Source: Clostridia bacterium
GTDB lineage: Bacteria; Bacillota; Clostridia; Oscillospirales; Acutalibacteraceae
Direction of reading: 5' to 3'
Length of the DNA stretch: 37,954 nt
NCBI GenBank assembly: GCA_017379935.1
Contig: JAFNVC010000005.1
Span: 1 to 37,954 of the forward strand
Below the pieces are notes generated by a model. The model searched no databases. It had not been told where the DNA came from and was given only the letters and a program-made list of their open reading frames with translations. Shown here in pieces: positions 1 through 37,954 of this stretch (position 1 is the stretch's first letter; each line of letters starts with the position of its first letter). The translations under genes were made by a program, and so were the position numbers.

Positions 1-355
1 TAAGCTCATTGATTTTGGCTTTGCTTTTTTCTTTAGAAAACCCATAAATACCACACATTAATTCAAGGTTTTCCTTTACAGAAAGATTCGGAGCTACTGC
101 AGTTTCCTGAGGAGATACACCAATCAATCGTTTTACCTGTTCGGGCTGTTCGGTTATACTGTATCCACCTATAAATGCATCCCCGTCCGTTGGTTTTGTT
201 ATACAGGTTAACATTTTTATCGTTGTGGTTTTTCCTGCTCCGTTAACACCTAACAGTGAAAAGAGCTCCCCTTGATTTATTTCTAAATTGAGCTTATTCA
301 CGGCAGTAAGATTTTTGTATTTTTTGACAAGCTCAACTGTTTTTATTTCTTGCAT
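1..355 (-). CDS. ABC transporter ATP-binding subunit, N-terminal part (cut by window edge)
   Basis: The minus strand encodes 118 residues from an ATG at 355 and runs off the left edge, so the C-terminal half (signature, Walker B) is not visible. The protein begins MQEIKTVELVKKY. It has a Walker A loop GVNGAGKTTT at about residues 36-45 and a Q-loop GVSPQET around residue 83, which are the nucleotide-binding features of an ABC ATPase. The short A-loop region and the KENLELMCGIYG segment resemble the DrrA/CcmA-type ATPases of ABC-2 exporters for drugs, lipids or antibiotics. That subclass is inference, and the substrate cannot be told. A strong ribosome site, AAAGGAGG, sits about 8 nt before the ATG. 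A promoter lies at 462-490 with a leader of about 100 nt, so the gene is probably transcribed independently of the tRNA upstream, which has its own terminator. Confidence 0.93.
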   Translation of the reverse strand, partial: MQEIKTVELVKKYKNLTAVNKLNLEINQGELFSLLGVNGAGKTTTIKMLTCITKPTDGDAFIGGYSITEQPEQVKRLIGVSPQETAVAPNLSVKENLELMCGIYGFSKEKSKAKINEL

Positions 356-461
356 TTACGTTAGCCTCCTTTTCATTTGCAGTACCATCATAGCAAATAT
401 AAAAGAGGAAATGTTGGTTTTTGTTTAATCGGTCATTTATCGCATCTCATCGGTTGCAAAA

Positions 462-490
462 AGTATATCACATTATCACACTGTATTCAA
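462..490 (-). promoter_or_regulatory. Promoter for the ABC ATPase gene
   Basis: On the minus strand TTGAAT (490-485) is followed after exactly 17 bp by TATACT (467-462). It lies about 107 bp before the ATG at 355. The rest of 356-535 holds only the AT-rich leader and ribosome site. I see no gene in it on either strand. Confidence 0.6.
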
Positions 491-536
491 ATTACATATC
501 CTTGTAATTTAAATTCCGGTACGGGTATTTTTAAGC

Positions 537-585
537 AAAAAAAATTGAGTATTCACAGGTCAGATCCCTTATGAATACTCAATTT
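537..585 (-). terminator. Intrinsic terminator of tRNA-Leu
   Basis: Arms 542-555 and 572-585 pair over 14 bp (AAATTGAGTATTCA with its complement) around a 16-nt loop. On the minus strand the stem is followed by a run of eight T (544-537). The upper arm begins at the last base of the tRNA CCA end, so the tRNA 3' end is made directly against the terminator stem. Confidence 0.85.
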
Positions 586-671
586 GGTGCTGGTGACCGG
601 ACTTGAACCGGTACGGTGTTGCCACCGAGGGATTTTAAGTCCCTTGCGTCTGCCGATTTCGCCACACCAGC
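585..671 (-). tRNA. tRNA-Leu, anticodon UAA, CCA encoded
   Basis: Read on the minus strand, the 87-nt gene starts GCTGGTG (671-665). This pairs perfectly with CACCAGC (595-589), followed by discriminator A and an encoded CCA (587-585). The anticodon stem AGGGA/TCCCT encloses the loop CTTAAAA, giving anticodon TAA, which reads UUA/UUG leucine codons. The long variable arm and a GGTTCAAGTCC T-arm are as expected for a class II tRNA-Leu. It is a single-gene unit with its own promoter and terminator. Confidence 0.97.
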
Positions 672-689
672 GTTTATTCTTTTATCGTC

Positions 690-728
690 AACTGACGACC
701 GTTATATTATAACTAACGGCCGTCAGTT
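690..728. repeat. Operator-like inverted repeat across the tRNA-Leu promoter
   Basis: Arms 690-704 and 714-728 are inverted copies of AACTGACGnCCGTTA with one mismatch around a 9-bp centre, which is the -10 box. The right part (711-728, AACTAACGGCCGTCAGTT) is itself an 18-bp near-palindrome filling the spacer between the -35 and -10 boxes. A degenerate second copy is centred 21 bp away, two helical turns. No T-run follows either arm, so it is not a typical terminator. The size and position recall TetR-family operators, but that is inference. Confidence 0.6.
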
Positions 729-734
729 TGTCAA
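706..734 (-). promoter_or_regulatory. Consensus promoter of tRNA-Leu
   Basis: On the minus strand a perfect TTGACA (734-729), a 17-bp spacer and a perfect TATAAT (711-706) lie 35 bp before the tRNA 5' end. Transcription should start near position 699, giving a leader of about 28 nt. The -35 box begins only 17 bp past the pgcA stop codon. Confidence 0.85.
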
Positions 735-750
735 TAATTTACTTAAAAAA

Positions 751-2391
751 TTATGCTTCGATAATTGAGTTCATCTTTGCCTTGATTGCATCAAGACGTG
801 CATAAGCGTTATCTCTGTCCGCATCCTGGATTGAGTAGTAGACCTTAAGCTTCGGCTCTGTGCCCGAGGGACGGATTGCCATCCATGAGCCGTCGTTGAA
901 AACGTACTTAAGAACGTTCTCCTTCGGAAGGTCGCCGATACCCTTTGAGAAGTCGAAAACCTCCTTGATACCGTCGAAGAACTTACTTCCGTTCTCGCGG
1001 AACTCGGACATAAGGCTCTGGATCTTCTGTGCGCCGTCGATACCCTTGAGTGTGAATGTATCAAGCGCATCAAGATAGAAGCCGTACTCATCATAAATCT
1101 CGTTGAGTGCATCGATGAGAGTCATACCCTTGTTATAATAGTATGCAGCCATCTGGCAAACAAGAAGTGCTGAAACAACAGCATCCTTATCGCGTGCGTG
1201 TGTGCCTGTAAGATAGCCGTAGCTTTCCTCATAGCCGATAACGAATTCTCTGTCGCCGTTTGCTTCGTACTGATTGATTTTTTCACCGATGTACTTGAAG
1301 CCTGTGAGAGTCTCAACGATATGAAGACCGAACTTTCTTGCGATATTTGCACCGAGCTCACTTGTAACGATAGTCTTGACAAGTGTTGACTTTTCGTTAA
1401 GCTCTGACTTGCGCATATTAAGCACGAAATTGACAAGAAGTGCGCCCATCTGATTGCCCGTTACGAGGACGTACTTGCCGTCGTGCTTAACGCCTGCACC
1501 GATACGGTCACAGTCGGGGTCAGTACCGAACACGAGGTCTGCACCCTCTGCCTCAGCCTGCTTGAGTGCAAGTGTGAGAGCGTCCTTCTCCTCGGGGTTG
1601 GGTGAGCGTACGGTTGAGAAATTGCCGTCGGGAAGCTCCTGCTCCTTGACGATAGAAACGTTCATACCCTCGATTGCCTTGCGGACAGGGATGTTACCCG
1701 TGCCGTGAAGTGCTGTATAAACAATTTTAATATCCGACTTTTCCTCATAGAGTGACTGCTTCTTAACCGCCTCAAGGAATGCGTCGAGAACCTCTTCGCC
1801 GATTGAAACGTAGAGTCCCTTTTCCTTTGCTTCGTCAAGAGACATATGCTCAACGTTCTTGATATCCGTCACCGCATTTACAAAGTCGATAACCTTATTC
1901 GCATACTGCGGAACAAGCTGACAGCCGTTTTCGTCATAAATCTTGTAGCCGTTGTACTCCTTGGGATTGTGTGACGCGGTAAGAACGATACCTGCGGTAC
2001 AGCCGAGATGCTTTACCGTAAAGGACAGCACGGGAGTCGGCATAAGAGTATCGTAGAGATAAACCTTGATACCGTTAGCACAAAGAACCTCTGCGGCATA
2101 AGCTGCGAACTGTGCGGAATTGTTACGCGAATCATAAGCGATTGCAACGCTGATGTTTTCTTTATACTCTGAAAGAAGGTAGTCAGCGAGTCCCTTTGTA
2201 GCCTTGCTGACGGTATATTTATTCATTCTGTTTGCACCTGCACCCATAACTCCGCGGAGTCCGCCTGTGCCGAATTCAAGATCCTTGTAAAATCTGTCTT
2301 CAATTTCTTTTTCGTCCGTGATAGCTTCAAGCTCTGCTTTCGTTTCCTCATCAAAGCCGAGCCATTCCTGATACTTTGCTTTGTAATCCAT
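751..2391 (-). CDS. pgcA: Alpha-phosphoglucomutase / phosphomannomutase
   Basis: This enzyme interconverts glucose-1-phosphate and glucose-6-phosphate (or the mannose equivalents), feeding UDP-sugar and surface-polymer synthesis. The 546-residue product has all four alpha-D-phosphohexomutase signatures. They are the phosphoserine loop TASHNPKEYNGYK (serine at about 140), the metal loop DPDCDR (about 291-296), the sugar-binding loop GYEESYGYL, and the C-terminal phosphate-binding loop RPSGTEPKLK. Length and N-terminus fit the PgcA-type family of Firmicutes. A longer frame opens at 2430, but it would start inside the -10 box of the promoter at 2426-2454. The ATG at 2391 (MDYKAKYQEW) is therefore chosen. 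It is preceded by only a modest ribosome site (GGGG). It is divergent from the TVP38/galK unit, whose galactokinase also makes a sugar-1-phosphate. Confidence 0.95.
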   Translation of the reverse strand: MDYKAKYQEWLGFDEETKAELEAITDEKEIEDRFYKDLEFGTGGLRGVMGAGANRMNKYTVSKATKGLADYLLSEYKENISVAIAYDSRNNSAQFAAYAAEVLCANGIKVYLYDTLMPTPVLSFTVKHLGCTAGIVLTASHNPKEYNGYKIYDENGCQLVPQYANKVIDFVNAVTDIKNVEHMSLDEAKEKGLYVSIGEEVLDAFLEAVKKQSLYEEKSDIKIVYTALHGTGNIPVRKAIEGMNVSIVKEQELPDGNFSTVRSPNPEEKDALTLALKQAEAEGADLVFGTDPDCDRIGAGVKHDGKYVLVTGNQMGALLVNFVLNMRKSELNEKSTLVKTIVTSELGANIARKFGLHIVETLTGFKYIGEKINQYEANGDREFVIGYEESYGYLTGTHARDKDAVVSALLVCQMAAYYYNKGMTLIDALNEIYDEYGFYLDALDTFTLKGIDGAQKIQSLMSEFRENGSKFFDGIKEVFDFSKGIGDLPKENVLKYVFNDGSWMAIRPSGTEPKLKVYYSIQDADRDNAYARLDAIKAKMNSIIEA

Positions 2392-2425
2392 TTTAATACC
2401 CCATTTCACAAAATATTCCGTGTAA

Positions 2426-2454
2426 ATCATAACACAATTTTTTTACATAGTCAA
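2426..2454 (-). promoter_or_regulatory. Promoter of pgcA
   Basis: On the minus strand TTGACT (2454-2449), a 17-bp spacer and TATGAT (2431-2426). It lies 35 bp before the chosen pgcA ATG and rules out the longer upstream start at 2430. Confidence 0.75.
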
Positions 2455-2501
2455 TAAAACAAATAAGTCAAATTGCGACAAAAATAGACGCAATAAATCT
2501 A

Positions 2502-2530
2502 TTGACCTTGATATAAAAAAAGGGTATAAT
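2502..2530 (+). promoter_or_regulatory. Promoter of the TVP38-family gene and galK
   Basis: TTGACC (2502-2507), a 17-bp spacer and TATAAT (2525-2530), about 35-45 bp before the start region of the TVP38-family gene. It is divergent from the pgcA promoter, with about 48 bp between the two -35 boxes. Confidence 0.8.
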
Positions 2531-2565
2531 GATATGGATAATGGGTTGATATGATTTAACGGGAG

Positions 2566-3321
2566 GTGAGCAGAATAAAGAAGACAAAAGAGCAGCATAT
2601 CAGAGGACTTCTGAACTTCGTTGCGATGATAGGCATTATAATGGCTGTTGTTTTTACAGTTTTGCTCATACTTTCGCAGAACGAACAGATTCAACTCTGG
2701 TACAAGACCTATCAGGACTATCTTTTAGAGGCTGAGCTGGCGGTCGAGACGATGGGCGACAAGGCGAGCGTTTTTCTTGTGATTATTTTCCTTTACGTCT
2801 TCAAGGCTATGTTCCCGATTTACCTTTATCCCCTATCACTTGTCTGTGCGATAACGAGTACCGTTTTCCCCGCATATTTTTCAATCCCGATCAACATAAT
2901 GGGTCTTGTCATCCTTTACGGCATACGCTACTACTGGGGAACACGTGTCGGCGCTGTCGGAATACAGAACATTCTTCAGCGCAACAGAACGGTTAAATAC
3001 CTCGTCGAAAATAACGACGGCAGGGGTAATCCGTGGCTGCTTTCGCTTTTCCGATTCATCCCCGGCATTCCGATCAATCTCGTCAGCAAGCTTTACGGTG
3101 CGATGGGCTTCCGCTTCAGGGACTATATCCTGCTCTCGCTTTTAGGCTTTGCACCGCTTCTTGTCACATACACCTTCATCGGTACAAACGTGTTCAATCC
3201 CCTTTCCGCACCCTTCCTTGTTCCGTTTATTCTGCTGTTTATTCTTATCAGCATTTCAGCAATAGCTACAAATAAATTCTTACAAGTTCAAAGCAACAGG
3301 AGGAAAAAATCAAATGGCTAA
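2566..3321 (+). CDS. TVP38/TMEM64 (VTT-domain) family membrane protein
   Basis: An integral membrane protein of about 250 residues with roughly five or six hydrophobic segments. The C-terminal half carries the family hallmark FRFIPGIPINLVSKLYGAMGF followed by a re-entrant/helix region (LLGFAPLLVTYTFIGTN). This is the VTT (DedA/TVP38) domain of the inner-membrane proteins linked in other bacteria to lipid-carrier or phospholipid flipping; the substrate here is unknown. The start is unsettled. The GTG at 2566 lies inside the ribosome site GGGAGGTGAG (2561-2570), so it cannot use that site. The next in-frame ATG is at 2626, inside the first membrane helix. The codon at ideal spacing is ATA at 2575, in frame. 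The outermost coordinate is given here. The 3' end overlaps the galK start by 8 bp, so the two are likely translated together. Confidence 0.85.
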   Translation: MSRIKKTKEQHIRGLLNFVAMIGIIMAVVFTVLLILSQNEQIQLWYKTYQDYLLEAELAVETMGDKASVFLVIIFLYVFKAMFPIYLYPLSLVCAITSTVFPAYFSIPINIMGLVILYGIRYYWGTRVGAVGIQNILQRNRTVKYLVENNDGRGNPWLLSLFRFIPGIPINLVSKLYGAMGFRFRDYILLSLLGFAPLLVTYTFIGTNVFNPLSAPFLVPFILLFILISISAIATNKFLQVQSNRRKKSNG

Positions 3322-4597
3322 TTCAGTTGAACTCAAAGCAAAGCTCGCCGCAGGCGAATTTGACGACAGACTCAAAGCAGTTTACCTCTCCGACGAGGCT
3401 GTCGAGGCACAGAAAACACGCGATGCAGAAATCATCGACGCTTACGTTGAGCTTTTCGGCGATAACGATGAGCTTGCACTTTTCAGCGCACCCGGCAGAA
3501 CCGAGGTCGGCGGTAACCATACAGACCACAACCACGGCAAGGTGCTCGCAGCAAGCGTTAACCTTGATACAGTTGCGGCAGCTGCAAAGCGCGACGATAT
3601 GGTCGCTTGTGAAAAGTCAATGGGTCACGGTATGATTGAAATTGACATTTCTGACCTTGAGCCGCACGAAAACGAATTCGGCAAATCCTCGGGACTTATC
3701 CGCGGTATGTGCGCAGGCTTCAAGAAATACGGCTACAACATCGGCGGCTTCAATGCTGCAAGCGCAAGCTGTGTTCTCGCAGGCTCGGGACTCTCCTCCT
3801 CTGCTGCTTACGAGGTGCTTATCGGTACAATCCTCAACCACCTTTACAATGACGGTCAGGTTTCTGCCGTTGATATCGCTAAAATTGCACAGTACGCCGA
3901 GAACGTTTACTTCGGCAAGCCCTGCGGTCTTATGGACCAGATGGCAAGCTCCGTCGGCAGCTTTATCACAATCGATTTCAATGACCCGTCAGAGCCCGTA
4001 ATCAACAAGGTTGAGTTTGACTTTGCATCCTGCGGTCACGCTCTTTGCATCGTTGATACAGGCGGAAGCCACGCTGACCTTACAGACGATTATGCCGCCG
4101 TACGCGGTGAGATGGAGAGTGCGGCAGGCGTATTCGGCAAGGATGTTCTCCGCGACGTTGACGAGGAGAATTTCATGTCAAACATCAGACAGGTCAGAGA
4201 GACCTGCGGTGACCGTGCAGTGCTTCGTGCAATTCATTTCTACAACGAGAACAAGCGCGCAGTCGCAGAGGTTGAGGCTCTTACAAACAACGACTTCGAG
4301 GCATTTAAGGAAATCGTTATCGAGAGCGGACGCTCATCATATATGTACAACCAGAACGTATACACCACAAAGGCTCCGCAGGAGCAGGGACTTTCCGTTG
4401 CTCTCCTTCTCTGTGAGGAGATGCTCAAGGGCAAGGGCGCCTGGAGAGTTCACGGCGGCGGCTTCGCAGGCACAATTCAGGCATTCGTTCCCAACGATAT
4501 GCTCGAGGACTTCCGTTCAACAATCGAGGCTGTTTACGGTGAGGGCACCTGCCACGTGCTTTCAATCAGACCCTTTGGCGGAATTAAGCTTTATTGA
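3314..4597 (+). CDS. galK: Galactokinase (GHMP kinase)
   Basis: Phosphorylates galactose to galactose-1-phosphate in the Leloir pathway. The 427-residue product has the galactokinase signature GRTEVGGNHTDHNHGKVLAA. It also has the GHMP phosphate loop GSGLSSSAAYE, a YFGKPCGLMDQMASS segment holding the catalytic aspartate region, and the C-terminal motif VHGGGFAGTIQAF. At 427 residues it is slightly longer than the usual ~390, mostly because of the N-terminus. AGGAGG lies about 9 nt before the ATG. It overlaps the TVP38-family gene by 8 bp and ends at a strong terminator. No galT or galE is adjacent, so the rest of the pathway must be elsewhere. An uncommon sugar specificity within the family (for example N-acetylgalactosamine) cannot be excluded from sequence reading alone. 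Confidence 0.94.
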   Translation: MANSVELKAKLAAGEFDDRLKAVYLSDEAVEAQKTRDAEIIDAYVELFGDNDELALFSAPGRTEVGGNHTDHNHGKVLAASVNLDTVAAAAKRDDMVACEKSMGHGMIEIDISDLEPHENEFGKSSGLIRGMCAGFKKYGYNIGGFNAASASCVLAGSGLSSSAAYEVLIGTILNHLYNDGQVSAVDIAKIAQYAENVYFGKPCGLMDQMASSVGSFITIDFNDPSEPVINKVEFDFASCGHALCIVDTGGSHADLTDDYAAVRGEMESAAGVFGKDVLRDVDEENFMSNIRQVRETCGDRAVLRAIHFYNENKRAVAEVEALTNNDFEAFKEIVIESGRSSYMYNQNVYTTKAPQEQGLSVALLLCEEMLKGKGAWRVHGGGFAGTIQAFVPNDMLEDFRSTIEAVYGEGTCHVLSIRPFGGIKLY

Positions 4598-4614
4598 TAG
4601 GTACATAAAAATTC

Positions 4615-4650
4615 AAACCCACGAGTTTTTGAAGCTCGTGGGTTTTGTTT
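4615..4650 (+). terminator. Terminator of galK, possibly bidirectional
   Basis: An 11-bp perfect stem (4615-4625 with 4635-4645, AAACCCACGAG arm) with a 9-nt loop is followed on the plus strand by TTTTGTTTT. On the minus strand the tail is a weaker AATTTTTA. It may also serve the convergent gene whose stop codon is at 4650. Confidence 0.85.
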
Positions 4651-5783
4651 TACAGTCTTATCGTGCCCTCTTTAAAGAATTTGTGGACGAATTTTTTGCT
4701 GAATTTATGCGGATTTCTGCCGACATAGATTGAGAAAATAATATAGCCTATCCAAAGAACAGCCATCGCGCCAAAAACAAGCATAAACTTTTTCACATCG
4801 TGCTGATAAAACTCGTGGTAATCCTCGGGAGTTGTCAGCACGTTGCCGTTTTTATCCTTGACGTATTCGATTCTGTAGTAGACGTCACCGTCATCATTGA
4901 CGGTTTCATAGCCGATTTCAATCGGCTCTTTGCTATCAAGAACAGCAAGCAAGCCGTTCACATCATCAAACGTTTCAGTATATCCGCGAAGGAATATTTC
5001 GTCTTCGAAGCCGTCGATATCAAGATAAAGATACTCTTGATCCTCCTCATAGCTCTGCACGGTTACGGTTTCGATTTTTAAATTTTCCATTTTGGTCGGG
5101 ACGTTTGTCAGGGGTATAAGCAGAAACAATCCAAGCCATATCATAAGAAGAACAACATCAATAACTATCGTTGCGGTAGCATTTTTGACGTTGCCGTTGA
5201 AGATTGCATCGCACTTTGTCTTTTTCACCTTATGCGGGATAGGCTTACCGCCGCGTATGAGCTTATACTGCTTCTGTGCAAAGGCAAGAAAATCAAGCCC
5301 GCCGACCGCGGAATGGTCGATGAGGATTTTCCTTTTACCGACCTTAAGTCTGATATCCTCAGATATGAGGTCAAGCACATATTCAACGTCGTCAAAATCA
5401 TCGTCATCGATTACTACGTCGAGGTCGTGCGGAATTTCGCCGAGGCTGTATTCGATATCAGAATAAGAATAGCGGCGTTTAATGCCGAAAAAGGATTTTG
5501 CGGTGAAGCCCTCGCTGTCGTAATATATGCGCTGATTTATGTATGCAATAATCAAGGACGACGGCAGCAAAGACATTCCGGCAAAGACAAGTCCGATGAG
5601 ATCCTTTTCAAAGAAAACAACCCATACCGCGGGGATAAGGAACACTGTGGTACAGATGATTCCGATTATCAGCAGCAGCTTCGGCAGATGCACGGTATTG
5701 CCGTCACCCTTGCGCGTTTTATTAAGTTCTTCGCTGACAGCCTTTGCCGCCGCACGCGATGCCGCGAGTGAAAAAATGTTCAT
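4650..5783 (-). CDS. Unrecognised four-helix membrane protein
   Basis: I do not recognise this 377-residue protein. The N-terminus (1-30) is polar and alanine-rich. Two hydrophobic segments follow at about 36-57 and 62-82. Next comes a soluble cytoplasm-like domain at about 85-200 with an aspartate cluster DDDDFDD at 126-132 and a basic tail KPIPHKVKKTK. A third helix lies at about 202-225, a soluble acidic domain with YEEDQEYLYLDIDGFEDE at about 235-330, and a fourth helix at about 332-354. The segment after the first helix pair (IYYDSEGFTAKSFFGIKRRYSYSDIE) reads like the bacterial PH-like fold found in small membrane proteins, which is inference. GAGGAG lies 8 nt before the ATG. It has its own promoter at 5811-5839 and is a single-gene unit. 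Function unknown. Confidence 0.85.
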   Translation of the reverse strand: MNIFSLAASRAAAKAVSEELNKTRKGDGNTVHLPKLLLIIGIICTTVFLIPAVWVVFFEKDLIGLVFAGMSLLPSSLIIAYINQRIYYDSEGFTAKSFFGIKRRYSYSDIEYSLGEIPHDLDVVIDDDDFDDVEYVLDLISEDIRLKVGKRKILIDHSAVGGLDFLAFAQKQYKLIRGGKPIPHKVKKTKCDAIFNGNVKNATATIVIDVVLLMIWLGLFLLIPLTNVPTKMENLKIETVTVQSYEEDQEYLYLDIDGFEDEIFLRGYTETFDDVNGLLAVLDSKEPIEIGYETVNDDGDVYYRIEYVKDKNGNVLTTPEDYHEFYQHDVKKFMLVFGAMAVLWIGYIIFSIYVGRNPHKFSKKFVHKFFKEGTIRL

Positions 5784-5810
5784 TTTAAATCTCCTCTTTT
5801 CGATACAGTC

Positions 5811-5839
5811 ATTATAAAATAATCCGTATATTTTTGCAA
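5811..5839 (-). promoter_or_regulatory. Promoter of the four-helix membrane protein gene
   Basis: On the minus strand TTGCAA (5839-5834), a 17-bp spacer and TATAAT (5816-5811), 28 bp before the ATG at 5783. Confidence 0.75.
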
Positions 5840-5932
5840 TGCTTATTATTTGGATAAATCATAACACACATTTCTTTAAAACCAAATAACAGCTTGTGCA
5901 GAAAAAACGGAGAAAATTTTACATTTTGTGCA

Positions 5933-5966
5933 AAAAAAAGCAACCGAAAAATTCGGTTGCTTTTTG
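5933..5966 (-). terminator. Terminator of the GH95 gene
   Basis: Arms 5935-5948 and 5952-5965 (core AGCAACCGAA / TTCGGTTGCT) form a tight hairpin. On the minus strand it is followed by a T-run (5940-5932 region). It begins directly after the GH95 stop codon at 5970. Confidence 0.85.
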
Positions 5967-5969
5967 TTA

Positions 5970-8633
5970 TCAGAAAGAAACTGTTTTTGTTTCGCCTGCG
6001 GCAAAGGTTACGGTCTGCACTGCATCGGAGATACCGCAGGAAACTGTAATCGTCTGTGCGATATCTGATGTAATTGTTGCCGTTGCCGTGCCGTTTTCAA
6101 GATCCCAGCTCATTGAATCAACAGTTGCCTGTGTTCTTGCCTTAAGACCTGTAATCTGACCGACATCAAAGCCTGACTGCGGTGCTGCGGGAAGAAGCTC
6201 GATCTTGCCCGTGTATGAATACAGAAGGCTCTCGTGAACAACGCCGAGGTAACCGATAGCAAAGTCTGTGCAGTATGCACTGCTGCGGTTGTAGTGGTGG
6301 TTGGTCATAAGTGAATCGTAGAAAATTCCGCGGCTTACAAGGTCAATAAGTGCGCCCGTTACGTTTGCGGAATCCTTGAGTCTTGCCGCAATAAGTGCTC
6401 TGTGAACAAAAGCGTGGCTTGCCTCGTTTTCACTTGCACGGTTTTCGATAGCCTGAACGCAAGCCTTATAAAGCTCGGGATTCTCCTGAGTCTCAAACAT
6501 CGGCCATGCACAGTAGAGGTGGCTGATATGACGGTGGAGGTTATTCTCCTCAAAGTCAGAAGTTGCCCACTCCTTGAGTGCGCCTGTCTCATCGTAGAGA
6601 TACGGCGGAACCTTTGACATAAGGTATTCCCACTTGCTTGTATCTGCATTCTCGTCAACGCTCTTCATAACATCGATGAGCATTTCGAAGGTGCTGTTAC
6701 AAGCAGAAATATCAATCGCTGTATTTGCCGTTGAGGGATTCGGATAGTTTGCGGGGTTATTCTCGGGTGAATAGCTCGGAAGGATTGTATAGGTCTCGCC
6801 CTCGTTAAGCTGAGTCTTACCCTTTTCGTAATGGATAGAGCCGTCAGCCGCCGTGTAATACTCAGCTGAGAACATCTGCTCCCAATAGTTTGCCGCCTTC
6901 ACAAGGAGCGGAAGAAGAACCTCGCTTCTCAGGTCAAGATAGCCCTTCGCTTCAATAGCAGCGATTTCCTCATCTGTAAGGTCTTCCTGAGTCATTGAAA
7001 GAACTGACTTGAGTCGGTTGAGATCAAACTCGTCATTAAGAGGAATCTGCACGTCGCCGTAGCACATCAGAGTCTCGTAAAGAGGCTGGAGCATCCAGTT
7101 TGTGCCTGCGTTCCAGTAGCGGAACGGATATGCATAATCACTCTCAGTAAGGACAGCCTTGTCACTGTCGGAGTGAACGGGTGCCTGAATTGCATCCGTA
7201 TAGCCGTGTGTTGCATAAGCGTTCTCCTCCCAATCGGGTACCTGACGGAGAATGAACGTTGCAAAGCCAAGATATGTGCTGTCCATATTGCTTGTGTTCA
7301 TTGAGGAAACCTGGAGGTTAACGTTGGCATCCTGAGTGAAGCGGCAGCCCCACTGAGTATTCCATTCGCCTGACCACATACCACCGAGACGCGGTGTTGC
7401 ATATCCCGCACAGCAGAGGTATGCATAACGGGCGTTGTAGTAGAATCTCTCCATAAGGTCGGAGTTAAGCTCCTCCTTGAGAAGCTGTGAAAGCACAAGC
7501 TGTTCATTCGGCTTTGTGCTGTTTGTATCACCAAGGGTGAAGGTTACCTTATTATATTCAGGTGTGAACAGGTCAGTATGAGCCTTGAGTGCAGCGTCAT
7601 AGCTGAACTTGCCGTCAACCGTGTACTTGTCGGCAACTGCCTTTGCATCTGCAACGAGTGAATCAACAAGCTCATAGCCTTCAGCCGCTGCGAAATCGTC
7701 GTAAGCACCCATTGTATGTGTTCTGCCCGAAACTGCAATAAGGTAAACGTTATCCGCATTCTTGATTTTGATCTGCGGATTTTCATCTGCACAATACTGT
7801 GCATCCTTTACACGCTTGCCGTCAACAACACTCTTTGAACCGCCCTCGGTAACAACATAAACTGTTGTTGAGTAGCCACCTTCCTTAAGCTCGCTGTTTT
7901 CATAATTCGGATAGTGAGCGACAAAGGAGATATAATCACAATCCTCGCCGACAAGCTTCTTATACTTAAGGTTGACCTCGTCAGCCTGACCGTATTTTGC
8001 GTAAGCAGAGATATTATCCATTGAAAGAGTAATATCTACCTTGCTGCCCGATGTTGAAGAGCCGATCTTTGTGATTGTAACACCATCAGCCTTTGAGGTA
8101 AATGTTTTTCTCTCCCAAGTACCGCAGATGTCGGAATATCTGACACCGATCTGTGCGGTCTCGTAATCCGTATATCTTGCATAGCCTGTAGCAAGAAGCT
8201 TATTCTGCTTTATGCGGAGTGTTCCGCCCGGATGGTAGGAATAAACGAAATCGTATGTAAGGTCATCAACGATATCCTCGCCTGCCGTGATGCTCTGCTT
8301 GACATCTTCAAGCTCATCCTTGGAGACGGGAGTGTAGCGGATATTCTGATTCGGAAGGTTGAAGTGCATATACTGATAAATCAGCGTATCGCTGTACGGT
8401 GCGCCGCTGGTGATAACACCCTGCATACCGTTACCCGAAACCATACCCTCACGCCAGGTTTCAAGGTTGTTTGAGGATTCGCTGAGCTCATAGTAAAGCT
8501 CGGAATATGAAGCCTTCGTTGAATCGGAAAATTCCGTTTCAATCTGCTTATAGGTGCTGAACGGCGAAAGCCACGAGCCTATAAGCGAAAAAATTGTCAT
8601 AATAATGGTAAGAATACGAATAAATACACCCAT
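5970..8633 (-). CDS. Secreted or membrane-anchored GH95-family glycoside hydrolase (alpha-L-fucosidase type)
   Basis: An 887-residue enzyme. GH95 members are inverting 1,2-alpha-L-fucosidases or alpha-L-galactosidases acting on host or plant glycans. Sequence shows an N-terminal hydrophobic signal/anchor (residues 5-22). A GH95-like N-terminal beta domain begins WREGMVSGNGMQGVITSG at about 60-77. The (alpha/alpha)6 barrel carries the family landmarks GGMWSGEWNTQWG at about 417-429 and NVN at 437-439, which match the water-activating asparagines. SPEN at 622-625 places the likely general acid at Glu624, and CTD at 788-790 places the likely acidic partner at Asp790. HRHISHLY (700-707) and KIELLPAAPQ (810-819) are also GH95-like. 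Many connecting segments differ from textbook GH95 members, so the exact linkage cleaved is open. AAGGAG precedes the ATG. It is monocistronic, with its own promoter and terminator. Confidence 0.82.
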   Translation of the reverse strand: MGVFIRILTIIMTIFSLIGSWLSPFSTYKQIETEFSDSTKASYSELYYELSESSNNLETWREGMVSGNGMQGVITSGAPYSDTLIYQYMHFNLPNQNIRYTPVSKDELEDVKQSITAGEDIVDDLTYDFVYSYHPGGTLRIKQNKLLATGYARYTDYETAQIGVRYSDICGTWERKTFTSKADGVTITKIGSSTSGSKVDITLSMDNISAYAKYGQADEVNLKYKKLVGEDCDYISFVAHYPNYENSELKEGGYSTTVYVVTEGGSKSVVDGKRVKDAQYCADENPQIKIKNADNVYLIAVSGRTHTMGAYDDFAAAEGYELVDSLVADAKAVADKYTVDGKFSYDAALKAHTDLFTPEYNKVTFTLGDTNSTKPNEQLVLSQLLKEELNSDLMERFYYNARYAYLCCAGYATPRLGGMWSGEWNTQWGCRFTQDANVNLQVSSMNTSNMDSTYLGFATFILRQVPDWEENAYATHGYTDAIQAPVHSDSDKAVLTESDYAYPFRYWNAGTNWMLQPLYETLMCYGDVQIPLNDEFDLNRLKSVLSMTQEDLTDEEIAAIEAKGYLDLRSEVLLPLLVKAANYWEQMFSAEYYTAADGSIHYEKGKTQLNEGETYTILPSYSPENNPANYPNPSTANTAIDISACNSTFEMLIDVMKSVDENADTSKWEYLMSKVPPYLYDETGALKEWATSDFEENNLHRHISHLYCAWPMFETQENPELYKACVQAIENRASENEASHAFVHRALIAARLKDSANVTGALIDLVSRGIFYDSLMTNHHYNRSSAYCTDFAIGYLGVVHESLLYSYTGKIELLPAAPQSGFDVGQITGLKARTQATVDSMSWDLENGTATATITSDIAQTITVSCGISDAVQTVTFAAGETKTVSF

Positions 8634-8662
8634 ATTATTACTCCTTTCGGTTGATAAATTAT

Positions 8663-8691
8663 ATTATAGCTTTTTTATGATATAAATACAA
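8663..8691 (-). promoter_or_regulatory. Promoter of the GH95 gene
   Basis: On the minus strand TTGTAT (8691-8686), a 17-bp spacer and TATAAT (8668-8663), 30 bp before the ATG. The leader is too short for a riboswitch. No operator-like repeat was noticed. Confidence 0.72.
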
Positions 8692-8724
8692 GAGAAAAGC
8701 AGAAAGTCTTGCGAACTTTCTGCT
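8692..8724 (-). terminator. Terminator of the ackA-UPF0178 operon
   Basis: A 10-bp perfect stem (8698-8707 with 8715-8724, AGCAGAAAGT arm) has a 7-nt loop. On the minus strand it is followed by TTTTCTCTT. It lies 8 bp past the UPF0178 stop and directly abuts the GH95 promoter. Confidence 0.82.
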
Positions 8725-8732
8725 TTTTTGTG

Positions 8733-9161
8733 TTATTGTATAAGTTTTTCCAGCACCTGCCGGAAACGCTCGTCCTGCTCCGGAGTGCGCTTTGACGGAC
8801 CCTTGAGCCGACCGCCCGCATTTCGGATCTTCTTGGAAACATATCGTGAAAACAAAAGCTCATCGATATTCTTATCCGTAAAAACAAGTCCGTTCTGACT
8901 CAGCGGTACAGCCTTTCTCGCAAGGCACATCGCCGCAAGTCCGTAATCCTGCGTAACGACTATATCCCCTTCGCCGACAAGATTGACAAGCTTGAAATCA
9001 ACGCTGTCTGCGCCTTTTTCAACAACCACTGTCTGTGCGCCGTCCCTCGCAAACTCGTGCGCAGTATCGCAGATGATGAAGCATTCCAGCGAATACTTCT
9101 TTGCGGTACGGACGGTGATATCAACCACGGGACAGCCGTCGGCATCGATAAAAATCTTCAT
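8733..9161 (-). CDS. UPF0178 / DUF188 family protein (YaiI/YqxD-like)
   Basis: A 142-residue protein of the widely conserved UPF0178 family. The N-terminus MKIFIDADGCPVVD has the acidic DADxCP-type motif, and GDIVVTQDYGLAAMCLARKA follows at about 70-90. Acidic clusters of this kind are shared with PIN/NYN-type nuclease folds, and a nuclease role has been suggested for the family but not assigned here. The C-terminus has the typical GGRLKGPSKRTPEQDERFRQ segment. The ATG at 9161 begins 2 bp after the ackA stop, so it is the second gene of the ackA operon and ends at the terminator at 8692-8724. Confidence 0.92.
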   Translation of the reverse strand: MKIFIDADGCPVVDITVRTAKKYSLECFIICDTAHEFARDGAQTVVVEKGADSVDFKLVNLVGEGDIVVTQDYGLAAMCLARKAVPLSQNGLVFTDKNIDELLFSRYVSKKIRNAGGRLKGPSKRTPEQDERFRQVLEKLIQ

Positions 9162-9162
9162 A

Positions 9163-10371
9163 TTAAAGAGCAGCTACGATTTCCTTTGTATCTCTTGCGA
9201 TCATAAGCTCCTCGTTGGTGCATACAACGTATACCTTAACCTTTGAATCGGGTGTTGAGATTTCGCCCTCAACGCCGCGTCTGAGCTGATCGTTGATATC
9301 GTAGTTGATTTCTACGCCCATAAACTTGAGCTTATCGCATACACGGTCTCTGTACTGCGGGTTATTTTCGCCGATACCGCCTGTGAAGACGATTGCATCA
9401 ACGCCGCCCATTGCTGCAGCGTAGCTGCCGATATATTTTGTAAGCTGGTGGCAGAGCATTGACTCAACAAGCTTCGCTCTCTCGTCGCCTTCCTTAGCGC
9501 GAGCCTCGATGGTTCTGTTATCGCTTGTGCCGCAGATGCCGAGCATACCTGACTTCTTGTTCATAACTGAATCCATCTGGTCAGGTGTGAGGCCTTCCTT
9601 CTTCATAATGATAGGAACGATAGCGGGGTCGATTGAGCCGCAGCGTGTACCCATCATAATACCCTCGAGCGGAGTTACACCCATTGTTGTATCGAAGCAC
9701 TTGCCGTCAACAACAGCTGCGATTGATGATCCGTTGCCGAGGTGGCAGGTAACAACCTTGCTCTTTTCGGGATTGCCGAGAAGCTCGATTGCCTTTGCGC
9801 TTACAAAGCGGTGTGATGTACCGTGGAAGCCGTAACGGCGGATGCCGTACTTCTCGTAATACTCATAGGGAAGAGCATACATATAAGCGTAGTCAGGCAT
9901 TGACTGATGGAAGCCTGTATCGAAAACTGCAACCTGCGGAACATCCTTCATAATTGCCTGGCAAGCCTTGATACCTGTAAGGTTTGCAGGGTTGTGAAGC
10001 GGGCCCCACTCGAAGCATTCCTTGATTGTCTCTTCAACCTCGTCTGTTACAAGAACAGAGCCGCTGAACTTTTCTGCGCCGTGAAGAACGCGGTGGCCGA
10101 CAGCGTCGATCTCGCTCATTGATGCGATAACGCCGTTCTCTGCACTTGTAAGTGCATCAACAACAACCTTGATAGCTGTTGCGTGGTCGGGCATAGCGAC
10201 GGGCATATCCTTGATGTTTTTGCTCTCGTCAGCAGGTACCTTATGTGTGAATGCGCTGTTGTCGTTGCCGAGCTGCTCACAGATACCCTTTGCAAGTACG
10301 GACTCATTCTCCATATCAATAAGCTGATACTTAAGAGATGAGCTACCTGCGTTAATAACAAGAATTTTCAT
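9163..10371 (-). CDS. ackA: Acetate kinase
   Basis: Makes ATP from acetyl phosphate and ADP, the last step of acetate fermentation. The 402-residue product starts MKILVINAGSSSLKYQLID, the classic first acetate kinase signature. It contains a GFHGTSHRFVSAKA segment with the catalytic histidine, CHLGNGSSIAAV, MMGTRCGSIDPAI and a C-terminal VFTGGIGENNPQYR. A longer frame opens at 10398, but the strong ribosome site GGAGGG lies just before the ATG at 10371, so that start is used. No phosphotransacetylase gene is adjacent, although the two are often paired. Transcription comes from the promoter at 10414-10442 and continues into the UPF0178 gene. Confidence 0.97.
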   Translation of the reverse strand: MKILVINAGSSSLKYQLIDMENESVLAKGICEQLGNDNSAFTHKVPADESKNIKDMPVAMPDHATAIKVVVDALTSAENGVIASMSEIDAVGHRVLHGAEKFSGSVLVTDEVEETIKECFEWGPLHNPANLTGIKACQAIMKDVPQVAVFDTGFHQSMPDYAYMYALPYEYYEKYGIRRYGFHGTSHRFVSAKAIELLGNPEKSKVVTCHLGNGSSIAAVVDGKCFDTTMGVTPLEGIMMGTRCGSIDPAIVPIIMKKEGLTPDQMDSVMNKKSGMLGICGTSDNRTIEARAKEGDERAKLVESMLCHQLTKYIGSYAAAMGGVDAIVFTGGIGENNPQYRDRVCDKLKFMGVEINYDINDQLRRGVEGEISTPDSKVKVYVVCTNEELMIARDTKEIVAAL

Positions 10372-10389
10372 ATTTTTCCCTCCAACATA

Positions 10390-10421
10390 TTGTATCAAAT
10401 TGATTTCTGTTATATTATAAT
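10390..10421 (+). promoter_or_regulatory. Possible promoter of tmcAL, overlapping the ackA promoter
   Basis: On the plus strand TATAAT (10416-10421) overlaps the minus-strand TATAAT of ackA by four bases in a near-palindromic AT core. The best upstream match is TTGTAT (10390-10395) with a long 20-bp spacer, so the call is weak. Simultaneous use of both promoters looks sterically impossible. Confidence 0.3.
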
Positions 10422-10442
10422 CGTATAGATTGTGTTTTTCAA
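10414..10442 (-). promoter_or_regulatory. Promoter of ackA
   Basis: On the minus strand TTGAAA (10442-10437), a 17-bp spacer and TATAAT (10419-10414), 42 bp before the ackA ATG. Confidence 0.75.
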
Positions 10443-10471
10443 GTCAAAATTTACATTTTGGAGGATTATAT

Positions 10472-11668
10472 ATGAAAATCGGCGGAATTGTTGCAGAATA
10501 CAACCCTTTTCACAACGGACACAGGTATCAGCTCGAAAAAAGCAAGGAATTAGGCGAGCTTACGCATACAGTTGCCGTGATGAGCTCAAACTATGTTCAG
10601 CGCGGTGAGACGGCTATTCTCTCCAAATGGGCAAGAGCAGAGATGGCTGTTCAGAACGGTGTTGACCTTGTTATAGAATTACCTACACTCTGGAGCACAT
10701 CCTATGCACAGCGCTTTGCCGAGGGCGCGGTTTCCCTGCTCGAGGCTCTCGGCTGTGTCGAGATGCTCAGCTTCGGCAGTGAGTGCGGTAACATTGACGA
10801 GCTTATCGCCTGCAAAAATGCAATAAACAGCGAAGAGGTTGAGGAAAAGCTCAGAGAAAATCTCGAAATCGGTCTCGGCTTTGCAAGTGCAAGAGCTGAG
10901 GCGATGCGTTCGGTCTGCGGTAACAGATTTTTCAACATCCTTGAGGGTGCAAACAACACGCTCGGCATCGAATATCTCAACGCGCTCGACAAGCTCGGCT
11001 CTGCTATGATTCCGATGACGATACGCCGCAAGGGTGCTTCGCACGATTCGGATATGACCAGCGAGGATTTTGCATCAGCCTCGGAAATCCGCCGTATGAT
11101 GAAGGAAAATGTCAGTGGCTGGGAAAGATACATGCCGCTCTCTGCGGCAGATATTTACCTTCGCGAGCTGCAGGAGGGCAAGGCTCCCTGCCTTAACGAA
11201 AAGCTTGAATTCAGCATCCTTTGCTGTATGAGACAGCTTTCAGCAGAGGCGATCGGTAAGTCACCCGACGTCAGCGAGGGCATCGAATACCGTATTCACG
11301 ATGCGGCACTCAAGGCAAGAACGCTCGACGAGCTTTACGCGCTCGCAAAAACGAAGCGTTATTCGCACGCAAGAATCCGCAGAATCGTCCTCCACGCATT
11401 TATGGGCTTCGTCGCTGACGATTACAAGGGAAATCCGCCGTACATCCGCGTGCTTGCGATGAACGAGAGGGGCAAGGAAATTCTTAAAGAAGCCAAGGAA
11501 AAGGCAGCCCTTCCGATTATTACGAAGGCCTCGGATTTTGACGAGCTTGACGAATACGGCAGACAGGTTTTCCTTCTCGAGGATATGTGCACGGACGTTT
11601 TCTCCCTCTCCTCACCCGCAATCCTCCCCTGCGGAAGAGAAAAGACAGAGGGAATCGTTGTTATCTGA
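10472..11668 (+). CDS. tmcAL: tRNA(Met) cytidine acetate ligase-type nucleotidyltransferase (YlbM family)
   Basis: A 398-residue member of the TmcAL/YlbM family. These enzymes activate acetate with ATP and acetylate the wobble cytidine of elongator tRNA-Met in the cytoplasm. The N-terminus MKIGGIVAEYNPFHNGHRYQLEKSK holds the HxGH-type nucleotide-binding motif (HNGH), followed by VAVMSSNYVQRGE. The C-terminal half has TKRYSHARIRRIVLHAFMG, typical of the family. The frame opens at 10430, but TGGAGG lies 9 nt before the ATG at 10472, which is the better start. Its divergent pairing with acetate kinase is notable because TmcAL uses acetate as substrate. Whether that is regulation or chance is unknown. 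Confidence 0.92.
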   Translation: MKIGGIVAEYNPFHNGHRYQLEKSKELGELTHTVAVMSSNYVQRGETAILSKWARAEMAVQNGVDLVIELPTLWSTSYAQRFAEGAVSLLEALGCVEMLSFGSECGNIDELIACKNAINSEEVEEKLRENLEIGLGFASARAEAMRSVCGNRFFNILEGANNTLGIEYLNALDKLGSAMIPMTIRRKGASHDSDMTSEDFASASEIRRMMKENVSGWERYMPLSAADIYLRELQEGKAPCLNEKLEFSILCCMRQLSAEAIGKSPDVSEGIEYRIHDAALKARTLDELYALAKTKRYSHARIRRIVLHAFMGFVADDYKGNPPYIRVLAMNERGKEILKEAKEKAALPIITKASDFDELDEYGRQVFLLEDMCTDVFSLSSPAILPCGREKTEGIVVI

Positions 11669-11683
11669 TAAAACAGGATATAC

Positions 11684-11716
11684 AAAAAGGAAGTATCGCG
11701 TGATACTTCCTTTTTT
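11684..11716 (+). terminator. Bidirectional terminator between tmcAL and the GH43 gene
   Basis: A 14-bp perfect stem (11684-11697 with 11702-11715, core AAGGAAGTATC) has the tetraloop GCGT. It is flanked by A-runs on the left and T-runs on the right, so it can stop transcription in both directions. The convergent GH43 gene stops at 11718, and this is where the long minus-strand gene run ends. Confidence 0.9.
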
Positions 11717-11717
11717 A

Positions 11718-12644
11718 TTACATATTCTTAAGTCTTTCGTATTCCTCTTCGGTGATTTCTATAACCTTGCCGTGCTTGAAGCCGTACGGGAAGGAGAAGC
11801 CTTCTTCGGCACGCGTAAAGTTCGCATCACCCGGCTTTGAGGAAACGAACGGGACATAACCCATTTTCTCTTTTTCACAGCCGAAGAAGTCGAGCATCAT
11901 ACACCATCTGCCGTCGGGCAAGGTGTAGGTCGTCGGTCCTTCATAGGAGCCCGGATTTTTGATTTCCTTATCCATGTATTCCTCAAAAGCCTTATCGTGC
12001 TCAAACGGGCCGTAGAGGCTTTTTGACGTTGCGTGCATATTCATCGGCGGGTCAGATGAATTCTTATAGAACAGATGGTATGTATCTCCGACCTTGGTTA
12101 TATGCGAATCGAGGATTTCGTTATCCTTGGTGAAATAAAGCTTCAGATCGGTGAAGGTCTTGAAGTCCTTTGTCGTGCTGCAGTAAATCGACATATGGGT
12201 GAAATTATCCTCGGCTACGGTCGAGCCCCAATGGATGAGATACTCTTCGCTTTCTTCGTCGAAGAAAACCTCGGGCGCCCACAGACAGCCGAAATCGTCC
12301 CTGCCGAAATATATAAGCTCCTGCTCGGAGAAATTCACGAGGTCGTCAGTTCGCCACATACAGAGCCTTTTACTGCCCGAGGAGTTGACCTTTTTCCAAT
12401 CGACGTTGTAATTCTCGTCCATCCGATAGGCTATGCATAAATCTGTCGTGATGATAACGAAGCCGCCCGTGTGAAGCCTTACAATTTCGATATCGCGGCA
12501 TCCGCGCTCACTTTTGGTGCTTGTAAGTATCGGATTGCCGCCGTTGACCTTTTCCCAATTAAAGCCGTCGGCGCTGATACCGAAATATACCTGCTCGCCG
12601 TCGGGGGTTATTTTCTCCTTGAAATGCACGAATAAATAGGGCAT
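11718..12644 (-). CDS. GH43-like five-bladed propeller glycosidase, intracellular
   Basis: A 308-residue protein without a signal peptide. The layout fits clan GH-F/GH43 (beta-xylosidase / alpha-L-arabinofuranosidase). Three acidic residues stand in the expected order: RDIEI (Asp51, candidate base), EILDSHITK (Asp179, candidate modulator) and SYEGPT (Glu235, candidate acid). There is also a blade motif WAPEVFFDEESEEYLIHWG. The assignment of the three residues is inferred from motif context. The family has many subfamilies, so substrate cannot be given. Its place 15 bp after a GH51 arabinofuranosidase argues for arabinose- or xylose-containing oligosaccharides taken up into the cell. AAGGTGAT precedes the ATG at 12644. 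It is the last gene of the long minus-strand run. Confidence 0.78.
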   Translation of the reverse strand: MPYLFVHFKEKITPDGEQVYFGISADGFNWEKVNGGNPILTSTKSERGCRDIEIVRLHTGGFVIITTDLCIAYRMDENYNVDWKKVNSSGSKRLCMWRTDDLVNFSEQELIYFGRDDFGCLWAPEVFFDEESEEYLIHWGSTVAEDNFTHMSIYCSTTKDFKTFTDLKLYFTKDNEILDSHITKVGDTYHLFYKNSSDPPMNMHATSKSLYGPFEHDKAFEEYMDKEIKNPGSYEGPTTYTLPDGRWCMMLDFFGCEKEKMGYVPFVSSKPGDANFTRAEEGFSFPYGFKHGKVIEITEEEYERLKNM

Positions 12645-12659
12645 AAAATCACCTTTTGA

Positions 12660-15193
<2,534 letters not shown>

Positions 15194-15205
15194 ATTTTAA
15201 CCTCC

Positions 15206-16144
15206 TTAATATTTTTCAGGCAGGGTCAGCCACGAGCCGATAAGCTCATCCGTTCCCTCAGGCTGATAGCGGGTAAATCCGCTCGCAACCATAAACGTAA
15301 GCTCCCCGAAGTAAAGCACTGAATCAATTTCATAAAAATCAACGCGGACAAATGGTAAGTCCTCAGAGAGAATACGAGAATATTCAAGCATTTTTTCATA
15401 GCTGACAGGCTTCGGCGGAAGTTCCTCGAACGCCTCATATCTGCCATGATAAAACGGTGCCGGCTTCCAGTCAGGTGTCAGAAGCGAAAGGCAGTCATTC
15501 ACCTTCCCGACGCTGTTGCGTGAAACATAAAGATATTTCGGCTCACCGTTGAAGCACGCAACCTTATAATTGATGATACCCGTACGCTCATTCTGTCGGG
15601 CATCCTTCATATACTTTTCTGCAATAATCCTTCGGGGAATATCACGGTACTGCCATTCGCGGGTTACCGCAGAATAATCCTCCGCCAGACCCTTTCGCAA
15701 TTCTTTCCTCACCTTTTCGATATCGAGCTCAGACTTATCCTTGCAGATACACATTCCGACACCGGAATTATGGGTGCACTTAAGAACAAATTGTTCAGGA
15801 AGTGCATCAAAATCGATGTCATCGGCATTGTCCCACACTCCGAGAAGCGGTACAAGATGCTCCTCGCCGATTTTTTGGGCAACATAAGAACGTACCGCAT
15901 ATTTATCCGCCATCATCGTAATATCAGGACGTCTGTAATAAAGCTTCAGCCATTGCTGTTTTTCATTGAAGGTCTGCGGATTTTCCAGATTTAATTCCTT
16001 ACCGAATTTCGACCTGTAAAGCTTTTTAAGATATTCCTCGTCGGGCACATTGTTATAAAATCCCTTACCTGCAAGGATTGAAAAGCGGTAATCGGCATCA
16101 GTCAGAAGCTTTATTCCCGATTCTAAAAGATGTTTTATATCCAT
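15206..16144 (-). CDS. TupA-like ATP-grasp protein (surface polysaccharide synthesis)
   Basis: A 312-residue protein matching the TupA-like ATP-grasp family, which occurs in capsule, teichuronopeptide and other surface-glycan loci and is often mislabelled a glycosyltransferase. Typical segments are ENPQTFNEKQQWLKLYYRRP at about 55-74, MADKYAVRSYVAQKIG, the ATP-binding QFVLKCTHNSGVGMCICKDK, RRIIAEKYM, and the late LPFVRVDFYEIDSVLYFGELTF with the acidic metal/ATP residues. The reaction is probably ATP-dependent ligation of an amino acid or peptide to a glycan, based on family knowledge rather than anything specific here. The ribosome site is weak (AAAGA), and the start lies 6 bp after the upstream stop, suggesting translational coupling. 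Confidence 0.88.
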   Translation of the reverse strand: MDIKHLLESGIKLLTDADYRFSILAGKGFYNNVPDEEYLKKLYRSKFGKELNLENPQTFNEKQQWLKLYYRRPDITMMADKYAVRSYVAQKIGEEHLVPLLGVWDNADDIDFDALPEQFVLKCTHNSGVGMCICKDKSELDIEKVRKELRKGLAEDYSAVTREWQYRDIPRRIIAEKYMKDARQNERTGIINYKVACFNGEPKYLYVSRNSVGKVNDCLSLLTPDWKPAPFYHGRYEAFEELPPKPVSYEKMLEYSRILSEDLPFVRVDFYEIDSVLYFGELTFMVASGFTRYQPEGTDELIGSWLTLPEKY

Positions 16145-16150
16145 AGAAAA

Positions 16151-17092
16151 TCATTCTTTCTCTTTTTCTTCATAAGTAAGAATTTCCTTTGCGATAAAAA
16201 CGGGACGGTTTTTACCCTGCATATAAGCTCTTGCAAGGTACTCGCCGATAATTCCGAGCGCAAGGAGGTTGACACCGCTCATAAAGAGGATGAGCGTGAT
16301 TATAGCAATCGCAGATGTGATGCTGTAGGTCACCGAGCCGACTATAAGCGCAATCACCATATAGATAAACGCAAGCGCCATCAAGCCTAAGCCCGCAAAG
16401 GATGCAACCTTGAGCGGAGCGGTGGTGTAGCCGACGATACCCTCTATAGCATAGATAAAAAGCTTTGCAAACGACCATTTTGACTCGCCTGCCGCTCTCT
16501 GCTGAGCCTCGTAGGGAATATATTTCGTATTAAATCCGACAAAGGAGAATATACCCTTTGAGAAACGGTGGTATTCGGTCATACTAAGCACAGCCTCAAC
16601 CATCGGACGGCGCATAAGACGGAAATCGCTTGCGCCCTTATAAAGCTCAATTTCGGTAATTTTATCCATTACCTTATAGAAGCTGTCCTTAAAGAAAGTC
16701 AACAGCTTGCCCTCGTTCCGCGCCTGCTGATACGCTGCAACACAATCTGTATTTTCATCATTGTCAAGAATTTCCATCATTTCAAGAACAACCTCGGGGC
16801 GCTGCTGTAAATCAGCGTCGATAACACAGGTGTATTTACCCGAGGCCTGCTGCAGACCCGCATACATAGCTGCTTCCTTACCGAAGTTGCGGGAAAAATT
16901 GACAACCTTTACATTGTCAGAGACCTTGTGAATTGCTTTGAGGATATCAGCTGTTTTATCGCGGCTTCCGTCATTGACAAAAACAAGTTCGTAGCTGTCA
17001 AGCTTATTTTCAAAAACCCTTCTGACTTCCTTGTAGAATTCGTAAATAACCTCTTCCTCGTTATAGCAAGGAACAACGAGTGAAAGCTTCAT
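16151..17092 (-). CDS. Polyprenyl-phosphate glycosyltransferase (GT2, GtrB/DPM1-like)
   Basis: A 313-residue enzyme likely to transfer a sugar from a nucleotide donor to undecaprenyl phosphate at the inner face of the membrane. The N-terminal GT-A domain has LSLVVPCYNEEEVIYEF, LVFVNDGSRDKT and the DAD motif in CVIDADLQQRPE. RLMRRPMVEAV and QRAAGESKWSFAKL are typical of the DPM1/GtrB subgroup. Two C-terminal helices (about 229-251 and 262-285) anchor it. A longer frame begins at 17143, but GGAGA lies just before the ATG at 17092. That ATG overlaps the rfbD stop in an ATGA quartet, which indicates coupled translation. The usual flippase partner (GtrA) is not in the window. Confidence 0.93.
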   Translation of the reverse strand: MKLSLVVPCYNEEEVIYEFYKEVRRVFENKLDSYELVFVNDGSRDKTADILKAIHKVSDNVKVVNFSRNFGKEAAMYAGLQQASGKYTCVIDADLQQRPEVVLEMMEILDNDENTDCVAAYQQARNEGKLLTFFKDSFYKVMDKITEIELYKGASDFRLMRRPMVEAVLSMTEYHRFSKGIFSFVGFNTKYIPYEAQQRAAGESKWSFAKLFIYAIEGIVGYTTAPLKVASFAGLGLMALAFIYMVIALIVGSVTYSITSAIAIITLILFMSGVNLLALGIIGEYLARAYMQGKNRPVFIAKEILTYEEKEKE

Positions 17093-17943
17093 ATTAAATC
17101 TCCTTTGAGTTCTTCCATATATCTTCCGAGAGCATTCTGCCACGTCGGAAGGCGGTCAATTCCCGCACGGTCAAGGCAAGCCTTGGAAAGTCTTGAATTG
17201 AGCGGTCTTGCCGCTTTTGCGGGATATTGGCTTGATAATATAGGATTGATTTTGGTTTTTCTGCCGCCGAGAGTCATAATCATCGCGGCAAATTCTGCCC
17301 AGGAGCAGAAATTCTCATTCGTACCGTGGTAAGTGCCATATTTTTCGGTCATAATAAGATCGCAGATAAGACGTGCAAGGTCAGGAGTGTATGTCGGTGA
17401 GCCTATCTGGTCACATACGACATTGAGCTCATCACGCTCTGCGCCGAGACGAAGCATAGTCTTTACGAAATTATTGCCGTTAATGCCGAAAACCCACGAG
17501 GTGCGGACAATGAAATACTTATCCGTATGGCGCTTCACGGCATCCTCGCCCTCGAGCTTGGTTCTGCCGTATACACTCTTCGGAGCGGTCGGATCGTTTA
17601 CCTCAAACGGCTCCTCACCCTCACCGCCGTAGACATAATCCGTGCTGACATAAAGGATTTTTGCACCGAGCTGACTTGCCGCCAGCGCAAGGTTTGCACT
17701 TCCGTCAACATTAACCCTGCGGCAGGTCTCCTCGTCATCCTCTGCCCTGTCAACCGCAGTATATGCGGCGCAATGGACAATCGCATCGGGTGAATATTCT
17801 TTTGTAAATTTAATCGTCGCTTCACGGTCGGTGATATCAAAATCCTGCAGATCCGTGCCGATGCACTCAATCTGCCGCGATTCAAGCTCCTTGACAACAT
17901 CGTAGCCGAGCTGACCGTTAAAGCCTGTTACAAGAACCTTCAT
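17089..17943 (-). CDS. rfbD: dTDP-4-dehydrorhamnose reductase
   Basis: Catalyses the last step of dTDP-L-rhamnose synthesis, reducing dTDP-4-keto-rhamnose with NAD(P)H. The 284-residue short-chain dehydrogenase starts MKVLVTGFNGQLGYDVVKEL (GxxGQLG nucleotide motif). It contains VHCAAYTAVDRAEDDEE, YVSTDYVYGG and the catalytic pair in SVYGRTKLEGE (YxxxK), and ends with an RPLNSRLSK segment typical of RfbD. The 3' end overlaps the next gene by 4 bp. The order rfbA-rfbC-rfbD is complete except that rfbB (dTDP-glucose 4,6-dehydratase) is absent from the cluster. Confidence 0.96.
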   Translation of the reverse strand: MKVLVTGFNGQLGYDVVKELESRQIECIGTDLQDFDITDREATIKFTKEYSPDAIVHCAAYTAVDRAEDDEETCRRVNVDGSANLALAASQLGAKILYVSTDYVYGGEGEEPFEVNDPTAPKSVYGRTKLEGEDAVKRHTDKYFIVRTSWVFGINGNNFVKTMLRLGAERDELNVVCDQIGSPTYTPDLARLICDLIMTEKYGTYHGTNENFCSWAEFAAMIMTLGGRKTKINPILSSQYPAKAARPLNSRLSKACLDRAGIDRLPTWQNALGRYMEELKGDLI

Positions 17944-17955
17944 ATTTTTATCCTA

Positions 17956-18507
17956 TCAATAATTAAAATCAACGTCACTGTCGCAAATAAGCGGTGCATT
18001 CATATCCTTCTGTGACAGAATCGGGTTTTCAATACCCCATTCAACGCCGAGTGCAGGGTCATCAAAGCGGACACTTCTGTCATCCGACGGAGAATAGAAT
18101 TCGTCAACCTTATACATAACCTCAACGTTATCCGTGAGGGTTACAAAGCCGTGGAGACAGCCCTTAGGGATAAAAAATGACTTCTTATTCTCTTCCGAAA
18201 GCTCCACACTGACCCATTGCATATAGGTCGGTGATCCCTTTCTTATATCCACCGCAACGTCAAGAATCGTTCCTCTGATGCAGGTAATAAGCTTGCTCTG
18301 CGCCGTAGGGTTAAGCTGACAGTGAAGTCCTCGCAGCGTACCCTTTTCAGCCGAAAAGGAGCGGTTATCCTGAACGAAATCAACGTCGATACCTGCATCT
18401 GCAAGCTTCTTTTTCGAATAGGATTCCATAAACCAGCCGCGGTTATCACCGAAAATATCAGGCTCAATAATAATTGCACCGTCAACCTTTGTTTTAATTG
18501 CGTTCAT
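17956..18507 (-). CDS. rfbC: dTDP-4-dehydrorhamnose 3,5-epimerase
   Basis: Epimerises dTDP-4-keto-6-deoxyglucose at C3 and C5. The 183-residue cupin has FGDNRGWFMESYSKKKL, QDNRSFSAEKGTLRGLHCQLNP with the catalytic histidine region, VAVDIRKGSPTYMQW and FIPKGCLHGFVTLTDNVEVMYKVDEFYSPSDD, all family hallmarks. A longer frame starts at 18591, but that would overlap the end of rfbA. The ATG at 18507 has AGGATG upstream and gives the usual protein length. It starts 7 bp after the rfbA stop. Confidence 0.96.
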   Translation of the reverse strand: MNAIKTKVDGAIIIEPDIFGDNRGWFMESYSKKKLADAGIDVDFVQDNRSFSAEKGTLRGLHCQLNPTAQSKLITCIRGTILDVAVDIRKGSPTYMQWVSVELSEENKKSFFIPKGCLHGFVTLTDNVEVMYKVDEFYSPSDDRSVRFDDPALGVEWGIENPILSQKDMNAPLICDSDVDFNY

Positions 18508-18514
18508 AGCACTA

Positions 18515-19444
18515 TCATCCTTTTTTTGTGTCTTCCTTACCCCATCGCGGGCGCTCGCCTGTTTCGGAATAAATAATCTTGCCCTCAGCAACCTTCATAA
18601 GATGCTGACCGTAGGCGGATTTTCCGTACTTCTTTGCGGATTCGATAAGATTTTTCTTTGAAATCCAGCGTGAATTATAGGCAATCTCTTCGGGTGCGGA
18701 AATCTTGATACCCTGAAGCTTTTCGACGGTTCTGATAAAGTTGCAGGCATCCGTCAGCGCATCAACGGTTCCTGTATCAAGCCAAGCGAAGCCTCTGCCC
18801 ATAAGCTTGATATCGAGATTTCCGTTCTCGAGGTAAATCTGATTGATATCCGTGATTTCAAGCTCGCCTCTTTCGGAGGGCTTGAGATTTTTTGCATATT
18901 CGACAACCTTGTTGTCATAGAAATAAAGTCCCGTTACGGCATAATTCGACTTAGGCTCGGCAGGCTTTTCGACAATCGAAACAGGCTTGCCCTCTGCATC
19001 AAATTCAACAACACCGAACTGCTCGGGATTTTCAACGTAATAGCCGAAAATCGTCGCTCTGTTCTTATTTTTAGCCGCCTGACGGAGCATATGACCGAAG
19101 CCGCTGCCGTAGAAAATATTATCGCCGAGTACCATTGCTACGGAATCCTTACCGATGAATTCTTCGCCGATGATAAATGCCTGAGCGAGTCCGTCAGGGC
19201 TTTCCTGTACAGCATAAGACAGCTTAAGACCGAACTGTGAGCCGTCACCGAGAAGTCTTTCAAACTTCGGAGTATCGTCGGGAGTTGAGATAATAAGAAT
19301 CTCTCTGATACCTGCGAGCATAAGCGTTGATAAGGGATAATAAATCATCGGCTTGTCGTAAACAGGCAAAAGCTGTTTACTGGTAACCATTGTTAACGGA
19401 TAAAGTCTTGTGCCGGAGCCACCGGCAAGAATAATGCCTTTCAT
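18515..19444 (-). CDS. rfbA: Glucose-1-phosphate thymidylyltransferase
   Basis: Makes dTDP-glucose from dTTP and glucose-1-phosphate, the entry step to dTDP-rhamnose. The 309-residue protein starts [18 protein letters not shown], the nucleotidyltransferase loop. It continues with [44 protein letters not shown] and [18 protein letters not shown], as in RmlA of the usual ~290-residue length. AAGGAG precedes the ATG. Its substrate could come from phosphoglucomutase, encoded elsewhere in the window. First of three rhamnose genes in the run. Confidence 0.97.
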
Positions 19445-19455
19445 AACATTTCTCC

Positions 19456-19983
19456 TTACTTAAACATCGTTCCGCCGTGGCAATCAATGCCGACAACAAG
19501 CGGGAAATCTTTGATTTTTATACGTTTTACCGATTCACAACCGAGGTCAAAAAATGCGATTTCTTCACATTCCTCAACACATTTTGCCGCAAGTGCGCCT
19601 GCCCCTCCGATTGCACACAGATATACTGCTTTGTTCCTTTTTACAGCCTCGCAGACCGCCTCGTTCCTCTCGCCCTTGCCGATCATCGCACAAAGACCGT
19701 TATCGAGAAGCAGAGGTGCAAACGGATCCATTCTGCTTGACGTTGTCGGTCCGCATGAGCCTATCGGCAACCCCTCGGGTGCGGGGGTCGGGCCTGCATA
19801 ATAAATGCAAGCACCGTCGAGCCCAAAAGGAAGCTCGCCGCCCTCATTGATAATCGAAACGAGCCTCTTGTGCGCAGCATCGCGTGAGGTATAGACGGTA
19901 CCCGAAAGGATAACCCTGTCCCCTGCGCGAAGCCCGGGCGCCTTCTGCCTTAAATCTGCGGTATCAATAATATACTCTGCCAT
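19456..19983 (-). CDS. Class I fumarase / L-tartrate dehydratase beta subunit, lone
   Basis: A 175-residue protein equal to the C-terminal domain (beta subunit) of [4Fe-4S] class I fumarate hydratases. It has [57 protein letters not shown] and a late [15 protein letters not shown]. In two-subunit fumarases the alpha subunit carries the iron-sulfur cysteines and is normally the adjacent gene. No such gene is present on either side, so the partner must be elsewhere or this copy has another role. The ATG overlaps the stop of the coiled-coil gene upstream as TAATG, giving tight coupling to a gene with no metabolic link. Confidence 0.9.
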
Positions 19984-20468
19984 TATTTCAGCCTCTCTGC
20001 AAGATTTTTGAGCAGATCCTTTGCCTGCTTTGCCGTTACCTTTTCACGGCCTTCGATATCCTTTATGATTTCGTCAACCGTTTTCTGTGCCTTTTCAAGC
20101 TTTTCCTCAGCGGCCGAAACGAGCTGTTTTGCCGTTTCGGATGCAGCTTCAACAAGCTCATCGCACATCTCGACAGTCTTACCTGCATCTGTTGATGAAA
20201 GCCTTTCGTTTTCCTTCTGCAGTTCTTCAATCTCTTTTTCAAGATCGGAAATCCTGCCTTTATACTCATCGGCACTGACCTTAAGCTGTGAAAGCTCATC
20301 CTCAAGAGTCTGCGCACGATTTGTAAGCGTTGTTATCTGAAATTCCTTTTCGTCGAGCATCAGCTTATACTTCTGCTGATTGGATTTAAGTTGCTGAATA
20401 TAGCTGATGACCTCAACGCGGTCAAAACCGCCGAACGGAGTTCGTTTGAATAAAACATCCTCTTTCAC
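19983..20468 (-). CDS. Small DivIVA-like coiled-coil protein
   Basis: A 161-residue protein. After a short start (MKEDVLFKRTPFGGFDRVEVISYIQQLKSNQQ) it is almost wholly predicted coiled coil (about 30-100), followed by an alanine/lysine helix to the end. The N-terminal pattern, a Gly-Phe turn then EVISYIQQL, resembles the membrane-binding start of DivIVA proteins. Homology is suggestive only. A longer frame begins at 20654, but it would lie inside the upstream gene. The GTG at 20468 has a strong AAAGGAGG 7 nt upstream. It sits 13 bp after the membrane protein gene and overlaps the fumarase beta gene by 1 bp. A polar scaffold role beside the membrane protein is a guess. Confidence 0.8.
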   Translation of the reverse strand: MKEDVLFKRTPFGGFDRVEVISYIQQLKSNQQKYKLMLDEKEFQITTLTNRAQTLEDELSQLKVSADEYKGRISDLEKEIEELQKENERLSSTDAGKTVEMCDELVEAASETAKQLVSAAEEKLEKAQKTVDEIIKDIEGREKVTAKQAKDLLKNLAERLK

Positions 20469-20481
20469 GGTATTGCCTCCT

Positions 20482-22557
20482 TTATTTAACGTAAACTGTT
20501 TTTGTAACATCATCACTGCACTTGCGGACACCGTCCTCCGGTGTGCAGATATACATTTCGCCCGCATTATGAATTTCTGACGAGCCGATATTTTTGATAT
20601 AGGCGAAGCTTTTGCCGTTATAAACAAAGCTTTCAGGTGAGATATCAGTATCAACAGCGTTGAATTTCACGCCGTCAAAAACTCCGATATCCGTAAGCTC
20701 GCTGTCCGTCTGTTGTCCGGTGAGAAGCAGGACATAATCGGGACTTAATGCAAAATAAGCATAGAGACTGTCGCAGATATGCTGCTTCGAATCCTTGACG
20801 GTATGTCTGTACAGCGAGGTCTTTTCCGCGGTTGCCGCCTTTTCGTAATAAAGCACGCCGTTCTCGAAAGTACAATCCGTAACATCTGTATCAACAAGAA
20901 TCCTCTTGCCGAACGCCGACTGTGTAATCTCGCTGAAATAGAGCTCACCGTTCTCAAGCGCATACATAACGCTGCTCGTAGCAGGGATAAACTCGATGTT
21001 TTCCGTGTCGTAGCCGCTGATATTATATTCGAGCACACGAGTACCGTCATACCATGTATAGATACAGTCATCTGACAGGTCATACGCTCCGCCGACGCTG
21101 TCGCGGACATATTCAACGGCATCCGTAATATTTCCGTCCGATGCAAGACTCATCAGCTTATCCATAGTGATTTTACTTTCAACCGCGATGACGGACTTGC
21201 GGTAGATAATGCGCGGTGCTTCGCTTACAGAAAAGGCAAGTATATTATCGAGCTTCACTCCCGAAGCAAGCTTTTTTGCTGTAAGTCCGTTGTATACATA
21301 ACAGCTGTAATCATCCTCAACGGAAAGTCCGAGGTCGATTCTGCTCAGTTCCTCACGAATTTTGTCACGCTGCTGCTTTGCCTCATATTTTCTTTTTGCG
21401 GTATTGAACGCCGAGGTATCGAGGACATAACGCTTGAAAATAAAGCCTCTTTCGACCATATAGTCACTCTCGACGGGATATTTCATTCCCGCGTCACCGT
21501 CAGCATAGCTGTCATTTATAAAATCCTGCCAGTTGACGGCAGAGTTGTTTTTGGTGAAGTAGTAGAGATTGCCGTTATACTCATAATCGTTGATATAAAC
21601 CTCGCTGACATCCGCACAGACCCTGACCGGTTCGTCGAGGTTACGGACGGTAAAGACGTCAACATTAGTTGAATTTCCTGACTTTATGGTGTAAAGCAGC
21701 TCAAAGCCTTCATCAGAATTGCAGAAGCTGACATAATCGATACCGCTCGCAACATTATGCGAAGCCTCACCGTATCTTACTCTGTGAAGAGAATACGTCG
21801 AGCCGATACGACGCGTAAAATAAATAACATCTCCCTTTTCGGGAAGGTAGGTCTGCTCAACATTCGTTGAGATTTCCTGTGTTTTACCTGTTTCGGCGCT
21901 GTAAAGATACAGGCTTCTGATATCTGCCTTCGTTTTGGTATACGCAAGGAGTGTGCCGGCAGCGTTTATCTGCCAGCCTCCGTCCACGCCGTTATCGATA
22001 AGTGAACCGGATTTTTTAAGCGAGCTTTTTTTAGCCACATCAACCGCTCTCAGGTCAAACTTACCCGTGTGGGACGATGATGCCTTGCTGAAAAAGAGCA
22101 TCATAGCATTATCGGAAGTCCTGATTTCCTGGGCATCGGACAGAGTGTAACGCGAGCCGTCCGTAAGCATCAGCTGCATTTTTTCTTCCGCTTCAAAAAT
22201 GCTCTTTACGGGATACTCGTTCTTTCCGCTGTTGATAATTCCTGCAGCGGCTCCCGCCACTGCGCCGATACAAACAACAGCTATCAGAAGATATGCAATT
22301 ATTTTTTTAGGTACTGTATTTAAAGCCGAAAAAATCGGATTTGATTTCTTTTTTATATCATTTTTTCTTGCTTCCGCGCGTTCCTTTGGACGCGGTATTT
22401 TTTCGTAATCCGAAATTACAATGCTTTCAACGGGCTGAATATCCCCCGAGAAATACATTGCTTCATAAATTGGCAAAAGCTCAGACTCATTTACAGCCCG
22501 AGCGTCATCGTCAAATTGATTGAGTTTTTCACTTTTAATTTCATCGTTCTCTTTCAT
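20482..22557 (-). CDS. Single-pass membrane protein with large extracellular repeat/propeller-like domain
   Basis: I do not recognise a named family for this 691-residue protein. Residues 1-85 are charged and cytoplasmic-looking. One hydrophobic helix lies at about 86-108 (IIAYLLIAVVCIGAVAGAAAG). About 580 residues outside follow, rich in short beta strands and recurring Y/F-containing turns (for example LYLYSAETGKTQEIS, DVIYFTRRIGSTYSLHRV, GNLYYFTKNNS, GVLYYEKAA). That is the pattern of a beta-propeller or DUF5050-type sensor domain. The positive-inside rule (KKKSNP, VPKK before the helix) places the C-terminal part outside the cell. The frame could start at 22611, but GGTGAT precedes the ATG at 22557. 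A strong hairpin (22571-22598) lies right before that ribosome site. Confidence 0.82.
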   Translation of the reverse strand: MKENDEIKSEKLNQFDDDARAVNESELLPIYEAMYFSGDIQPVESIVISDYEKIPRPKERAEARKNDIKKKSNPIFSALNTVPKKIIAYLLIAVVCIGAVAGAAAGIINSGKNEYPVKSIFEAEEKMQLMLTDGSRYTLSDAQEIRTSDNAMMLFFSKASSSHTGKFDLRAVDVAKKSSLKKSGSLIDNGVDGGWQINAAGTLLAYTKTKADIRSLYLYSAETGKTQEISTNVEQTYLPEKGDVIYFTRRIGSTYSLHRVRYGEASHNVASGIDYVSFCNSDEGFELLYTIKSGNSTNVDVFTVRNLDEPVRVCADVSEVYINDYEYNGNLYYFTKNNSAVNWQDFINDSYADGDAGMKYPVESDYMVERGFIFKRYVLDTSAFNTAKRKYEAKQQRDKIREELSRIDLGLSVEDDYSCYVYNGLTAKKLASGVKLDNILAFSVSEAPRIIYRKSVIAVESKITMDKLMSLASDGNITDAVEYVRDSVGGAYDLSDDCIYTWYDGTRVLEYNISGYDTENIEFIPATSSVMYALENGELYFSEITQSAFGKRILVDTDVTDCTFENGVLYYEKAATAEKTSLYRHTVKDSKQHICDSLYAYFALSPDYVLLLTGQQTDSELTDIGVFDGVKFNAVDTDISPESFVYNGKSFAYIKNIGSSEIHNAGEMYICTPEDGVRKCSDDVTKTVYVK

Positions 22558-22570
22558 TTTTATCACCGCT

Positions 22571-22598
22571 CCGACTGCCTCCCGACGGAGGCAATCGG
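22571..22598 (-). other. GC-rich hairpin between transketolase and the membrane protein gene
   Basis: A 12-bp stem (22571-22582 with 22587-22598; CCGATTGCCTCC arm on the minus strand) has one G-U pair and the 4-nt loop GTCG. No T-run follows, so it is not a normal intrinsic terminator. It starts 13 nt after the transketolase stop and ends 3 nt before the Shine-Dalgarno of the next gene. mRNA 3'-end protection or translation control are the likely roles (inference). Confidence 0.7.
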
Positions 22599-22611
22599 AG
22601 AATAACATCAA

Positions 22612-23559
22612 TTATTTCATTGAAATTGCTTTCTTTGCCTTCTCTACGATATTTGAAGCGCAGAGACCGTAAATCTTAAGCATTTCAACTGCGGGGCCGG
22701 ATGCGCCGAACTTATCTTCAACGCCGACCTTAACTACGGGAACGGGATACTCCTCGCAAACAGCCTCAGCAACTGCTGCACCGAGACCGCCGATAACGCT
22801 GTGCTCTTCAGCTGTAACGAGTGCGCCTGTTTCCTTTGCAGCCTCAAGGATGATATCCTTGTCGATAGGCTTGATTGTGTGGATGTTGATAACTCTTGCA
22901 GAGATACCCTCTTCAGCGAGCATATCCTTCGCAATCATAGCCTCATTAACCATAAGACCTGTTGCGATGATTGTTACATCATTACCGTCAGCCATCTTGA
23001 TGCCCTTGCCGATCTCGAAGGAATAGTTGTCGGGATCGTTGAATCTCGGCACTGCAAGTCTGCCGAAGCGAAGGTAAACGGGACCCTCATACTCTGCTGC
23101 TGCAAGAACAGCGGCACGTGCTTCAACATCGTCAGCGGGATTGATGATAACCATACCCGGGATTGTTCTCATAAGAGCGATATCCTCACAGCACTGATGG
23201 CTTGCGCCGTCCTCACCGACAGAGATACCTGCATGAGTTGCGCCGAGCTTGACGTTGAGATGAGGATAGCCGATTGTGTTACGCACCTGCTCGAATGCAC
23301 GTCCTGCAAGGAACATTGCGAATGAGCTTGCGAAAACTGTATGGCCTGTTGTTGCAAGACCTGCGGCAACGCCTACAAGGTTTGCCTCTGCGATACCTGC
23401 ATCGTAAAATCTTTCGGGAAATGCCTTTTTGAAAGCACCTGTCTTTGTTGCGGCTGCAAGGTCAGCGTCCATAACAATAAGGCTTTCGTCCTTCTGACCT
23501 AATTCAACCAAAGCCTGGCCGTAAGCATCTCTGGTTGCGGTTTTAATTACATCTGCCAT
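22612..23559 (-). CDS. Transketolase, C-terminal (pyrimidine-binding) subunit
   Basis: Second half of a split transketolase, 315 residues, forming the active enzyme with the next gene in the non-oxidative pentose phosphate pathway. The segment DADLAAATKTGAFKKAFPERFYDAGIAEANLVGVAAGLA holds the conserved glutamate (GIAEAN) that activates the thiamine ring. GISVGEDGASHQCCEDIALMRTIPG and the C-terminal swivel domain with VITAEEHSVIGGLGAAVAE-like sequence follow. GGAGG lies just before the ATG at 23559, 2 bp after the N-terminal subunit stop. It could in principle be a related deoxy-sugar transketolase, but the family match is clear. Confidence 0.95.
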   Translation of the reverse strand: MADVIKTATRDAYGQALVELGQKDESLIVMDADLAAATKTGAFKKAFPERFYDAGIAEANLVGVAAGLATTGHTVFASSFAMFLAGRAFEQVRNTIGYPHLNVKLGATHAGISVGEDGASHQCCEDIALMRTIPGMVIINPADDVEARAAVLAAAEYEGPVYLRFGRLAVPRFNDPDNYSFEIGKGIKMADGNDVTIIATGLMVNEAMIAKDMLAEEGISARVINIHTIKPIDKDIILEAAKETGALVTAEEHSVIGGLGAAVAEAVCEEYPVPVVKVGVEDKFGASGPAVEMLKIYGLCASNIVEKAKKAISMK

Positions 23560-23561
23560 TA

Positions 23562-24404
23562 TTATGCCTCCAATTCTGCAAGCTTTGCCTGAAGCTCTGC
23601 CATTGCCTGCTCGTACTGTTCAGCGTTGGGTGCTGTACCGTGCCATGAGCACTGGTCTTCCATAAAGGAAACACCGCAGCCCTTGACTGTTTTTGCAATA
23701 ATTGCTGTCGGCTTGCCCTTGAACTCTGCTGCTGCCTTGAAGGCTGCATCGATTTCATCAAAGGAATGGCCGTAGATTTCGATTACATTCCAGCCGAATG
23801 CGCGGAACTTTTCGGGAATCGGATAGGGAGAGTTAACCTCTGCCACAGAGCCGTCAATCTGAAGATTGTTGTTATCAACAACGGCACAGAGATTGTCGAG
23901 ACCCTTTGCTGCTGCAAACATCGCAGCCTCCCAGACCTGACCCTCCTGAATCTCACCGTCACCGAGAACTGTGTAGACTCTGTAATCCTTATTATCAATC
24001 TTTCCGCCGAGAGCCATACCGACTGCTGTTGAAATACCCTGACCGAGTGAGCCTGTGCTCATATCAACGCCCGGAGTGAGCTTCATGCTCGGATGACCCT
24101 GGAGCATTGCGCCCGGCTTACGGAGATTCTTGAGCTCGGACACGGGGAAGAAGCCCTTATGAGCAAGAACCGCGTAAAGTGCGGGTGCTGTATGACCCTT
24201 TGAAAGAACGAAACGGTCTCTGTTCTCATCCTTGGGGTTTTTCGGATCAACGTTCATATGCTCGAAATAGAGATATGTGAGAATATCCGTTACCGACAAT
24301 GAACCGCCCGGATGACCTGATTTTGCATTGAACACACCTTCAATTACACCCATACGCACATTGCATGCCTTAATCTGTAACTGCTTTTTTACTGCTGCGT
24401 CCAA
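23562..24404 (-). CDS. Transketolase, N-terminal (thiamine diphosphate) subunit
   Basis: First half of the split transketolase, 280 residues. It carries SGHPGGSLSVTDILTYLYF, the thiamine diphosphate/metal motif LGDGEIQEGQVWEAAMFAA with DNNNLQIDG, and GHSFDEIDAAF. The open frame can be read from a TTG at 24419, but that codon is the left part of the ribosome site GGAGGTG. A second TTG at 24404 lies 8 nt after the site and gives MDAAVKKQLQIKACN, so 24404 is chosen. Together with the C-terminal subunit it would supply pentose and erythrose phosphates and could also process arabinose released by the GH51/GH43 enzymes after conversion to xylulose-5-phosphate (inference). Confidence 0.94.
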   Translation of the reverse strand: MDAAVKKQLQIKACNVRMGVIEGVFNAKSGHPGGSLSVTDILTYLYFEHMNVDPKNPKDENRDRFVLSKGHTAPALYAVLAHKGFFPVSELKNLRKPGAMLQGHPSMKLTPGVDMSTGSLGQGISTAVGMALGGKIDNKDYRVYTVLGDGEIQEGQVWEAAMFAAAKGLDNLCAVVDNNNLQIDGSVAEVNSPYPIPEKFRAFGWNVIEIYGHSFDEIDAAFKAAAEFKGKPTAIIAKTVKGCGVSFMEDQCSWHGTAPNAEQYEQAMAELQAKLAELEA

Positions 24405-24440
24405 AATAAACACCTCCAATATAATTAACGGGTAAACGAC

Positions 24441-25361
24441 TTATTCGTTACCTAAAGATTGGCTTTTTAAAAATTTTGTGAAATAGTCGGGCAAATCTGC
24501 CTCAAGCTCAATGTATCTGCCGTCACGGGGATGAACAAATCCGATTAAGCCTGCGTGCAGGCATTGACCGCCAAGTGACGTTACTCCGTTTTTCGGGCCG
24601 TAGACGGGGTCGCCCGCCACGGGGTGTCCGATATGGGACATATGCACTCTTATCTGGTGCGTTCTGCCCGTTTCGAGAGTAACTCTGATATATGAGAATT
24701 TCCCGTTTGAATCGAGAACCTCGTAATGCGAGACCGCTGAACGCGAGTTCCTTTCGGTGACGCACATCTTTTTTCTGTCCTTCGGACTTCTTCCTATCGG
24801 GGCATTGACCGTACCCTGCGGCTCCTTAAAGCCGCCGTGGACAACCGCTCTGTACTGCCTTTTGAAGGAATGCTCCTTAATCTGCTCGGCTAGCCTTTCG
24901 TGTGCAAAGTCATTTTTAGCTACGATCAGAAGTCCGCTGGTATCCTTATCTATTCTATGAACAATTCCCGGTCGGATAACACCGTTGATGCCCGAAAGGC
25001 TGTCTCCGCAATGATAAAGAAGCGCATTGACCAGCGTTCCGTCGTAATTGCCTGCCGCAGGATGAACAACCATTCCGCGCGGCTTGTTGACAACGAGCAG
25101 GTCGCTGTCCTCATAGACAACATCGAGCGGTATATTCTCGGGCTTTGCCTCAATTTCCACAGGCTCGGGCGGAGTAAAGCGTATTTCATCCCCTGCCGTC
25201 AGCCTGAGTCCCTTTGAAGCCGTCTTACCGTTGACGGTAACCTCACCGTTTTCAAGGATACGCTGAATATGCGAGCGGGTAAAATCGGTCAGCGAGGAAA
25301 GAGCCTTATCTATCCTCTGCGATGAAAACTCATCGGACACGGTGATAATAATTTCATCCAT
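24441..25361 (-). CDS. rluD: RluD-type 23S rRNA pseudouridine synthase
   Basis: Converts specific uridines of large-subunit rRNA to pseudouridine. The 306-residue product has an N-terminal S4 RNA-binding domain (SSQRIDKALSSLTDFTRSHIQRILENGEVTVNGK). The RluA/RluD catalytic domain has LVVNKPRGMVVHPAAG and the active-site motif HRIDKDTSGLLIVAKN with the catalytic aspartate, then ETGRTHQIRVHMSHIGHPVAGDPVYG. The subtype could be YlyB-like, which normally follows lspA in Firmicutes, as here. Several starts are in frame (25370, 25367, 25361). The ATG at 25361 is best spaced from GGTGATG and overlaps the lspA stop by 8 bp. Confidence 0.95.
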   Translation of the reverse strand: MDEIIITVSDEFSSQRIDKALSSLTDFTRSHIQRILENGEVTVNGKTASKGLRLTAGDEIRFTPPEPVEIEAKPENIPLDVVYEDSDLLVVNKPRGMVVHPAAGNYDGTLVNALLYHCGDSLSGINGVIRPGIVHRIDKDTSGLLIVAKNDFAHERLAEQIKEHSFKRQYRAVVHGGFKEPQGTVNAPIGRSPKDRKKMCVTERNSRSAVSHYEVLDSNGKFSYIRVTLETGRTHQIRVHMSHIGHPVAGDPVYGPKNGVTSLGGQCLHAGLIGFVHPRDGRYIELEADLPDYFTKFLKSQSLGNE

Positions 25362-25842
25362 TCTCATCACCTGCTTTTTTCTGCTTTCTTTCGCGGAAAA
25401 TGTCGTAAATCATATAGCCCATCAGCATAAACGATCCGCATGTCACAAGGATATCGGCAAAATTGAAAACCGCGAAATTCATAAACTGAACCTCAATGTA
25501 ATCAATAACATAGCCGAGAAGCACTCTGTCAACAAGATTGCCCAGACCGCCCGCTATTATCAGCACGGCACAGACCTGACAGAATCCGGATTTGATTTTG
25601 CCCATAAGCAGAATCACGATACCCGCGACAATTACGATGCCCGTAAAAACGGAAAGAAGCGCCGTATTATCGCTGAAAGAGCCGAATGCCGCGCCCGTGT
25701 TGCGGACATATTCCCAACCGATGAAGCCGTCAATGAAGCTGATGCTTCCGACAGGCTGCAAATCGCGCTCAACAAAGAATTTTATAAGCTGGTCAACGGC
25801 GGTAAGCACCGCTATTGCGACCACACTGATTATTTTAGCCAT
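25354..25842 (-). CDS. lspA: Lipoprotein signal peptidase (signal peptidase II)
   Basis: Cleaves signal peptides of lipid-modified prolipoproteins in the membrane. The 162-residue protein has four hydrophobic helices. The two catalytic aspartates are in GGLGNLVDRV (Asp105) and FAVFNFADI (Asp130), and the family motif WEYVRNTGAAFG is present. Length is usual. Its ATG overlaps the divIVA stop as TAATG, and its own end overlaps rluD by 8 bp, so translation is coupled on both sides. Confidence 0.97.
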   Translation of the reverse strand: MAKIISVVAIAVLTAVDQLIKFFVERDLQPVGSISFIDGFIGWEYVRNTGAAFGSFSDNTALLSVFTGIVIVAGIVILLMGKIKSGFCQVCAVLIIAGGLGNLVDRVLLGYVIDYIEVQFMNFAVFNFADILVTCGSFMLMGYMIYDIFRERKQKKAGDENG

Positions 25843-26984
25843 TATTTTCTGAAAAAGCCCTTGAACTTGGCTGCGAGACCGCCTTCGCTGTCATCATCAT
25901 CGAACTCGTCATCGTCAAGCTCATCCTCGTCAATCTCATCATCTTCGTCAGCCTCATCCTCTTCGTAGGCTGAAATCTTACCGAGAGCAACCTTGAAGCC
26001 TTCACCGGGCTTTCTTGTTGCATTTGCAAAATAAATATCAGACTCGGGCTTTGTCTCCTCGATATAATTCTCAACGATTTCGTCAAGCTCCTCGTCGGTT
26101 TCCTCGTCGATTGCGGGGATTACGAAATCGCCCGTGCTTTCAACGTATTCCTCTTCGTCCTCGTCAATATCCTCAACGATTTCGTCCTCGGCGTCCGTAT
26201 CCTCAGTTTCCTCAATCATCTGCTGAAGAGTTTCGACATCAACCTCGTCCTCCTCAGGCTCCTCGGCAGTCTCGGCTTCTTCCTCTGCCTCTTCGATGAT
26301 TTCCGCTGCAATTACAGCCTCCTCAACGGGAGCCTCCTCTGCAGGCTCTTCGGGAATCTCAACGATTTCCACCTCGATTTCCTCTTCCTCTTCAACCGCA
26401 TAAGCGATTTCGGGAAGCTGCTCAATGAGTGAAAGCTGAGAAGAGTACATTTCAAGAATCTGTGACTTGAACTTTGTAACCTCTGCCTTCATCATTTCGA
26501 GGGCAGCCTCTTCCTTGATCATAGCATCTCTTGCGGAAACGGCAGCAGCCTTGGACTCATAGGTTGCATCATAAACAAGCTTTTCAGCCTGCTTCTGTGC
26601 CTCCTCTATGATTGCCTTTGCCTGATACGTAGCCTTTGCCATCATCTCGTTTGAAGCAGCGTCAATTCGTGCATTCTCCTCGTCAGCTCTTGTCTGAGCA
26701 GCGGTGAGAAGTGCCTCAGCCTTTTCAGCAGCCTCGCGCTGGATTTTTTCAGCCATACGCTGTGCTGTGAGAAGCGCGTTGCGGATGTTATCCTCGTCGT
26801 TTCTGTATTCCTCGAGTCTTTCAGCAAGAAGACTGATTTTCTTGTACATTTCTCCGTTTTCACGGAACATCTGCTCGTAAGATTCTGCAACCTCTTCAAA
26901 GAAGCTGTCAACGCTTTCTGCCTTGTAAGCATTACGGCCGGATGCCTCAAAATGGTGATTCTTTATTTTTGCCGGTGTTAACAT
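25842..26984 (-). CDS. divIVA: DivIVA-family protein with long acidic tail
   Basis: A cytoplasmic coiled-coil protein marking poles and division sites in Gram-positive bacteria. The N-terminus MLTPAKIKNHHFEASGRNAYKAESVDSFFEEVAESYE has the DivIVA signature (membrane-binding loop, then VDSFFEEV). Coiled coil with heptad-rich Glu/Ala/Lys runs covers about 40-200. Residues 210-370 are an unusually long, strongly acidic low-complexity tail with repeated Glu/Asp clusters, ending in a basic GGLAAKFKGFFRK. The total of 380 residues is long for DivIVA (about 160-230 in bacilli). AGGAGG precedes the ATG. It lies between sepF and lspA, the usual neighbours, but ylmG and ylmH, often found between sepF and divIVA, are missing. 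Confidence 0.93.
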   Translation of the reverse strand: MLTPAKIKNHHFEASGRNAYKAESVDSFFEEVAESYEQMFRENGEMYKKISLLAERLEEYRNDEDNIRNALLTAQRMAEKIQREAAEKAEALLTAAQTRADEENARIDAASNEMMAKATYQAKAIIEEAQKQAEKLVYDATYESKAAAVSARDAMIKEEAALEMMKAEVTKFKSQILEMYSSQLSLIEQLPEIAYAVEEEEEIEVEIVEIPEEPAEEAPVEEAVIAAEIIEEAEEEAETAEEPEEDEVDVETLQQMIEETEDTDAEDEIVEDIDEDEEEYVESTGDFVIPAIDEETDEELDEIVENYIEETKPESDIYFANATRKPGEGFKVALGKISAYEEDEADEDDEIDEDELDDDEFDDDDSEGGLAAKFKGFFRK

Positions 26985-27022
26985 AGGCTTATCCTCCTGT
27001 ATTTTAAACTATACTTTTAAGA

Positions 27023-27502
27023 TTAATATCCTGAATGCTCGAAGCCGTCAAGAAGCTCACCCGTAAGGGGAACGTTGTACGGTGTGATGATATATGCTCT
27101 GCCTGCAACTCTCTTCATCTCGCCGCCGTTTGCATAAGCAACACCGCTCAAGAAATCGATGATTCTTACAGAAACATCGTTCGGGCAGGTTTCGAGATTA
27201 AGAATCACGATACGCTTCTCGTTAAGAACGTCTGCAACATTACCGACATCCTCGTATCTGTCAAGCTTCTTGAAGACAACGTGTGCCTTTGAAGAAGGTG
27301 TTGATGCAGGAACGGATGAACGCATATCAACAACCTTGCCGTCACCTGATTCGTTACGCGAACGGTTGAAGCTGAAGCCGCCGCTTCTGACATCCTTTGA
27401 ATAATCGTCATCAGCACGCTCGTTCTCGTCCATATCCATATCGTCAAAGTATTCCTCTTCAGAGAGGTTGAAAATATTCTTGAATTTATCGCCAAAGCCC
27501 AT
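27023..27502 (-). CDS. sepF: Cell division protein SepF
   Basis: Links FtsZ to the membrane and helps shape the division septum. The 159-residue protein starts MGFGDKFKNIFNLSEEEYF, an amphipathic membrane-binding helix. A low-complexity linker (about 20-80) follows, then the SepF core with VFKKLDRYEDVGNVADVLNEKRIVILNLETCPNDVSVRIIDFLSGVAYANGGEMKRVAGRAYIITP. Length and order are typical. GGAGG precedes the ATG, and the gene follows yggS by 19 bp. Confidence 0.97.
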   Translation of the reverse strand: MGFGDKFKNIFNLSEEEYFDDMDMDENERADDDYSKDVRSGGFSFNRSRNESGDGKVVDMRSSVPASTPSSKAHVVFKKLDRYEDVGNVADVLNEKRIVILNLETCPNDVSVRIIDFLSGVAYANGGEMKRVAGRAYIITPYNVPLTGELLDGFEHSGY

Positions 27503-27521
27503 TGTATTATCCTCCGTTTAT

Positions 27522-28244
27522 TTAATATACTCTTCTGCCGAAAAGTGATGATCCGACACGCACCATTGTTGAGCCCTCAAGTATGGCTGCAGCATAGTCA
27601 TCGGACATACCCATTGACAGAATATTCATACTAACATTATCTAATTTTTTTGCCTTTATGTCAAGAAACATTGTATACATATTTGCAAAAAATTTACGAT
27701 TTTCGTCCTCATTTGTACAAATTGGCGGTATTGCCATCAAGCCGTTGATTTTTATACCCTCAATTTCTGAAATTTCGCAGACCGTTTCATAAAGCTGTGA
27801 CGGATCAAGTCCGAATTTACTCTCCTCACCGCCTATATTGACCTCAACGAGGACATCAGTTATTATTCCCTTTTTCTGCGAAACCTTTCCGATTTCCTTT
27901 GCGACCTTCACGCTGTCGACGCCATCAATCATATCGACCTCACCGACTATCTGACGCACCTTATTGGTCTGCAGATGACCGATGAGATGCTTTTCAACTC
28001 CGCTGAGATTAAGCTCGTCACGCTTACCGAGAAATTCCTGCACCCGGTTTTCTCCGATAAGGTCAATTCCCAGCGACAGCGCGTGATTGATAAAAATGCT
28101 GTCAACGGTTTTTGTAACCGCCATAAAGCGGATATCCTCGCTCGCCCTGCCGCTTCTGACAGCGGCCTCACCGATGTTGTGCATTATTGTTTTATAGTTC
28201 TCTTCAATATCGTAAAAACGCTGTTTAAGCAATGCTTCGTCCAT
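27522..28244 (-). CDS. PLP homeostasis protein (YggS/YlmE/PROSC family)
   Basis: A pyridoxal-phosphate-binding protein of 240 residues that controls vitamin B6 and amino acid homeostasis and lies in division clusters of Firmicutes as ylmE. The PLP lysine is in RFMAVTKTVD (Lys45). Other family segments are GENRVQEFLGKRD, HLIGHLQTNKVRQIV, VLVEVNIGGEESKFGL, INGLMAIPP and the phosphate-binding LSMGMSDDYAAAILEGSTMVRVGSSLFG. The start overlaps the end of the HlyD-like gene by 20 bp, with AGGAA upstream of the ATG. Confidence 0.96.
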   Translation of the reverse strand: MDEALLKQRFYDIEENYKTIMHNIGEAAVRSGRASEDIRFMAVTKTVDSIFINHALSLGIDLIGENRVQEFLGKRDELNLSGVEKHLIGHLQTNKVRQIVGEVDMIDGVDSVKVAKEIGKVSQKKGIITDVLVEVNIGGEESKFGLDPSQLYETVCEISEIEGIKINGLMAIPPICTNEDENRKFFANMYTMFLDIKAKKLDNVSMNILSMGMSDDYAAAILEGSTMVRVGSSLFGRRVY

Positions 28245-29514
28245 TTTTCAGATTCCTGCCTTTCACTATAACCTCGTCGTAATGACGGATGGGTCTGATT
28301 CCCAGAGCAGATTCAGTCTCCTTGCTGACTATCGAATAGTCACCGTCGGTATAAATGACCTCAACCCTGCGAGCATTCATAACCGTGCCGCGGAGGATAT
28401 AAACAACGCTGATTTTATCCTGCTTTGCGGCGGTCGTTGTTGTCTCATCCGTTGCCTGTGAGCTTGTCTCGGGCTCGGGGATATAGGTATGGATTGCAGA
28501 GGTTTTTACTCTGTAGCCCTCATATTCCTTTATAACGAGCTTTATATCCTCAATGCGCATATTCGCGTAGGTTTCGTTCATCGCGTTGCAGGAAAGCGCA
28601 ATTGCTATCCTGCCGTCGTGCGCGGGCGAAAGCTGTTCTACGGTAACCTTGACATTTTTGTAGCCGTATTCGGGAATGTTCACCTTCATCGAATCGCCGA
28701 TATCGATAAGCTTTGAATACTTGCTGTCGATATTCGCGATGATATACCACTTGTAGCTCGACACAATTTTTCCGAGCTTGCCCGAAACCGCGACGGGCTT
28801 GCTGCCGAGAGCATTGTCGACAACAGACACAGAAAGCGACGAAATATCCTTATAATTCAAGGTGTTCTCATAGCCGTCAATGCTGCTGATATAATATCCT
28901 GACACGGGAGCAAGAACATCCTTTGCTGCAATATTCTTTGCCTCAAGCTCGGCAATGCGCTTATCAAGCGCTGCAATTTTTTCTGAAAGATCTATGTTGC
29001 CGTCACGGAGAACCTGCTTGCTGGCAAGGGAATCCTCGAAGCCTGCGACGCTGTCTGCGAGGCCTGTATAATCACGTGAATTCGTGATTTCAAGAAGCTT
29101 TGTATAAGCCTTATCTATATCCCTGTTAAGCTTCTGCATATCGAGCGCCTCAAGCTCTGTCTGCTCGTTAAGCTGAACATAGCGCTCACGCATTTTCACG
29201 GCATTTTCAAGCTCTGCGTAATCTGCGGCATCCTGATCCTTTGCGCAGACACGTGCTACAGCATCCGAGCTGGCAACACGGTCACCGTCGGAAACAAGAG
29301 GAACGACCGTGCCCTTTGCATTACCGTCGAGATACTGCTCATCCCTGACGATAAAGGCATCAAGATCAATAGTCTCCTGCACTGTAGTCAGCTCAGCGGT
29401 TTCCGTCTCATACTTATTGCTGTTCATTTTGAAAACATCCTGAAAAAGATAAATCATTACGGCGAGCACAAGCACCGTGCAGACGGTATTGACAATCTTT
29501 TTATTTCTGAACAT
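28225..29514 (-). CDS. HlyD-like membrane-anchored protein in the division cluster
   Basis: A 429-residue protein. One N-terminal membrane helix (about 9-26) is followed by an outside part. A biotinyl/lipoyl-like half (AKGTVVPLVSDGDRVASSDAVARV) comes first, then a helical hairpin at about 100-195 and the second lipoyl half with VLAPVSGYYISSIDGYE. A beta-barrel region follows, with an Ala/Thr-rich linker (TSSQATDETTTTAAKQ) at about 350-366 and a C-terminal domain ending HYDEVIVKGRNLKNGRSIA. This is the architecture of HlyD/MFP-type adaptors. No ABC partner is adjacent, so an export role is doubtful, and a cell-envelope or division role fits the position between miaA and yggS. It overlaps miaA by 14 bp and yggS by 20 bp. 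Confidence 0.87.
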   Translation of the reverse strand: MFRNKKIVNTVCTVLVLAVMIYLFQDVFKMNSNKYETETAELTTVQETIDLDAFIVRDEQYLDGNAKGTVVPLVSDGDRVASSDAVARVCAKDQDAADYAELENAVKMRERYVQLNEQTELEALDMQKLNRDIDKAYTKLLEITNSRDYTGLADSVAGFEDSLASKQVLRDGNIDLSEKIAALDKRIAELEAKNIAAKDVLAPVSGYYISSIDGYENTLNYKDISSLSVSVVDNALGSKPVAVSGKLGKIVSSYKWYIIANIDSKYSKLIDIGDSMKVNIPEYGYKNVKVTVEQLSPAHDGRIAIALSCNAMNETYANMRIEDIKLVIKEYEGYRVKTSAIHTYIPEPETSSQATDETTTTAAKQDKISVVYILRGTVMNARRVEVIYTDGDYSIVSKETESALGIRPIRHYDEVIVKGRNLKNGRSIA

Positions 29515-30457
29515 CCTGCAGTCTCCTTTCCCATTCTTCCGTTATTGCGAAGGCTTTTTCGTACATTTCATCCTTTGAGGAAAAAGTATCGATGAAAAGC
29601 CAGTTGATTTCCTTGTTTCGTCTGAACCACGTCAGCTGTCTTTTGGCATATCTGCGCGTGGCCTGCTTAAGATTTTCCGCCGCCTCGGAGAGTGTCATTT
29701 CTCCCTGAAAGTAAGGCTTCAATTCCTTACATCCGATTGCCTGCGACGATGTGGACATATCGGGCTGTGAGAGGTAGTCTCTCGCTTCTGCCTCAAGTCC
29801 GTTTGCGAGCATTATATCAACGCGCAGGTTGATTCGGCTATAAAGATATTCCCTGTCCGTCGCGTCAAGTCCGAGATAAAGCACCTCATACGGACTCTCG
29901 GCATGGGAATTTTCAATCTGCTCGGTCATTGTTACGCCCGACGAATACCACACCTCAAGCGCACGGACAATTCTTTTGACGTTGTTCGGGTGCATTTTTG
30001 CGGCATATTCGGGGTCGATTTTTTCAAGCTCTGAAAGAAGAGAATCAATTCCCTCTTCATCAACCCTTCTGAGAAGCTTTTCCCTTAACGCTTCGTCAAA
30101 AGAAGCCTCCGTAAGGCGGATATTGTTAAGAAGATTATCGATATAAAGTCCCGTACCGCCTACAATTACAGGAAGCCTGCCGCGCGAATGAATGTCTTTT
30201 ATACATTCGCCTGCCATCGACTGATATTCGGCGACGGAGAAGGACTCACGCGTATCGAGAAAATCCATCATATGGTGCGGTATGCCCTTTTTCTCCTCCT
30301 CGGTCGGCTTTGCGGTGGAGATGTCGAGTCCCTTATAAATCTGCATTGAGTCAGCCGATACAGCTTCTCCGTTAAATCGGCGGCATATTTCGACCGCCAG
30401 ATCCGACTTTCCCGAAGCGGTCGGACCGACAACTGCAACAACGGGTATTCTGTTCAA
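29501..30457 (-). CDS. miaA: tRNA dimethylallyltransferase
   Basis: Adds a dimethylallyl group to adenosine 37 of tRNAs reading codons that start with U. The 318-residue product has the P-loop VVGPTASGKSDLAVEI, then ADSMQIYKGLDISTAKPT and HHMMDFLDTRESFSVAEYQ, then VGGTGLYIDNLL, and the C-terminal RYAKRQLTWFRRNKEINW. MiaB, encoded at the head of the same run, acts on the MiaA product. The frame opens at a GTG (30466), but that codon touches the ribosome site AAAGGAAGTG. The TTG at 30457 is well spaced and gives MNRIPVVAVVGPTASGK. Confidence 0.96.
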   Translation of the reverse strand: MNRIPVVAVVGPTASGKSDLAVEICRRFNGEAVSADSMQIYKGLDISTAKPTEEEKKGIPHHMMDFLDTRESFSVAEYQSMAGECIKDIHSRGRLPVIVGGTGLYIDNLLNNIRLTEASFDEALREKLLRRVDEEGIDSLLSELEKIDPEYAAKMHPNNVKRIVRALEVWYSSGVTMTEQIENSHAESPYEVLYLGLDATDREYLYSRINLRVDIMLANGLEAEARDYLSQPDMSTSSQAIGCKELKPYFQGEMTLSEAAENLKQATRRYAKRQLTWFRRNKEINWLFIDTFSSKDEMYEKAFAITEEWERRLQDVQK

Positions 30458-30478
30458 TCCGATCACTTCCTTTATTTT

Positions 30479-32467
30479 TTAAATTCTGCCGAAATTCTTT
30501 TCGATATCGTGCTTTGTAAGCTCTATAAGAACGGGTCTGCCGTGCGGACAGTAGCGGATATCGGGATTATTCAGCAGCCTTTCAACAAAAATATTAAGCT
30601 CATAATCAGAGGTCTTGTCCCCCGCCTTGATTGCTGCTCTGCATGCGGTTGAATGATAAATCCAATCGAGCTTTTCGGGAATAAGCTCCCTGCGGTTATC
30701 GGCAAGATAGCCTGCAAGCTCCATTACAACCGATGCGAGATCACCCTGCGCAACCGCCGTAGGACATTCATTAAGAATAACCATTCCGTTGCCGAAATCC
30801 TCGATTCTGTAGCCTGCCTTCGCGAGGAGGTCGACGTTTTCAAGAACGGCGGAATATTCATCCTTTGAAAGTGTCACGGTTACCGGTACAAGGAGCATCT
30901 GCGTTTCGATTGAATCCTGCGCCGCACGGAATTTTTCAAAGAGCATACGCTCGTGGGCGGCGTGCTTGTCGATGAGAAGCAGCTTCTGCCCCTGCTCGAC
31001 AAGGATGTATGTTTTAAATGCCTCACCGATAACTCTGTACGGCTCAGCCTCGGGTATTTCTTCTTTTTCTTCAACAGCCGCAAAGGTGACCACCTGCTCC
31101 TGCGGAACCACGTTCGGCTCAGGAAGCGTCGGCTCGGGCTTCGGCTCTTCGGGAATAACTGTAAGAACCTCTTCCCTTACCTCCACCGTAATCTGTGGCT
31201 TCGGCTGTTCAGGAATGAGGTCAGGCTCGTCCCTTTCGACCTTGAAAACGGAATCGTCGCGGACAAGCATCTGCTGAGGGATTTCCTTACGGAGAGTCTC
31301 CTGCTTCGGCGGCTGACGGTACTCGTCCGCTGTCGTCTTCTGCCAGAAATCGTCCTTCGAGACCTTTTCGAGCTGCTGCTCATATATTTTTATCTGCTGT
31401 CCGCTGACAGGCTGCGGCATAAACTGACGCTGAACAAACTGCTGTGTTTTCGGCTGAATATTAGCCTGCACACGGCTGTCGCCCTTCTCAAGTGCGGACT
31501 TTGCACAGTAGTAAACGGCATTGAAAACAAGCTTTTCGTCAGCAAAACGCACCTCGGTTTTCGCGGGATGAACATTGACGTCCACGCTCTGTGCGTTCGC
31601 TTCGATATTAAGCACGCAGGCGGGAAATTTGCCTGCCATAATCTGATTTTTATAGGCTTCCTCAAGAGCGACGAGACCTGTTCTTGTTTTTATAAATCTG
31701 CTGTTGAGGAAGAAAAACTGCATTGATCTGTTAGGACGTGCATTAAAAGGCTTTGATATAAATCCGCTGACTCTTATACCGTTAAGCTCATAATCCGCGG
31801 GGATAAGCGTTCTTGCAAAATCCTTTCCCAGAACCGAGTGGATTGCGCTTTCAAGCTTACCGTCACCCGTTGTAAAAAGGGCATCCTTGCCGTCACGGAT
31901 GAAGCGGATGCTGACCTCGGGATGAGAAAGCGCGATACGGTCAACGATGCCTGCGATCGCATTTGCCTCGGTGACGTCCTTTTTAAGGAATTTCATTCTT
32001 GCGGGAGTGTTATAGAAAATGTCCCTGACAATGAGCGTTGTTCCCTGCGGACAGCCTGCATCATCAATAAGAAGCTCCTCGCCGCCCTCGATAACATAGC
32101 GTGTACCGATATCATCACCCTCGGCACGCGTCATCATTTCCACACGTGCAACGGCGGCGATTGAAGCGAGTGCTTCGCCCCGGAAGCCGAGAGTAAGGAT
32201 TGAATTGAGGTCATCCTCGGTCGCAATCTTGCTTGTCGCGTGGCTGACAAAAGCCTTTCGCACATCCTGACAGGAGATTCCGCAGCCGTTATCGGTGATG
32301 CGGATATAGGTTATGCCTCCGCGCTGAATTTCAAGCGTGATTTTATCAGCGCCCGCATCAATGGCATTTTCCATTATTTCCTTGACAATTGAAGCGGGTC
32401 TTTCGACCACCTCGCCCGCCGCGATAAGCTCGGCAAGATGCTTCGGTAAAATATTGATTTCAGGCAC
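30479..32467 (-). CDS. mutL: DNA mismatch repair protein MutL (endonuclease type)
   Basis: Couples MutS mismatch recognition to strand incision. The 662-residue protein has the GHKL ATPase motifs KEIMENAIDAGA, RITDNGCGI, TLGFRGEALASI and NTPARMKFL, then a Pro/Glu-rich linker (about 330-475). The C-terminal domain carries DKHAAHERMLFE at about 500-511. This matches the endonuclease motif DQHA(X)2E(X)4E with Lys for Gln, so it should nick DNA, as in bacteria without MutH. The late CPHGRPVLIEL is also conserved. The GTG at 32476 lies in the ribosome site GAGGTGAT. The GTG at 32467 is 4 nt past the site and gives MPEINILPKHLAELIAAGEVV, so it is preferred. Confidence 0.97.
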   Translation of the reverse strand: MPEINILPKHLAELIAAGEVVERPASIVKEIMENAIDAGADKITLEIQRGGITYIRITDNGCGISCQDVRKAFVSHATSKIATEDDLNSILTLGFRGEALASIAAVARVEMMTRAEGDDIGTRYVIEGGEELLIDDAGCPQGTTLIVRDIFYNTPARMKFLKKDVTEANAIAGIVDRIALSHPEVSIRFIRDGKDALFTTGDGKLESAIHSVLGKDFARTLIPADYELNGIRVSGFISKPFNARPNRSMQFFFLNSRFIKTRTGLVALEEAYKNQIMAGKFPACVLNIEANAQSVDVNVHPAKTEVRFADEKLVFNAVYYCAKSALEKGDSRVQANIQPKTQQFVQRQFMPQPVSGQQIKIYEQQLEKVSKDDFWQKTTADEYRQPPKQETLRKEIPQQMLVRDDSVFKVERDEPDLIPEQPKPQITVEVREEVLTVIPEEPKPEPTLPEPNVVPQEQVVTFAAVEEKEEIPEAEPYRVIGEAFKTYILVEQGQKLLLIDKHAAHERMLFEKFRAAQDSIETQMLLVPVTVTLSKDEYSAVLENVDLLAKAGYRIEDFGNGMVILNECPTAVAQGDLASVVMELAGYLADNRRELIPEKLDWIYHSTACRAAIKAGDKTSDYELNIFVERLLNNPDIRYCPHGRPVLIELTKHDIEKNFGRI

Positions 32468-32482
32468 TGTAATCACCTCGTC

Positions 32483-35092
32483 TTATATTTTTTCTGCTTC
32501 CTTTTTAAGCTCATAGAGCATCTGCAGGGCTTCGATCGGAGTGAGCGTATTGACGTCAACCGTCTTCAGCTTATCAACGATTTCGTTGCCTGCATTTGAG
32601 CCGAAGGAAAGCTGGAAATCATCCTCTTTCGGTGCTTCAACCGTTCTGACAACAGTTACTACACCCTTTTCCTCAAGCTCCTTAAGAATCGCCTTTGCTC
32701 TTGTAACAACAGTATTCGGTACGCCTGCAAGCTTTGCAACCTCGATACCGTAGCTTCCGTCCGCACCGCCTCTGACGATACGGCGCAGGAAGGTTATATC
32801 ATCGCCGCGCTTTTTGACGGCGATATTGTAATTCTTTGCACCGTCGATTTCGCCCTCAAGCTCGGTAAGCTCGTGGTAATGGGTTGCAAAGAGAGTTTTT
32901 GCACCTAATTTTTTGCTGTCGGCCGAGTGCTCAAGGACGGCACGCGCGATGCTCATACCGTCGAAGGTCGATGTACCTCTGCCGATTTCGTCAAAGATGA
33001 GCAGACTGTTCTTCGTCGCATTATTGAGGATGTTTGCAACCTCACTCATCTCGACCATAAAGGTTGACTGGCCCGAAGCAAGGTCATCCGATGCGCCGAC
33101 ACGGGTGAAGATTGCATCGACAACTCCGATCTGTGCACTCGATGCGGGAACGAAGCTGCCGCACTGAGCCATAAGCACGATGAGCGCAACCTGACGCATA
33201 TAGGTGGATTTACCTGCCATATTCGGACCCGTGATGATTGCACAGCGGTTTTCGCGGCAATCGAGGGTTGTATCGTTAGGTACAAAGGGTGTATCCTTGA
33301 CCATTTTTTCAACGACGGGATGTCTGCCGTCCTTAATGATGACCTCTTTGCCGTCGGTCATTACGGGGCAGACGTAGTTATTTCGAAGTGCGACCTTTGC
33401 AAGTGAGCAAAGAACATCAACCGTTGCGAGAGCGCGTGCGGTTTTCTGAATTCTGTAAAGCTCAGATGCCACACTGCTTCTGACCTGAGTAAAGATTTCG
33501 TACTCAAGCTTTACTATTCTTTCCTGCGCGCCGAGCACCTTGGATTCAAGCTCCTTTAATTCGCTCGTTATGTAACGCTCGCAGTTTGCAAGAGTCTGCT
33601 TTCTGATATATTCCTCAGGCACAAGCTCCTTAAATGAATTCGGAATTTCAATGTAGTAGCCGAAAACGCGGTTGTAGCCGATTTTAAGCTTCTTGATGCC
33701 TGTTTTTTCCTGTTCTGTCTGCTGAACGGCGGCGATGTAGCCCTTACCGTTCGTAACAATATCACGAAGAGAATCCAGCTCCTCGTTAAAACCGTCCCTG
33801 ATCATTCCGCCCTCGCGCACGGTGAACGGAGGATCCTCTGCGATTGATGCTTCGATAAGCTGCTCGATATCCTCAAGAAGGTCGATGCTTTCGTAGGTTT
33901 CGCAAAGCAGGGAGGATTTACAGCCTGCGATAGTCTGCTTTATGGCAGGGAGAAGCTTTATCGTCGCGAGAAGCGAGCGCAGCTCCTTTGCATTGGCTGT
34001 TTCGTAGACGATACGCGCCATAAGACGCTCCATATCGCTGACGTCGGAGATGTTTTCAATCTCCTCCTCGAGTAAAAGTGTGTTGTTATAAAGCTCCTCA
34101 ACAGCGTTATGTCTCTTGCTGATTTTTGCGATGTTGAGCAGCGGCTGCTCGAGCCAGCTTCTTATAAGACGCTTGCCCGGCGCGGTCTTTGTTTTATCGA
34201 GCACCCAGAGGAGTGTGCCTCTGCGCTCGCGGTTGCGCATTGTCTCGGTAAGCTCAAGATTGCGCCTTGATGAAAAATCGAGCTTCATAAACTGACTGTC
34301 GGAATAAAACTCAATTTTACTGATGTTGTCAAGTCCTGATTTCTGTACCTTCGTAAGGTAGCTGATTGTGTCTCCGAGGGCACAGACAGCCTCGTCGTGG
34401 CCCTCAATTCCGAGCTCTGTAAGGCTCTTTTCAAAGTGCTCGGTGATAACCTGTCGGCTGTAATCGACGGTGACAACACTCTCGTCAATTTCGTCTGCCG
34501 TGCAGTCAACGCGGTTCTGAATGAAATCGCGGATTTTATCACTTGCTATAACCTCGCGGTTGTAGCGGATTTCCGTCGGCATATATCTGCCGATTTCGTT
34601 GACGATTTTGTTTGCGGGATTCTTCTCGTCAATCTGAGTCAGATTGAGCTCACCCGTAGACACATCGGCAAAGCAGATGCCTGCCGACGTGCCGTTAAGT
34701 CTGATTGAGCAAAGGAAGTTGTTTTTTGATTCATCAAGCATATTGCTTTCGATAACCGTGCCCGGTGTGAGGATACGGATAACGTCGCGCTTGACGATTC
34801 CCTTTGCCGTTGCGGGGTCCTCGGTCTGCTCACAGATGGCAACCTTATAGCCTCTCGAAACAAGGCGCGCAATATAGGAATCTACACTGTGGAAGGGCAC
34901 GCCGCACATCGGTGCGCGCTCCTCCTGACCGCAGTCTCTGCCCGTAAGAACAAGCTCGAGCTCGCGGGATGCCGTTTTTGCGTCCTCAAAGAACATTTCA
35001 TAGAAATCTCCCAGACGGAACATAAGAATGGTATCCTGATAATTCTTCTTTATCTCAAGATACTGTCTCATCATCGGAGTCATTTCTGCCAT
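32483..35092 (-). CDS. mutS: DNA mismatch repair protein MutS
   Basis: Recognises mismatches and small loops in DNA. The 869-residue protein has the mismatch-binding FYE motif in RLGDFYEMF (Phe30, Glu32), connector and core domains, and the clamp around 420-540. The ATPase domain has Walker A GPNMAGKSTYMRQ at about 622-634, then LLIFDEIGRGTSTFDG and FATHYHELTELE. A C-terminal helix-turn-helix tail (PIEALQMLYELKKEAE) closes it. GAGGTGA lies 7 nt before the ATG. It is followed by mutL after 6-15 bp, depending on the mutL start. Confidence 0.98.
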   Translation of the reverse strand: MAEMTPMMRQYLEIKKNYQDTILMFRLGDFYEMFFEDAKTASRELELVLTGRDCGQEERAPMCGVPFHSVDSYIARLVSRGYKVAICEQTEDPATAKGIVKRDVIRILTPGTVIESNMLDESKNNFLCSIRLNGTSAGICFADVSTGELNLTQIDEKNPANKIVNEIGRYMPTEIRYNREVIASDKIRDFIQNRVDCTADEIDESVVTVDYSRQVITEHFEKSLTELGIEGHDEAVCALGDTISYLTKVQKSGLDNISKIEFYSDSQFMKLDFSSRRNLELTETMRNRERRGTLLWVLDKTKTAPGKRLIRSWLEQPLLNIAKISKRHNAVEELYNNTLLLEEEIENISDVSDMERLMARIVYETANAKELRSLLATIKLLPAIKQTIAGCKSSLLCETYESIDLLEDIEQLIEASIAEDPPFTVREGGMIRDGFNEELDSLRDIVTNGKGYIAAVQQTEQEKTGIKKLKIGYNRVFGYYIEIPNSFKELVPEEYIRKQTLANCERYITSELKELESKVLGAQERIVKLEYEIFTQVRSSVASELYRIQKTARALATVDVLCSLAKVALRNNYVCPVMTDGKEVIIKDGRHPVVEKMVKDTPFVPNDTTLDCRENRCAIITGPNMAGKSTYMRQVALIVLMAQCGSFVPASSAQIGVVDAIFTRVGASDDLASGQSTFMVEMSEVANILNNATKNSLLIFDEIGRGTSTFDGMSIARAVLEHSADSKKLGAKTLFATHYHELTELEGEIDGAKNYNIAVKKRGDDITFLRRIVRGGADGSYGIEVAKLAGVPNTVVTRAKAILKELEEKGVVTVVRTVEAPKEDDFQLSFGSNAGNEIVDKLKTVDVNTLTPIEALQMLYELKKEAEKI

Positions 35093-35137
35093 CTGTTTTC
35101 ACCTCAGTAAATTTAAAAATCTTTGTGCAGTTAAGAA

Positions 35138-35557
35138 TTAGTGGCAACCGCCGCCGCAGGAGCTGCACTCACCTGAGCACTGATGCTCTGCATGTGCTGC
35201 GGGATCGCATGTTGCGGGATCCTCACCCTGTACGCACATTGCAAGAATCTGTGTGAGATAGTTCATCATATCGTCAACAGCCTTTCTTGCTGCCTCGTAC
35301 TTCTGCATATTCTCGTTTGCCATAACTGCTGCGTAAACCTCTGAGAACTCCTTGTCATAAGCCTGAAGCTTCTCTTCGTTTGCGTCATCCTTTGCAGCCT
35401 CGTGCTGATATGACATATGGATGAGCTGGATCTTGTTGATAAGGTCGTTGAGGTCTGTGTCAGCCTCGTTTACCTTTCTTGCCTCGTGGAATGCGAGGTA
35501 ACGCTCATCCTGCTGAATAGCTGCACCAAGCTGTCTTGTGATTTCAATTACGTCCAT
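35138..35557 (-). CDS. YlbF/YmcA (Ric) family protein with Cys-rich tail
   Basis: A 139-residue, mostly helical protein of the YlbF/YmcA family. In bacilli RicA, RicF and RicT form an Fe-S complex that guides RNase Y maturation of mRNAs. The core (about 1-105, MDVIEITRQLGAAIQQDERYLAF to DDMMNYLTQIL) is typical, and the position between miaB and mutS matches ymcA in Bacillus. The C-terminal 32 residues hold six cysteines (108, 117, 127, 131, 134, 138) and end CSGECSSCGGGCH, a plausible iron-sulfur or zinc site. AAGGAG lies 9 nt before the ATG. Whether it equals RicA or RicF cannot be decided here. Confidence 0.9.
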   Translation of the reverse strand: MDVIEITRQLGAAIQQDERYLAFHEARKVNEADTDLNDLINKIQLIHMSYQHEAAKDDANEEKLQAYDKEFSEVYAAVMANENMQKYEAARKAVDDMMNYLTQILAMCVQGEDPATCDPAAHAEHQCSGECSSCGGGCH

Positions 35558-35580
35558 TTTAAAAATCTCCTTAAAATATA

Positions 35581-35610
35581 TTTATAACTTTAATTACCAG
35601 CAAGCCACAA
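35581..35610 (-). promoter_or_regulatory. Possible ylbF promoter in the left arm of the structured element
   Basis: On the minus strand TTGTGG (35610-35605), an 18-bp spacer and TATAAA (35586-35581). The start would be near 35574, with an AAGGAG ribosome site directly after it and the ylbF ATG at 35557. A weak match. The other arm has a mirror copy facing outward on the plus strand. Confidence 0.3.
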
Positions 35611-35863
35611 GGTTTTGAAAGGAATCTTTCCGCCTCGGCTTCGTTAAAAATCTTTGAAATAACCCCGTATTCCTGCAGATTTTTGCCTTGCCTAGACAAA
35701 AACCTTCTCTTTCAAAACTGCTTCGCATCTGAAATACAATAGATTGCGTACAGTCGGGTAGCTTTTCGATGCAGGCATACGCGCGTATGGCAAAGAGAAA
35801 GCTGCCCGAATGTGCGTGATATATTGTATTTCAGACTTGTGTGTTGTTGGAAATTAAAGTTAT
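35584..35863 (+). ncRNA. Candidate structured RNA or MITE-like palindromic element, 280 nt, unidentified
   Basis: No coding region fits this gap. P1 pairs 35584-35611 with 35836-35863 (28 positions: 24 Watson-Crick, 1 G-U, 3 mismatches). P2 pairs 35612-35621 with 35709-35718 (10 bp) and holds an inner stem 35646-35653/35677-35684 (8 bp). P3 pairs 35728-35766 with 35797-35835 (39 positions: 32 Watson-Crick, 5 G-U, 2 mismatches) and is capped by CATACGCGCGTATG (35776-35789). P1 abuts P2 on one side and P3 on the other with no unpaired base. Only 9 nt separate P2 and P3. This is a closed three-way junction. G-U pairs appear only when the plus strand is the RNA. Terminal arms could also be inverted repeats of a MITE. 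I cannot assign it to a known family. Confidence 0.6.
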
Positions 35864-35882
35864 TACTTTTTGTTATACGGAA

Positions 35883-37313
35883 TTAATCTGTAAGCTCGCC
35901 GCGGACAATCCACGTCAGCGGTTCTGTTACCTTAACCCTGCAGAACTTACCGATGACATCTCTGCCCCCGACCTCGGGAAATTCAATCATAACGTTCCCC
36001 TGCGTTCTGCCGTTCAATATACCCTCGCGTGCATAGCCCTCGCAAAGCACGGTGAAGGTTTCGTCCTTCATTTTTGCTGTACGCTCACCTGCAATTTTTT
36101 CCTGCAGGTCGGTAAGCTCCTTGAACCATACGCCCTTTTCGTCGCGTGAGACGGGGTCGGGCATTGAAGCCGCCTTCGTTCCCGGTCTCGACGAGAAAAT
36201 GAAGGTATAAAGCGAGGTAAACTGCACCTGTTCGATAAGTGTCAGCGTTTCGCAGAACTCCTCGTAGGTTTCACCCGGGAAGCCGACGATAACGTCGCTC
36301 GTCATTGAGAGTCCCGGCATAACCTTACGCGCATAGTGCGCAAGCTCAAGATACTGCTCACGGGTATAGCCTCGGTTCATCTCCTTAAGAACACGGTTGT
36401 TACCGCTCTGGAACGGAAGATGGAGGTGCTTAGCGACCTTATCGCAGCGCGCCATCGTGTCGAGCAGCTCCTTCGTGCAATCCTTGGGGTGCGAGGTCAT
36501 AAAGCGGATGATAAAATCGCCCTCAAGATCGTTTATCTGCTGTAAAAGCTTTGAAAAATTGATATCGCAGTCAAAGCTTTTGCCGTAGGAATTGACGTTC
36601 TGACCGAGAAGCGTGATATCCTTACAGCCGAGGGAGATAAGCTCCTTTGCCTCTGCGATAATGCTCTCGGGAGTACGGCTCCTTTCGCGTCCGCGGACAT
36701 AAGGCACGATGCAATAGCTGCAGAAATTGTTACAGCCGTACATAATCGGAAGCCAGCCCTTGATAACGCCGTCGCGCCTTACCGGAAGAGGCTCGGCGAT
36801 AACGCCGTCGCTCTCATCGCACGAGAAAACGCGCTTGCCCGTGCAGAGCACCTTATAAAGAAGCTCGGGCACCTTATGGATAACGTGAGTGCCGAAAACG
36901 AGATTGACGAAGGGATAGCTCTTCTTTATCTTTTCGGCTACGCGCTGCTGCTGCATCATACATCCGCAGAGTGCGATAATCAGATTCGGGTTGGATTTTT
37001 TAAGCTTTTTGATAGCGCCGACATTGCCGTAAATCCTGTCCTCCGCGTGCTCGCGGATAGCGCAGGTATTATAGAGAATGAGGTCAGCCTCCTCTACGTT
37101 TTCGGTAAAGCCATAGCCCGACTGCTCGAGCAGGCCCTTGATACGTTCGCCGTCGGATACGTTGCCCTGACAGCCGTAGGTATGCACGAAGGCAAGAGGC
37201 TTTTTCTCAAAGCGTGCCGATAAAACCGATGCCACAAGAGCGGAATATTCCTTTTGTCTGTCTAATTCTTCCTGCGGTACAAAGCAGTTTTTTGAAGACC
37301 TTTCAGTGCTCAA
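35883..37313 (-). CDS. miaB: tRNA-2-methylthio-N6-dimethylallyladenosine synthase MiaB
   Basis: A radical-SAM methylthiotransferase that adds a methylthio group to i6A37 made by MiaA. The protein has an N-terminal UPF0004 domain with three cluster cysteines (in TYGCQGN, NTCAIREHAEDR and CGCMMQQQ). The radical-SAM triad is in GCNNFCSYCIVPYVRGRERSR (CxxxCxxC), and a C-terminal TRAM domain closes it (GRTQGNVMIEF to VRGELTD). The frame opens with GTG at 37322, only 2 nt past AAAGGAG. The TTG at 37313 has GAGGTG six nt upstream and gives MSTERSSKN (476 residues), so it is preferred. It is first in the 24-gene run, with a good promoter at 37351-37379. The 325-bp gap to ylbF is filled by the structured element. 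Confidence 0.96.
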   Translation of the reverse strand: MSTERSSKNCFVPQEELDRQKEYSALVASVLSARFEKKPLAFVHTYGCQGNVSDGERIKGLLEQSGYGFTENVEEADLILYNTCAIREHAEDRIYGNVGAIKKLKKSNPNLIIALCGCMMQQQRVAEKIKKSYPFVNLVFGTHVIHKVPELLYKVLCTGKRVFSCDESDGVIAEPLPVRRDGVIKGWLPIMYGCNNFCSYCIVPYVRGRERSRTPESIIAEAKELISLGCKDITLLGQNVNSYGKSFDCDINFSKLLQQINDLEGDFIIRFMTSHPKDCTKELLDTMARCDKVAKHLHLPFQSGNNRVLKEMNRGYTREQYLELAHYARKVMPGLSMTSDVIVGFPGETYEEFCETLTLIEQVQFTSLYTFIFSSRPGTKAASMPDPVSRDEKGVWFKELTDLQEKIAGERTAKMKDETFTVLCEGYAREGILNGRTQGNVMIEFPEVGGRDVIGKFCRVKVTEPLTWIVRGELTD

Positions 37314-37350
37314 AAGCGACACCTCTCCTTTATAATCTTATAATCAGTTA

Positions 37351-37379
37351 ATTATATATTATTTTCGAAGATTTTGCAA
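37351..37379 (-). promoter_or_regulatory. Promoter of miaB and probably of the downstream run
   Basis: On the minus strand TTGCAA (37379-37374), a 17-bp spacer and TATAAT (37356-37351), with a leader of about 30 nt to the miaB start and AAAGGAG near its end. Confidence 0.78.
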
Positions 37380-37406
37380 GATATAAAGGGGTGATTTTGG
37401 GCATAA

Positions 37407-37435
37407 AATAAAAAAACAGTAAGCCAAGCTTACTG
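37407..37435 (-). terminator. Second of two tandem terminators after the surface-protein gene
   Basis: A 7-bp perfect stem CAGTAAG (37417-37423 with 37429-37435) with a 5-nt loop is followed on the minus strand by seven T, an A and more T (37416-37407). It lies 12 bp beyond the first terminator. Confidence 0.78.
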
Positions 37436-37439
37436 CAAA

Positions 37440-37479
37440 AGAAAAACCTCACAGACCATACGCCCATAGGTCTGTGAGG
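37440..37479 (-). terminator. First of two tandem terminators after the surface-protein gene
   Basis: An 11-bp perfect stem CCTCACAGACC (37447-37457 with 37469-37479) with an 11-nt loop is followed on the minus strand by TTTTTCTTTT. It lies about 60 bp after the stop codon of the repeat protein at 37541. The stretch 37480-37540 holds nothing else I can identify. Confidence 0.88.
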
Positions 37480-37540
37480 GGGCGTTAAAAGTTTGGTATC
37501 ATAAGGGAGTTATCCGGAATAATCCCCTTGTGAACTTAAA

Positions 37541-37954
37541 TTAGTCTTCCTTCTTGCGAAGTGCAACGATAGCTGCACCGCTAACAGCGAGAAGAGAAAT
37601 AATAGCAGCAGATGCTGTTACGCTGTCACCTGTATCGGGGTTAACAACTTCACCGTCAGCAACGGGAGCATCTGTCTTGTCCTCAGCAGGAGCATCTGTC
37701 TTGTCTTCTGTTGAAGGCTCAGATGAGGGCTCACTTGAGGGTTCTGAAGAAGGCTCAGATGAGGGCTCACTTGAAGGCTCTGAAGAAGGCTCAGATGAGG
37801 GCTCACTTGAAGGCTCTGAAGAAGGCTCAGATGAGGGCTCACTTGAGGGCTCTGAAGAAGGCTCAGATGAGGGCTCACTTGAGGGTTCTGAAGAAGGCTC
37901 AGATGAGGGCTCACTTGAGGGCTCTGAAGAAGGCTCAGATGAGGGCTCACTTGA
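37541..37954 (-). CDS. Ser-Glu-Pro repeat surface protein, C-terminal part with sorting-type signal
   Basis: The minus strand is open from the right edge to a TAA at 37541, giving the last 137 or so residues of a larger protein whose start lies outside the window. From the edge inwards it reads about 80 residues of SSEP tetrapeptides, then [22 protein letters not shown]. Then comes a C-terminal signal: NPDTGDS, a hydrophobic stretch ([21 protein letters not shown]) and a basic end RKKED. This is the order of a sortase sorting signal (LPxTG-type variant NPxTG), so the protein is probably anchored in the cell wall, with the repeat as a flexible wall-spanning stalk. A sortase gene is not in view. 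The functional domain is off-window and unknown. Confidence 0.88.
37713..37954. repeat. 36-bp tandem repeat encoding three SSEP units
   Basis: Copies start at 37713, 37749, 37785, 37821, 37857, 37893 and 37929, the last cut by the edge. Each 36-bp unit encodes three SSEP tetrapeptides with three different codon spellings, so the DNA period is 36 although the peptide period is 4. Copies differ only at two third-codon sites (GGG/GAG-type changes in the ggGctc/ggAgtt part), which points to recent expansion. The copy number will be hard to assemble. Confidence 0.95.

What the first reader, a model, noticed from the sequence alone, without database searches (positions are those of the whole stretch)
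35584..35863. 280-nt three-way-junction element between miaB and ylbF
The only sizeable non-coding gap inside a 25-kb gene run is filled edge to edge by one fold. It has a closing stem of 28 positions, a 10-bp arm with an 8-bp inner stem, and a 39-position arm capped by a CG-rich palindrome. P1 runs directly into P2 at 35611/35612 and P3 runs directly into P1 at 35835/35836, with no unpaired bases. I do not recognise it as any known riboswitch, ribozyme, T-box or large ornate RNA. It could be a new structured RNA or a MITE-type repeat.
Basis: partly seen in the sequence, partly recalled or inferred. Interest (0 to 1): 0.8.

Follow-up and report, generated by a model that had tools for sequence, protein, structure and literature searches.

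The report
Two-armed mobile hairpin of gut Clostridia
The stretch is one copy of a protein-free jumping DNA element found in many Clostridia, built from two mirror copies of one folded hairpin and often sitting in the loops of transcription terminators; what moves it is unknown.

Summary
The fold is real (z -11.4 and -9.7 on the two strands). It is not a fixed RNA gene: the ylbF-miaB gap is only 14-72 nt in 17 of 17 other genomes of the genus, and close copies are scattered in congeners (23 matches in G002, 12 in G006). It is a mobile, protein-free, MITE-like element.

It belongs to a large clostridial family that matched no Rfam family and did not appear in six paper searches. Shared features: length 275-282 bp in 53 of 54 delimited full copies; a closing stem whose sequence differs between lineages but stays paired (92% of cells, 44% shuffled); two arms that are inverted homologous copies of one ~110-nt hairpin, each most stable on the strand running toward its own end (61 and 63 of 67), with strong covariation. 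Flanks carry 2-bp repeats (34 of 54, 10.9 expected), orientation-specific in one lineage; 16 of 54 sit in strong hairpin loops (1.8 expected), many terminator-like. The arm occurs in 17 of 118 genomes of the class. No mobilising gene was found; IS30- and RAYT-type genes do not track carriers.

The parts
35586..35861 (.). whole mobile element (276 bp), closing stem to closing stem
   Evidence: copies in congeners share both ends; empty site in G014
35584..35585 (.). left flanking dinucleotide AT
   Evidence: G014 empty site TTTATAACTTTTTG against the window; in this lineage AT is invariant, so flank repeat and element end cannot be told apart
35862..35863 (.). right flanking dinucleotide AT
   Evidence: as for the left one
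35586..35610 (.). P1, 5' side of the closing stem / left terminal inverted repeat
   Evidence: fold; end shared with copies; pairing kept across lineages
35611..35717 (-). P2 arm: conserved ~110-nt hairpin, preferred strand -, running toward the left end
   Evidence: model R1 97.4 bits; homologous to P3 on the other strand; strand preference of the family
35719..35727 (.). mini-hairpin TGC-TTC-GCA at the junction
   Evidence: fold; part of the core pattern found in 117 or more stretches
35727..35836 (+). P3 arm: second, inverted copy of the hairpin, preferred strand +, running toward the right end
   Evidence: model R1 54.6 bits
35837..35861 (.). P1, 3' side of the closing stem / right terminal inverted repeat
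   Evidence: fold; end shared with copies

Best explanation
A non-autonomous mobile DNA element (MITE-like) of a widespread clostridial family. SHOWN by sequence comparison: it is inserted between miaB and ylbF in this genome and not in 17 others of the genus; copies with the same ends are scattered in congeners; family members have a near-constant full length, lineage-specific terminal inverted repeats that stay paired, two inverted homologous hairpin arms, a 2-bp flanking repeat, and an excess of sites inside hairpin loops, many terminator-like. INFERRED: it is moved in trans by an enzyme encoded elsewhere, which recognises the folded shape (paired ends and one outward-running hairpin per end) more than a fixed end sequence, acts next to a lineage-specific dinucleotide (TT, AA or AT) and inserts into small palindromes. 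Landing in a terminator loop leaves the terminator stem able to form, with the element's stem lengthening it, so such copies do little harm and persist. I put about 0.95 on mobile element and about 0.4 on shape recognition rather than classical end-sequence recognition; the stated confidence is for the statement as a whole.
For: Scattered copies, AT at both junctions in 14 of 14 other two-ended copies of the lineage, deletion derivatives of 108-221 bp, empty sites in 17 of 17 congeners, 2-bp flank repeats 34 of 54 against 10.9 permuted with no clear excess at 3 bp, hairpin-loop sites 16 of 54 against 1.8, orientation-specific TT in the GGGCG lineage: 21 of 25 L ends and 21 of 24 R ends, AA in none of these, end stem paired in 92% of cells with all four Watson-Crick pairs at each of 22 positions, arm homology, arm covariation, strand preference.
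Against: No mobilising gene was found and movement was not observed. A looser loop criterion is weak (26 of 62 against a permuted mean of 12.9, maximum 25). 20 of 54 copies show no 2-bp repeat with the ends as I set them. Sites of the window's own lineage are mostly not terminators. The terminator excess may be survival, not targeting. L204 has AA on both sides, against the TT rule. Ends were chosen by best complementarity and lineages are not independent.
Confidence: 0.7

Rival explanations
1. Classical MITE of a DDE transposase: the element is the joined left and right ends of an insertion sequence, each with a subterminal hairpin; the transposase reads the terminal bases and makes a 2-bp duplication. 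Lineages differ because transposase and ends co-evolve.
For: Inverted terminal repeats, flank repeats, deletion derivatives, mirror-image subterminal arms.
Against: No transposon-sized pair of such ends with a transposase was recognised in seven genomes of the genus or four of another lineage (assemblies are fragmented, so an IS could be missing); IS30 genes in 2 of 15 carriers; TT is orientation-specific in the GGGCG lineage, which a symmetric transposase does not predict.
Confidence: 0.35
2. Single-strand transposition by a Y1/HUH or RAYT-type enzyme acting on the folded element and hairpin targets.
For: Hairpin-loop sites, orientation-specific dinucleotide, strand-specific arms.
Against: RAYT-type genes: 13 of 23 carriers against 11 of 17 genomes without a DNA match; 10 carriers have none. 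Y1_Tnp in 15 of 30 genomes without clear association. None of the family's ends was found beside 20 fetched Y1 loci.
Confidence: 0.15
3. Site-specific recombination (serine recombinase or IS110-like) with a matching 2-bp core; the paired ends would form a palindromic attachment site in a circle.
For: Lineage-specific, orientation-specific dinucleotides.
Against: Some lineages show more than one dinucleotide (GGGCAG: AT and AA; GGGTGAG: AC and AT); I saw no shared target sequence by eye beyond the dinucleotide. These enzyme families were not searched.
Confidence: 0.1
4. A structured RNA gene or cis-regulatory RNA of the miaB-ylbF region.
For: Strong fold on both strands and covariation of the arms.
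Against: Absent from the locus in 17 of 17 congeners; the two arms prefer opposite strands; other copies lie in convergent, tandem and divergent gaps (14, 16 and 8 of 54, 16 undetermined).
Confidence: 0.03

Closest known systems
Bacterial MITEs such as RUP and Correia/NEMIS (passages of PMC2229807 and PMC10969869 seen)
   Same: Short, protein-free, intergenic, terminal inverted repeats, folded transcripts predicted, target duplications
   Different: Those passages give a TA end motif and under 200 bp as typical; here 275-282 bp, AT/AA/TT/AC flanks, two mirror-image covarying arms, end sequences that differ between lineages
YPAL/RU-2 of Yersinia (passage of PMC2229807)
   Same: Palindromic mobile repeat whose targets span or adjoin dyad symmetry
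   Different: 168 bp, internal inverted repeats, duplications of 3-26 bp; here 2 bp
Caulobacter CIR (passage of PMC2229807)
   Same: Two long arms joined by a linker
   Different: No closing stem or inverted homologous arms are described in that passage
REP/RAYT system (PMC2817692 and PMC3733652 seen in search listings only; else recalled)
   Same: Palindromes moved in trans, hairpins
   Different: REPs are 20-40 bp per that abstract; no association with RAYT genes here

Membership tests
MITE (generic) | short, no coding capacity, terminal inverted repeats | tested here: met
   276 bp in the window, paired ends; no ORF of 60 aa or more lies within it, though one listed ORF starts inside its right end at 35841
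MITE (generic) | dispersed copies and target-site duplication | tested here: met
   2-bp flank repeat 34 of 54 against 10.9 permuted
MITE (generic) | ends shared with an autonomous transposon | tested here: inconclusive
   none recognised, but assemblies are fragmented at repeats
IS630-type (RUP-like) MITE | TA target duplication | tested here: not met
   AT in the window's lineage, AA/TT/AT/AC and one TA in others
IS30 derivative | IS30 transposase in carriers | tested here: not met
   2 of 15 carriers
REP/RAYT | RAYT gene in carriers | tested here: not met
   13 of 23 carriers, 11 of 17 genomes without a DNA match
IS200/IS605 derivative | Y1 transposase and no terminal inverted repeats (recalled) | tested here: not met
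   Y1_Tnp in 15 of 30 genomes; terminal inverted repeats are present
Rfam 15 RNA families | score at or above gathering | tested here: not met
IS110, serine recombinase, retron or OMEGA-type systems | recombinase, reverse transcriptase or nuclease common to carriers | not tested

The most novel reading that the evidence does not exclude
A class of mobile elements moved by shape: two outward-running structured hairpins, conserved as RNA or as the strand that leaves the element at each end, with a closing stem of freely variable sequence. A trans-acting enzyme reads the fold, and each arm (possibly as an outward transcript running into the flanking DNA, like a guide) helps select a dinucleotide in hairpin or terminator loops. 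This would be neither a sequence-specific MITE nor a REP.
Probability: 0.2. Interest if true: 0.85.

Novelty: new variant of a known kind. Interest (0 to 1): 0.62.

Why it matters
The arm reaches up to 56 matches per genome and is spread over the class, yet none of the resources searched names it. It shows that a stable fold plus covariation does not by itself mean an RNA gene: here pairing is kept in a mobile repeat. If the strand-specific arms and loop sites reflect the mechanism, the family is a testable system for shape-directed DNA mobility; if not, it is still a useful annotation class that explains many intergenic folds, and contig breaks at repeats, in gut genomes.

Tried and rejected
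A fixed RNA gene at miaB-ylbF: rejected by the empty sites. Rfam: no family. Phage and plasmid records: no match to the window copy; the exact core pattern gave 0 in IMG/VR. IS30 and Y1/RAYT genes: no association with carriers. A 2-kb candidate with two end-like sequences at G006:C91: its ORFs do not look like a transposase to me (no family search was run). A suspected 13-kb element on G000:C17: both arms lie in the same setting of another lineage and I read them as two separate copies. Arms that looked solitary: of 14 fetched stretches, 8 hold an adjacent -/+ pair at E <= 0.01 (L340 weakly; L330 has a further lone arm), 3 lone arms lie at contig ends (L336, L337, L342), and L335, L338 and L341 show no partner at that threshold. 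A one-strand RNA: the strand preference is opposite in the two arms. In the six paper searches I saw listings only; passages of PMC10969869, PMC2267715 and PMC2229807 were seen. No listing showed this family; subscription papers are mostly not held.

Full report
THE OBSERVATION. The 280 nt at 35584-35863 fold as described and far better than shuffles on both strands. A 3-bp mini-hairpin at 35719-35727 sits between the two arms, so four helices meet. No Rfam family matches.

IT IS AN INSERTION. Searching the sequence in 40 genomes, the own one included, gave matches in 9: 23 in congener G002, 12 in G006, 3 in G014, 3 in G013, 2 each in G011 and G004, 16 and 10 partial ones in G020 and G027, and 3 in the own genome (the copy itself, its palindrome on the other strand, and a diverged relative on C10). 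Among the copies I fetched, 14 besides the window's have both ends: 5 of 274-275 bp and 9 derivatives of 108-221 bp that lost parts of the arms. In 14 of 14 AT stands at both junctions; two of them (L037, L043) have changed bases at an end. The ylbF-miaB region was found in all 18 genomes of the genus; in the 17 others the gap is 14-72 nt, too short for the element. The nearest one (G014, 88% identical over the miaB flank) reads TTTATAACTTTTTGTTATA where the window has TTTAT|AACTTT..AAAGTT|ATTACTTTTTG: an insertion at AT with one mismatch. G014's gap also holds a tandem duplication of this stretch.

IT IS ONE LINEAGE OF A LARGE FAMILY. Diverged relatives in the own genome (C10), G013, G020 and G027 fold in the same way and most share the junction core but not the ends. 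Of 54 copies whose ends I could delimit, 53 are 275-282 bp and one is 289 bp; lengths outside 256-289 were excluded by my filter, and shorter derivatives exist. End sequences differ between lineages yet stay paired: over 35 collapsed rows and 22 positions, 92% of cells pair (shuffled mean 44%, maximum 49%; slid 37-45%), with all four Watson-Crick pairs at every position, and G.T 27 against A.C 26, i.e. no strand preference. Ends were chosen by best complementarity, and some rows are shifted versions of one lineage, so these numbers lean upward.

TWO MIRROR ARMS. As RNA, P2 is more stable on the - strand in 61 of 67 elements and P3 on the + strand in 63 of 67, while P1 and the whole element show no preference. 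In helices of 29 chosen elements P3 has G.T 45 against A.C 9; P2 has A.C 43 against G.T 33, of which 28 G.T fall on the first position, which I take for a boundary artefact, leaving 5. On all 67, boundary included, the counts are 88 to 14 for P3 and 88 G.T to 116 A.C for P2. Several of these mismatches recur at the same positions and may be few events. The opposite preferences have a simple cause: P2 reversed and P3 are homologous. A profile of P3(+) hits 64 P2(-) arms at a median of 23 bits (top 42); the same profile gives P2(+) at most 4.2; the converse profile gives P3(+) up to 44 bits and P3(-) up to 13.7. In an alignment of 48 arms from 24 elements each of the 18 predicted pairs shows double changes; 84.7% of cells pair against 62.0% shuffled, and 204 cells are double-changed against 71. 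The structure was derived from this alignment, and related sequences inflate such scores, but slid controls reach only 39-51%. Each arm thus has a preferred strand, the one running 5' to 3' toward its own end. That fits RNA, or the single strand that leaves the element at each end; these data do not decide which.

SPREAD. A model of the arm (R1) found 183 matches in 86 held sources, most of them chosen for the core motif, 4-56 per genome in 12 of 12 carriers, 10 in the own genome on C10, C17, C18, C22 and C25, and matches in 17 of 118 class-wide genomes (own one included), 15 of 94 genera, at E <= 1e-6 with strict filters. By eye several of these show the same two-armed plan with yet other ends, for example L352, L353, L358 and L359; many of the fetched ones lie at contig ends.

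TARGETS. Flanks carry a 2-bp repeat in 34 of 54 copies (permuted mean 10.9, maximum 20 in 1000); at 3 bp it is 3 against 1.7. Empty sites rebuilt from the flanks put the insertion in a hairpin loop at dG <= -10 in 16 of 54 (permuted mean 1.8, maximum 7); many have the A-tract, stem, loop, stem, T-tract make-up of terminators (by eye). A looser criterion is weak: 26 of 62 against a permuted mean of 12.9 and maximum of 25. In the lineage with GGGCG ends (four genomes), TT precedes the L end in 21 of 25 and follows the R end in 21 of 24, and AA occurs in none of these; one other copy, L204, has AA on both sides. The AGGCGG lineage has AA in 5 of 5, apparently all in one genome. Gene contexts: convergent 14, tandem 16, divergent 8, undetermined 16 of 54, from simple ORF calls.

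MOBILISER. None was found. End patterns in seven genomes of the genus and four of another lineage showed no transposon-sized pair that I recognised. IS30 genes were in 2 of 15 carriers, Y1 genes in 15 of 30 genomes, RAYT-type genes in 13 of 23 carriers and in 11 of 17 genomes without a DNA match (those 17 were not screened with R1 and may carry diverged copies).

VERDICT. A real, mobile, structured repeat: by anatomy a new variant of the MITE kind, with shape recognition as the boldest reading. Nothing here shows movement in action or transcription.

Noticed in passing
L102:1519-1565, L107:2412-2461, L108:2340-2377 (G004); L255, L256, L267 (G046, G050): Tiny palindromes of about 28-50 bp made of little more than the two ends of the local lineage: extreme deletion derivatives, or a minimal mobile form.
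   Followed up: partly
L046-L051, L061 (G020): A different multi-copy repeat with ends GGCAACCTCTAAAAAC that by eye holds a single copy of the inner hairpin, so the arm may occur in more than one element architecture.
   Followed up: partly
L238 (G046:C9:45600-46210): A 469-bp member with extra, unrelated-looking sequence inside the P2 arm: something seems to have inserted into the element.
   Followed up: no
L298:1278-1304 and 1858-1887 (G002:C14): A RAYT-type gene flanked on both sides by short perfect palindromes.
   Followed up: no
L344-L351 (G082, G114): Related elements whose ends (TAGGCATAAGRGAGTCGAAT..) include a GTTCGAATC-like stretch reminiscent of a tRNA T arm (resemblance recalled, not tested).
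   Followed up: no
window 37541-37954: The end of an ORF with many SEPS repeats and a C-terminal membrane-anchor-like tail, running off the window.
   Followed up: no
window 35582-35592 and 35855-35865: In sister copies each end with its flank reads TATACT inward, like a -10 hexamer; the window copy has an extra base at both ends (TATAACTTT, AAAGTTAT), a matched change of both ends. Promoter activity not tested.
   Followed up: no
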